From positions 143,547,950-143,611,949 of the forward strand of contig CP136063.1 in NCBI GenBank assembly GCA_032622095.1: a DNA stretch of 64,000 bases. The letters run 5' to 3'. Shown here in pieces: positions 1-64,000 of the stretch. This DNA is from Siphonodentalium dalli. Lineage: Eukaryota; Mollusca; Scaphopoda; Gadilida; Siphonodentaliidae. The notes beneath the pieces are model-generated. The model was not told the DNA's origin, did not search any database, and was given only the letters and a program-made list of their open reading frames with translations. Position 1 is the first letter of the stretch. Every line of letters begins with the position of its first letter. The position numbers and the translations under genes were made by a program.

Positions 1-292
1 ACGTGAAAACAGCAGTTTTCACCAAACCAATGCAGCCATTATATATATGTGGAATATAATTACCGAACAATAATTAATTATTATCCACCATGGTCAAGGA
101 AAAATTAGACACTGAGGGATATGAGGTATACAAATATACGTCAATTGATTAAATTGACGTCCACAAATCTATCATACACTTTTTAATCACTCCATTTACC
201 CCGTTAAAAATAGAAAAAAGTATTTTCCTATGAGATCACAACTTAATTATTGTTGCGATCGTATACGAGGTCCGTGCATTACATGGAGAGTC

Positions 293-3200
293 TTAGTGCA
301 AGAAGCTTTTTGCTTTCTTTCGCCATAACAGTGTGAACATCCATAATGACGAAAATGGTGTGATTACAGCCCTGGCTACTAGTTCATTACTAGTGTAACA
401 TTTCAATGATTTTTGCAAGAAACAGCGAGGACCATTCATTTTGGTTGACTTTTTGCAAATTTGTTTTTCCTTAGTTTGTTTGACTGTGGTTTCAGTATTT
501 GAACAGATTGAAACTATAGAGTTAGTGCGCCTTGTTTCTTTCTTGATTACGCAAGGACATACTCTGATAACATGTGTTTCTGGCATGTCAGTACTGGGCA
601 AACTATTGTCAATCTGGTGTGATTCGACAAATTTAGCCGTTTCGGATGATTTAGTATTATTTGTGACGTCACACTGTGGTTGCATTTCGAGCAACTGTGT
701 GTCCCACGATTGTGGTATAGAAATGATGGTTTTGGATTTTGTACAACAGTCGGCATGTTTCTTCGCAAGAAGCCTGTCATACTTGCAAAACGCGACCCCT
801 TTTGATGTTATTAAACCCATTTTGTCATTTAAACAGAACACGTTACTTGTTTGCAATGAAATCTGCGACAGAGAGCGGAGACACTGCGACAGAGAGCGGA
901 GACACTGGTCGGAAATCCCACTTAAATTTGATGTAATTGATTGCGATTTCAGCAGAAATCGTTCGTTAGATTGTTCGTTATTTAATGTGTTCGATTGCGA
1001 TTCCAGCCGTAGAAATCGTTTATGAGATTCATCGCCATTTGATGTGTTCGATTGTGATTTCAGCCGAAATCGTTCACGAGATTCATCTTTGGATGTATTT
1101 CATTTTGATAGCGATTTCAGCAGAATTCGTTCATTAAATTCATCATTACATCTCCAGTTGTTCCATTGAGGAGATGATATGGATTTATCTACAACATGTA
1201 TAGCTCTGGTTCGCGGCGGACTGTCGTTTTCCGATTCAAAAGAATCACACGATAAATCTATCAAATCTTGGTTCGTAATATTGGCATCGCCAAAAAATAC
1301 TTTTCGGTTAAATTTGTGGAATCGAGCATGTTCTATAGCAGCAGCCATAGACGCTGTTGAAGTAGACACTTCTCGAAACTTTAGTTCTTCGACTTGCGGC
1401 AGATCATTATCACCGAACCTATTTCCCATTTAAATAAGGATTTCCTTGAACGTCATATGCGAACTATTTGCTTCGAGCGACTTATGATAGTCGAGGGCGA
1501 ACCCTCCAGACAAGATGACAGTGCAGCTTTACATTCGGCTTTATTCCAACGTTGAAATTCAGCAAATGAACGGAATTCGAAGTCAAGCGGCTGCCAAGTT
1601 ACTTTAACGTCCTTTGAAAATGGTATTTGTGGCGGTATTGAGTTTACTCCATCTATAGGTACATCTTGACCATAATTTTGTCTGGGCCCCGTGTCAGCAG
1701 ACGCAGGCATATTTTGGGATGGTTTTGCATTTACCTTCTCGCGCCCGGATGTTACTGAAATTCCACTGATTGTTGGTTCCAGTAATGAGTTTTGGTCAGA
1801 CCGACGTTGATATGTTATGTCAACATCACCCCTTTCTGGCGATTTGGTTAGATTTTCCGTTGTAACAGTTTGGTAACCACCATAAACTTGTTCGTCAGTT
1901 CCGCTAATTGTTATAGGAACATTTTGCATAGGTGGGTTAGTTGGAATTCTGCCAGATGGATATTGTTGCATTGGAACATTCTGAGTAGTAACTAAACTCA
2001 GATTGTTGGACTGGACCATGATCGGGGGGTTATTTGGTACCTGTATCTGAGGTACTGACGTATTCTCGCCGTATTGTGTTGGCGTAACCTGGGGATTCAC
2101 TCCCAATTGCATAGCTACATTTGATGGTTGCATTGTAGGTTGCATTGGTATTTGCCGAAACGGTTGTTGACTAACAATCGGAGTCTGCCGAGAGTTTGTA
2201 GGCGGTTAATCTGTTATCGGAATATAAGGCACCTTTTGACCAAAAGCATTCGTAAGCATCCAACCAGTTTGCTGTTTGGGGTCATTTCCACACGATGGTG
2301 CGGTGACAAACTGTTGACTCATCGGACCAGGACTGTTCGTTGGAGGATTCATTGTTGTCCCCACGGGGAATTTTTGCCCATTCCACATTGACTGCAACCC
2401 GGAAACTGTCTGGGCAGAAGGGATGGCTCCGGCAATCATGTTTGTCGCTACATACATCATTGCCTGATTTAAATCGCCCCCCAGGCGGATAATTAAATGC
2501 CGTGGACGGGATTTGAACTGCCATAGCTTGATTATACCCTGGTTGTGGAGGCATATTCACTGCAGGGTTAACTTGCTGTGCCAAAGCTTGGTGTATTTCT
2601 CCGGATTGGTTTACCACCGGTTTGCTAACGAGTAGGACCGAAACTGATGACACGGACATTGTAGAAACCCCATTATGAGGGTACATGTTGAGGCACAGAA
2701 CCCGACACAGAATTCCCCAGCCAAACTTGATTCGCCCCTGCATTGCTTTGCATTGCCCCGAGTGGACCCGATAATGGCCCTACTGTCGTGCACACATTTG
2801 GGGTAGGCATACTCCGAATGTTTGTTCCCCATGGCGTTTTATTTGGAACATAGCCACGTAGTAGTGACACGGTGGGCATGGACCAAGATGTCGGCTGTAC
2901 TGCCGGTGTCTGTGCAGGAAGAGATATTTGTTTGAATTTACGATCTCCAAAGCGAGCATAATTTGTAGTAGCTCCTTTATACCGAGTCCCATTCAACTGA
3001 ATGGGGGCAGTAGCCAACTTGGAAATAGGACACGTCCCTGTACTGTAACATGTGTAAGTAGACGTTGGTACTTGTATACCTTTCCAACCCAGTACGTCGC
3101 CCCTGTTGGGATACGTTTCCACCTGTTTGAAACTGGTTTCGCTCTCATAGTGGACCCTGGATTGGTTACCTTATGAACATTGTGAATTCCCTCAATTTGC

Positions 3201-3850
3201 TTTGGTCTAACGACCTCGTGACTTCCCACTGGTTGTGGACTCACTGGAGCGCCATAATTAAGGTAAGGCGAACCAAACATGTGCATGTTATGTGGATTGA
3301 ATACCGGCGGATTCCAATATGGCGGTGGTACATGTGGGCGACACCAAAATTGTGGCACGCACGGTTGCACGTATCTGGGTTGATAAGAGATATATGAACC
3401 ATTTGTTGTCGGATCTGGTGTCAAATTTGTGTCCGATTGTGGAATTGTTACAGTCGTTTCTGGAATTGTGGACATCAGCATATTTCCCATCCCATTTCAC
3501 GATAAGTAACTGGACATATTTTGCACATTGGTGGCCTGCTAAACGTTATTTTCCGTTGACAAAAAGAACGGCGCATTGAAACTGTTATATGATGACCCAC
3601 CACCGTTACTCAATTGCGAATATATTTTTTCGCAATGGTTAGTGTCACTCCCGATAACCCTTGGGTGCATGACCGTTTGATTTGATGGGTAATCATACAT
3701 TATTCCGATTGAGATGTTTGACCCCGTGTGACTAGAAGCTCCATGAGCAAATCCGGACATTAAATCATCCTGTTGGCTAATCAGCGGATTAGCGACGGAG
3801 TGTACCCACGGAGTGTGTGCTTGAGCGAACAATGGCTCAACTCGTTGGCT
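293..3850 (-). pseudogene. Decayed Pro/Asn/Gln-rich ORF, possibly retroelement Gag-like
   Basis: I do not recognise the family. On the minus strand the reading stays open in long blocks (3832-2993, 3122-2673, 2743 to about 2470, 2460-1453, 1429-1100, 856-293) that must be joined by about four frame changes. In-frame stops lie at 3541-3539, 3500-3498 and 2208-2206. No introns are needed, so the original was one long ORF of roughly 1,100 codons. The first two thirds are low-complexity Pro, Asn, Gln, Ser and Met with repeated PP and NP pairs. Near 1620-1480 a short hydrophilic block (FRSFAEFQRWNKAECKAALS) resembles the tryptophan-plus-alanine helices of Ty3-type Gag capsid domains, but this match is weak. 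Downstream is a Ser/Lys/Arg repeat region, then a Cys-bearing tail. No protease, reverse transcriptase or LTR is visible. A host low-complexity gene or a non-LTR ORF1 are alternatives. Confidence 0.45.
874..1140. repeat. Short tandem repeats inside the decayed ORF
   Basis: Four degenerate copies of a roughly 56-bp unit start near 944, 999, 1055 and 1113. Each contains GATTTCAGCMGAAATCGTTC-like sequence. They are preceded at about 874-908 by two copies of an 18-bp unit (gacagagagcggagacac). On the minus strand the units encode NERFLLKSQS-like peptides. The 55-58-bp period is not a multiple of three, so the array probably helped break the frame. Confidence 0.6.
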
Positions 3851-5356
3851 GTTATCGGATTATACGCCGCGTTCACATCTGGACTGATGTTTTGAATCAT
3901 CATGCAAATGACCTACTAGCTTCCCGTTTCAACAAAATAACGATTGGCTGTTTTAGCAGATACGAATAGTTCCCTCGTTGGACTGTTTGGGGAAATTATT
4001 TGTTATCTTCCAAAAATTCGCTCAAATAAAACCTCCCAAAATTTGCTAATTTCGGAACTTCTCGACAAAAGATGCAATACAAGGTGTAAATGCACGAATA
4101 TTGAATAAATGGTGATATTCTATCCGAAAATTGCCTATATAAACGCTATTGGTAGCCTTTATAGACAAATTCACCCACATTTATAAAACCATTTGAAAAA
4201 TTGAAGAAAATTGGAAAATAATCCTACGAAAATTGGCAAAAATAATACTCTGAGACAAAAATAATTCAATTGCACGAAATTAAAAAAAATGAAAAGAAAT
4301 TTCCGTGAAAATGGGCCAAAAAGAACAAATAAGTGCCAATTAATTGAAAAATACGGCGTGCTTGATTGAAATGTCCGCGCAGCAGAATGAAAACAAAACA
4401 GCCTTCATTCCCCACTAAAAAAATAAATAAGCCAATAGCAACTGGCTTTAGAAAAATAAATATTCAACAAAGTGGCAAACACTTGTGTGAAGAAGAAAAA
4501 ATACAAGCCAAAAACAATCAGAAAAATGGCAAAAAAAGTATGACAAAAAGCAAAATTATCTTATAAATAAATAAATAGGAAGAATAGTATGCAGTGCAAA
4601 GTGCGAATAGCAAAAAATACGGTGCGGATTGCAGAAATTACCAAAAGATAATACACGGATTGAAAAGAACAAAATTTAACACGCAACAAAAATATCAAGA
4701 AAAAATGCACAAAAAACGCCGCAAAGATTCGAGTAAGGTCTACGACGCCATTTGTAATATTATTGGGGTACAGTGCATTGTGACTAATTATACATGAAGT
4801 GCAAGTGTTAAATAATACCTTTTAATAATACAGCAATACATCAATACAGCAATACATGTTGACAATAAGAAGATCAGATTCAGAGTGATGGGTTTCCAAC
4901 AGCCTGGTCATCTCGTGAGCTTCCGTCTATCTTCGGTCATCCTCGGTGGTTTTCGGATTTCCCCGTATCTTCGCTCCAATATCGTTTGCCGAGACGTATC
5001 TATTTGTTACAGATTTTACTCTACCAGGCCTAACTATGAAAACACATAAATACAACAGTACGGTCGATTTGCTTAAAATATTTGGCTATATTATCAGAAT
5101 GTAACATTACTCCAGTTGTCATAGAGCCTGAATACTAACTTATCAGTTTCACGCACCCGAACAAGTACATAATATGTCTAGCCGGTAATCATACAACGCG
5201 TCTAACGACAAGGATATGACTGAAATACCTTCTTGTTCACACCAAGTCTTGTTCGGGTTACTTATACATATCAGAAAAATATGGGGTCGGCAGGTATAGG
5301 CTTAAACTTTTATTTGTTAATTAGTCATTTTCTTATGTTGGCCTACATATGTATTC
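3851..5356. other. A-rich intergenic stretch, no gene recognised
   Basis: About 1.5 kb, strongly A-rich on the plus strand between 4000 and 4800. Two lysine- and asparagine-rich ORFs (4366-4566, 4594-4797) are explained by that composition. I see no terminal repeats or splice-framed exon. Confidence 0.5.
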
Positions 5357-5655
5357 TTAACCCTTTCATGATGAGAGCTGCTCTGGTGCCGCATTAACCT
5401 TTTCATGACTGGAGCTTCCTGAAATTTTGCAAAAACCCTGTGCCAATGCATTTTCTTATACAGGCATATGCGAGTCACCCATAGGCACCTCGCATATATA
5501 AGAGAATGCATTAGTCTAACAATATTTACTTTGATCTTGTAAGCCAATGCATTCTCTTAGATATGCGAGGTACCATGACTCACATATATAAGATAATGCA
5601 CTGGCACATGATCTTTAATGCTGCACCAGCGCAACTCCCGTCATGAAAGTGTTAA
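5357..5655. mobile_element. TTAA-flanked MITE, piggyBac-like, copy 1
   Basis: TTAA lies at 5357-5360 and 5652-5655. Just inside are inverted ends of about 36 bp: the left reads TTAACCCTTTCATGATGAGA and the right, reversed, TTAACACTTTCATGACGGGA. A second TTAACC-TTTTCATGACTGG end begins at 5394 inside the first. The interior has alternating blocks of TGCATTCTCTTATATATGCG and its complement. TTAA targets with a CCC(T)TT end are typical of piggyBac-type transposons. No transposase is encoded. Copy 2 (33264-33540) matches from the internal 5394 end, in opposite orientation. Confidence 0.7.
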
Positions 5656-7261
5656 ACATATTATGCCAGTGCATTCTCTTAATAGACTCTTATATATGCA
5701 AGTGGTTTCTTTTTTGCATTGTTTATTTTGTTGATGGGTGGATACTATGTATGTTAGTTCCAATCGTTTGACATTGCCTCGAATAAACAATCGATCAATC
5801 AACTAGGGTTTGCCCCTCCCCATCAGGGTAATCTGCAATGTAGCCGGGGATCGTAGTCCTTCTGACTGTCCTTGTGCCTGGAAAATCTGGCACCATCCCT
5901 GCAAGGTGGTTGGAAGAAAGGTTTAAACACTTGAAAATTCAGTGTAATTGATATTCCCATTCGTCAAGCGACAACACCGGATATGATATTAAATTATTTG
6001 TACATGATTGAGATTCTACTGAAGATGTATTTCACAGTAGGTGAATGTCCCATCTCAATAATGCATGATTTAGGTGACTTTGATGAGCCGATTTTGCTTT
6101 GCGTTGCTTTCAATCATGGAATTTCTCCCAGGTAATTAATTCAATATTTATGGCGATATTGGTCAGAAGTCACAAAAATCATGCAATCTTGAGCTGGAAG
6201 TTGGAATAAACCCCTACTTAGAAATAGATTATTAAGGAACAAGAATTAACAAACCATTATATTCCACGTGTTGTTTGTTCATTGTTGTAAAGCTCATCAG
6301 AATATCAACCAGTTTCCAGGTTCTAAACAGATGGAATATGATATGATCTCTATGTCGTTTAAGCCAGAGTAGAGATTCGTGGCATGTATCAATGTACGAA
6401 TGTTCATATAGCTACCATTACAAATTTGAAATAAGATGATCCCATGCGAGTCAAACAGAATGAACTTTGTATTTCATGACCATGTAAATCTTATCGGCAA
6501 CTTGTTATATTAATTGTTCTATGATGTATAATTGATGCTTCATAAAATAGACTATTTTTTTAAATAGTATTTTTTAATACAATGTACTTTTCTTTTCAAT
6601 ATGTGCTAACGTGCAGTAGGGATTCTAATGCCAGAGTATGTGTGGTATGAATAAGCGACTTGTATGGGATTGTGCAGCTACTACTTACATTGTACTTCAT
6701 CCTGGAAATAACGATATGTTATTCATCAACTTTATCTACATAAATAGTGTACTGTGATAAATGCATGTGATACACTCTGGAATATTCACTTTTTGTGGTA
6801 TAGTAACATGATGCTGAACAATCAAGAATATTCAACAATAATCGTTGAACAGTTTCTCCGTACCTTTCTCCTACTGACTTAATTATGGCAAATGTGCCAA
6901 GCTGTTAATTCTGGGGCAGATCAATACAAGTGGATGTGTGGTCAAACTATGTTGTGTGACTGAAAGTACTAGAGTAATTTTAACTGTCAGTGGGCTGACG
7001 CATACATGTGATAATTTACAGTTTAAAATTGGATAATATTGAAGAGTAGCAGGTGCCAGAGGTGGATATTCTGTACTGGTTATTTCAATGCTCTTGTTGC
7101 AAGGGATGAATACGTGCATATGAGTTGGTGAGACAATTTTACGGCAGAAAGGCAATGGCGTTCTGGAGAAGTTTGAATAAATGTTGAAAATTTAAATTTT
7201 ATGAAGCTGTGTGTTCCTTTTCACAATAGTTGAGTCCAATCAAAGATATTTTTCCTCGATA
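5656..7261. other. No gene recognised
   Basis: AT-rich sequence without a convincing coding frame. It begins with one extra GCATTCTCTTA block (about 5670-5700) related to the preceding MITE. The minus-strand ORF at 7155-6883 has no supporting splice or domain signal. Confidence 0.4.
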
Positions 7262-7269
7262 CTTAGATG

Positions 7270-7682
7270 CAAGCCTGCAAATAGTGTGTCTGACATTTGC
7301 AGAATGATGTCCCCCCAGAGGGTGAATTTAGTGGCGCTATGCCACACAGTGGGCTAGCATCACCAAATTTAAATTCACCCTCTGAGGACCTCATTCTGCT
7401 AAGGTCTCATCTTCTAGGAATTATTTATAATCACAAATTAACAATGTTTTTAGTTACTTTCCCCCCTTCTATTCAGTTTCTATATCCCCTAATTTGCAGC
7501 AGATAAAATGCAAAATCGACGTGACTAATGGGTGAACATCACCAACTTCAATTGGGAAATGTCATACTGAAACATAGCAGTTGAGGCTTAAGCAGAATGA
7601 AGTCCTCAGAAGTTGAATTTGGTCATGCTAGCCCTCTGGGGACCTCATTCTGCAAATGACAGACATATTATTTGCAGCCTTG
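7270..7682. mobile_element. hAT-type MITE with 8-bp target duplication
   Basis: The element is 413 bp. Its inverted ends are about 55 bp: left CAAGCCTGCAAATAGTGTGT, right (reversed) CAAGGCTGCAAATAATATGT, then both run through CATTTGCAGAATGA. It is flanked by a perfect 8-bp direct repeat, CTTAGATG, at 7262-7269 and 7683-7690. An 8-bp duplication and CA-start ends are the hallmarks of the hAT superfamily. The interior holds further inverted blocks of CCTCTGAGGACCTCATTCTG. Small ORFs inside (7297-7506) are not coding. Confidence 0.85.
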
Positions 7683-7872
7683 CTTAGATGTACATATAAA
7701 CACATTTATGCAAAGTTTCATCTGTCTGAGACTGTCTCCTCCCTTGTGTCATGATTCTAGTAGCCCCACATACAGAGGGAAATTACGTGTACCAACCTGT
7801 ACCACCTGGAAATTATTGACAGCGCTTGAGCAGTATATAAGTTTCAAGGAGTTCATAATTTTAGTAAAAACA

Positions 7873-8197
7873 GAGGTTTAGGTTAGAAAACTTGTAACTT
7901 TGCCTGTCAAGCATCAACAGACTATAATGATCCATAATGTGTGGCGTAATGGTCGCTGAAGTATAATATTTTTGATAAACTTAGCATATTACACTGACAT
8001 TGAATCAGTGTGCATGAGTTGTTGCTTTATATAACACATATTAATTACATTACATGCCAGATTAATAATAGCGATGGGGATTGTTGCGCAGACAGACATT
8101 GTTTGGACATAGAACGTAAGCTTGATAATACTGTCCCGTCAAGGCATACACTTATAGTCTTGATGGGCAAAGTTAAAAGTTTTCCAACCTAAACCTC
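7873..8197. mobile_element. Small MITE with about 45-bp inverted ends
   Basis: The left end reads GAGGTTTAGGTTAGAAAACT and the right end, reversed, GAGGTTTAGGTTGGAAAACT. Similarity continues through TAACTTTGCC and TCAAG. The flanking duplication is not clear, so the superfamily is unknown. The ORF at 8010-8192 lies inside it and is probably non-coding. Confidence 0.65.
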
Positions 8198-8697
8198 CCT
8201 ATTTACAAAATCTTCTTTGTAGTTGTTACCTCTTGTGGCAATGGCATTCGGTTACTGGATATATATGATATTGACATAAGTATTATTTTGGTTAATACCT
8301 TGCTCGTAATTAAATTTGCGCAGTATCATTTTTTGCTCAGTTTTAAATGTGCACACCCTGATTGATGCATGAACATGACCTAATAATAATTATACTGTTC
8401 AATGGTTATGGCCATTTAATCGATTTACATGTAATTATGCCTAAATGGTATCAACGAGGATTTATAGGCTGCTGACTTCAGAAATGTCAGTCCCACTTCA
8501 TAGTTGATACATGCTGTTTGCATTTATAGGTTTCAACACACAAACCCCTTTATTTTCCCATTTGTTCGCTAAATTATTTGCATCAAACTATTTTTAGCTC
8601 AGTTTTAAATTGGTGCACTAATATGAGTGCAAACAAAATAGTACTGCACGAATTTAAATATGAACATGGTATTAAAATCTATTTATTTGCTACCAAC
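8198..8697. other. No gene recognised; partial internal duplication
   Basis: AT-rich. A short block (TTGCTCAGTTTTAAAT followed by GTGCAC) occurs near 8334 and again near 8596, suggesting a diverged duplication. Nothing else is supported. Confidence 0.35.
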
Positions 8698-9118
8698 AAC
8701 AAATTGTTCGAAACAAACAAAAAATTGTTTGAAACAAACAATTTAATGCATCCAAATGTCCCGATTCATTTTTTTTTTCAAAATAAACAACTGCATTTTG
8801 GTTAAGTGAAACATGTATTTTGGTTAATTTGAGTTATTGGGTTGTTTGGTTTTAACAATATATTGTTTGGTCTAACATGATATTATCTTTCAAACAATTG
8901 TTTATTCTGACAAATATATTGTTCAAAACAAACAAGTGAATATTACTAAAATTAACCCATAAAAGTTATTGATTTTAACAAAGATCCACTTAAACAATTG
9001 CAATTGTTTAATTGAACAACAATTACATTTGTTTAACTTGAACAAAATATGAATCGGACACATTTGGAGTGATTGAATTGTTTGTTTCGAAAAACATTTG
9101 TTTGTAATAAACAATTAG
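8698..9118. repeat. CAAACAA-rich fold-back repeat
   Basis: Inverted arms at about 8698-8790 and 9020-9118 share ATCCAAATGT-CCCGATTCAT on the left and, reversed, CTCCAAATGTGTCCGATTCAT-like sequence on the right, plus many GAAACAAACAATT blocks. The middle is also built of ATTGTTT and AAACAAT words. It looks like a non-autonomous fold-back or MITE. No clear target duplication is seen. Confidence 0.6.
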
Positions 9119-9125
9119 TTTTAAG

Positions 9126-9735
9126 AGTCACGGGGTGCCAGTTCCGCAGTATATACAGGTACTATAGTACCTGGATATTCCGCGGTACTAGCACCCCGTG
9201 ATTTTGGGCAAACACCCCGGTACTAGTACCTGTGTATATTATGGTACTAGTACCTGGGTATACCACGGTACTGGCACACCCAGGTACTAGTAACGCGGTA
9301 CACCTCCAGGTACTAGCATCTGGGTATACCGTGGTACTGGTACCCCGGGATTTTGGGCTAACACCCCGGTACTAGTGCCTGGGTATACCACGGTACTAGT
9401 ACCTGGGTATACCACGGTATTTGCATACACATGTACTAGTACGTGGGTATACCGTGGTACTGGCCTACCCATGGTACTAGTACCGCAGTATACCCCGGGG
9501 TACTAGTACCTGGGTATACCGTGGTACTGGTACCCCGGGATATTGGGCAAACACCCCGGTACTAGTGCCTGTGTATACCCCAAGTATGAGTACCACGGTA
9601 TACCCAGGTACTAGCACCGTTGTATATCCAGGTAGTATTACCTGGGGTATACCTCGGTACTAGTACCGGGGTGTTTGCCCAATATCCCGGGGTACCAGTA
9701 CCGCGGTACATTGCACCCAGGTTGTACCCCGGGTT
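9126..9735. repeat. GGTACC/GGTATACC palindrome-rich satellite
   Basis: About 600 bp made of short variants of GGTACTAGTACC, GGGTATACC and CCGCGGTAC. Most words are their own reverse complement, so both strands look alike. A longer block, GGGCAAACACCCCGGTACTA, recurs forward at about 9209, 9356 and 9546 and inverted at about 9656. ORFs on both strands (9287-9472, 9620-9838) come from this repeat. Confidence 0.85.
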
Positions 9736-10135
9736 TTTTTTATATGGGTGTTTCGTGTATTTATCAACCTATCTGATACATCCTTCCAAATTACGTAGAC
9801 ACAGAATTTGGAAGCTCGAATATCCAATGTCCGTTTAAACCATTTGTGTGTATATACATGAAATTGGAAGGACAAATTAAATTTTTCCAAAACTAGCCAT
9901 TTTGTAAATAAGCTGAAATGACCTAACACTAATTTGTCATTGGCCAAATATAAATCAAATGTATAACGAAGAAGTAATGTATATACGCTCTAAATGTTTA
10001 TGAAGTTATATTCTTGTCCATATGTATCTTTTCAAATCTGCATTCGTGTTAATTCAATTATTGTGTATTTATTTCATTGTTATAAGTATATATTGTGCTG
10101 CATAAGAACTATAAATAGTACTCACAGTAGACTCT
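9736..10135. other. No gene recognised
   Basis: Ordinary AT-rich sequence. It would be the first part of an intron if the candidate exon at 10136-10371 is real. Confidence 0.35.
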
Positions 10136-10371
10136 GACACAATGCTGGTTTTGGAAAATTTTAAGTTTGCTTCCGGGTTTATGAAACTGATTTTTTCAAT
10201 AAATACGAGAGATACAATGCCGTGATGTGGCGTGATTGGTTTGGGTGGGTCAGTGAACAAATCCGCTTCTAATATTGTATAATAAATTATATTCAACTGA
10301 CCGTTGAGTGTGTTTTTGAAGCGGAAGTCGGTGAAAAATCCGACTCTTACGCCCAGTTTAGCGGACACCAT
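10136..10371 (-). CDS. Candidate first coding exon, unknown protein
   Basis: The minus strand has ATG at 10371-10369 in a reasonable start context (gaaATGG). It stays open for 100 codons. A GTGAGT donor-like site at 10135 would end the exon after about 78 codons. The peptide begins MVSAKLGVRVGFFTDF and has a mixed, protein-like composition with Pro/His (PPKPITPHHG) in the middle. No domain is recognised, and no partner exon was found downstream on the same strand. It may equally be a chance ORF. Confidence 0.25.
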
Positions 10372-11128
10372 TTCGAACGAGTGATTTCAACAGCCGGTTT
10401 GCGTCAGGCCTGTGCTCATAACCGGAGTTGTTCTGAACCAATATTTACACGGGATACATCAAATTGAAGGGTAAAAAATATCTTTCTGCTTATTTATGAG
10501 GCATTTTTCTAAAAACAAATATTTTTATGTATTTTAAATCTGTTTGTGGACTTTGAGAAAATGATAAAAAATTAGGTCCGGCCAAGTTGGATACCTATCT
10601 ATAGGATTAAGTATTAATAAGGTGGGTTCAATTTATGTTCTGGTGACCTGCGGTAATACGTTGATCTGGAAAAAAAGGTTACTATGCAAGGTACACCCAT
10701 AATTCAAAGCGAAAGCTCTTTGTATGGCAAACGTCATCTCCTAAACGACAAATGACAACAACACATTATGCAAGCATTGTGGGTGCCAATACTCTGACCT
10801 CATGTCACACATGTGACTCCATTGCTTCTCAGATATGAATTCTGGTATAAAATCATAAATATATTCGGATTTCATACATTTTCATTACTGAATTTGTATT
10901 CGCCGGTAGGATTCCTCACTTATGCATTTGGATACGCTGGAACTCATGTGTGATGAGAACAGTTTATATGTTCATTGTCTCACATTGTTTTCAAAATGCA
11001 AAATTGTGTCGTGTAACAGAACACATTATATCACGAGTTACATTTGTGCGGGTGTACTATAGTATATGAGCGTACAACTGAAAATCACATCAGCTTGTAA
11101 CTAACATATTAATTATAATAGAAACAAA
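10372..11128. other. No gene recognised
   Basis: AT-rich, with no terminal repeats or exon signals that I could support. Confidence 0.35.
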
Positions 11129-11422
11129 ATGGTCCCGTTTCTTATTACAATTTTCTATAGAGTGATATGCAGTGTGGTCGCAATGCATGTTATTATACCC
11201 GTAAGTGCAAACAACGGGTGTATGGACCCGACACCATCATGCATAGACATATGTTATATCATAATTCCATATATATTGTATACTACTGTTTATACAAGTG
11301 GGTCGTACCTTACATTATACTTATGTAAATATCATGTTCTTTATATTGTTGTCGGGAGCGAGACCAAGATAAGTTTTGTAACTTGTGCCTCAATCCCCTG
11401 CATTAATTCTGGATGCAAATAA
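11129..11422 (+). CDS. Candidate small secreted, Cys-containing ORF
   Basis: The 97-codon ORF starts MVPFLITIFYRVICSVVAMH, a hydrophobic stretch that could act as a signal peptide with possible cleavage after VSA. It is followed by eight scattered Cys residues (NNGCMDPTPSCIDIC and later ones). No family is recognised. The stretch is AT-rich and lies beside a CA repeat, and no splice or promoter signal supports expression. A chance ORF is likely. Confidence 0.15.
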   Translation: MVPFLITIFYRVICSVVAMHVIIPVSANNGCMDPTPSCIDICYIIIPYILYTTVYTSGSYLTLYLCKYHVLYIVVGSETKISFVTCASIPCINSGCK

Positions 11423-11464
11423 AATATGTTTACATCAAGTGCAAACAACACGATGCCACGATCG

Positions 11465-11690
11465 AACATAAATGTATATATACCCACGCACGCGCACAAG
11501 CACGATCGAACATACATGCATATACGCACGCACGCACGCAGGGACACGCACGCACACACACAATCATGCGCGCACATACACACCCACACCCTCACATACA
11601 CACCCTCTCACCCTCACACACGCACGCACCCTCCCTCTCACGCACACACACCCTCACACACACACACACTCACACACCCCAGAGCATATC
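11465..11690. repeat. CA/CACG/CACGCA simple repeat
   Basis: Interrupted (ACGC)n and (ACAC)n microsatellite. It creates overlapping His/Thr-rich ORFs in three plus frames (11413-11818) and a Cys/Val-rich one on the minus strand. These are not genes. Confidence 0.9.
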
Positions 11691-12376
11691 GTTATTATAC
11701 ATGTGTCCATATAATTGTATTTATTATATTTAGTATTTTGTATACTATATCTTCATTCATTGGAGGAAATAAAAAAAATAAATCAATTCAATTTGATGTG
11801 TTACTAATTAAGTGTTGATACCTATATCACAGTATGAAGCTTATGAGTTAGTTGTGTCAATCATGCATAGCATGTGAAATTCCCATTGTTAAAAAAAAGA
11901 TATCCTTCTCAATGTAAACAAATAATTGAAAACGGATGCATTTTCTGGCCTTTATGGTACATACTACGGACAAGTGAACATATTCTATATGTACTATATC
12001 TTACCATGCCACCATACAATTTGTTAACACCCTGTTCATTCAAAGTTTTCCCATATGCTTCATTTTGTGTTCTATATGTGTTGTAAATTGCGATTCGTGT
12101 GCATGCGATAAAAAATACAACTCCCTACTGTCTCGCTGACAATCAGCACAATCTTTCCGAGTTTTCGATCGCAAAACTCCAATAATCAGATCTAAATGAT
12201 ATTTCTTGGATTTATACACATGACCCGAGCGATTAAATCACATAATTGAATGTGGTACAACAGTTTTTTTTATTACAATTTTACAAGTAAAATCGTGCAG
12301 CATCATACCATTGTTAAATTGTCTGGCAATCCGATCATTGTTGGTGTGTTCTCGTGATGATAAATCATTCTAACTG
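11691..12376. other. No gene recognised; upstream flank of the LINE
   Basis: AT-rich. The 5' boundary of the LINE that follows cannot be placed from sequence alone; coding similarity starts at about 12384. Confidence 0.4.
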
Positions 12377-12383
12377 ATGTGGG

Positions 12384-13646
12384 GTGTTCTGCGGGTGTGG
12401 GTGTCTCCACGCCCAACTGGGTCTGTACATCACTTCTACCAAAGCCAAAAGAAAAAAACATTCAAATGCCAGAAGCCAGTTGAAACTACAGGTATGTCCA
12501 CAAATGATGTGGTGTTGGTTAACATTTTACAAAACACCAAGAAACAACAGAAGACTACAAACAGCACTCATCCTACTACTAATCATAGGAGGGGATATCG
12601 AACAGCACCCCGGGCCGAGGAAAAGGTTGGCAAGTATATATCCATGTGGCCTCTGCCAAGATGATGTAACCTGGACTAAAGGAGGGGTTTGCTGCGATGA
12701 ATGTGAAATGTGGTACCATAGATCCTGCATAGAAATGCCAACAAACGAGTATGAAAGGCTAGCCAACCCGAGCATTGAATGGTACTGCTGTATATGTGAT
12801 AAAGCCAGCATAGACAGCTTCACATACAGAAGTTATGAGCTGGAAACATCAAGCGATTTCTTCAACCTGTCGTCCATAAACCAAACCATAAATAGTCTGA
12901 ATTCATCAGTATTTGAACCACCAAGAGCAAGCAGCCCAGTAGCTGACCCTACTGTAGTAGCCCACCAGAGATCCACAGGTAGCATGCAGGCAGCATCGCC
13001 CGATTCGCCAATAACTGCAGTCAAACAACTCATCAATATTCCTGACAAGACCAATATGCGAATAATGACAGTAAACTACAGAAGTGCACTTCAAAACAAA
13101 GCAGAGCTTGAACTGGCCATCAGCTACATCAAACCCGACATTATCATCGGGACGGAATCATGGTTGAAGGGAGTACGACCGGGAATGCCAAACTCAACCG
13201 ACGCAATCAAATCATCAGAGATATTCCCCCCAAACCTAAATGTATACCGCAATGACAGGACCACCAGAGGGGGAGGCGTCTTCATCTGCACAAATTAATT
13301 GATCCCATCATCCGAAGCCCCAAACCTAGTGACGGATTGCGAAGTGGAGTGGGCTACTGTAAAAACAACAACAAACAAAGACCTATTACTTGCAGCCTTC
13401 TACATGCCACATAGAGAATTGAAACACCTCAACGAACTAAACAAATGCTTTGAAAAACTGGAAAAAAACCACCTGAAAGATCTCATCATTTCCGGAGATT
13501 TCAACTGCTCAGACATAGATTGGGATAAGATGATTGTCAAAGCTGGAGCACCAGACAAGGAAGTTCAACAAAGACTCGTTGATATATGTGCAGAACACGG
13601 GCTAAAACAAATGCAAACATACCAACACGAGAAGAGAACATCCTAG
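12384..13646 (+). pseudogene. LINE ORF2 N-terminus: 2A-like motif, PHD finger, endonuclease
   Basis: The frame runs from ATG 12384 with a single in-frame TAA at 13296-13298 and ends at a frameshift near 13625. Residues 61-70 are hydrophobic (ALILLLIIGG) and lead into DIEQHPGP (71-78), a 2A-like ribosome-skipping motif with His where the canonical motif has Asn. Residues 86-140 form a PHD finger (CGLC, CCDEC, WYHRSC, WYCCIC; C4HC3 pattern). From 224 an exonuclease/endonuclease/phosphatase domain begins: RIMTVNYRS, then PDIIIGTESWL with the catalytic-type Glu at 258, and DRTTRGGGVFI. It continues after the stop with LISGDFNCSDIDW-like sequence. In such LINEs this domain nicks the target DNA. 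The start codon is uncertain. Confidence 0.85.
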
Positions 13647-14211
13647 ACCGTGTCCTGACGAACAACGAATCACTCATAAAAGCAACCAGTACTACACCTG
13701 GGATCTCAGACCATGATATAGTAGTCACAGACTGCATACCAAGACCGCACCATAAGAAGAAAACCCAGCGCAAGACATACGCCTTCAAAAAAGCAAACTG
13801 GATGGAAATAGCAGAAAACATCACCAACATAAGTAAAGAAGTGACCCAGAAATCTGAAGATCCATCGATTACCACTTTTGAAAGATGTGAAGACCGGGAA
13901 AGCATCAGGGCCGGGCGGAATCCCCAACACCGTTCTTAAAAACTGCGCCTATGCGATATCACCAGGACTGACAGCGATATTCAAAAAATCATTAGCAACA
14001 GGACAGCTACCATCTGACTGGGTAAGTGCAAACATCGCACCCGTCTACAAAAAAGGAGACGTCCATCTTGCAGAAAACTACAGACCTGTCTCTCTAACAT
14101 CTGTATGTTGCAAAATCCTGGAACACATTGTATGTCGACACATAATGAACCACCTAGAAAAGCATAACATATTGACGTCACTAAATCATGGATTTAGGAA
14201 AGGACACTCAT
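13587..14211 (+). pseudogene. LINE ORF2: end of endonuclease and start of reverse transcriptase
   Basis: After the frame change near 13625 the frame reads PTREENILDRVLTNN and then SDHDIVVTDC, the C-terminal SDH motif of the endonuclease. A deletion and another frame change follow at about 13870. The RT then begins with KTGKASGPGGIPNTVLKN, SDWVSANIAPVYKKGD and YRPVSLTSVCCKILE, the standard fingers and palm motifs of LINE RTs. It stops at GFRKGHS, where the 14212 transposon is inserted. The same protein line continues at 18049 with VTQLLTT. Confidence 0.85.
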
Positions 14212-14334
14212 CACGGGGTGAAATAAGCGCCTGGTGAATCGGTTCGTCAATGATTTTACGGACGGTTCGTTCCGATCGGGCTCCGGTGCCATTCCGGTTT
14301 TTTTTTAAGTTTTGATTTGTCAACAATTTAAAAC

Positions 14335-14354
14335 ATGTCGGAAAACACAGAAAG
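14335..14354 (+). CDS. Candidate inward first exon at left end of the transposon
   Basis: ATG at 14335 begins MSENTE and meets a perfect GTAAGT donor at 14355. It lies 123 bp from the left terminus. The right end has the mirror arrangement (ATGGAAAACACC... then GTAAGT). The two are recognisably related, so the terminal repeat may once have included promoter, start codon and donor on both sides. No downstream plus-strand partner exon was found. Confidence 0.3.
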
Positions 14355-14867
14355 GTAAGTTAAACAGTTTGTGTTATCGTACCATTTCATTATGCTACGA
14401 TCCAAGGTGACGTCAAGATCACAATAATCAATCCCAGTGACGTTTTACAGCGATGATTGCTTCTTCTTTGTGTGACGTAAATTTGTGTAGAATTGTGTGC
14501 ATTTTGCATTAGAAATAAAACTCCGTAGATCATGCATATTTATAAAGGTGACATCGCTATTTTTGCTAAATGGACTTGGTATAATACCCAATTAAGTTTC
14601 AAAAACACAATTACGTTGTTTCGTTATCAAATTTAGCGATGTAAGTCGGAAACAAAGTCACCATTTCAAGGCTCCGCTTCGTCAACGATTTCTCGGTTCT
14701 GATCCGGTTCGTCACTGTTCGAATCTGGTTCGTCACAGCTCCGATTCGTCGTGATTAGAAACATTACAACACTACTTTTAGCACCAAAATAGGCAATTGC
14801 GCGAAATCTATATAACACCACATTCACATCATGAATACAGGGTATGTCATAGTCGGCTATGTCACGT

Positions 14868-15013
14868 GTATTTGTTACATTTTAAGTTTATATCCAAGAT
14901 AATGAGTTATTAAAGTGGAAGTCTCCGTTCCATTGTTGATATTTGTTACATTTTAAGTTTATATCCAATATAATGAGTTATTAAAGTGGCATTCTCCGTT
15001 CCATTGTTGATAA
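14868..15013. repeat. Tandem duplication of about 73 bp
   Basis: Two copies containing TTTGTTACATTTTAAGTTTA and CTCCGTTCCATTGTTGATA lie head to tail inside the transposon, with only a few differences, so the duplication is recent. Confidence 0.9.
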
Positions 15014-15286
15014 GCATGGTCAAATGTGGGTGAACTATATCAAGATTTTGACATCATATATCATATATGTCATTACAAAGGTTTCTCCGTGCTGTTTATA
15101 CTGTAAACTATACCCACTTGTTGTGGGGTGCAAAATGCACTAACTAGCTATAAATCGGACATATATCTTCACATGTATAGGGGGGACAAATGTAGTGGTA
15201 TCTGAACCGAGAGTGCCGCTTGAATTATTAATATTATTTGGCTGTTTATTTGGCTATGTGATTTTAATGGTAAAGACGCATTTAAA

Positions 15287-17938
15287 TCATAAACTTTGAA
15301 CAAGGTGTTTATGTCCCAAACAAACAACACATTGTGTACGTAACGCCTGCATTTCGGCAATAATTATTTCGGATTCATCGCGCGTTTCCATTTGTGGTTC
15401 AGTTGTTTCGAACAACATTTTTTTTACAGTGCACGTCCGTCATGGGTGTTGCGTTCCTAGGACACTTTACTTGCGGGGAATGCGGACTGCAAGTATAGAC
15501 TGCATGTGGTGGTGTACCGTGAACGTTTTTCACCTTGGATATAGACATGGTCGATTCATCAATCACGTAGTCGTCGGGGGTTCCACCAAGGTCATTGAAT
15601 GATGTGTTGAAGTGAATGGAACGGTATATTTGTTTTAGGCCTACACCAGCATGCTCGTCACGTTGCAATATTGCAATTTCAACTTCCGGATGTTCTATCA
15701 TGTTGTGTCTCACGACCAATCCGACCGACGACATCTTTACTTTGCAATGGTAGCACCTATACTTCTGTAATATAATGAGGAAAAAGACCGTGTTAGTAAA
15801 ATTATATATGCAATGTAATTACATGTATAAATGCAACTATGTCTGTGTTTTCAGTAGAAATATCGTAATATTAGGCCTATATAACATATTGCGACACTAT
15901 TATATATAATGCGGTATCGGATAATGTGGCTTCATATAGCCTATTATATGAATAGAGCATGGCTTGGAGGTGCCTACGCGAATGTAGTGGCCAGTGGGAA
16001 CTACACCTTTCCCACTGGACACTACATTCGCGTAGGCACCGACAATACATGCTCTACTCATTATATTATATCGAACATTCATAGACAAACTGATACTTTA
16101 ATATGGTTACACCATCGGCCATTTCATATATATTTGTATTTATATTTCATTTATTTACATTGCGCTAATCATTATATTATATTGAACATGAATTTACAAA
16201 CTGATGTTCTATAATATTTATATATATATACATCATTTTATTTCTAACCCAAACGCGTAATAGACTAGATATGTTATCCCGCAAACGTGCAAACGTACAG
16301 ACGTATACTACCAGTGGATTGAATTGAATGGTATATATGCATGCCCTGGTCATTGTTCGCTGTGTCAATTAGTGATGCTGGCGTATTTCAGACAATCATG
16401 CTAGCTTGACAGCATATACATATCACAGCTTATAGCGTTCACTCTGAGTTATTGGTATAAACTATCCATTTGACAATAACTATGCACGCGCGATATGACT
16501 AATCTCTCAATCAAAACTATTTGTCGACAACACAGATTATAGTCCCATGCATAGTGGTCTACGTCATAATCCCCTGGCCGTGCTCTACGCTTACGAAAAT
16601 GGCCTACGTCACACCACGTGATATTGGGTACAAGCACTATGCACAATAGAGCCTGCCTCTCGGCCAATCAGCGACGGCGACACAACGGTAAGATATAATA
16701 TTGTGTAATATATGCCTACTCTGATGTGCTACCAACGCCCCTGTAAACAAGCTATTGCAACTGCCAATATATCACATTGTACGTACAATACATCGAATTA
16801 CACCGGAATAGTGTTTTCTTAGTCTTGTAGTCCACCCGCAAGTCAACATTGCGATTCAGTGTCGTTAATGGTGGTGGTTGATTAGACACCTAACACAGCA
16901 CAGGATTAACACGATGACGAACCGGAGCAGTGTGATTTGGAGAGGTACGAACCTCGGGTTCAGTTTGTACGAACCGGAGCTAAAATCGATCTTTGATTTC
17001 ACCCTGTATCGATTACAAATGATATTATTTTTTCGAGATTGAGGTTATACATTAAGGAAGTTAAGTTGTTTCCTTATGAAAATCACTAAACTTATTCAAA
17101 AGCGTGGCATATAATGTTTAAAACACGGCAACAAACCTGTCTCTGCAGAAAAACATGCATCGAATTTGGGTGATCAGTGCATTTTTAGAAGTAATCGGCC
17201 AGGGTTCGCTCTGCCACTTGCCAAATTTGCCAATGGCAAAAATAATTCACAGTTGGCAAAAAATATTTTCATTTGGCAAAAGTTTTGGCAAGTCACTTTT
17301 TAATTCCTTATTAATGAAGTTAAACAATATCGGTCAATCAATACCATTCATTTTCGGAAATTATTACAATGGAATTATATTAGTTGTGTTTTATATGGTT
17401 TCGCAAAAGTTAACACCTCCATTAAGATGCAGTTAATCTGATATCATTAGTATCGACGGGTGGAGGGATTACCTCTATTTAGTGTGATGGTGGTGCTTAC
17501 ATAGCTAATCTTCATATGATGTTCGCTTTTGATCAAGCAACGCTTCTACTATTGTATTGTTCGGTAATCGGTTTATTGTTGTATGATAAACCGTAATAGA
17601 TGAGATCATAATCATTAACTAACTGCTTTTTTATCGATATCAAACAGTGAGTGTCGAAACATAAGACTCAGTCAAGGTTGCAGAAAATTATGCTATTGGG
17701 AATAATATTTGGCAAATTCTAAAAGAATTTGGCAAAAAATATTTTCATTTGGCAAATTATTTGGCAAATGTAAATTTCGTTCCAGCGCGGACCCTGTAAT
17801 CGGCAAAGCTTCTTACATTAAAGTGGTATATAAACGTCAACAGATCTATTCTAGCAAAGATTGCGAAGGGCATCCATACATAAATGTTATTTATTTATTC
17901 AAACTTACCATTTTACCGAGACCTGTGGTGTTTTCCAT
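15287..17938 (-). CDS. Transposon-borne two-exon gene with C2H2-like zinc finger
   Basis: Gene model on the minus strand. Exon 1, 17938-17909, encodes MENTTGLGKM and ends at a GTAAGT donor. Exon 2 begins at 15764 after ATATTACAG; both junctions are phase 0. Exon 2 continues KYRCYHCKVKMSSVGLVVRH, a CxxC-x12-H-x4-H finger-like motif, then EVEIAILQRDE, KQIYRSIHFNTSF and DDYVIDEST. The frame is broken once at an A8 run (about 15419-15426). With one base less it continues MLFETTEPQ, an acidic/Ile helix and CVVCLGHKH, to a TGA at 15289-15287. AATAAA lies at about 15250-15245. Total about 170 residues. Function unknown; the finger suggests nucleic-acid binding, for instance the N-terminal part of a transposase or a repressor. 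The intron contains the hAT MITE and the right GGTTCGTC cluster. An alternative donor (AAG|GTGAAA) lies at 15533. Confidence 0.55.
15938..16071. repeat. Long near-perfect hairpin
   Basis: Arms 15969-15999 and 16010-16040 pair over 31 bp with one mismatch (GGTGCCTACGCGAATGTAGT...), around a 10-base loop. Weaker pairing extends to about 15938 and 16071. It sits in the intron of the transposon gene. It could be a tiny MITE, a recombination scar or a microRNA-like precursor; sequence alone does not decide. Confidence 0.8.
17200..17796. mobile_element. hAT MITE nested in the transposon
   Basis: Ends CAGGGTTCGCTCTG and, reversed, CAGGGTCCGCGCTG are flanked by a perfect 8-bp repeat, TAATCGGC, at 17192-17199 and 17797-17804. 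Clusters of TTTGGCAAA and TTGGCAAAAAATATTTTCAT mark both subterminal regions. It is 597 bp with no transposase. The 8-bp duplication and CAGGG ends are typical of hAT. Confidence 0.9.
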
Positions 17939-18048
17939 TGTGCTGGCCGGTCGGATCGTGACGAACGTCAACCCAAAATCGGGGTCGAACCGTCCGTAAA
18001 TTCATTGACGAACCGATTCAACAGGCGCTTATTTCACCCCATGCTCAT

Positions 18049-19250
18049 GCGTCACACAGCTATTGACCACCAACATAGATTTCCTAACAACATTTGACGT
18101 GAAAATTCAAACTGATGCCGCAATATTAGACTTCTCAAAAGCATTTGACACCGTGCCACACAGAAAACTGCTCGCCAAAGTAAGCAACTACGATATCAAA
18201 GGAAAGTTCCACACCTGGCTTGAAAATTTCCTGACGCAGAGACAAATGAGAGTCGTCGTTGAAGGGCAAGCTTCGTCCAGCGTTTCTGTCGACTCTGGCG
18301 TGCCACAGGGAGCGTGCTTGGACCTCTGCTTTTCCTGTGCCACATCAATGACCTACCAGATTGTGTCTCCTCGCAGGCGAGGTTATTCGCAGACGACTGT
18401 TTATTATATCGCCAAATAAAAACATACAACGACCATGTCACTCTACAGAAAGACCTAGAGAAGCTTGAGGTATGGGCAGAAAAGTGGGGCATGCGATTCA
18501 ACGCTAAGAAGTGATATATCATGTCCACGAGCAAAACAACATCTTTCACATACCAGCTAAACAACTGCCTACTAGAAGAAGTAGATGAAACCCCATACCT
18601 GGGGGTGACACTTTCCAAGGACATGAAATGGTCATCTCACATCACCAAAATCACACAGAAGGCGAATAGTACGCTAGGCTTCATTAGAAGAAACCTAAAG
18701 AAGGCTCCAGCCAATAGCAAGCTGATCGCATATGAAACCTTAGTGCGACCAGAGATGGAATATGCATCAGTTGTCTGGGACCCCCACCTGATAGGAGACA
18801 TTTACAAACTAGAGAGGATACAGAAGAGAGCATCGAGATTCCTAACAGGGGACTATACATCACAAGAGGCAGGAACAATTACCAACATGCTGCGTGAATT
18901 ACAGCTACAAACACTAGAAGGCCGAAGGTATGACCACCGACTCCAGTTGTTTTGGCAAGGTAGTGGACGGGCTGGTCCCGGCTATCGGCACCAAAGACCT
19001 GTTGAGACCAAAACAAAAAGTGGGTCGAAAAATCAAAGCTCGGAAGTTCGAGGGGTACGTATCAACGAACTTTGTTTCTACGCAGGAGTGTAACAACTCA
19101 AAACCCTAATCGACGCGCAGACTACAGAATTCAAAAACTCATTCTTCCCTAAAACAATCAAGGACTGGAATACCCTGGAAGAAGACAGCATGCGATCCAT
19201 CCAAATGACAATGGACGGAGAACCAGCTGAAAACAACAAAACGTCCTAAT
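18049..19250 (+). pseudogene. LINE ORF2: reverse transcriptase core and C-terminus
   Basis: This is the continuation of the split LINE. It reads VTQLLTT, then ILDFSKAFDTVPHRKLLAKV and DSGVPQG, and shifts frame near 18315 to LGPLLFLCHINDLP and RLFADDCLLYR, where the FADD box carries the two catalytic Asp residues. A TGA interrupts at 18512-18514 (NAKK*YIM, normally Cys). The thumb region follows (DETPYLGVTLSKDMKWSSHI, ERIQKRASRFLTGDY). A last frameshift near 18955 leads to VDGLVPAIGTKDLL and the C-terminal FFPKTIKDWNTLEED motif, ending near 19248. Because of the breaks it is not functional. Confidence 0.9.
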
Positions 19251-19300
19251 CATCCCATCCCACGCGCTTATACATCCGAACGGATCCTGCGCGCATCAAA

Positions 19301-19320
19301 TACAGATACAGATACAGATG
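19301..19320 (+). repeat. LINE 3' tail, (ACAGAT)n
   Basis: Three copies of TACAGA end the LINE about 50 bp after its last codon. CR1/L2-group LINEs end in short tandem repeats rather than poly(A), which fits. Confidence 0.8.
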
Positions 19321-19494
19321 TGTCAACAATCGGATTCAGTATTTTGTCAGTTCTCGAGAAATAGAACAAGACATTCGATAACAGCGTATGCTGAATGCCT
19401 GAACCGGACGATATAACGCCAAACCAGACATTAAAACAGGAACCGAATTAGGTGTATCGATTGCAGTCTGTGATAGAATGACTTAATAAAACCA

Positions 19495-19583
19495 CAATAG
19501 CATGAACAAGTAAAGATCGAGTATCCATTGTTTATTTGTCCCGAACCAGTAAAGATCGAGTATCCATTGTTTTCTATACTCGA
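19495..19583. repeat. Tandem duplication (about 48 bp)
   Basis: Two head-to-tail copies of AGTAAAGATCGAGTATCCAT followed by TGTTT, starting near 19509 and 19552. Confidence 0.85.
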
Positions 19584-19645
19584 TAGTGTATATGAATTGT
19601 TGGAACAATTGAAAACAGCTGGGAAAATGTCTTGAATTCGGTAAT

Positions 19646-19733
19646 AGCGAGTTTGCGATTTCAAACCGGTACGGGTATGGGTACGCGTACGGGTAGCTAC
19701 CCGTACCGGTACACGTTTTGTAATCGCAAACTG
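19646..19733. repeat. Short GTACGGGTA hairpin element
   Basis: Ends GTTTGCGATT and AATCGCAAAC are inverted, and the interior has GGTACGGGTA against TACCCGTACC around CGGGTAGCTACCCG. A related half-copy lies at about 21392-21435 (CCCGTACCCG ... ATCGCAAACTCT). Confidence 0.7.
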
Positions 19734-20722
19734 TTTTACGAGTATAATTCAGCACATCGACTGGTAATGTATGGTGAGCCAACTGCAACAAAAAAGATAT
19801 TATAATATTGTTATTCGCATTCGCTTTATTGGCCGATGTTATACTTACCGTTATTGATTGTTGGAAAATTGTATTTATATTAGATTAGATGGGCGGCCTC
19901 AGGATAATCAGTTGCTTTCATCAAGGACTCGGTGGCAGTTGGAAGGGGTTGGTGCTTTTCTTTCACTCTTCTTGATAACATTTTCAACAATTGGATTCTA
20001 CAAGTCATAGACCGATCGAGTGTTGACTATAAATCGGTTGGAATTTTCAGACTTAGAAAATAGATTATGATAGCTCAAATTTACAATTACGTTAATTTTT
20101 CCAACCAATAATTGGTATAAAATGTATTGTTTTAGACCCAGGGTCTAATAATGTCGTGCATGTACTTTCAGTCAGATATAAGACCGAATGTGTCGCTTAT
20201 TTTAGTTAGGGAATATTTATTCTTATTAAGTAATCTTTGGTTTGGATCGAAGGGTCGGGACAAGGGACTATTTATCCCAAGAATTGGGATTTTTGTCGGG
20301 AACTAAACCCGGAGGTAGGTTTGAAAAATTAAACTTGGAAGCATAAAAGGTGTTAAAATGTAGTCTGTTTATTTTTAATGTATTGAATAAAGAGCGTTTG
20401 CTTCACTTCTGTGCGAAACACAGAAAACAGCTGAAACTCGTTATGATTATGCTTAGATTTTGTAGAGTATGTATAGGTATTTCGTGTCTTTAGCGACCTA
20501 TATTATCCCCGCTACAATATACACAAGTATTGTGGTTCAAATGCGTCATGTCCGTTCAGATGGTAAATATATATTAAAATGAGAAATCAGTCCCCAATTG
20601 TATACGATAAAGTAACTAAACGGTTGTATTCAAATGTACAATGCATTGATAAATCCACGATATATTGATTCCCTTGTACAAAGGATTGACACAGGGACTT
20701 GACGACAGGGGTGTCTCGCCCC
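19734..20722. other. No gene recognised
   Basis: AT-rich sequence. A small GGGACAAGGGA / TCCCAAGAATTGGGA cluster lies near 20255-20300. No coding support. Confidence 0.4.
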
Positions 20723-21350
20723 CCAACTTTGGTCAAATGTTCAATTGTTGGAAATTTCACACCAACAATAGGTTGAAATTGTTCTCGTAGTTTGATTTTC
20801 CAAAAAATTAATACTGGAGAATTTGTAGTTTTTAGACCAACATTTGCATATTTTCCTACTATTAGTAAACAAATTGGGATGAAATGGCTATCAGAAACTG
20901 TTGGAAATTTTCCAACCTCTGTCAGGTCTCAAAATTTACAACAATTGGAAAGCTTGATGCCAGTCTAGATGCTAGGATTGAGCAAATTTCATGTTCAGAT
21001 TTCAAAAATTTCTCACACCGGGCCGAACCATGGTCGATCCGGTGTGTCCCAGTCCCTCCCCAGTGGCCAGTCAGAAACTGATAATTAACTCAAGAAAAAA
21101 CAAATCTGGGTGAATTTGCATGGCGTTAGACCACTAGATATTAGCTTTTTTCAGGATCAGATCTACACATTTTCTTGTACTGAATGGTCGACCCAGTGGA
21201 TTATGACCCCCCCCCCCCCCGATTAGTGACAAAAATACTACTGATTTATTTAGAATATGCGAACCATCCAGGCGATTGTGAGGGACCAGTTGGGAAAAAT
21301 CAAAGCCCAACAGGGGGGAGTGCAAATGGAATTACGCGCAAACTTGTGAA
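20723..21350. repeat. Dispersed repeat family A, copy 1
   Basis: The copy begins near TAGGTTGAAATTGTTCTCGT, passes TTTTTAGACCAACATTTGCA and GAAATTTTCCAACCT, and ends near GGAATTACGCGCAAACTTGT. The same sequence order is found at 61709-62250, and related pieces occur inverted at 34265-35075. It probably represents a non-autonomous transposon. Ends are not sharply defined. Confidence 0.75.
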
Positions 21351-21934
21351 TTTTGATATGGTTCAAAGGGTGTAGTTAGAAATTCGAAGGTGAAACCCGT
21401 ACCCGTTCCCATCGGACGGGTATCGCAAACTCTCTAATATTTTAGGTCTATTCCCCGGCATTTCGGGTGCGCATGCCGACATATATAGTCCCTACTACTA
21501 TGCAAATGATCGGTTAATATATTTTCGCTTCGACCTATTTAGATCAGCAGAACCAGACCGTGGTGTAAAACAAACATAATTTCAGGTTTCTGTCATCGGC
21601 CTGTAATATAGAACAGTGTCGAACATGCTTTTTATATTTGGAGAGAATGTCTCCGTCCAAGAATATTGTTTGTGAGAGCGAGCCCTCCATGTATGGTATT
21701 GTCGATAACTCTATGTCAATATATTTTATAGCTTGGATCCGAAAAATCACCTGATTATGGCGAGGTGAGGCGAGGCTTATATAACAAACCGATTTTTGTT
21801 AAGAAAATGCTCTGTTATTATTACCAAATGATAACTAATTCATCGCTGCTTATTTAATATCGATGGATCCAGTTTCATAATTGAATCTCCAATTTAATAA
21901 AATCAAACATGGTCACGGGTTGTAGAAATTTAAT
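21351..21934. other. No gene recognised
   Basis: Contains the half GTACCCGT hairpin at about 21392-21435. The minus-strand ORF at 21750-21544 has no support. Confidence 0.35.
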
Positions 21935-23450
21935 AATTCACTTCTTTTGAAAAAGGAGTATCAGGAGTTAGTCAAACAATTAACGGAAATGTGGAACGAT
22001 ACAGTACAAATGGCACGGAATGCTCACGAACAAAATTCGGAAACAGAAATTTGATGGCCACTTAATCTGAACGAGAATTAAATATACGGAGGAGGGAAAG
22101 AAACCTACGAAATATTTCCTTAACATGAAAAACGATATTTCATCTAAAAAACAATTAAAGAACTTATAGACAGAAACGGTCAAAACATTTGTGAATCCAT
22201 GTAATCTGTTGAATCTGCCAAAAACTTTCATACTGAGTTGTACACTGAAAAGCCATCGTTGACCAGTTATGATGCGAACGAAGTTACAAATGACATTACA
22301 GTTACTCCGCTTACCCCACACCAAACATCATCTGTGGAAGAAATTTACTTTAGTTTATCCCGGGCCGCTTTATTGGTGACAGTACACGTATAATATGATA
22401 TTGCATATAAAACGGACAAACGGAACATCCCTGGTATGCTTCTACTTTGTTATTTCGAGAAAGCATTTGATACGGTTTCCTGGTCGTTCATCGAGCAATG
22501 TTTAGAAAAATTTAATTTTGGAGAAACGACCAAAGGTGGATCCAAACATTTTACAATGATATTCAATCAGCCGTCGCTGTTAGTTGCAACTTGTTCTCAT
22601 TTTTCAAGCCATCGAGAGGCTATTGACAAGGTGACCCGTTATTACCGTATATTTGTTCTCTTATGCGCCGAGATATTCGCTGAAATGATAAGAGGGAATA
22701 AGAAAATAACAAATACAAAAACAAACCAATATTCTGACGACACTACACTCGTACTAGACGGTAGCGAGGCCAGCCTCAGAGTGTATCTATCCGTGCTTGA
22801 ATCATTCGCTACTATGTCGGGCCTGAAGGCTAATATAGACAAATGCCAACTAGCCTGGCTGGGCTCGCAGCAAATGAACACATCAGTTCCTTCAGAGGAA
22901 TGCAAACTCACAATTTCGAATACATTCACAGTCCTTGGAATTAAATGCAGCACCATCATGTCAGAAATACCAAAAATTCATTTCAGAGATAAGATCGACA
23001 ACTTGAAACAGATAATGGACAAATGGAAACATAGACATATCTCACCATCGGTAGAATAGCACTTATCAAGTTTATTCTCATTCAAAATATTGTCCACCTT
23101 CTCCAATCCCTCCCAAATCCAAAGCATATCCTTGGCGAAAATAACTCTTTTCAAATGTGTATAGAACAACAAGCGCGATAGGGTCAGTCTTACACAGCTT
23201 TTCAGGGATTATGAATATGGCGGTCTCAAAATGTTTAATATAAAATAGATCAACGATGCCCATAGAATAATCTGGATGTGTATCACAAAGTCAACCCCGT
23301 GGTTGAGCTTAACACCACGAGAAATTTCCGGCCCTTTGCTGGCAACTTATGGTATAAAATACATCAACACTTTTCTAGCCAAAACTGAAAACTCTTTCTG
23401 CCGCGACGTTCTTATAGCATGGAAGAGCCGCTTGAAAAATATGTGGTAGA
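21935..23450 (+). pseudogene. L1/Tx1-type LINE relic, reverse transcriptase region
   Basis: A degraded ORF2. The linker before RT is seen as KEYQELVKQLTEM, KETYEIF / TKYFLN and TIKELIDRNGQNICES. The first palm motifs are deleted near 22350. The RT resumes with FIGDSTRIIYDI, NIPGMLLL and EKAFDTVSWSFIEQCLEKFNFG, then VLLCAEIFAEMIRGNKKI and NQYSDDTTLVLDGSE, an active-site box with Ser in place of the usual Ala. It continues FATMSGLKANIDKCQLAWLG. The open frame 22436-23059 covers 207 residues. Beyond it, frame-broken pieces (NDAHRIIWM, LLATYGIKYINTFLAKTEN) reach about 23445. This motif order matches the L1/Tx1 clade rather than CR1. Confidence 0.8.
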
Positions 23451-23543
23451 TAAACAACTCGGTCTCTGTCCATTATGCGTTTAGAACATTTCAGGCGAGG
23501 GGCGTTAGCATAATGGACAGACCGAGTTGTTTATCTTACTTAA
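23446..23543. repeat. 98-bp palindrome beside a MITE
   Basis: ATAAACAACTCGGTCTCTGT at the left pairs with ACAGACCGAGTTGTTTAT at the right, extending through CCATTATGC. The loop is about 28 bp. It lies between the LINE relic and the TTAA MITE and may be a tiny fold-back element. Confidence 0.8.
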
Positions 23544-23548
23544 ATTAA

Positions 23549-24042
23549 AGGTACGGGAGGCCTTGGCGGTGGGTATGCTGTGAAAATATTTCCACTGGTT
23601 AAAAACCGCCACAAACAGAAAGAATACTAAAATGTAGACAGACTTTGTCCGTATACAAATAAGAAATATCGCATAAACAGTATGTTATTGTCATATGTTT
23701 GACCATTGTTATGTAAACAAAAGCATAAAAAGTTACTTTCCTGGTGTTTGTTTATATTATGATGGTAAACATAAAGAGCGTTCTTTGTTGATGAATTCCT
23801 GATATGGAACGAATAAAGAGCGTTTATATCATTTGTGTGTGATTAGCCAGTAACACTGTGCTGCCTTCTGTAACACAATCAGACTCTTGCTTAGGTAAAA
23901 TATAATAGGTCTTTATGATAGCATGCTGTTTACGCGATGGTCATGGTATATATGAACAAAACTATATGCGTTTTAATGTTTTTCTGTTTACGGTGATTGA
24001 AACAAATATGAATATTTTCGACAACTAAGGCATCCCGTGCCT
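23549..24042. mobile_element. TTAA MITE family T, copy 1
   Basis: TTAA at 23545-23548 and 24043-24046 brackets ends AGGTACGGGAGGCC and, reversed, AGGCACGGGATGCC. The interior includes CCTTGGCGGTGGGTATGCTG, AATAAAGAGCG words and TTTCTGTTTACGGTGATTGA. Two more copies occur at 32323-32820 and 62969-63443, both inverted relative to this one. TTAA targets suggest piggyBac- or Kolobok-type mobilisation. No transposase. Confidence 0.85.
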
Positions 24043-24046
24043 TTAA

Positions 24047-24480
24047 CATCCATAGAAATGTAATTAGATTCACAAATAAACAATCATTAATTTGACAACT
24101 ATCGAGTGACCACGCAGGCATTACCACTCGCGTTACCACTCGCGTGCAGCACTGAAATCGTATAACGTGCATTATGGGTGACCTCACCATTGTCATAGTT
24201 TAACTCATGCAGTAATTAATCACTATACGACGAGGTGGGGCGGATTCCACCTCAAGCAGATGCGAAATTAGCAAAAAAAACTATTTCTTGACATTAACTG
24301 ATAGGTAAAGTAACCAGAAGTAACCATTTGTACCCATTGCACCCATGGTCCTGAAAGTAGTTCAGGAAATATGTTTTTTATGTTTCTAAATTTGTGCTTA
24401 TAAAATGTACCCAATGTACACGACGTAACAACAGGGTACAACAGTTCTGATATTTTGCAGCGTATCCGAAAGAGTGTCCC
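24047..24480. other. No gene recognised
   Basis: AT-rich spacer between the TTAA MITE and the LINE C-terminal fragment. It may include upstream parts of that LINE too diverged to read. Confidence 0.35.
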
Positions 24481-24732
24481 ATGCAACCAACCCAAAGAGT
24501 TGTAAAAATTTCTCCCTTCTGTTTATGTGGGGAACTTGAGACAACTTACCACTATCTCTTTGAATGTAGATTTTATCAAGAGCCAAGAAGTGAACTATAT
24601 GACTCCCTACCCAATGTTGCCCTATCTGAGAATACTCTAATGCAGGGATCAAGGGAGCTTAGCCTTCGCGAGAACAAACAAATATTTAATGCAGTACAGA
24701 CATATATCATGAGAACAAAACGATTTCCATGA
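24481..24732 (+). pseudogene. LINE C-terminal fragment with CCHC-like motif
   Basis: The 83-residue frame contains SPFCLCGELETTYHYLFECR, then FYQEPRSELYDSL. CxCG-ET-HYLFEC-Y-R is the Zn-binding C-terminal signature of several LINE clades (Jockey/I/R1 and related). Upstream RT is not readable. It ends at TGA before a 3' region without a clear tail. Probably a 5'-truncated or decayed LINE, separate from the L1/Tx1 relic. Confidence 0.65.
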
Positions 24733-25039
24733 TCTGTATGGGTAACAACTTGCTTTGGATTCCGGCCACGTTATGCGGCAGCACGATGTTCCCCATTATA
24801 TATGTAGTACTAAATGTCTTCCGATAACGATTATTTTGTAAGTTTCTTACTTGTCACTATCCTGTATATACGTGAAATGATTCTACATGAAGAATGCAGC
24901 GATATTCACAGTGAACCCCATTGAAAGAGGAATTGGCCATGGCGATTGACCCCCTCCCATGGAGCCTGACGCATGCATATTACTACGAGCATAATTTTCA
25001 CCACGCAGCAACTAAATTATTGAAAACTCTGTCCCCTCT

Positions 25040-25054
25040 ACTTTCTCACTCTCT

Positions 25055-25130
<76 letters not shown>

Positions 25131-25165
25131 TTCTCTCTCTCTATCTCTCTCTCTGCCTCCTGCTA
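25040..25165. repeat. (CT)n microsatellite
   Basis: About 120 bp of CT dinucleotides with a few interruptions. It produces a Leu/Ser ORF at 24921-25172 that is not a gene. Confidence 0.95.
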
Positions 25166-25354
25166 TCCCTAACACTATCTTCCCGCTGTTTCCATCCCCA
25201 ACTCAAACTTAGTTACTTCTCCATTAAAAAACATTATTTCTATCCTTTCCCGTCTGATCGATACCCCTCCCTCACTTATTGGGGAAGGGGCATGTCGCCA
25301 AAGAGGAGAAGACTTCATATAAGCCCTCGGGCTTGTTGTCTGATCCTCATGGCC

Positions 25355-25735
25355 TTTTTTTTTTTACCGATTTAGGTCAACGAAGGGAGTTGTATGGTGG
25401 CCCCCAAGCCAATATAAATATTCACCCCTTTCGCCCAACCCGATCAAAAATGGCTGCCGTCCAGAAGTGTTGAAATAGGGCACCTTGCCATTTCTCGGCC
25501 CCTTGACCGATTTAGGTCAAACACAGGGTGAAAGGGGTGAATATTTAGATTGGCTGGGGGGGGGGGCATCACACAACACCCTTTATTTGACCTAATTCGG
25601 TCAAGGGGACGAGAAATGGCATGGGTGCCCTATTTGAATCCTCTGGACGACGGCCATTTTGGATCGGGTGGGGTGTGTGGAAAGAGTCCATTGTGGGCAC
25701 CCTACAACACTCTTTGTTTGACCTAATTATAAAAC
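25355..25735. repeat. GACCGATTTAGGTCAA fold-back element
   Basis: Arms 25367-25520 and 25586-25730 are inverted copies bounded by CCGATTTAGGTCAA / TTGACCTAATTCGG words. Each includes an ATGGCxGCCGTCC / GGACGACGGCCAT block. The middle (about 25527-25580) repeats the AAAGGGGTGAATATTTA end of the left arm in inverse, so the structure is a double fold-back. A G11 tract lies near 25556. Confidence 0.8.
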
Positions 25736-27470
25736 AAATCGAATAAGAAATGGAAGTCACCTTCGTTTTAATCGGTACTGTGACGAGTTGAATATATCGT
25801 TAAGATAGATAAGTCTGGTCGCCAGACAAGAAATCAATCCTACGTAACCCAACATAAACTCATAGGTCACTCAAAGACTGTCTGTGTGTAGCAGTCTGAG
25901 CAATGGCAACTCGCACTGTCTCTTTGATTTTGCTGTCCCAGTCCCACTTAGCCCGGCATATTATCCCACTTTGCCCAGTGCGATGTCCCGCTTTGCCCAA
26001 AGACACGGACAAAGTGGGACAAAACAAGAGGTTCCAAAAGGGACATACCGATATGTTGTTTGATATCAATGACCACTCGGTTATATGCGCCGATGAATTG
26101 TATGCAAATCAACGGCTTTCCATTTTTTTCCGGCGAAAACCCTACCTAAAACTCATTGAAAACATTATTTGGTGTCCAGCTTTGCCCGGGTCTCCCTTAA
26201 ATCATTCGTTTATTTATATATCTGTGTGAACATACGAAGTGGTAGAACATAATGGCAGCAGTCCAAACATTTCGCTACATTGGCCCGATAGGGCGTGATG
26301 TTGTATTTTAATGCCCTAATTGTTGAATCGGCATTCCCAAGATAGCTAAATTCATAGGGGCTGTTTTAAAGTGTCCTTGGGCTGATTATCATATTCGTTT
26401 GTTCACAATACACTGCATGTATAAGCATCTGCACGTTTCTTAATTTGCCATGTGGACTTTTTTCTTGAGCCCAAATGCCAGTGAGTTAAGTCGGGTCATG
26501 ATGGTTGCAGGATATGCCTCCAACAAAACGGATTACTTCCTGCAGATATAGTAGCCAAGTAAGCATCATAGTTTCAGATTTGAAGTATATGCACTTCAGC
26601 TAAAACAGCATGGGATGCAGGCATTCTGTTATATTTCCCCCCATTGGCACCACATGGTTTAGCCCCGTGTTTACATTTTACTTTATTCCGATTGTGCAGT
26701 AGATCTGTCGATCACATCGTGCTACTCATTCTACGGGTCTAAAGCCATATTGTTACCATTCATTATTTTTAATCGAACAAAACCACCCATTTTTACTTTC
26801 AGAATCACACATTCGATACCGAAGAAAGAAGAAGACTACCTGGGAGGCAAAGGGAAGGCACCGTATCAACCGATCTGAATTCATTCATGAAAGGGTCTCT
26901 TGGAGTCCGCTAGGAAAAGGCTCGCGATGCAACGAATCCAAAATGTTACCACAAAAAAAGATGGGCCTTTAAGACGAGTGTATGATGGTGTGACCAATTA
27001 ACAAAAACAATGTTACATGATTTGATTTGTATTCAATATATAAATGACCAGAAATCTTAAATCCTCTTTCCCATGGCCACGTGTATGAGGCCTGACTTCG
27101 ACCCAAACTGCTTGCCACAGTTCTACACGACATAACTGACTTGTTCACAGGCATTTCATCTTAAATATAAAATCACAAATCCTACGTAGAAATATTTTTG
27201 TAACATTATTTCGTGTTATTTTATGATCAAACGTTTCTTACGGTCATTACACTCATTACAAAATGGTGATCAACGACCATTAATAGCGCTGAATTGGTCA
27301 GTCTCGTCGGTTTTTGTGATTAAGAGTGTTACACAACATGACAACATATCAAAGGATACATTAGTTAACTACATTCTTTCAATGTATATACTGGTTGCAG
27401 TTCAAACAATTTAAAACTGAAAGCAACGGCTTAAAACCAAACGAATTTCCAGCAAAGATATTTAAATCTC
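25736..27470. other. No gene recognised
   Basis: Low signal throughout. The plus ORF at 25903-26229 has repeated CPALP words from short TTTGCCC repeats, and no domain. Others are near-random length. Confidence 0.4.
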
Positions 27471-27487
27471 GTTTACTTTGATATTCG

Positions 27488-27566
27488 ATGAACCTGGGTA
27501 CCTTATTACGATTTTCCCCAACCTGGGTACCTTTATAACAATTTTCAGAACCTGGGTACCTTTATC
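27488..27566. repeat. Three copies of AACCTGGGTACCTT
   Basis: Copies at about 27491, 27522 and 27550, spaced about 28-31 bp and separated by ATTACGATTTTC / ATAACAATTTTC. Confidence 0.85.
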
Positions 27567-27570
27567 GAAA

Positions 27571-29129
27571 AAAATTAGAGTGACCAATTCTATTACCCCA
27601 AATTGAAGAGTACCGTAGTTTGGCGGTTTGCTTGGGCCATACAGCAATATATAATCTTAAAGTCGATTCAGTTTATAGCGAAATTCCAGTAAATTGGGCA
27701 TGCACCTTGCCTATATGGACGGTTCAGACCTAAGTTGCTGAACTCCGTTTGTAAATTTCGGTGTAAGCCGGTTGACTCGTTTGGTATCCTCTAGTTATTC
27801 AATCGATTCAGAACAAGTTCGTGGTGACTCATCACTTAATTGTGGTGCGTGTACACTCATCACTAATGAAAAAGCTACGATTCACAATGAAAAATACATT
27901 TTTTAATAGCAGGGTTCAATATATTGCCGACTAAATGTGCTTTCTTTCAATAAACATAATATTAGTAACAATATTTTTGGTCCAAGCAGAATAAAAGCAT
28001 GAAAATAGAAAGTGTGTTCGTGGTCATAATGTTTGATCAAATAAATGTGAGTTTGGACACACATGAGGTATCAGATTGTTTGAAAAATAGTGTAGCATTT
28101 GCTCGTAGCTGCCAAAATACTATGTAATCTGTCATATCCTAGTTTATTACCTTTTTCTTCATTTCTCGATGTGTTTTCTGTCGCTTCCACCATTTTCGAA
28201 ACCACGTGATTCCCCACCGTGCATTAGAAGCGTTATGAAATTCTGATTTCAACGATACCAATATTTCATTTTCACCAAAAAGTTCACTTAGGACAACCTG
28301 GAAATCAGGTCGCAATTATTGGGGCACGAACAGCGCTCTGCTTCCCCCAAACACACTGCCATTATACGCCGTTACTATTTATGCACCTCTGGTATACTAT
28401 TAAAGCAGGCACATATATAGGGACGGCGTATAAGGGGGATGCGGGTGGGGAGTGCATGTCCTCTGGTATAATAATTGAAGCTACATTGAAACGACCGCGC
28501 GATTTGTTTGTTATGAGTGGCGCGTGTCGAACAATGGGATATCACTGAAATATTAGTTTGCCAGCCTTGGGAATTGGTGTGATTTACAAAAAATACAATA
28601 TATATACATCAACAGAACGAACGGAAGAACGGCAATAGTAACACATGTATTGGTTGAATTATTTATTAACTAGTAGAATAATTACATTTATTATAATTAT
28701 TCCACAAAACTAATCCAGTTCCGAAAATATCCACAGGTACTCAGGACCACTAATCCAACGATGAAACTGAACGAATTAACATTTCCATTTAGAACCACTT
28801 AATAGTGATATATCCAATAATCCAACAGAATAACCATTTCACTATATATAGCGCTCCACATATCCGATATTATTAACAGCAGAAATTGTATCTGGAGAAT
28901 CGGGAGGAACCAATGGACTATTTGTAGTAATTTAGAAACAGTTTTCTTGCAAAGGCGACACGTTTGTCACATAATAATGATGTGCAGCATTACCTTTGGC
29001 AAAAAGTAAGTTGGTTGTTGGTTACATGTCCAAATTCCATGTCATCATTCTGGCAGACAGACTTCTTCGGAATTCATGATCCACTTTATACAATGTATAT
29101 AATATAATAGTAAGACACAATCATGCTCT
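27571..29129. other. No gene recognised
   Basis: AT-rich. Near 28355-28475 a TATACGCCGT / ACGGCGTATA inverted pair and a repeated CCTCTGGTATA suggest a small decayed repeat. No coding evidence. Confidence 0.4.
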
Positions 29130-29215
29130 TTAAAAACACTTCTTCAAATATTTCCGTTATTTCGTTAACAACACTTCTTCAAATATCTCCGTTATTTAGT
29201 TAATACAAATTAAAT
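29129..29215. repeat. Tandem duplication AACACTTCTTCAAATAT
   Basis: Two copies of AACACTTCTTCAAATATYTC followed by CGTTATTTMGTTAA, about 37 bp apart. Confidence 0.9.
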
Positions 29216-29245
29216 GATTAGCGTTAATGGTTCTTTCTAAATGGA

Positions 29246-29286
29246 CAATCGACCACGCGTGCCACGCGTGGTTGCGATTGACCATA
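29246..29286. repeat. CGACCACGCGTG hairpin
   Basis: CAATCGACCACGCGTG meets CCACGCGTGGTTGCGATTG, a near-perfect palindrome. TATAAATA lies 280 bp further on, at about 29573, without an associated ORF. Confidence 0.75.
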
Positions 29287-29290
29287 TATT

Positions 29291-29872
29291 AATGGCCTTT
29301 TTGAGTTCCGATTGTTCATTTATAAATGGCCAATACTTAAAGAACGGGCTATTGTGTTGAATCTCGGCGAGCGCACGGATTTCGCGTCGTTTTCAACACA
29401 CCCTCAACGGCGCATTTCCAGTTAATTGCATTATGTGGGGTCAGTTGTGCTGTAAGTCGGTCAGAGCACGTGAATAGTTCTTTACCAGAATAAATCTCGT
29501 CTTCTTGTGCTCTAACCATTACTTAAGCCCATTCGATGTGCGATTTCCTCGCGCAAATTCTAGTATAAATAGTGCGTCTATTTCAGACAAAGTTCAAACA
29601 TAAAATCTGACCAGACAAGACATAGAAACGGCTATTTAGTCCAGTGCATTTATAGTTTCACATTAAACTAATTGCAACACTAAGTTTCTCAATGGGAATA
29701 ATTACAATAATCCATCACAAACAATATAATAAATACGAAATTGATGAATTTTGTGAAATAAATTTGTCAAAATTTGGAAAATACTCAATGTATCAGGGGG
29801 GGGGGGGGCAATGAAAAATAATACGGATACAAGGTGGAAATGTTGTGTTTTTCAGTTTTGGGAACCCACCAC
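29291..29872. other. No gene recognised; G12 tract
   Basis: Contains a possible TATA-like TATAAATA near 29573 and a G12 homopolymer at about 29788. I see no gene. Confidence 0.35.
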
Positions 29873-29912
29873 CCCGGGGGTAGAGGATAGCTGCTATCCG
29901 TGATTAGGCGAT
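29873..29912 (+). repeat. GATAGCTGCTATC motif, left copy of an inverted pair
   Basis: GGGTAGAGGATAGCTGCTAT followed by CCGTGATTAGG. The same 31-33 bp occur inverted at 38080-38112. The centre GGATAGCTGCTATCC is itself palindromic. Confidence 0.85.
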
Positions 29913-30713
29913 ACTTCTGCGCATGACTCGCCGGAAGTTATAACACCATAGAAACGAGAAAGCGTCATGCTCAATATACGTACTTTACTACTTTGCGTAC
30001 ATTTTTGTTACGTTACCTTGCGTTTTACAAATTTACATTTTCGACAGTTTTGGAAATTTAGAAACGCTAAAACGGTATTATTGCACTTAAATGAAAAAGT
30101 ATATAATATAGAGTTGTGCGCTGTTTCGAGATATATGAATCATGATTCGATTGTCGATTCTGAACGTTTTCATCACACAGTTCGAACTTCTGTGTCAGAC
30201 TCGGAGGCAATTTTGGCCAAGTCAATACCAATTACCATTGTTATAATTTTATTTTAGAATATAATTTTCTTCTTAATCACAGATGTGCATATTAATATAT
30301 TTTTTTCCATCTAATGTTGTAATAATTACATTACTTAAACACTGAAAAAACCGCCCAGTTTCAAGTTGCTGTAGTATTTTAAATAATTAACCATAAGATA
30401 TGGTATTTGGCTCATTGAATCATTAATAATTAATTCTGCAAAATTGAGGCAAACACGTATTTGAAGGCATACAATTCGAAAAATACTTAACGAAAATGGG
30501 AACGGTTTTCAGTTCTGGATTCAGCAAATTGAGTTTGACAAAATAGGCATGATATTTGTATGACATATGAATTTTATTTTTTTATACACATCCATGAATA
30601 TCCATAAATTGATGATTTCAGCAAATTTTCCCAAATTTTTATCACAAAATTCACCTAATTTCTTTTTTTTCGATTTTGCTGATATTGAGTTTGTTGTTTA
30701 TGGAGGGTTTCTG
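29913..30713. other. No gene recognised
   Basis: The ORF at 29967-30257 (96 codons) has no recognisable domain; the sequence is AT-rich. Confidence 0.35.
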
Positions 30714-31272
30714 TATTGGAGGCCCTTTACACATTTATTATTTATTTACGCTCAAGCACAAATATTTGCGCTTAAACCCAAATAACCTCTAACATAAATA
30801 AAAATAAATATGCATTGATCCCCGCTGAATTAATTTTAAATGGCACAGGCCTAAACACATCACTAAAGTTTATATTTCCCCACCATATGAGGGAAACAAT
30901 CCCCAAGTAACCCCAATATCTGTTTTATGACCATGGAAATGGTATAGATCTGTGCAGGATATGTCCCTTTAATAAAACATACTTGAGCTCTGGGAGTGAG
31001 GCACCAATTCTTGGGACACCAGGGACAGAGATGCTGATATGCATATGGATTTTTTTTCTTCAACTTTCCAGTCTGTATGGGGCTTCTACTATATGGGCCC
31101 ATGATAATATAATATGAGATGGACTCAATCATTCACATCATTCACATGCTTAAGCGCAAATAAATTGATAGACACATATTTGCGCTTAAGCGCAAATGAT
31201 TTGTGCTTAAGCGTAAATGATTTACTACACTTAAGCACAAATAAATAATAAATGTGAAAAGGGCCTCCCATA
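30714..31272. mobile_element. Family S MITE (6-bp duplication), copy 1
   Basis: Ends TATTGGAGGCCCTTTACACA and, reversed, TATGGGAGGCCCTTTTCACA continue as TTTATTATTTATTTG/ACGC. The flanks are TTTCTG and TTTATG, a 6-bp duplication with one change. The right subterminal part has four GCTTAAGCGCAAAT-type palindromes. The middle shares CCATATGAGGGAAACAATCC and ATGGACTCAATCATTCACAT with copy 2. No transposase. Confidence 0.8.
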
Positions 31273-31518
31273 TTTATGTGCCGGTACTTATTTCAGCAAA
31301 AACAAATTATGTTGCAATTAGTTACGGGCTTGGAATATTTTCTCATAAATGCACTGGAGTCTGGACTAGTGACGTGAATTAAGCGAATGAGACGAGCAGT
31401 TCACAAAACAAAATCAGTTGGCGATATCTGGCTAGCAAGGGGATATTGCTGAGCTATTTAATTTTGATTATTATTTAATATATTAATAAATAATTGTTTA
31501 TTAATTTTACTTGTTGCT

Positions 31519-32864
31519 TATGGGAGGCCCTTTTCACATTTATTATTTATATTTGTGCTTAAGTGTAAATCATAAATGCGCAAATCATTTACGCTTAAGC
31601 GCAAATATGTGGCTATCAATTTATTTGCGATTAAGCGCAAATCATTTGCGCTTAAGCGCATATACCTAACACTCCCTTACATCCCTCTGATGTGAATAAT
31701 TGAGTCCATCTCATATTATATTATAATGGGCCCATAGTAGTAGCCCCATAGAGACCGGAAAGTTGAAGAAAAAACAATCCATATGCATATCAGCATCTCT
31801 GTCCCTGGTGTCCCAAAAATTGGTGCCTCACTACCAGAGCTCAAGTATATTTTATTAAAGGGACATCTCCTGCACAGATATATACCATTTCCATGGCCAT
31901 AAATAGGGAATTAGGGGTTACTGGGGGTTTGCTTCCCTCATATGGTGTACTTATTTACTTGAAATAGGGGAAAACCCCCTATTTTCATAATATCAGCATC
32001 CCTGTCCCCAAGAATATGTGTCTCCATCCCAGAGATATAGTATATTTTATAAAAGAGACATATCCTGCACAGATCTATACCATTTCCATGGTCATACAAC
32101 ATATCTTGAGGTTACTGGGGATTGTTTCCCTCATATGGTGGGGCTATATAAACTTTAGTGATGTGTTTAGGCCTGTGCCATTTAAAATTATTTCAGGGGG
32201 ATCAATGCATATTAATTTAAATTTGGGTTTAAGCGCAAATGATTTCTGCTTAAGCGCAAATGATTTCCGCTTAAGCGCAAATATGATATATTTGCGCTTA
32301 AGTGCAAATGATTTGAGCTTAAAGGCACGTGCGGCCTTTGTTGTCGAAAATATTCATATTTTTTCCAATCACTGTAAACAGAAAAAACATTAAAACGCAT
32401 ACAGTTTCGTTTATATATACCATGACCATCGCGTAAACTGCATGTTATCATCAAGACCTACTATATTTTACCTAAGCAAGGGTATGATTGTGTCACAGAA
32501 GACAGCAGAATGCTACTGGCTAATCACATATAAATGGCATAAACGCTCTTTAATAATTCCATATCAGGAATTCACCAACAAAGAACGCTCTTTGTGTTTA
32601 CCATCATAATATAAACAAACACCGGGAAAGTAACTTTTTATGCTTGTGTTTACATAACAACAATGGTCAAACATATGTCAATACCATACAGTTTATGCGA
32701 TATTTCTTATTTGTATACGGACAAAGTCTGTCTACATGTTGATGTTCTTTCTGTTTGTGGCGGTTTTTGACGGGTGGAAATATTTTCACAGGATACCCAC
32801 CGCCAAGGCCAACCGTATCTTTAAGCGTAAAAATAAATAATAAATGTGAAAAGGGCCTCCCATA
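31519..32864. mobile_element. Family S MITE, copy 2, with nested insertion
   Basis: Both ends read TATGGGAGGCCCTTTTCACA (right one reversed). A perfect 6-bp duplication, GTTGCT, lies at 31513-31518 and 32865-32870. Many GCGCTTAAGCGCAAAT palindromes occur inside both ends. It is inverted relative to copy 1. It holds an internal partial duplication (31860-32160, the GGACATxTCCTGCACAGATxTA block twice) and the TTAA MITE at 32323-32820. Without the MITE it is about 840 bp. Confidence 0.9.
32323..32820. mobile_element. TTAA MITE family T, copy 2 (nested)
   Basis: It is inserted into a GCTTAAGCG palindrome of family S copy 2: TTAA at 32319-32322 and again at 32821-32824. Ends AGGCACGTGCGGCC and, reversed, AGATACGGTTGGCC. 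Interior as in copy 1 (23549-24042), opposite orientation. Deleting it restores ...GAGCTTAAGCGTAAA..., a clean empty site. Confidence 0.92.
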
Positions 32865-32920
32865 GTTGCTGGTATTTATTCTCCAATATCAGTTAGATGG
32901 CTCAACAATGGTTGTTTCAT

Positions 32921-32966
32921 ATGGGAGGCCCTTTCACATTTATTATTTATTGCGCTTAAGCGCCCG
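32921..32966. repeat. Solo end of family S
   Basis: ATATGGGAGGCCCTTTCACATTTATT-type end followed directly by GCGCTTAAGCGC, with no partner end. A truncated copy 56 bp after copy 2. Confidence 0.75.
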
Positions 32967-33263
32967 TAACAAACTGTTCCACAAGCCAGAAGATTTTCAA
33001 ACTTGAAGAGCCAAATGTCAACACAATGAAACATTGTTTACATCGATTATAGTTTCATACTATTTTTAAGTTAATATTGAATTGATGAAGGAATGGAGCT
33101 ACGAATGAGTGACTCCATAATATTAGTAATTGACTGGCAAATTAATTGCACAAAGCTTTCAAACTTTGTATAATATGTAACCGCGTACAGAGAATGTCAG
33201 AATGAGGCATCTTTGTTGAAGACTTATAATCAGTTTGTCCATATTCTGCCAAGATAAATTATA

Positions 33264-33540
33264 TTAACCCGTTTGTAGAATTAAAGATCCTGTGACAGTG
33301 CATTCTCTTATATATGAGTCTCCCATAGGGAGCCCTGCATATATAAGAGAATACACTTGTTTACAATTAGGTCGAGGTAAATATTGTTAGGCCAATGTAT
33401 TCTCTCATATATGTGAGGATCCCTATGGGAGACTCATATATAAGAGAATGCACTGGCACATGATCTTTATATAAGTAAGAGAATGCATTGGCACAGGGTT
33501 TACACAAAATTTCAAGAAGCCCCAGTCATGGAAGGGTTAA
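33264..33540. mobile_element. TTAA-flanked MITE, piggyBac-like, copy 2
   Basis: TTAA at 33264-33267 and 33537-33540. The right end, reversed, reads TTAACCCTTCCATGACTGGG and matches the internal end at 5394 of copy 1. The left end is TTAACCCGTTTGTAGAAT. Inverted GCATTCTCTTATATATGAGT / ACTCATATATAAGAGAATGC blocks, with CCCATAGGGA between, fill the interior. Confidence 0.75.
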
Positions 33541-34264
33541 TTATAAATGACCATATTGGCTCAATATTGGGAATATAATAACAAATTATGACTACGTTCA
33601 TGACTGAACTAGATTTATTGTAGAATATTTGGCTAATAACAGTCTAGAGCTATGTGTTAATAAAATACTTGAATACACCTTCCACGTTAGGTTGTTTATT
33701 TTATACCACATGACATACTACTTGGAAACAGTCATTTTAAATTTACTGGTAGTAACGGGTCACAGGCAGTAACGGGTCAGTTGCTGTTTATCGTCCTGGC
33801 AAAAGCCACAAATGCACTTGATCTCCCAAAATCCTGTTGATTCTTGAGAATGAATATGTGTTTGAGATCATGTGCAATTTGTGGCGGGTTCTGACGGTAA
33901 TTTCCGATTTAATTCATTTTTTCTGACGGACAGTGGAAACGCATCCGAGAAAAGTAGGTCAACAAAATATGTCAAGTTGCAGATCGGCTGCTGCCAATTT
34001 AAAATAGAATAAAATACACCCAAACTAAGCACTGTAAAATATTAACAAATTATTGATTTTTCAACTCCCAGACCCCCACAAAAGTTAAATTTGTATTATT
34101 GTGTAAACATTTAATTTGTTTCGACCTACTTCCGTTGTCAATAGCGGGTCACATGCTTTTGTTGACAGTCGATCGCACGTGCTATCACGGACTGAATACA
34201 AACATGTCAATTGAATTCTGATGATTAGCATACGTTGGAAATAATAAAATATAGTAACATTTCA
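33541..34264. other. No gene recognised
   Basis: AT-rich; GGTAGTAACGGGTCAC and GGCAGTAACGGGTCA form a short duplication near 33750. No coding support. Confidence 0.35.
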
Positions 34265-35075
34265 TGCCTTCATTGGCAATTTCAGACATAATATAGGTTG
34301 AAATTGTTCTCATAGTTTAATTTTCCAACCTGAATTTAATGAAGAGTGAATGTTTTTTTTAGACCAACACACTCATGACCAACAGTCAAATATTTTCCAA
34401 TGGGCGGTAAAATAATTGGAATTGGAAATTGAATGGCTATCAGTTGGAACACTTCCAACTATACAGGGTGCCAGTTTGAAAAATTCTAGCAGTTGGAATT
34501 CTTGAGGGACTTGCACCTGTTGGGGGGGGGGGGTGTGTGAATCCAAGCCAAATTATGGACTTGCTGCATATACCAGGGACTTGCTGCGTTTACCGGGGAC
34601 TTGCTGCACATCCAGGGACTTGATGCGTAGAGTAGAACCGCAAATTAAATTTACCCACCTGCAAGGGGTGTGGGAGGACAGGGACGTGGCCAGAGGGTCT
34701 CCATTTGTGACGTCCACCTTGGAATTTCCAATTACCCCCCCCCCCATTAAACCAGTAAACCAGACAAATCCCCCAAAGCCCCGCCCTTGGTTATAAAATG
34801 TTCATCTGGTGTCTCAAACTTTCCAACTGTTGGAAATGTCAAACCCCACACCCCCTAAAGTTGGAAAATTCCCAAATAATGGACACTTTCAGACCAAAAT
34901 TTTGACAAAAAAATGAAAAAATATTCTGCTGTTGCCAGTTGGTCTAAAAACAACTTATTCCCCCACTATACCGGTATAATAACTGGTTGGGCATACACAC
35001 AAATAATTGAGAACAATTTCAACCTATGCGGGTAATTGTGGTGTAATATGCTCTAACTATAAAAGTTGTGTTGGA
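34265..35075. repeat. Inverted arrangement of dispersed family A
   Basis: The left part runs ATAGGTTGAAATTGTTCTCA ... TTTTTTAGACCAACAC. The right part gives the same words reversed (TTGGTCTAAAAACAAC ... GAGAACAATTTCAACCTATG). Together they make an approximately 810-bp inverted-end element. The centre has four copies of GGGACTTGCTGC (about 34555-34625), a G11 tract near 34520 and a C11 tract near 34735. Confidence 0.7.
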
Positions 35076-36223
35076 CCGGGTCAGGCATGATTTTCTAGCT
35101 TGAACATTTTTATCAATGTTGAGGAGGAGGAGAATCTCCCAACACCAGACCTGTCACTACGTCCTTAAGGAGGGTGTGAATATAATTACCTGGATTCTGG
35201 ATGTTTGGTCTCGCCCAAGGGATGGTGCCCATATGAATATGCTAAGGTGCATACACCAAATGGAGTGCCCAAGCCATATAATCCTCCCCGAGAAAACCAC
35301 AAAATAAAAAGAATATAAACACCAAATGATAATTTTGCAATTTTAATTGTTCCATTATAGATATATTAGTACATTGCATTCTATGTACAATCGGTTAGTG
35401 TGCATGTATTTTGCTGTGATATTAACCTCTGACAGGGATGAATCCAGGCACTTCATGCAGTGCTAGCCGGCAGGTTGATTATATTGGGACGGGGTTGAGC
35501 AAATTTAAAATTAACACACAACTGAGGGTGGGTTGGGTGCTTGGTGGAAATGGGTATACTCATGTCAGTGGCGAGATACACACAACACTCACTGTCATTC
35601 GCGACGTCCGTGGTAGTAACATTTACCTTTGTTATTCTGGATCAGAGCAAAAGGAAAGTAATTGCAAGTCCCAGTTTTGTCGTTGCTTCTTTCTTGATGT
35701 ATATGTTGAATACAAATGTAATCTAAATTGCTTAAATCGTGATCCACAAATAAAGCGATAAGTGGACTAGCTCACAAACAAATGATATTAATTTGATACA
35801 TGTACTAGTATATGTCGATCAGATTTGGCATTGGTAAGTGCTGCACATGCATTGCAATGAAATGAGTACACCACATTTGCCATTCATGGTCATATAAACA
35901 TGTTGGCCAAATGAATATGTTGTCAGTTTTGTGTGTGTTTGTGTCATTAATTAATTTAGAAACTACAAAACATATAATTATGTACTGTCCGAAAATAAAT
36001 ATTGAGCTTTGGTATTTCACTGACAATTAAATGTGAGTAAAAAATGTGAGTTAAAGATATGTAAGTAAATAAGTTATAGGCAATAACAACAACTTTGCCA
36101 CTTGAGGCGACTCAAGACATTACAATCCACAATGCATTTTATGACTGATCCACTTGGGATTTGGGATGCAAGCGCCCAAGGTGCTCGAAACGATCAAATG
36201 ATCTTGTCCGCCACCTTCTGTTC
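35076..36223. other. No gene recognised
   Basis: The plus ORF at 35438-35761 (107 codons, Cys-rich tail) has no known domain and no clear splice framing. Other ORFs are short. Confidence 0.35.
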
Positions 36224-36488
36224 TATGGGAAGCCAAATTGACATTTAATAAATAATTGAGCTTAAGAGCAATAAGGAATCTCTTTTTTAAGGGAAGTTCT
36301 AATTGCACTTAAGCGCAATAAGGAATCTCTTATTGTGCTTAATCGCAATATTAAAGGAATATTCTTAATGCGCTTAAGCACAATTAGATCTTCCCTTATT
36401 GCGTTTAAGCGCAATAAGAGATTCCTTGCGCAATAAGAGATTCCTTATTGCGCTTATTATTTATTAAATGTCAATTTAGCTTCCCATA
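36224..36488. mobile_element. Family S2 MITE with 6-bp duplication
   Basis: Ends TATGGGAAGCCAAATTGACA and, reversed, TATGGGAAGCTAAATTGACA, continuing TTTAATAAATAAT. Flanked by CTGTTC at 36218-36223 and 36489-36494. Inside are repeated GCGCTTAAGCGCAATAAGGA words. Sequence differs from family S, but termini (TATGGGARGC), duplication length and GCTTAAGC palindromes are shared. Confidence 0.88.
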
Positions 36489-36494
36489 CTGTTC

Positions 36495-38079
36495 TGGTAA
36501 ACTTCCACTTTCCAGTGTTTTTTTATCAGTTTGTTATCTTTACCCCTGTTTATCCCATAGAAAGAATGGAGCTGTCCTGACTGCCAACCATCCACCCCAA
36601 CTGCTGCCACCTCTGCTCTGATTATACTACTACTAACTGGTATATGTTTGTATTATGAACACAAAACATTCAATCACACACTATAACACTACTACATATG
36701 ATTTGTGAGTGAATGCTTTTAACTGTACATATATAGGGCCATATTATGTTGGGAACAAATATAATTACTAATTTGACTCGGAGTTTGTATTTCCACTATA
36801 AAAAAAAAAAATAAAAACATTTTTCTCAGCAACTAATTTTTCTACAAATCAGTTATTGATTGTGATTCTATAAGCGCTAATTATCATCATCAAAACATAG
36901 AATTAGTTTCCCCGATGATGACGTACACGTGTATCGTCTGTGCCTTGGTAATTGTTTTGAACATCGTTTTGTTTACATTCTGGGGATGCTGAAATGGAGT
37001 CTGATAGTAAACAAGTTTGTGTTTGATACAAAACTTTTAATTTACTAATTGGAATAAATACATCTTGCACATGTTATTTGTGGTTTAATAACACACAAAC
37101 AGCCATAAATTGTGATATATACAGCTCAAACGAAAGGTGACCCTTTACTGCCTGAATTGACCCCTTATTGCCTGGATTTCGTGCTATCTTTGCTCGCGTA
37201 TTTTAAACAGAAAGAGCAAAATTTGTGAACATCACATAAGATGTATGATAGAGCTAGGATTTATGAACAAAATGACATATCAATTTTTATCCATTGTACT
37301 TGCACACAGACAGGTGCAGCACAAACATAAAAAGTGACCCTTTACTGCCTGAATGACTGTACTAGGCAGTAGGGGTAGTAACTGTAAATTCCACAGTTGT
37401 AGTTGGTACATTTTCATTCTGTTGCTATACAGTTGAGACTTGAGTGTTTTTGTTGTGTTCCAGTAGTCACTTGCATAAATTTGACAACATTATAATATTA
37501 TAATATAATCATAATGTCATTATTAGATCACTTCAGACACTTGTGTTGTGGTTTTTTCTTGTGAGAATGTTCGCTGGTGTATAATCAGTCTGTGTCTAAG
37601 GTGTCACAGTGTTTACTCTCCGAGGTTGCTCAATTTCTCTCGTTGAGACCCGAGTGTTGCCGCTAACAAAATTCAATAAAAAATGTCAACATTGGCTTTG
37701 ATTAGTAATAACAACAATGTGAATGTCAACATCACGATTCACGGTCATCGTCACTGTCACCCGAACTTCAATTTAAGTCGAGTTTTTAACCAGTTTATCA
37801 GCCAATAGTCGTTGAAATCATATGGAAGGATGTAACGTTCCCACTCAATACCACATTCAATTTCGGTAAACTCCGATAATCGTATTCAAATGCGTGCTCT
37901 AATCAATTAAGTTCGAATTCAGCCAAATGAAAAACTTTGTTCGCGTCATTTTATTTAGTTCAGAAAATTGCATATAGCGCATGCGCGAAACGTAAACAGA
38001 AAAGCCGGTGGGAGTTCGGACTGTTAGAAGGAAGTTCGACCTATTGACAAAATACAGATCAAACTTTCCGTGACGTCAC
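36495..38079. other. No gene recognised
   Basis: AT-rich. GTGACCCTTTACTGCCTGAA occurs twice (about 37138 and 37338), a short dispersed duplication. No exon is supported. Confidence 0.4.
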
Positions 38080-38112
38080 AACACCTAATCACGGATAGCA
38101 GCTATCCTCTAC
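38080..38112 (-). repeat. GATAGCTGCTATC motif, right copy of the inverted pair
   Basis: CCTAATCACGGATAGCAGCT ... CTACCC, the reverse complement of 29877-29912. It is followed at 38114-38195 by two tandem copies of about 42 bp containing CGTAAGTTTTTTCCACCCAG. Confidence 0.85.
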
Positions 38113-38713
38113 CCACCCCGGGAGCGTAAGTTTTTTCCACCCAGTTCTGGGACACCAACCCGGGACCGTAAGTTTTTTCCACCCAGGTCTAGGACACCCA
38201 CCTCCAAAATTGATGAAAATCTTGTAAATTCTACTAAATAATGTGTTGTTGGCAGGGTAAAGGTCTCTCATTGTGTCTGCACCGGAACTGAGAGAACGCT
38301 GATCAAGTACACCCACAAAAAATAAACAAACAAAGCACATGGCTGAAAAATATGCCAACAAAACCTTTAAAAACCCAAATATTTATGGTAATAAAGGTAA
38401 AATACCCACTTTAACAGGATAGTTGTGTCCCTTATAAGCAATAGGACAAAAATGTGTGCATGTGTAAAGTAAAAACACCATCAATTTGATTAAATAAACA
38501 CAGTTTCAGTCCTCTCCGTGTGGGAAATCACTGGTGAGCAATGAGGAGCTTCCCTTAAAATCATTCTAGGCGAGTGGCGAGTAGCTCTCCTACAAAATGT
38601 CGAGGCGAGTAGTATCCCAGCAGGAGATGCCGAAGGCATCTCCCGAAGGCCTGAGGGGGAGAGTACGGGAGGGGGTCTATGTTAGAGGATACCTTCGTGT
38701 ATAATAAGTTTAA
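38113..38713. other. Minisatellite pair, then no gene
   Basis: After the 42-bp tandem pair the sequence is unremarkable up to a GC-richer stretch (about 38560-38680) with AGATGCCGAAGGCATCTC, a perfect short palindrome. This may mark the junction where the 5'-truncated LINE begins. Confidence 0.45.
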
Positions 38714-40383
38714 AAAGCCATGATAAACGAGACAAAAATACGGATGGCTACCCGAATGTTCTACATGATAACAACTTATAGACAATATAACGAGCTAGAT
38801 ATTACACCCACCACAATCCAAGAGGTTATTTTAACTTGCTACTCAATGAATGGGAAAACCAGTAGTGACTTCAACGGAATATCTACAAAACTGATGAAGC
38901 AACCCATATTTTCTGTAGCACAAGCATTAAAGCATATATTCAACTTGTCGTTCGAACAAGGTCATGTTCCCAACAAAATGAAAGTAGCTAAAGTTGTACC
39001 AATACCCAAAAATAGTGACAAGGGGGATATAAACAATTATCGTCCAATAAGCATTCTTCCCGCATTTTCTAAACTACTCGAAAAACTAATGCAAAAACGT
39101 TTAGTTGATTATCTTAATGAATCGGACATCTTATTTAAACATCAGTACGGATTCCGCCCTAACCATTCAACTTTTCATCCCATCATTCATCTACTGGATC
39201 ATGTTGTGAAAAACAACGACAAGCCCACGAAAGATTCCACCGTAGCCCTTTTTCTTGATCTGTCCAAAGCTTTTGACACAATAAACCACGACATCTTACT
39301 TACAAAAATGGAACATTATAGAATTAAAGGCATGGCAAACAAATAGTTTCGAAGCTATCTCAATGAGAGACGACAATACGTAGAATGCAATGGAAGCAAG
39401 TCAAATCTCATAAAAACTGTATGTGGTGTTCCTCAGGGATCCTTACTCGGGCCCATAATTTTCTCCTCTACGTGAACGATATGTCAAATGCAACTACGTA
39501 TACGATGGAACTGTTATCATATGCCGACGATACAACCCTTATGGCCAGTGGACAAAATGAAGCGTTAATCCAAAGTTATGTCAATAACGAATTAAGAAAT
39601 ATATCTGACTGGTGTTGCTGCAACAAACTAGCCATCAATGCTAACAAGAGCCATTTTATGCTCTTGCATCCACAAAATAATGATAAAAAACGGAATACAA
39701 TTAGAATATATCTTAATGGAGCCGAACTTGGACGGATAGGGCACATGCGGAACGAATCATCTGCCAAATGTTTAGGTATCCATATAGATGAAACCCTGAC
39801 CTTTAACAAACACATTTCCATTGTATGCTCAAAAATGGCTCATGCAATTTATTGCATTAATAAAGTTAAACATTTTCTCCCGAGCAAGGCCCTCAAAACA
39901 TTATACTTCGCCCTAATCCAAAGCCACTTAGTTTATGGCATCCAGATATGGGGACATGTTCCAGCAGTGAAGAAACTATATTTATTACAAAAACGAGCCA
40001 TCAGAATTATATGTAACAACAAATATAGAAGTCACACTGACCCTCTTTTCAAACAAGAAAACATTTTAAAAATAGATGACTTACATAAATTACATGCATC
40101 CATGTTCATGCATGACTGGTACTACGATCGCTTACCTGCCTCTTTTTCTGTTTTGTATGACAAGAGAGCAGAGGCCAATAGACGACAACCTAATCCCATA
40201 GTACAAAACAAATTCAGGACCATCTCTTTTTCTAAAATTCTCCCATACCATTCATTCCCCTTAATATGGAATTCCCTAGAAAGTAAATATACATCCAAGC
40301 AATCAAGACATGTCTTCCGAAATCGTATGAAAACGGATATAATTAATACCTATTCAGCGAGCGTTCGATGCAAAAACCGATGA
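38714..40383 (+). pseudogene. CR1-group LINE, 5'-truncated, reverse transcriptase
   Basis: Two overlapping frames. 38720-39346: GKTSSDFNGISTKLMKQ, AKVVPIPKNSDKGDINNYRP, QYGFRPNHST and ALFLDLSKAFDTINHDIL, the RT fingers and palm, ended by a TAG where Trp is usual (MANK*FRSYL). After this, CGVPQGSLLGPIIF lies in the first frame, and a one-base shift near 39455 leads to LLYVNDM and LLSYADDTTLMASG (catalytic YADD) in 39385-40383. The thumb and C-terminus follow (LGIHIDETLTFNKHI, YGIQIWGHVPAV, LLQKRAIRIICNNKYRSHTD, FPLIWNSL). No endonuclease is present, so the copy is 5'-truncated, the usual product of aborted reverse transcription. Few lesions mean it is fairly young. Confidence 0.9.
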
Positions 40384-40830
40384 TATTGTATAAACGATAC
40401 ATAATTTTCTGCTAACAAATATCAAACAAACAAATAAAAAAGTATACATGTTAATTAAAATATTCCCAAGACCTCACTCTCATTATTCCTACTCGGTTCC
40501 ACTGACACATGTATATTCATAGTATTCATTCATTATGTCGACCACGTAGGTGCCTTTACATGTGAACCACTCTTCGTATCATCGCCCTAACAAAGCCTAT
40601 TAAAAACCCAGTCTGCACACGATGAACGTAACCCAAAAAACAATCAAATTCATTCTGCCATCTACATCGTATAATCTGGCACCACATTCAGGGTGATAGG
40701 AAGACAGTCAGTCATGACTATATCACCCCCTAACAATATACATGTATAGTCTATTAATATTATATTTATTTGTAATTGTACTTTCCATGTGTGTATATTG
40801 TAAATAAAATTATCCTATCCTATCCTATCC
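40384..40830 (+). repeat. LINE 3' UTR and (TATCC)n tail
   Basis: Non-coding 3' region ending AATAAAATTATCC followed by TATCCTATCCTATCC. The short tandem tail supports the CR1 group. Confidence 0.75.
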
Positions 40831-41750
40831 ACCATACAAACCCTTTATTTTAGCGAAATATAAACTTGTTCCAATAAGAACTAAGGAAAGGAAGTCAAAT
40901 GTGCGAAATAAATGTGGTCTTTAACTATGACTAAATGTGGTATATATACAAATGTGTATATGTTATTATATGCAGACTGTCTTTATATTACATGGCGACT
41001 TGAAACGCAAACACTAATTAATCGTACAACATCATCGAGAAAACGTTTCCCCGCACATTTGACAACAGGTTCCTCATAAAATTGATAACCCCACCAACGG
41101 GCTACTTCATCTACGACCCCTGTCACAGAAATGTGCGGAACTTTGTGAGCACATAATAACCACATTACCTGGAATATATTCTGCGCCAGTCAACGTCAGA
41201 TATACTGTATACAGTAAAAACTTGACTTTAAGTATCCTGTGTTCAATATTCGCACCACACGCAACACACGCACCACATACATTTTTACTTTGTCACCACA
41301 CGCACCAGCACACAAGTTCTCTCTTACACAGTGTGAAATACATGGGTTGAAATGACAAAGTAAAATTAAGCACATTCGCCAAGCCCGAGTAATAATTAAT
41401 CAAATCAGATTTGCCTGTCGCAATGCCTCGGTGTTGACCGTGACTTATAACGGATACGATTTTTGCTCACACGAACGAATACCGTTTTCTTTCTGTGTGC
41501 ATGTCTATATCAACCCGTTTACACTAGTATGCGTGTAGAACTGTATACATATCTACACCAGTGTACACGCACCCATAGTTGTATAAATCATATTGAAGGA
41601 ACCTGTCCATATCCGAGCAAAGCTCGCGTGAGAATGAAACAACTGTGACATAACAACAATCGGCAGTCGCCAGTCAGACACGCCATCACTCTAGATTATT
41701 TACAGCTCTTTGACTGATTGTTTGAGAATTCTGAACCGCGATGAAGAAAA
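40831..41750. other. Mostly no gene; one weak exon candidate
   Basis: On the minus strand 41165-40983 is open for 60 codons and reads protein-like (VDEVARWWGYQFYEEPVVKC). It is preceded by an AG (ATATTCCAG) that could be an acceptor. No family, donor or poly(A) signal supports it. CACACGCACCA repeats lie near 41250-41320. Confidence 0.25.
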
Positions 41751-42156
41751 GTCGGATTCGTCATCTCAACGTCATCTCAAGTTTAGCCTCGGTAAAGCTG
41801 GTTTAGCTGGACCACCGAATTAGATGGTTTTGTTGCCGGATTAAGCTTATAAAAAGCAACACAAAATATCGAAGTGCTTCTCGCTTATAAATTTCCAATC
41901 AAAATATGCTCGCTGTCGTAATTATTGATTTTCGCAATCAATAAAACGAGGCGGTCCGCATTAGGAAAGTACGATTAATTATCTCGACAACACAGAGACT
42001 GCTAAACCACTGGGCTGGCTGGACCAGGTTTAAACCAGAGATGACGAATGCGTCACTTAGATCTGCGGTCTCGGATTTAAACCACGGATTTAGCTGACTC
42101 ACAAAAAACCTAGATATTTACGTAGACCATGTTTAAACCTGAGATGATAAATCCGG
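41751..42156. mobile_element. Probable MITE, GATGAC-rich inverted ends
   Basis: Left GTCGGATTCGTCATCTCA and right (reversed) GCCGGATTTATCATCTCA are inverted, followed by AAGTTTAGCC / GGTTTAAAC words. Internal GGTTTAAACCAGAGATGACG blocks repeat the pattern. Target duplication not seen. Confidence 0.55.
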
Positions 42157-42250
42157 CCATATAATTCGCTCTCTTAAGAACTAGTTCGAGCTTCAGTACC
42201 ACAGTTATGGTATCAAAGTATTACTTTTACCGATTAACCAACATATCCTC

Positions 42251-42602
42251 GCGCAAATACGCACATAATCGACATATACAGTGAAATAGGTACATACATG
42301 TAATGTGATTATTTGTTTCTAAAATAAGCAGATAATGGAGTCATGTCCGTTATTTCTGTTTATGGCGCGGGCCACAGTGAAAACACACGTTGAAGAGTGT
42401 ACCCTCGAGAAGTAGTTAATTGGCTTATATTTGTCATTGTGCGGACATAATCAGCTTAGAATCGTCTCATTATGAATCTATAATGTGACTAATAAGATAT
42501 CATTTTCAGCACATCATCGACTCAAATGAGGCGATTCTCAGCAGATTATCAACCTAAATCAAGTTCTATTGTAATCAGATAATGTGCGGATTTTTGGGAG
42601 AA
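42251..42602 (+). mobile_element. CGCACATTATC MITE, copy 1
   Basis: Ends CGCAAATACGCACATAATCG and, reversed, CCCAAAAATCCGCACATTAT. Internal words GACTCAAATGAGGCGATTC and TCATTGTGCGGACATAAT are shared with an inverted copy at 55800-56100. Confidence 0.7.
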
Positions 42603-44089
42603 CAGGCAGAATTTTCACTTGGGTACCCTCAATTGTATAAAATAATCATATTTTGTGGAAAATGTGATATATTGGGATACACGAAAGCACACACATTTTG
42701 GTGTTGATAACACAGCATAAATGCCTGGACGGTTTGCCATTGATGCCTACTTATTATTGTCACGCAGCCGACACCATTAGTGCGCCCTGTTTTAGAGGTA
42801 GACTATCAGATGATTAGCTCATGACTTGGATATCGTAATTTTTCTGCAACGAACTAATGAATGATACACATGTATGTGTCACCAAGTGTCCCCTAACGCC
42901 AGGTATATCAGTACAAGAACTTCTGCATGTATATATTGACACGCGTTCGTACTGTGGAACTTGATTGCAGAACGGTTGTTGGTTAAACCCGTGTCACGTG
43001 ACGTCGCACACGATCCCCAACTAACATAGTCCATGCAAGCAACTTGCAATGCGAAGTGAGGTGTAACATTGAACATCTACCATTCTACGTATAACACATG
43101 TTGTATTTAAGCACTTTGACGGAACAAATAAAAAGTTAAAACAATAATTCCGATTGCTAATAATTCCAATTCTGATCCCAATTTGACAAGTTGTGAGAAT
43201 GTTGACGTTAATTTGCTTGATATAGTGGTGGAATTGAAACACTGTTCAAGTGGATACACTCACATTCATGACAGTGATTGATAAGTTGAATCAAGGTGGA
43301 CAATTAACTTAATAGATCTGCCGAATTATTCTGACATTATTTCAATGAAACTGACATTGCTTGTAGACTGCATTCAGTGTATTAATTATAGTATCATGAG
43401 TCGTGAAATGATTTCCGAAGATTGCCTTGAGGGGTGTACCGAGTACACACGTTGATTAGTGACGTTGTGGTGCTAGTTTGTGGAATCGATCATGTCATAT
43501 TGCCACTAATCCTAGGTACAGGGTTAAGAAACGTACACCGCCATGATGAAACATTACGTGCTTCCATCGCGAATAGTAGTGACTCGAGTAAGTGAGTCGA
43601 TTCAAGGTGGAAAATGAACTGAAACAAAATGAGCAGCATTACTATGAGTCAACATGGGTGACTCATTCTGGGAATTCCATGGAACTGATAATATTAGTTT
43701 GTTATGATGACTGAAATTGAACAGTGATTTGAACAGATCTTGTCGTCTTCGTCAAAACAGAGTTTTTCCAGACAGAAATGAGCAACTAATACCTTGATCA
43801 CAATACGATGCTATGCTCAGAAATACACATCGTCCGCAATCAGTACCAGTCGTTCTGTTATGGCAATGCTTGCAATGTAGTTTCACGTAATATACACTGC
43901 CAAGTTTGGTCTGTGGATTACTTTGTATGGGAATACATATATTTTTATTTTGGGTTTAACGTCGTTTTGTCGCTATGCCATATGCCGGTTGAAATAAACT
44001 GTATCAAAAACACAAGAAGCATATAGATATCAGTGAATTAGTCTAAAACCGACCAGCATGTAATAATTACACGGCAACTGGGGCAATAT
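42603..44089. other. No gene recognised
   Basis: AT-rich; some partly repeated words (GATTCAAGGTGGA near 43290 and 43600). Short ORFs have no support. Confidence 0.35.
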
Positions 44090-44580
44090 CTACCATGTTC
44101 CATATTTTGACGGCCAGTTTGATGGCCATTTTGAGCCAAAGTAAAAAATTTGGTTCATTCCTTGTTGAAATATGAATAGAAGCCCAACTGTATTATTTTT
44201 TGTGAAATTTTATACCACGTTCTGTAAAATCAAATTTTATGGGATCGGAAAGGACGAAGACCCAAAGAATTGTTTTTCTTCATTACCTAAATGATCAGTT
44301 AATTTAAAAATACAAAAATAAGGTCACAATCCTCAACCAAACAGCAGAAACTGATCTAGAAGATATTAGTGAAAATGCGTCATATTTTCCAATTCCGGTG
44401 GCCATTTTGGCGGCCATTTTGAATATATGAAATTTATTCATACCTATAAATAAGGAGTACTCAATTATCAATAGAATGACATATCGCACGACATAATACT
44501 TCATAAACTCCCTGATTGATTGCGAATTAAAATTTACCAGGTCAGATATTCAAGTTTGGCGGCCATCCTGGATTCAATGA
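44090..44580 (-). repeat. Diverged copy of the ATGGCGGCC repeat
   Basis: GGCCATTTTGGCGGCCATTTTGA-type blocks occur near 44112, 44397 and 44555, resembling the blocks in the arms of the 46195-51130 palindrome but more decayed. Confidence 0.6.
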
Positions 44581-44819
44581 CATCGAAACATCTGAACAAT
44601 GACTACCTATATACATCCCTGTGCTCGTGGAATGTTATAGAAAACTGCCCTGTCCTATATTCTCGTGGAAATATCGGTATTGTTCATAGTCTAATTACGT
44701 TATGCATACGTAAGTTCAAACACTGTACTTTTTCGGATATATCTTCATAATAGATAAAAAATCATATCATCGGTGTCATTTTAAGAAAAATATCGAGTCA
44801 GGTTCCCTTGCAACGTAAC

Positions 44820-45420
44820 TCCAGGTATACATATGAACCTCACCAATGATCATATAATCACACGTGTTCTACACATACCACTCGCTCATACAGCCACACG
44901 TGTGTTTACCCGTATACATAAAACGTTACCATACATATATGAATCACCATACATGCACACCATGTATTCTCATACATCTGACCCATAACCATATAAATAA
45001 CTCCATGTATGCCTATTCACCACATTGGTGATCACAGTCACTCATTGTACACCTATTCATCTGACCAATGGCCGCACAGTCAGTCCCTGTACACCTATTC
45101 GCCACATCCCATGGCCATATAGCCACTCGATATATACATATACACCACCACATGACAGTCACTCTAGATGTACATATACACATCACCACTGACCATACAT
45201 TCCTTCCAGATGTACCAATGCTTCGCACACATGGCCAATCATACCTTCCAGACTTGTATATACGCCCCACACATGATAATTCAGCCATTCGTATACTCAT
45301 GCATGCCGCAATACAGCTACTCCCTGTGTACATCCACCCATGACAATATTCATCCACGACATATATAAATATACATCCCACCCATTACAACAAGGGCACT
45401 CCCTATATACCCACACGCTA
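44820..45420. repeat. Degenerate CAT/CCATACA minisatellite
   Basis: About 600 bp of loosely repeated CCATATAGCCACTC, CACCACATGAC and TGTACACCTATTC words, units of roughly 45-60 bp. It opens ORFs on both strands (45013-45381) that are not genes. Confidence 0.7.
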
Positions 45421-46194
45421 AGCCGTTTAAAGTCGGGGTGACACAGCGGAGGACGGAGCCTTTTTTCTGCGCATGCACGTACGTCTATTCATTTCCTCGA
45501 ATTTGTTCAGGAAATTGTCATTTACATATGAGTTCCTCGGCACGCCAGTGTTTATTAAAATGCGCACATAACAACATTACCGAACGCTTCGTTGGCTGCC
45601 ACAGTTGCACATGAAGCCAAGTATAAGATCAATACTAGTCGATGGGGAGGCACTATCCGAACCATGTCACTGATATCGCTAACTCTTAGATGGCATGATA
45701 ACTGACAACTATAAGCGTCCAGTAAAACACATTTCGTGGCCCAATGTGGTACTTTCAGAATATCAAGTCTCCCAAAACTTAATGCGACCTGTATCTTTAC
45801 GGTGTCTGACTATAGCCGGTATGCACAATCTCCGTGACTTCGTGGTCAGCGGTTATGGGTCTGACGGGTGACAGGCTTGGCAAAATTAATGAATTACCAG
45901 TCTTTGGTTTACGTAAAATCTGTAGATATTATTGGAAGCAATGATGCGCTGGTTCTTAATTGAGTTGAACGTTATTTATGTAGGCATTTCCATGCGTGCA
46001 TCAAGATAAATCTATGACATAACAGTATCGGCATTGAACCAAACTATATATCACAGTATCCAGTCCTTCACATACAATAACGCTCGTGGTTATCTACTAT
46101 ATACGCTGTTAGAAAAAATTCCCGTCGCTTTTACGGTGTCATACCGCGCAACATCGCTACCAACATTGGAGCGTTAAACATACGGTCAGGCTGT
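45421..46194. other. No gene recognised
   Basis: Unique-looking sequence before the giant palindrome. No exon support. Confidence 0.4.
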
Positions 46195-46196
46195 TA

Positions 46197-47642
46197 GTCC
46201 AGGAGATATTGGTCGACCTCTGCACCCCCCCCCAGGACTTAACTTCACCCCACTAATTTTCTTTCTTAAGGTCTCCTCTAATTTTTTTCACTTGTTAACA
46301 AGAAAAAAAAGTGGCCGCAGAGACTCCAGACAAGATGGCGTCCATCATGGCGGCCATTTTTTTTAAATGCACCAGGTCTCTGATCGCCATTATAGTAAAG
46401 ATAATAGCACATGCGGTTTTGTTTTCCGCTCGATGCGTTATGCTAATATACAACCCTTACAAATTAGCCAAAAATCCGACACCAGAATCCAATATGGCGG
46501 CCAAGATGGCCGCCGAAATGTGAAAATATGCTATTTTTCTGACATGTTACCACCTTTCGTTTGTCTCTGTGGGAAAATGTTAGAATTTTTGCTTCATGTT
46601 ATACATTTATCATATAGAGGAGTCATTGGCGAACACATGGGGACCATAATATGCATTCATTGCGGGATATTGTTGTCCGATATCACGTTTTCCCAAATGC
46701 CGGCATCATAGGTCGAAGCCGAATCTCCGTTAATAACGGGATGTTATGTTTCGAATCAATGAATGTTATTGCTATTATAACAACACCCATGCATATATAT
46801 TCTCAGGAGATACTCGAGCTAGGATTCCTCTTATACCTGAGTTGAGGAATATTTACCCAAATCCAAGATGGCGGCCAACATGGCCACCAGAAATAAAAAA
46901 TCGCAGAAAATCGCTGATTTTAACATCAGTGAGCATTATTGTCATGACAACTCCACACCTGCTTACTATTGTAAGTTGGGAACACTTAGGCGAAGAACTT
47001 TCCTTGTACCATTTCCAAATAAAAGTCCCCCAAATCCAAAATGGCGCCCACAATGGCGGACAGATTTTGAATAATCACCGAAATTCCCTCATATTCACAT
47101 CATTGGGCATTATTGTCGAGACAACTCCACCCATGCTTACAATTGAGTTGGAAATACAGAGGTGAAGTAATTACATTACATCTCATGCAAGAAATTGTTT
47201 TCCAAATCGAAGATGGCGGCCAAAATGGCGACCGAAATTTGAAAACAAATCTACATTCCTTTACTTTCTTAGGATGGGCGTTATTGTTTCGCGATTTCTA
47301 TCCACCATTACATGTTGATATGGAATAGTGACATGAAGTATTCATTAGAGTTTGGCAATTGATACTCACAGCCAAGATCGCTGGTAAATTGGCGGCTAGA
47401 AATTGAAAAGAAATCGATATTTTCACATATTAATTTCAACCTTTTGTCATAATATCGGTATGTATGGACGAAATTGTACATAAACCATCTACTAGTTCAA
47501 CTTAAAGGTATCAAAACGCATAACATAGCTCGTATCCTTCTGGAAAGATGAAACACCACAATTAATATCGCGATGTGGCATTTCCAGTCTCCACTTAGCG
47601 CCGATAATGGCCGTAAGCGTAGGTGCGCCGAATAGTTATATC
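46197..47642 (+). repeat. Left arm with ATGGCGGCC blocks
   Basis: CAAGATGGCG-type double blocks lie near 46332, 46491, 46866, 47039, 47212 and 47374. Spacing is about 160-190 bp, most often 173. The internal repeat AATTCCCTCATATTCACATC / ATTATTGTCATGACAACTCC recurs once per unit. Overlapping ORFs (46311-46523, 46746-47165 and others) reflect the repeat. Confidence 0.85.
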
Positions 47643-48059
47643 AGAACAATTACCTGATAACAGATTCTGATTTGCCACGTCACGTCCATAATTATCTGGA
47701 CCAGCTTCCATTTCTTTGTCTGATAAATCTAGGTCGCTCACACCGACAAAGTATTCACCACTTCCTGGGAGTAGGGTCCCTCTAATCATAACGTTTCAAA
47801 CAATTCATTTTCCGGTGTCTAGCTTACAGAAGGTCATCTCTATGTATGTGTCTCATACCCCATGGGATAACGACATGCACACCTGGCGAACCAGTTAGCT
47901 AGTCACTTCTCAATAGATAGTTCGTCAACTCACACTCAGCGAACGCATTGGCATATGTGGACAACTTCGACAGTGTTTCGAAGGTTGCTAGTTGTCTCAT
48001 TCCCTTGGACAGATGTCTATCAACTAAGGAGAAGACCCTAGTGTACAGACTACCCACAC

Positions 48060-48287
48060 TTATTTACCATTATCCGAAGCAAACTGTGTGACGCCCCGCA
48101 GTTGTCTCGTCGAATATCTCCCAGCAGAGAAGAACAATGCTCGCGGTGCTAGTTTGTGGACATGCGCCATGATAGTGGGAATGAAATGGGCCACTGTATA
48201 CACCACCCCTACACCTGGTGCATGTTTAAGATATCGAATGTCATGCGTGTCGGTTTTGTTTAGCCTTTCTGATTCAACTACGTACAC
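48060..48287 (-). pseudogene. Palindrome-interior ORF remnant, left
   Basis: The 75-codon minus frame includes FIPTIMAHVHKLAPRALFFS. Its mirror in the other arm (49005-49253, plus) reads FISTIMIHTHKLAPCVLLSS in the same phase. The shared peptide over about 30 residues suggests a once-coding ancestor. No family is recognised. Confidence 0.3.
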
Positions 48288-48579
48288 TTTTGTCTGGATA
48301 ATAATATGCTAGCCTCCCTCAAAACAGTCGGATGGACTAAAGGATAATGTCTTTATAGCATGGATGTATGCGTGTTTTGTTATCCTCTCTCGGGGTTAGT
48401 GTCAGTATGTGGGCGGTATTATTCAAGAGAATGTCAGGAACTGTGGTGCATTTATTTCACTATGTGTTTAAAGAACAATTTACAGTCTCGATGGCGATGG
48501 CTGTGGCCGTTGGGGAACGCGACCTTTATGATCATATAGCTTTATATATATAACTTTAGAATATAGTAGTTAATGTCTC

Positions 48580-48738
48580 ATGCAGGAAAATGGTCGCATT
48601 GGTGATGTTATCAAGAAATCACTTGGTGTACCAACGTGTGTTGAACTGAATGCAAGAGCTCATCAACGTAACAATCCTCTGGATGTTCTTTGCGTTGAAC
48701 ATTTCACCCTTTTGTTGATGGCATTTGTACTTTCTTGA
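48580..48738 (+). CDS. Small ORF at the palindrome axis, unknown
   Basis: 52 codons from ATG 48580 (MQENGRIGDVIKKSLGVPTC ... LNARAHQRNNPLDVL), ending TGA at 48736-48738. The composition is protein-like and it sits at the axis between the two arms. It may be an exon of a decayed internal gene. No domain is recognised. Confidence 0.25.
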   Translation: MQENGRIGDVIKKSLGVPTCVELNARAHQRNNPLDVLCVEHFTLLLMAFVLS

Positions 48739-48928
48739 ACCATACCACCCAGCGTGATTATGACATATCAACCAACTATCAAATGTGTCGCCTTTAAGAC
48801 TACACCACAGTCTTTGTGGGGCTTATACAGCAGTAGCCAATGGCATACCCCTGGTCCAGTTGTTTAAGAACGGCTTCCAAACGGATGGGAACATACAATC
48901 TTAGCATACAAGGAAAGCAAAGCCACAC

Positions 48929-49253
48929 ATGAGATCCTGTCTGAATCTAAAACATAACAAAATAAGGGGCGGTACAGTCATGGTCCAATTTCATTTCCAC
49001 TATCATGATACATACCCACAAACTAGCACCGTGTGTATTGTTATCATCTGCTTGGATCTGTTCGGTGAGACGATTGCTGGACGCCAACAAGCTTGTTCTT
49101 ATGATCATGTTCAAGGAGTTTGGGTATATTATGCATTATGGTCTTCTACGCCTTAGCAGAATTGCATCCGGCAAATGTCGGGCTTTCAACATTCGAAGCC
49201 ATATACAGAAGTTGTCCGGGTACGTCAGTGCATTAGATGAGTATGTGAATTGA
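48929..49253 (+). pseudogene. Palindrome-interior ORF remnant, right
   Basis: Mirror of the left remnant. The frame 49005-49253 carries TIMIHTHKLAPCVLLSSAW and then IQKLSGYVSALDEYVN, the latter matching SKLSTYANAFAECE in the left arm (about 47930-47980, minus). Decayed. Confidence 0.3.
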
Positions 49254-49697
49254 TGAACCATATATTGAGAAGTGGCTGTTTGGGAAGATCACCAGGCGTA
49301 CACGTTGTTATCCCCATTAGGTCACCAAAGCTGACAATACGCATATAGATAGGTCCTTATGAAAGCTAGTATACGCATCGACCGAATACCTTTATAGTGT
49401 ATCGCACAAGATGACGCATATACCCCATATGTAGCATCTGAATTATACCATACGCTATACCACAAATGAAGCTCGCTAAGAATTCCAAGCTTTCGAAACC
49501 AACACGTGAGCTGGACCCCGGCATATGTATTGTTTGAAACATTGCGATTAGTGGCACACTCCTACAAAGAAGAGTAGTGATCTGTTGTTGTGAGTGAGAT
49601 AGATTAATATGACGAAGAGACGGAAACGAGTCTAGATAATGCAGAATGTGGCAATTCAGAATAAGCTCAGGTACTGTTGTTTTGATTCTTGGAAGTC

Positions 49698-51128
49698 ATA
49701 ATATGACTATTCGGCGCACTTATATACGGTTACGGCCAGTATGAGCCCTTAGTGGAGAATGGATTTTGAAATGCCACATTGCGATTGTGGGTTTTCATCC
49801 TTCCAAAAGGCTACGACTTACATTGGAACTAATATATGGCTTATATTATGTACCGTTTTGTTTATACAAATCAATATTATGACAAAAAGTTGAAATTAGT
49901 ATGTGATAATATCGGATTCTTTTCAATTTCTGCCCGCCAGTTTGGCCGCCCTATTGACTGTGAGTATCACTTGCCAAACCCTAATGAATAATTCATACAT
50001 ATCAACATGTAATGGTGGTAGAAAACGCGAAACAATAACGCCCATCCTAAGAAAGTAAAGGAATGTAGGCGTGTTTTCAAATTTCGGTCGCCATTTTGGC
50101 CGCCATCTTCGATTTGGAAAACAATTTCTTGCATGAGATGTAATGTAATTACTTCACCTCGGTATTTCCAACTCAACTGTACGCATGGATGGAGTTGTCT
50201 CGACAATAATGCCCAATGATGTGAATATGAGGGAATTTCGGTAATTTTTCAAAATCTGTCCGCCATTGTGGGCGCCATTTTGGGTTTGGGGGACTTTTAT
50301 TTGGATATGGTACAAGGAAAGTTCTTCGCCTAAGTGTTCCCAACTTACAATAGTAAGCAGGTGTGGAGTTGTCATGACAATAATGCTCACTGATGTTAAA
50401 ATCAGCGATTTTCTGCGATTTTTTATTTCTGGTGGCCATTTTGGCCGCCATCTTGGATTTGGGTAAATATTCCTCAACTCAGGTATAAGAGGAATCCTAG
50501 CTCGAGTATCTCCTGCAAATATATATGCATGGGTGTTGTTATAATAGCAATAAGATTCTTTGATTCGAAACATAACATCCCGTTATTAACGGAGATTCGG
50601 CTTTGACCTATGATACCGGCATTTGGGAAAACGTGATATCGGACAACAATATCCCGCAATGAATGCATATTATGGTCCCCATGTATTCGCCAATGACTCC
50701 TCTATATGATAAATGTATAACATGACGCAAACATTCTAACATTTTCCCACAGAGACAAACGAAAGGTGGTAACATGTCAGAAAAATAGCATATTTTCACA
50801 TTTCGGCGGCCATTTTGGCCGCCATATTGGATTCTGGTGTCGGATTTTTGGCTAATTTGTAAGGGTTGTATATTAGCATAACGAATCGAGCGGAAAACAA
50901 GACCGCATTTGCTATCATCTTTACTATAATGGCGATCAAAGAGACCTGGTGCATTTAAAAAAAATGGCCGCCATGATGGACGCCATCTTGTCTGGAGTCT
51001 CTGCGGCCACTTTTTTTTCTTGTTAACAAGTGAAAAAAATTAGAGGAGACCTTAAGGAAGAAAATTAGTGGGGTGAAGTTAAGTCCTGGGGGGGGGGGGG
51101 TGCAGAGGTCGACCAATATCTCCTGGAC
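49698..51128 (-). repeat. Right arm with ATGGCGGCC blocks
   Basis: Mirror of 46197-47642, with blocks near 49940, 50090, 50262, 50436, 50805 and 50965. A G13 tract at about 51090 faces a C10 tract at about 46226. Confidence 0.85.
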
Positions 51129-51130
51129 TA

Positions 51131-51411
51131 TGTAGCATGTTCCACAGTACAGAACTGTTTAAGTAACCGGCAGACTGCAACCAGTAACAGTCAGCCTATT
51201 GTATTTTTACGGTCAACACCGTTCAATTAATATCAAGACCTTACTAATAACGGTCAGACGAATGGTATTTTTCACGGGTCACCACCAATTTTTAGTTCTT
51301 AATTAGCTAATTTACCGTATAATTAGCTCGTGGTGACAATGTGATTTCCAGATTGGCATGACAATTCATATGTTTTAGAATGATCGAAATTAGGGACATG
51401 ACAATCTGCGG
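51131..51411. other. No gene recognised
   Basis: Short spacer between the palindrome and the tandem duplication. Confidence 0.4.
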
Positions 51412-51826
51412 GATGGGATGGGATATGGGACAAAACGACAATCTGCGGGACAAAATTACAAATTGCGTGGGACGGCCGATATCTCGAGGAATACAGCACG
51501 TAGAGGGCTCCTTTTGGTATCTAACGAAAGGCCCACATTGGCCCTATCCAAAAATATCAACAACGCCACTGACCGAACACCAGACCTTGCATTATTTGAT
51601 CGACAACCGACCTAACATGGGATGGAATATGGGATAGAACGACAATCTGTGGGACAGAATTTCAAATTGCGTGGGACGGCCGATATCTCGAGGAATACAG
51701 CACGTAGAGAGCTCCTTTTGGTGTATAACGAAAGATCGATATTCGCCCTGGTCACACATATTAACCCCGCCACTGACCGGACACCGGAAGTTGCATTATT
51801 CGGTCGACAACTGACCTAACATAACA
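51412..51826 (+). repeat. Tandem duplication of 204 bp
   Basis: Two head-to-tail copies share GCGTGGGACGGCCGATATCT and CTCGAGGAATACAGCACGTA exactly. Because 204 is a multiple of three, each copy contains the same 65-codon ORF (51418-51615 and 51622-51819) ending ...LT/PT stop. Many replacement differences between copies argue against strong protein constraint. Confidence 0.9.
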
Positions 51827-52699
51827 TTTTCGAAATCAAGGCCGTGGAACAGCGTGGAGCAGCTGTAGAAATGCATTTTTACAGCGATAAGGCTATAACC
51901 ACAAGAAAACTTGGTATTAAAATGAAGATTATCATCTATTGCACAACAAAAATATATTAATTTGAGCGAAGCTGCGATTTATGCATACCTAGGGACCGGT
52001 TAACCCACCCATGCGAAGGTGCCACGAAACACGAAAAACTGCGTTCGACATTTATGTTTAGAATTTAGATTTCTCGATGAATACGCTAGCAAACAACAAG
52101 TTTTAGGTATCAAATACAATACGGCTGTTTTAGTGAGAATACTGTAATGGCGAACACGCAAACACGCGCCGATAAAAAACAGCTAAAAATAGACTCGATG
52201 TTTACAATTACAGGATCGATTTCAGCTGATATATTCCACATAATGGGGCGTATAGTATATACAAATGTAGGATTAGACACAGTGAATGCAATTTTTTCCA
52301 AATGGGTCCACTACGCGGTGAAATTGTTGCAGAAGTTCGCTCCAAGAAAGAGCGCTACTTTTTCTCGTAAAAAATAGAATGGCCGACTGAAGCCGTTTTA
52401 TCGTTCCAACTAAGCCGTTCTTAGCAGCACTTCATCCACAAAATACGAATATACACCATGTATCAGAAGACATATCAAATGTAATCTTTAAATGTATTCG
52501 CGCTTTTCATTTGTTATAATTCACACTTATTTTATTTTAGTTGTGATTAAAAGCCCAGATGCCTGAAGCCGGTGTCCGGCGATTACAAGCCAAGTTACAA
52601 AATAAATTAACTGGTTTGAATGCATGAATATGTCAATGGTCAGACTGCTCGAAAGAATATTCAAATCAAATAGTGCTTATAGACTTAAAAACTTATTTG
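51827..52699. other. Mostly no gene; possible transposase-like fragment
   Basis: The plus ORF at 52147-52377 (MANTQTRADKK...) contains NVGLDTVNAIFSKWVHYAVK. Its V-x-x-IF-x-x-W-hydrophobic pattern resembles the helix-turn-helix region of some DDE_Tnp_4/Harbinger-type transposases. The resemblance is slight and no catalytic residues are present. Confidence 0.2.
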
Positions 52700-53912
52700 T
52701 CCGTCAGTCATACGCAGTGGAAGTTCTCATATTATCTGCTGGCCATACGCGGGGGAGGTTCTCATATGAACATATTATCTGCCGGTCATACGCGGGGGAG
52801 GTTCTCATGTGAACATATTATACGCCAGTCATACGCGGTAGAGGTTCATATTACCCGCCGGTCATACGCGAGGGAGGTTCTCATATTATCAGCCGGTCAT
52901 ACGTGGGGGAGGTTCTCATATGAACATATTATCCGCCGGTCATACGCGGTGGAGGTTCATATTATCCGCCGTTCATACGTGATGGAGGTTCTCATATTAT
53001 TCTCCGGTCATACGTGGGGGAGGTTCTCATATTATCCTCCGTTCATACGTGGGGGGGGGGGGGTTCTCATATGAACGTATTATCCGCCGGTCATACACGG
53101 GGGAGGTTCTCATATGAACATATTATCCACCGGTCATACGCGGTGGAGGTTCATATTATCCGCCGGTCATACACGAGGGAGGTTCTCATATTATCCTCCA
53201 GTCATACATGGGGGAGGTTCTCATATTATCCTCCGGTCATACGTGGGGGAGGTTCTCATATGAACATATTATCCACCGGTCATATGCGGGGGAGGTTCTC
53301 ATATGAACATATTATCCGCCGGTCATACGTGGTGGAGGTTCATATTATCCGGCGGTCATACTCGAGGGAGGTTCTCATATTATCCTCCGGTCATACGTGG
53401 GGGAGGTTCCCATATTATCCTCAGGTTATTCGAGGGGGAGGTTCTCATATGAACATATTATCCGCCGGTCATACGCGGTGGAGGTTCATATTATCCGCCG
53501 GTCATACGCGAGGGAGGTTCTCATATTATCCTCCGGTCATACGTGGGGGAGGTTCTGATATGAACATATTATCCGCCGGTTATACGCGGTGGAGGTTCAT
53601 ATTATCCACCGGTCATATGCGAGGGAGGTTCTCATATTACCTCAAATCAAATGAGGATAATATGAGAACCCCCCTCGCGTATGACTGGCAGATAATATAA
53701 ACCTCCACCGCGTATGACCGTCGGATGATATTTTCATATGACAACCTCCCCCGCATATGACCGGCAGATAATATGAGAACCCCCCCCCCCCGTGAATGAC
53801 CGCAGTTAATATGAGAACATCCCTTGCGTATGACCATGAGATAATATAAACCTACACCGCATATGACAGCGGATAATATGAGAACATCCCCCGCGTTTGA
53901 CCGGCGGATATT
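52700..53912. repeat. Folded minisatellite (GGTCATACGNGGGGAGGTTC)
   Basis: From 52700 to about 53640, roughly 24 units of 33-45 bp containing CCGGTCATACGCG and GGAGGTTCTCATATTATC run head to tail. From about 53648 to 53912 the same units appear in reverse complement. The turn is CTCAAATCAAATGAG. G12 (about 53047) and C12 (about 53777) tracts arise inside units. ORFs on both strands here are repeat artefacts. Confidence 0.95.
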
Positions 53913-54529
53913 GTAAAAAATACTTTTTGGTAACATGTAAGGCGAGAAATTGTCCAGTCACTTGGAAACACAGTTTTTGTTTTAACAGGTGAATGCGTAC
54001 ATCACGTGTTGTTGTTGTTATTGAAGCTCCTGTGAATTTCTCTGGTGCATACAATGTCCATTCACATAGGAACCCAATTCAGACAGTTTTAACATTAGTC
54101 CACAATTGTATAGATCACATTTGTGTGTTCAGCGCAGACGGCGACATCGAGAAAGAAATTTGTGATTGCTAAAAGTAAGGGCTCATAAAATGAACGTAAC
54201 TTAATTACGGACGCAAGACAAGACGGATCTGTGCATTGTACAGCATGAATATACCGGATCATTGCACAGAATACCAACAAATAATAATAAATATTAAATA
54301 TCAGCAGAGTCGGATTCAGTATTACTGGTTGGAGTCACTGCCGTATATAATATGGTCACCGATAAATATATTGTTGAATTTTGACGGCATGAACTTGGAA
54401 ACACGCACATTTTTAACTTTGACCATTTTCAGAGAGCATAAAACAACGGTGATTCGCCGTACAACTGATGAAACAGTATGGGACCGTCGGATCATAACGG
54501 TCCGACACCGTCAAACTGACAGTATTTTC
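53913..54529. other. No gene recognised
   Basis: AT-rich; nothing supported. Confidence 0.35.
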
Positions 54530-54840
54530 TAAGAGTGTATGTTAGAACTTCTGTATGTCTGCCTGTCTGTATGTGTGAATGTGTCTTGTAGACTCGAAAA
54601 CCGCTCGACCGATCCGACTCAGATTTTGTCTACTTTGATCCCGGGAACAATATGGGCGAGATTAATTTCACGTGCGCCCGTGTCTATGATCTTGACCTCG
54701 CTCATATACGCTCATATAGGCATTTTCTGGACCGATCGAAAAACAATTGTTCTGTCTTTCTCTTCTGTCCAGACGGAGGCGATCACAAAGAAATCCCTAA
54801 ATAGCCCGGACGAAATCGGGCACACCAGCTAATTTTACAT
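54530..54840. repeat. Possible dispersed repeat end (TCTGCCTGTCTGTATG)
   Basis: GTATGTCTGCCTGTCTGTATG followed by AAAACCGCTCGACCGATCC is a word order often seen in dispersed repeats of invertebrate genomes. Only one copy is in this window, so this is a suggestion from general pattern. Confidence 0.25.
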
Positions 54841-55359
54841 ACGTATCAACCGTTTTCTGGAAGAAATAAAAATATTTGATTTCACCGTGTCCTGTCGCAG
54901 AAGACGACGAAATGATTACTCTGGCTGCGTGATCTCTCTTCATCGTGAGTAAGCTAGCGTGCATGGGTGAGCAGCACAATAAGTCCATAGACTGCATTAG
55001 TTGACTTGGGTGCCCTTTTAATCCAATAGGAACTGGAAAGAAAAACAATCCACGAAATATTATTTCCGGTCCAGTGCGATGTAATAAGGACCTTAGTTTT
55101 AAATACATATTGGTATACTGTTTCCAATACATTGAATAGGTCGCAACTCCCGAAACTGCCTCAAATTTAGGTGCAGATACCGAACACAGTGATTAACCCT
55201 ATCTATGCTAAACAGAAACTACGTTCAACACAAATATTTCGTTTGATGAAATTATTATTTAAACAGTTTCCTCAATAAAGTGGACTCCTTCTGTACATTT
55301 ATTTATCTGTCGTCTGCTTATAATACCTGCACATTCCTGCAAATCAATATTAGACCGTT

Positions 55360-55716
55360 CCGATGTACACTGACTGGGAGAATCGATTTGATGAACATTC
55401 AAATTAGAATATTGAACTTCTGGGATCAAATATAAATGCTTCTGGAAATAGACTAACCTCTCAAATGTTAACTGTGCAGTCAGCTTTCAGAGGACAAAAC
55501 TTACAAACGACCATGGATAATATATATTCAAGACATGCTTGACAAACGTTGAATGTCATATGTATGGGTTTGCCAACAACCCATAGAAGACGATATAATC
55601 GTTAAGGCAGTAAAATCCCGCATTCGCGATCAATTTAAGCAAGAATGGGCATCATCGATGGACGCCTCAACTAAGAGGGCAATACCCCGCATATTGAACT
55701 ATGTACCCGTTACGTG
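55360..55716 (+). pseudogene. LINE C-terminal relic
   Basis: The frame 55523-55716 reads IQDMLDKR*MSYVWVCQQ, then VKAVKSRIRDQFKQEWASSM. The order D-hydrophobic-L, YVW-Q, then K-R-RDQF-Q-W is a recurrent C-terminal block of L1/Tx1-like LINE proteins in marine invertebrates (my recollection of the family). One stop interrupts it. No RT core is readable upstream. Confidence 0.45.
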
Positions 55717-55799
55717 ATTGGTTATGTGAACCATACGCTGTGATGCTTTTGTAGATGAAAGAAAACGATACTATCGCGTGCATATTATACAGCTTGTTC

Positions 55800-56100
55800 T
55801 CCTGAAAAATTCGCACATTTATCTGCTTACAAAATAATTTGTTTTAGGTCGATAATCTGCTTTGAATCCCTCCATTTTGAGTCTACAATGAACTGAACAT
55901 TTTAGTCACATTATCGACTCATAATGGCTTCATTATAGGTTCATTATGTCGGACAATGACACACATAAACCAACTTACGACTTATCAGGTGTACGCTCCA
56001 TAAAACGGAATAACGGATATGAGTCCATGATCTGTTTAAATAATAGAATATGAACATATTTGCACAATATAGGTCGATTATGTGCGAATTTATCCAAGGA
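55800..56100 (-). mobile_element. CGCACATTATC MITE, copy 2
   Basis: Inverted relative to 42251-42602. Shared words: TTCGCACATTTATCTGCTTA, ATTATCGACTCATAATGG and GATTATGTGCGAATTTATCC. Confidence 0.7.
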
Positions 56101-58259
56101 TATGTTGCATTATAACTTCCCACTGAAAATAAATTCCTCATCATTGCGTCAACCAGCAAGCCCAGTTTCACGAAAAGGCTGTGCATGCTTCTCGGTGTAG
56201 TTAACCGAAAACTAGCCGTTCTCCTTATTTTTCAATGACCACAGGCCAAACACAATAACAATCAAATCTACACAATAATTACCTTTTCCATAAGAGCAAG
56301 ATTTTAAATATGAGATGCCATATCAACAGCAATCGTCATATCATATTTTAAGAGAAAGATAACAGCGCGTATGTTCGTTTAAAAAAAAATAATAAACAAT
56401 AACGCCATTGATCTAATTAATTCACAATTAATTTCACTTGTTCTCACAATTATCGCATTTTATTGGCATTATTTTGTTCATGCATTCGTTTCATTCTGGG
56501 ATTTTCCCGGCCATAATGCATATCTATTAATGGCGCTACATATTTGGCATTGTTCACCTTTGCCTTCATGTTACCTTAGTGATTTACAATGCTCCGGGTT
56601 ATGTGGGTTGCAGTTGTAGCATGTAGATTGCGTGTATGTTGACTCTGCTTGTTTTTGTGGTTTACATTGTTAAAATCTCAGACTCAACACACAGTGCAAC
56701 ACTCCAGATATGTCAAGATTAATGTTAGTTTTGTAGCGTAGTATACTTTTGTCAAACAAAAAATATTAACGTCGCGGACTTGTTTACCGACTGTTTGTGT
56801 ACTTTTTCTGACTGCATTCATTTACTAAGACCCGGAAATGCATTCTTTGTCAAGAGCTGTGAGATTTTGGCGTGTCAACCTTGTCATTCAGCTAATTTGT
56901 TAAGACTTTTGGCGAATAGTCTAATAGTCATTTGTGGTCAAATAAATTTGACTATGCCATGCATTGGCTGTTTGTTTGGCTAGTCTGATGGTAAATTGGT
57001 GACATATATAGTCTCGCTGAAACCGACATACCTAAAGCGGCATATTTTTATGATAGTCGATGTATTTATACTTATTCTGTGGTCATTCTATTCTAAATAA
57101 TTAATACCGTTTTCTAACCGATTTGTCTGTCGCTATTCGTGGGTTCAAGAAAATGAGTACACTAATGGTTACGGCCTTCGCGTCGCGAATACAGCCAACA
57201 TACACAGACCATACTAGAACTCCAGAATAAAGATAGGAATTCACAGGTCGAAAGTTGAGGGCATAACAAGCCATGGTTGATTAAAGACCCCCTTCCACGC
57301 TGCAATGTCATCTGCGATGTTTGAAATGTCAGATGAAATTGAAAAAGACAAAGAAGTATATTCTAACGGCTACGTATACGGTTAAACACATTTTATAGAA
57401 CTAAAGAAGTGTTCAAACTGGCATCGCGCATGCGTGGCAATGGACCGATCATGTTATGTTTAGAAGTATTATACAAAATTTTATAAATACGTAAAACGTA
57501 AAACATAAGCGCAGATGCCTAGGAATTAGTAGTATATAACACGTCCATCATCGGACAGAAAACACAGTCTTTGGTTGTGTCCTTGACTTGGCGCCAGTAA
57601 GAAAGATAAATGTAGTTGGTGTCTCGTTAACAACACAATACGTTGGTGCCTGAAATTTGTCTAGATGCAATTCAGAAACATGTACACATGTGTCGCCTGA
57701 GATAGAGATGAAGGATTAATCTGTTCCATGCAAAGCATCAACCGGGTTGGCAACGGTAAAAGTTAGGCAGGGCAAAACTCTATAAATGATGCATGTAGGA
57801 AAAACGGAGACTGGTGTGTCCCTATCATATAGCTCTTAGATATGCATCGCTTTCATGATCCGTATTGATCGGGAAATAGTCCTCCATCCCTGGGGCGACA
57901 TTCAGACTCGTTACCTAGATGGATGCCTCGTTCGTGGGCTAATTAAAAGCAGAAGCCGACAGACCAACACGGGCTATTTACAGCGCGTCATTACCATATA
58001 AATTCAACGCGTTATAACCGAGACGTTCCGTATATTTTAGATTAGGTCTTTTGATGCAAATTCCGGACGTAAAATGACTAACCCTCTGATTCTCTGTATT
58101 GCCTGTACCATCAGCTCAAGCACACAGGACGGTGTGCCTAATTACCGCTCGGGAACGTCCGAGACCGCCCGGGACCGGCCGGGCGTCCGCATGGCTCGTG
58201 TCTCGACGTTGTTAGATAGCGGCATACTACCAGAGGGCAACTTAGAACATTTTACTCGC
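56101..58259. other. No gene recognised
   Basis: Over 2 kb of AT-rich sequence. The ORF at 56780-56983 is short with no domain. A GC-richer stretch begins at about 58100. Confidence 0.4.
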
Positions 58260-58985
58260 TCGCTCGTCCCCGGCCGGTGTTATTAACACCGCAAATTCCG
58301 ACATTGGATAAGAGAGCCCGGGCGAGCCCCGGTGTCTTCGTGTGGTTTCGGTCCGTATATTTTGATGATGCGCGGTAGTGCAATACCACTAAGAGTGTGA
58401 CATCGCTGACGCGTCCACGGCCGATGTTATAACCCCTAAAATCTGGTAAAATACCGTATAGACAAACAGATCCCGGGAGAGGACGAGTGTCTCCGTGAAC
58501 ATTTTGAGAGAATATTTAGATTTTTTGGTAGTGGAATACTACGTGAGTGTGAGAGTCAACTAATGTCATACACGCATTTCCACGGCCGATGTTATTAACC
58601 CCGCAAATGCCGATATTGGCTAATAGAGCCCGGGAAAGCCCGAGTGTCTTCTTGTGGTTTCGGACGGTATATTTTGATGATGCGTGGTAGTGCAATATCA
58701 ACTGAGTGTGACTGAATATCGACTCGCTAACGCGTCCACGGCCGATGTTATTAACCCCTCAAAATCCGATACAATACCGTATTGACTGAAAGAGCCCGGG
58801 AGAGCCCAGGTGTCTCCTTGAACAATTTTACAGTATAGTTTGATGTTTTTATGTAGTGGAATACTATATGAGTGTGACGTTCAACTATCGACACACTCGT
58901 GATTCCACGGCCGGTGTTGTTAACCCATCAAAACGGTAAAGTCGAGAGAGCCCGCGTATGTTTTCGTTGACATTTTGACAGTATC
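58260..58985. repeat. Satellite of about 160 bp with alternating units
   Basis: CCACGGCCGATGTTATTAAC-type blocks start near 58271, 58417, 58581, 58738 and 58907. Units alternate: type A has CCGACATTGGATAAGAGAGC and TTTCGGTCCGTATATTTTGA; type B has AAAATACCGTATAGAC and GTCTCCGTGAACATTTTGA. The order is A-B-A-B-B', i.e. a dimer of about 315 bp. GC content is higher than the surroundings. Confidence 0.85.
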
Positions 58986-59110
58986 TTGGTTTTGAAAATT
59001 GGCCACCCTCATTACACCCGTAATATAAAATGGGTGTCGTCGCTTTATTCCGAAGCCTAATTACCGATTCTCCGGAAGAGAAAGGGACATTGTGTGATAA
59101 AAAAAACCCA

Positions 59111-59396
59111 TTTATTCCACAACTATCATATGTATACAAAGTTAACAATGACAATATATACATGTAAACGTTTTTCAATGTCGCTGCTCTTCTTGATCAG
59201 AATAGGCTTATATAAATGTTGGTATGCCGTTTATTTTTCGCATCAGTTCCTCAAGCTCGCTGGCTTTGGATTCTGTATATTTGAAATAGACGTTTCTGGC
59301 GCCTTCTATCACAGTCATTCGGAGTCCGAGACCGTATCTGATGCTTGTTTTTATGGGCGTCTCAGCCTTTCTCAATATGCGATACAGGTCGCGGAG
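59111..59396 (-). CDS. Candidate 3'-terminal coding exon, unknown gene
   Basis: On the minus strand an open frame from 59396 to a TAA at 59210-59208 reads LRDLYRILRKAETPIKTSIR and later TESKASELEELMRKINGIPT. AATAAA follows at 59116-59111, about 92 bases after the stop. Upstream, ACTAAC (branch-point-like, about 59402-59396) precedes ATATTGAG, a possible acceptor. The peptide is charged and helical. No family is recognised. The opposite strand is also open here (59094-59450), so a chance frame is possible. Confidence 0.35.
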
Positions 59397-59562
59397 TTAG
59401 TTGTCAAGCAACATATACTTGCAGAAAGGCTTTCCAAAAAGAGTGTGTGAAGCGTGTGTACCCGGGAACTGTACTTCGAATTAGGCATGTTCAATAGGAA
59501 TATAGGAATATCCGTGTCCTACTAAAAGCCGACCGCACCCCAACTTGCGGCCGGTTGCGTCA

Positions 59563-60813
59563 GGTACGCAAAATTCAAAAAGGCATCGATCGCACCTCCC
59601 ATAACTGCCTGGCCACGGAAGGGGTCATCATATGATTCAGCGAATACCATTCTGCATCCATCGATGATCGGGCAAGTCACACGCTGTAGCAGAAGTGATT
59701 ATATTAACACATACGCCGCTGCTGTCACTACCCATGGGCCTATAATAGTGACTTGAAGCATGTTATTTTATAATAATATTTTTGCATGCTTGATAAGGAA
59801 AAGTCTCTACGGTACATCTTGGACATAATACACAACTATGTGCTTTTTAATGATAGTCCTTGGATCTTACATGCTTCGTCGCTCTATGTTTGCATTGATA
59901 TTTATCATTCACCCTATGTAATTATATTATTATAAGTTGTCGATTGTCGGTGTTGATCTATCAGGACGAGAATGCACTCTTCGTCAGTATTTAAGTCCGA
60001 CTTAATTATATAAACTAAATCGCCGTTGTCAGCATAAGATTGGTTAAAATTCGGACTACATGCAGAACTCGAGCGAGGCAGTTGCACGATATAATTTCGG
60101 TACGCATGCACGAGTGAATACCCCAGGACGACAAAACACAATTTGCCTCCAGACACCACCCCCCCCCCCCCCCATATGGAAATCCCACCCTCTCACACGA
60201 AAATATTCCCATTATAGAGTTCTCACTTAAATAGTTTGTTGAAAAGTGTGATATGGCAAATATAAATAGACGACGATTTTGATGAATATATCATACGTTC
60301 ATAACAGTGATAATGATATATTAATTATTATAACCAGTGCCATGCATGTACGGATAGTGTTTATAGTGAATCCGCTCTAGCTATCGACTTGGGAATTGCA
60401 ACGTTTTTGGTAGTCATGTTGTAATGCCATTATTCTTGATTTATTTTTTAGTGTAATAAACTCGTAAGTGAGTCAGCACTTGTCATCCAATCCCATTTTC
60501 TGTATAAAATGTATGCGCCATTTCCTATGTGTTATTGAATTAGACAAATAAATATGTTTAAACTATCTCATTCGGTCCCTTGGTGGGGGTGCGGTCGGAG
60601 GGTGTTTTTTTTCGGCGTTTTTTTTAACACATTCATAGCGAATTAGACAGAAGAGTATGGGTTAACTTATTCACTTCCGCTACGGCTAGCCACTTTCCCG
60701 ATCACCCATGGACGCAGAGCGATATTCGCTACAGTATATGATGTCCATTTCCGTGGTCAGCCAGTCAGGGGAGGTGCGGTCCGTGCCTTTTATTGTATTT
60801 TGCGTACCTGGCG
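59563..60813. mobile_element. 1.25-kb element with about 145-bp inverted ends
   Basis: The left arm (59563-59706) begins CAGGTACGCAAAATTCAAAA and contains CGCACCTCCC and ATGATCGGG. The right arm (60665-60813) gives the same order reversed. Inside, near 60580-60600, GGGTGCGGTCGGAGGG mirrors CCGACCGCACCCC just outside the left arm (59530), suggesting rearrangement. A C16 tract lies near 60158. The minus ORF at 60159-59914 starts with a hydrophobic stretch and is unassigned. Confidence 0.65.
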
Positions 60814-61290
60814 GAACATGCAGCAAGTTACACTGCCAAAAATATTTTCACAATTCAGGAAAAAAAAACACTTGAAATGAGATATTATCTTGGGAGAATA
60901 GCTAGAAAAATAAGACCAACATATTTTCTAGGTCAAGAAATGAAAGGGTGGGAAAATTTCTTGTCTGAGAAAATTTCTTTAAGAAAACACAGTAATCTTA
61001 GTAAGAAAATCCTAGTAAAAAAATCTTAGTATAGATTTTTTTTCTTATTGTAGGAAAGATTGTATTTCTTGCATAAGTTAATTTTTCTTAAAATAAGATA
61101 AGATAAGATAAGTTTAAGATACTGCGATTATCTTGGGAGAATAGCTAGAAATTTAAGAAAGCCACACAATTATTCTAGAACAAGAAATAATATTTTCTAA
61201 AGTAAGAAATAGCGTCAAGATATTTTATCTTAAGTGTTGCCATTTTTTTCTAGAACGAGATTTTCTCAAGTAGGAAAATAAATCTAAGTA

Positions 61291-62795
61291 ACCCTTGGAA
61301 CAAACGTCGCACTACCGACGAATCGAATTCAATTATTTGAATTAGATTCGTCGGTAGTGCGACGTTTGTTGCAAATAAATGCGAGTAGACGCACTACCGA
61401 CGAAGAATGCGTGTGGTCAACACGAATTTAATTGCTGATGCGTCTGAGATCCGTGTTTGAAACAAACGTCGCATCACCGTCGACTCGAATTCAATTCGGA
61501 GACATGCAAACGAGCTGCATAATGATATGCTAATGAGGGAATTCCAATTCAAACTGGAAAACACCAACGAGCATGACGTAATTTGGTGGTATTTGAATTC
61601 GAGTCGACGAAAGTGCGACGTTTGTTTCAAATTAAATGCGAGTAGACGCACTAAATAAATATTTATTCCGTTTGGATATACACGCTACACTGTGCATGGA
61701 CGTATGCAAATTTAACATCAACGATGGGTTGAAATTGTTCTTGTAATTTGATTTTCCAGCAATGAATTATTGGGGAATTTGTTGTTTTTAGACCAACATT
61801 TGCACATTTTCCTACTTTTGGTCCAACATTTTGACTGAAATGGTCTGTGTCCTGGTCCCTCATGACCCCCGTGGCCAGCCAAAAAACTGCTAATTATTTT
61901 TCTATGCTTCTGTTTAAAATTATGAACTTAAATGGTCATCAGTGGGAAATTTTCCAACCTTCGTGGGTTTCAGGTTGGAAATTGTCAGCACTTGGAAAGC
62001 TTGAGGCCAGTCTAATGCTATATATATATAGGTTTTTGCGGTTTTCATGTTCAAAGTTTTCTCCCGCTGTGCCAAACTATGATCGGATTTTCAGGTTCAG
62101 ATCTCTGATTTTTCTTCTACCGGCAGAACCATGGTCCACCCAGTGCATGATCACAAATCTACTAATCCATTCAGAATAGGCTATTATCCAGGCATGTGAA
62201 GGAACAGCCAAGGGGTGCAACTTGAATTACGCAAATTTATTAGCCCTCCCCCAACCGAGACCCTATAGCCGTACGTCCCTGCCCGCCATGGTTATTTTAC
62301 CACGTGGTTTTAGATAGGTATACTGACGAAATATATAGTGATATAGCGCGTTGACCTCAACTTGCTATTAAATTGATAAAACGGTACAACGTTTTCGTAT
62401 AAAAATAAACTGGACCTGATTTCTTTCAGACAAGTTCAAAGCAAAATACCACCTAAAGAATCATGTCCGACCTAAAATATGTATCAAATACCTACGAAAT
62501 AGCGATATAAAACCAATAATTTCCACTCCTCAGAATAGTAACATTAATTTCGTCGCTTGGAAGTCAAAAGCCACATTTTCTCACTAAATTTTACGTTTTA
62601 GAATTGATATAAAACTTCCAATTTTAGCCGTTTTGACGAAAACCCTTATGAACGCTTTATGCCATTTTAAGAAATCATTTAGATTCGTCTTGAATTAAAT
62701 GCGACGTTTGTTTCAACAGACGAATTATGAATTAAACTCGAGTCTAATTCTAATTGAATTAGATTCGTCGGTAGTGCGACGTTTGTTCCAAGGGT
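61291..62795. mobile_element. TA-flanked TIR element (ACCCTTGGAACAAACGTCGC)
   Basis: The left end ACCCTTGGAACAAACGTCGC, continuing ACTACCGACGAAT, is matched exactly in reverse at the right end. TA lies on both sides (61289-61290, 62796-62797), which would fit Tc1/mariner-type targeting. Internal hairpins reuse GTCGGTAGTGCGACGTTTGT at about 61300-61372 and 61454-61632. It contains family A copy 2. No transposase. Confidence 0.75.
61709..62250. repeat. Dispersed repeat family A, copy 2
   Basis: Runs in the same order as 20723-21350: GGTTGAAATTGTTCTTGTAA, TTTTTAGACCAACATTTGCA, GGAAATTTTCCAACCT, GAACCATGGTC, GAATTACGCAAA. It lies inside the TA-flanked element. Confidence 0.8.
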
Positions 62796-62968
62796 TAGGA
62801 AAAACAAGTTTTCTTAAGAAGGAATATTTTCCCCATTTAGGAAAGATAATTAGAAAACAATTCTTAATTAAGAAAACATTTAATTTTCAATTAATATAGA
62901 ATTTTTTCAATTGTGTTTTAAGAGATATATATATATGTATGTAAAATAGAGACAATAAGGTGACTTAA

Positions 62969-63443
62969 AAGGCACGGGAGGCCTTATAGTTGTCGAAAAT
63001 ATTCATATTTGTTTCAATCACAGTAAACGGAAAAACACATACAGTTTCGTTCATATATACCATGGCCATGGCGTAAACAGCATGATATCATTAAAACCTA
63101 CTAGTACTATATTTCACCTAAGCAAGAGCCTGCATGATTGTGTTACAGAAGACAGCACAGTGTTACTGGCTAATCACATACACATGATATAAACGCTCTT
63201 TATTAGTTCCATATTAGGAATTCAGCAACAAAGAGCACTCCTTATGTTTACCATCATAATATAAACAAACACCAGGAAAGTAACTTGTTATGCTTTTGTT
63301 TACAATGGTCAAACATATGACAATAACATACTGTTACTAATGCAATATTTCTCATTTGTATACATTTTAATATTCTTTCTGTTTGTGGCGGTTTTTGACT
63401 GGTGGAAATATTTTCACAGCATACCCACCGCCATGGCCTCCCG
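62969..63443. mobile_element. TTAA MITE family T, copy 3
   Basis: TTAA at 62965-62968 and 63444-63447. Ends AGGCACGGGAGGCC and, reversed, CGGGAGGCCATGGCGG. Same orientation as 32323-32820, opposite to 23549-24042. Confidence 0.88.
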
Positions 63444-63494
63444 TTAAATATACAAACAACAATTTTCGTTACATTTATGTGTTTCCAAAATTGC

Positions 63495-63595
63495 AAGTGT
63501 CCAAACAAGATACTGTGTACATGCCCGAAGTGAAACTATACAAAGTACCTGACAGGTACTACCTGTATCTTGTTCTGCCTCTTAAAATTGTATAA
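63495..63595 (+). CDS. Weak exon candidate, unknown
   Basis: Just right of the MITE the plus frame reads SKQDTVYMPEVKLYKVPDRY and then YLYLVLPLKIV before TAA. A pyrimidine-containing stretch ending TTGCAAG could serve as an acceptor near 63495, and AATAAA lies at 63793-63798. No family is recognised, and the frame continues into MITE sequence upstream. Confidence 0.2.
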
Positions 63596-64000
63596 ACCTA
63601 TATACGCAACAAAAATATATTGATTGCTAATAATTACGCCCGACACATGATTTTCAATATGTTTATAGAAAGATTTATCTCAAATCTGTCGGTTGCAAAA
63701 AAATATATAACAATTTCTGTTATTTGAGTATCCAGTTCAAACGATAGGAAAAAAATCACCACACATGACAAAACAAGCCCTGTATGTGCCTCAATAAACA
63801 TTGTAAGTCTGTATTTTTAAATGCACAGATTCTAGGACAGGTGATGTTTAATACACACAGAAAGACACTTGTATTAATGGATTTGTTGATACGGCACTTG
63901 CGCCATTGAGGAAAGATAGAACTCTAAGCTGTGCTGTTCATTCTATAATTGTGCGCTAGCACTCGTGTCATATCAACAAACCCATAAACAAAATTGTGTC
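63596..64000. other. No gene recognised
   Basis: AT-rich end of window; AATAAA at 63793 only. GATTTGTTGATACGGCACTTG and TCATATCAACAAACCCATAA form a short inverted pair (about 63880 and 63968), possibly an element cut by the window edge. Confidence 0.35.

Follow-up and report, generated by a model that had tools for sequence, protein, structure and literature searches.

The element at positions 14212-18043 of the window, the 64,000-nucleotide stretch of Siphonodentalium dalli DNA analysed here, raises the question of what kind of transposon would carry a short two-exon zinc-finger gene between sharply bounded ends. The best explanation, with a probability of roughly 0.87, is that this feature represents a non-autonomous copy, shortened by an internal deletion, of a cut-and-paste transposon with two genes, and that relatives encode as gene 1 a P-type transposase apparently split by a YqaJ nuclease domain. 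The window copy keeps the terminal inverted repeats (TIRs), the subterminal arrays, both convergent first exons and the C2H2-finger part of gene 1.

Element boundaries and insertion site

The transposon is inserted into a CR1-like LINE and flanked by the 5-bp target site duplication (TSD) CTCAT (14207-14211 and 18044-18048), with the LINE reverse transcriptase frame running continuously across the site (GHS before and CVTQ after it). The sharp terminal repeats of the original prediction are confirmed as two 58-nt TIRs, 95% complementary to each other, the left one on the plus strand (14212-14269) starting with CACGGGGTGAAATAAGCGCC and the right one on the minus strand (17986-18043) starting with CATGGGGTGAAATAAGCGCC. 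The TIR 20-mer occurs at two sites only in the 64-kb window at ≤3 mismatches (expected, 0.00) and shows 11 exact matches in the genome; genome matches with 3 mismatches were not counted in the family, since a control read backwards gave about as many in all (26 and 35 versus 28 and 37). A further 14 pairs with a similar end, CACGGAGTGAAAGAA(C/G)CGCC, were rejected, being located inside a longer inverted repeat and displaying no zinc-finger match at E≤1.

A duplication of 5 bp flanks all six element pairs examined, comprising (i) four of the four two-ended copies of the window's family (CTCAT, AACAA, ATACA and ACTAA) and (ii) both relatives with ends found (CAGTA and AATCA), with CAC starting 11 of the 12 ends, the exception being the right end of the window element, CAT. 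The TSD of hAT transposons spans 5-8 bp, so that a 5-bp TSD alone is compatible with hAT; the Pfam scans of the core returned no hAT transposase model. IS481EU was also rejected, its reported TSD being about 4, 15 or 25 bp. The combination of 5-bp TSDs, CAC ends and two convergent genes resembles the RAG-like transposons as portrayed in PMC7204232, and would place the element with RAG/Transib. This assignment is very unlikely: the Pfam scans of the core list the RAG1 model nowhere and match the P-type model instead, the second gene encodes a C2H2 array and not a RAG2-like protein, and the ends CACGGGG, CACACCC and CACTGGG do not agree with CACTWMC, the RAG-like consensus that the same paper (PMC7204232) reports for protostomes.

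Inside the ends, the left subterminal array comprises four GACGAACCGGA-like sites (≤1 mismatch) on the minus strand at 14673-14750, 462-539 nt from the end, whose orientation is mirrored by two such right subterminal sites (≤1 mismatch) on the plus strand at 16916-16978. In addition, a 597-bp hAT-like non-autonomous element is nested in intron 1 of gene 1 (17200-17796), flanked by its own TSD TAATCGGC at 17192-17199 and 17797-17804.

Gene content of the window copy

Gene 1 is read from the minus strand. Its exon 1 was originally placed at 17909-17938; the proposed ATG at 17938 is in frame and present in three other copies of the family (L003, L005 and L006), but conservation probably favours as start the ATG at 17911-17909, which abuts the donor and is common with the complete relative described below, where the region upstream contains an in-frame TGA and no ATG. 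The GT-AG intron 1 (15765-17908), enlarged by nested elements, is as predicted, with a GTAAGT donor at 17908, the acceptor ATTACAG before 15764 and phase 0 junctions. Exon 2 retains only its 5' part (15332-15764), encoding the linker and the C2H2 finger, which shows the expected C-x2-C-x12-H-x4-H pattern. Near 15420 the reading frame is indeed broken by the A8 run, relatives staying in frame there (e.g., VHCRKTLF in L031); the copy on contig C8 (L026) differs from the window in the length of the A run and is also out of frame at that point. The AG acceptor is found at the same place in L030, L031, L032 and L026, and exon 1 ends 135 nt from the element end in the window versus 134 nt in the complete relative (44% identical). 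Conservation of frame and splice sites across copies, on which the original prediction had staked itself, is thus found for the 5' part of gene 1.

The gene is nevertheless not complete, as had been claimed, because its coding region has suffered an internal deletion. The C8 copy (C8:68617390-68644629) matches window positions 15332-16190 at 94.5% identity and then continues gene 1 where the window jumps, its alignment stopping at 15332; the junction falls within 15332-15341. The last ~15 codons of the window gene are located beyond this junction, in a 3' fragment (15287-15340, minus strand, at and beyond the junction) that reads RTQCVVCLGHKHLVQSL-stop and to which nothing in the complete relative convincingly corresponds. 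The TGA at 15289-15287 and the AATAAA signal at 15250-15245 were correctly called, and the sequence at 15045-15265 can be aligned to L010, not to L026. A six-frame Pfam scan of the window element (stretches ≥28 residues, excluding the nested insert and three end pieces) disclosed the finger alone and no transposase remnant, the finger matching zf-C2H2_11 weakly (E=0.0032, below the cut-off). Rfam and tRNA searches returned nothing, and no relatives were found in phages, viral contigs or prokaryote genomes.

The left end of the element retains the first exon of a convergent gene 2, absent from the original list of features, as a remnant on the plus strand (14335-14354) reading ATGTCGGAAAACACAGAAAG followed by GTAAGT. 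The corresponding end of the complete relative carries a similar ATGACTGAAAG followed by GTAAGT, leading through an in-phase splice into a convergent C2H2-array gene (the array was read by eye). The gene 2 body was not found in the window copy.

Since both first exons, the splice sites, the finger and the poly(A) signal are retained, the truncated gene might be functional, its short C2H2 protein blocking transposase sites and repressing transposition in the manner of KP, the 207-aa repressor from small non-autonomous P elements mentioned in PMC7776569. We consider such a repressor improbable: the A8 shift leaves ~131 residues; by eye, four of the five substitutions between the window and C8 exons 2 before the A run change the amino acid, as expected of unconstrained decay; and among the other two-ended copies exon 2 is gone in L009 and reduced to ~20 nt in L010/L011.

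Relatives and domain order of the transposase

At least 119 exon 2 matches, the window and C8 copies included, are spread over all nine contigs of the same genome, together with at least 71 exon 3 matches; beyond those two copies, exon 2 matches are ≤59% identical. This distribution bears on the suggestion that the transposon captured its zinc-finger gene from the host. C2H2 fingers are common host domains, in line with the weak zf-C2H2_11 match, but dispersed copies that have diverged in sequence show the same N-terminus, splice acceptor and downstream domains, and the end of exon 1 keeps its distance from the element end, which makes capture scarcely credible.

The complete relative on contig C6 spans 9,868 bp, with both ends present and the TSD AATCA; its gene 1 encodes 1,426 residues through exon 3, the last exon (exon 4) having been sought there and not found. 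The order of gene 1 in the relatives comprises (i) the C2H2 finger, (ii) a region containing FDGKKI, (iii) a YqaJ nuclease domain and (iv) the second half of a P-element-type RNase H domain, with one unspliced frame of 1004 aa carrying the last three in this order. The YqaJ model PF09588 scores above its cut-off in three of the four family proteins holding the region (E=2.3e-10, 7.3e-7 and 1.1e-8), and the complete relative carries SPDG and FEIKC, which we take to be the YqaJ acidic/Lys catalytic motif. The second half displays Asp-2 in SSDGQ, followed by a DxxH signature and the glutamate of SENFF, the putative third acidic residue.

The zinc-finger exon of the window therefore corresponds to the N-terminus of the YqaJ and P-type transposase protein of the relatives, as in that option of the original prediction which saw in it the DNA-binding part of a lost transposase. 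A transposase is encoded by the relatives, while the window's own family is seen only up to the FDGKKI region, the C8 copy being itself deleted there.

Evidence for a probable split P-type core

The P-type RNase H N-terminal model PF21787 matches, over profile positions 66-131, the start of exon 3 scanned alone in all five families, with E-values of 1e-5, 0.0017, 0.0065, 0.042 and 0.18, above the cut-off in one. Longer pieces match more weakly (L054, 1.9e-4, below the cut-off; L059, 0.045), one of the six members of alignment A2 matches at E≤0.1, and in L066 two unrelated models outscore PF21787. In an hhalign profile comparison, the core of the relatives was also set against six P elements present in this genome. 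The second half matches with P=2.2e-6 and the first half with P=0.0028 (probability 10.9%; a score reached by 0 of 560 column shuffles), the two matches being collinear. Removal of the intervening stretch, YqaJ included, yields one alignment over P columns 9-146 with E=1.8e-7, in which both halves are present in only 2 of the 10 rows. The consensus of the first-half region alone matches no Pfam model; addition of the first half to natural exon 3 pieces raises the Pfam score by only 0.4-1.2 bits, compared with -0.1 and -0.3 for reversed controls. Comparison of the core with the PDB by sequence matched nothing relevant.

The profile comparison with the six P elements clearly places SSDGQ on the predicted Asp-2, whereas the placement of FDGKKI on the catalytic Asp-1 is weak alone. 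Because FDGKKI would fall on Asp-1 and SSDGQ on Asp-2, the catalytic fold appears to be broken up by YqaJ, with Asp-1 and Asp-2 separated by 547 residues, compared with 73 in P elements. The region after Asp-2 shows no Pfam match, and the scans listed no relevant model between Asp-2 and the glutamate, where P elements have a GTP-binding insertion.

The PF21787 matches in five of five families and the hhalign match could also be read as a plain P-superfamily member with an extra domain. This reading is rather unlikely given the TSD of 5 bp and not 8, the C2H2 and not THAP N-terminus, the Asp-Asp spacing and the lack of a Pfam match after Asp-2; moreover, separate P-type elements of the same genome match PF21787 without interruption (profile 2-137). 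Judged from sequence comparisons, there is about an even chance that the YqaJ-bearing elements constitute an undescribed lineage, arguably a superfamily of its own, in which a YqaJ/lambda-exonuclease-type nuclease would sit within a P-clan RNase H fold, between Asp-1 and Asp-2.

Proposed mechanism and significance

In the most likely mechanism, the C2H2 finger would bind the subterminal repeat arrays, with the RNase H core cutting and joining with a 5-bp stagger and YqaJ possibly processing the DNA ends or the flanking donor DNA; the window copy would be mobilised in trans. If the split architecture is correct, each polypeptide would contain two nuclease active sites, associated with a convergent C2H2-array partner, CAC ends and TSDs of 5 bp. 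Placing an entire second nuclease between Asp-1 and Asp-2 would represent a different transposase architecture, and would suggest an element supplying its own end-processing activity. Taken together, the TIRs and TSDs, the internal deletion and the domains of the relatives identify the window copy as a gutted deletion derivative, ordinary in itself, from a transposon lineage that is unusual; the fuller elements were reached through its ends and first exons.

No YqaJ-transposase fusion was found among the literature matches listed, Repbase and most subscription journals being outside their scope. YqaJ is named in PMC4482050, PMC9179366, PMC12915292, PMC10225492, PMC3493329 and PMC3620924, and a P-element review names insertion domains for P, Hermes, Tn5 and RAG1.

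Comparison with known systems

P elements and THAP9 resemble the present lineage in (i) the PF21787 match of the second half around Asp-2, (ii) the P motif PGF...IDE/IDG, which aligns with PGI...FDGKKI of the relatives, and (iii) the occurrence of subterminal repeats and internal-deletion derivatives. They differ in their 8-bp TSD, compared with 5 bp, and in their THAP domain, none being detected in Pfam scans of the N-terminus, where a C2H2 finger is found instead; YqaJ between Asp-1 and Asp-2 and the second convergent gene are found here only, and a GTP-binding insertion may be lacking as well, none being recognised by Pfam. RAG-like, ProtoRAG and Transib elements share the 5-bp TSD, the CAC ends and the convergent two-gene layout, but display a RAG1-type instead of a P-type core and a RAG2-like gene instead of a C2H2-array gene. 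KolobokP, as described in PMC9587614, also combines a transposase and a second nuclease in one transposon, the latter being a separate His-Me finger gene, with a 4-bp TTAA TSD and long terminal direct repeats. Finally, ISL2EU elements of the PHIS superfamily also encode a YqaJ nuclease; according to PMC4482050, it forms a separate ORF next to a PHIS transposase with THAP and HTH domains, with an AT TSD, in contrast to the location of YqaJ inside the transposase polypeptide and the 5-bp TSD observed here. As the ISL2EU YqaJ is a separate protein whose function is called unknown in that text (PMC4482050), the fused version would provide a direct handle on the role of YqaJ in transposition.

Structure and insertion site of the element

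Inverted repeats of 58 nt (95% complementary) delimit the element at window positions 14212-18043, and a 5-bp duplication, CTCAT, flanks it. The insertion hit a CR1-like LINE in its reverse transcriptase frame, the reading of which resumes across the site. The LINE spans 12378-19090, with the RT domain interrupted by the element and an N-terminal segment (CGLCQDDVTWTKGGVCCDECEMWYHRSC) that we take to be PHD-finger-like. The features of the minus-strand zinc-finger gene (gene 1) were found as described in the original prediction, except for its completeness: a longer copy on contig C8 (C8:68617390-68644629) carries the gene on beyond the break point in the window. The intron accommodates a nested hAT-like element (17200-17796; TSD TAATCGGC) and a palindrome with 53-nt arms (15948-16061; 89%), which looks like a small mobile repeat, with related pieces in the family copies L009, L011, and L026, the last being the C8 copy. 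Elsewhere in the window, 46225-51096 comprises a long inverted repeat (924-nt arms, 97%; further arms of 157 and 151 nt) and NPRWRPKWPP-rich frames located around GGCGGCCA motifs, and 296-3859 displays a series of long Q/N/P-rich minus-strand frames, possibly exons of a host gene.

Copies in the genome and internal deletion

The genome examined (2.227 Gb, nine contigs) contains 11 exact occurrences of the terminal inverted repeat (TIR) 20-mer, and four copies, including that of the window, preserve both ends, all with a 5-bp TSD. Among the exact matches, L006 is a right end of the window's family, and identity to the family's end extends over 47 nt in L007 and only ca. 20 in L001; the comparison took in these three, and two further exact matches lie on C9. 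The C8 copy (27 kb, nested elements included) and the window both read EMQAL, after which C8, whose own frame is broken in places, runs LPQVIRELKREN... to FDGKKIAMGFGQQLGEINMFGHE, whereas the window jumps at ca. 15332-15341. A C6 copy of the same family shows 97.6% identity over 14212-15265, and 15045-15265 is therefore part of the element. This match and the C8 continuation indicate that the window and C8 copies arose by separate deletions from a longer element. The copy in the window, a deletion derivative, was presumably mobilized in trans. By analogy with KP, the small repressor protein of P elements, the gutted gene 1 stump might act as a repressor, a possibility against which its broken frame argues.

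Several neighboring observations concern these stretches. The C8 copy contains an inverted nested stretch (L026 6928-8613 and L027 3-1193) with a frame displaying GPTSSGKT and ILDDLM, presumably packaging-ATPase-like and virus-like. L009, the copy at C3:242587826, is devoid of gene 1 and shows at 1600-3800 repeated frames ca. 273 bp apart, by eye a tandem array. Fourteen stretches of 4.5-4.7 kb (L012-L025) with inverted ends CACGGAGTGAAAGAA(C/G)CGCC were set aside as a separate repeat family, the ends running on outward as CGTGGTTTCTGA.

Gene 1 in relatives

The C8 protein retrieves at least 119 genome matches, window and C8 included, a lower bound given that 115 of 888 candidates were scored, with transposon nature checked for part of the matches; near-identity (93-98%) is confined to the C8 copy and the window, the rest being ≤59% identical. 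The original prediction turned on conservation of frame and splice sites among copies: the finger ligands C, C, H, and H are unchanged in all six aligned sequences, and the splice acceptor is kept in the four relatives or copies inspected. The long frames of relatives run through a YqaJ nuclease domain (PF09588; Pfam E = 2.3e-10, 7.3e-7, and 1.1e-8), with a fourth relative, L050, short of the Pfam cut-off (E = 0.049). A core containing SSDGQ, DCHH, and SENFF comes after YqaJ, beyond an intron in relatives; in a C2 copy, both reside in a single 1004-aa ORF with no intron between. Longer, diverged relatives thus encode a transposase, bearing out the suggestion that the finger is part of a lost one. 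Within the family of the window copy, gene 1 could be followed no further than the FDGKKI region; at least 71 exon-3 matches were counted genome-wide, across families. We conclude, with a probability of about 87%, that gene 1 of this deletion copy is the leading part of a larger protein, in relatives a P-type transposase containing YqaJ. As a separate observation, L036 100-693 contains a MULE transposase domain (Pfam 8.5e-13) ca. 700 bp upstream of a gene 1 relative, perhaps an adjoining element.

Four GACGAACCGGA-like sites (≤1 mismatch) lie 462-539 nt from the element's left end and two near the right end, at a similar distance once the nested element is allowed for, in mirror orientation; the finger of gene 1 would read these subterminal arrays. 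The motif shows no overall enrichment in the window, given 12 matches at two mismatches against 7.65 expected, a count reached in 10 of 100 shuffles; eight of the 12 fall inside the element.

A complete relative and a second, convergent gene

The complete relative (C6:210899398-210909265; 9,868 bp), distinct from the C6 copy of the window's family, displays a 61-bp TIR (90%, first 16 nt identical) and the TSD AATCA. Its gene 1 protein comprises 1,426 residues up to the end of exon 3, with (i) the finger from residue 5, (ii) the proposed catalytic Asp-1 (FDGKKI) at 292, (iii) YqaJ at about 495-640, limits taken over from Pfam-scan coordinates, (iv) Asp-2 (SSDGQ) at 839, (v) DxxH at 1219, and (vi) the Glu (SENFF) at 1386. 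A splice donor closes exon 3 in two families; a last exon was looked for after it and not located. Exon 1 stops 134 nt from the element end; the corresponding distance for the window copy is 135 nt (17909 to 18043).

On the opposite strand, 144 nt from the right end, begins exon 1 of a second gene, ATGACTGAAAG|GTAAGT, which joins in phase a frame encoding six C2H2 fingers by visual count. The window's left end reads ATGTCGGAAAACACAGAAAG|GTAAGT, beginning 124 nt from the end; the similar exon and donor at a similar distance make it likely that the same gene starts here, its body lost. In an element on C7 (C7:133037304-133042296; ca. 544-nt TIRs, TSD CAGTA), the opposite strand likewise carries a C2H2 frame.

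Comparison with the P-type RNase H fold

PF21787, the P-type RNase H N-terminal model, has 97 matches across the genome. The start of exon 3 alone matches its positions 66-131 in five of five families, with E = 1e-5 (above the cut-off), 0.0017, 0.0065, 0.042, and 0.18, two unrelated Pfam models outscoring it in the fourth. Longer pieces weaken the match (1.9e-4; 0.045; one of six alignment members at E ≤ 0.1). A hand-made exon-3 consensus reaches 4.5e-10; once the FDGKKI region is placed ahead of it, the value becomes 9.9e-11 and the match begins at profile position 40. By itself, the FDGKKI-region consensus has no Pfam match. Against six P elements of this genome with full-length PF21787 matches (L070-L075, L070 and L071 being near-identical), hhalign aligns the exon-3 half to P columns 83-146 (P = 2.2e-6, probability 89%). 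In a separate alignment, PGIL...CKISFDGKKI falls on P columns 7-49, opposite PGF...IDGMSI, with P = 0.0028 and a probability of 10.9%. The first-half score of 24.5 was reached in 0 of 60 and then 0 of 500 column shuffles (largest 23.3). Removing the stretch between the halves yields a single alignment over columns 9-146 (score 49.6 versus 40.2, E = 1.8e-7), with both halves present in only two of 10 rows.

These alignments suggest that YqaJ interrupts the catalytic fold, the proposed Asp-1 and Asp-2 standing 547 residues apart, in contrast to the first two acids of Drosophila P, D230 and D303 (PMC7776569). This reading is weakened by the small Pfam gain on adding the first half to natural single sequences (0.4-1.2 bits; reversed controls -0.1 and -0.3) and by the lack of a relevant Pfam model beyond Asp-2. 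The nuclease may serve in processing of the ends.

Comparison with known superfamilies

A 5-bp TSD was found in all six elements examined, and 11 of their 12 ends begin with CAC. Among the papers listed in literature searches for YqaJ, which do not extend to Repbase, none is on a fusion of this kind. Compared to known systems, the elements differ from the P superfamily in the TSD and N-terminus, from RAG/Transib in the core and partner gene, and from ISL2EU in the TSD and layout.
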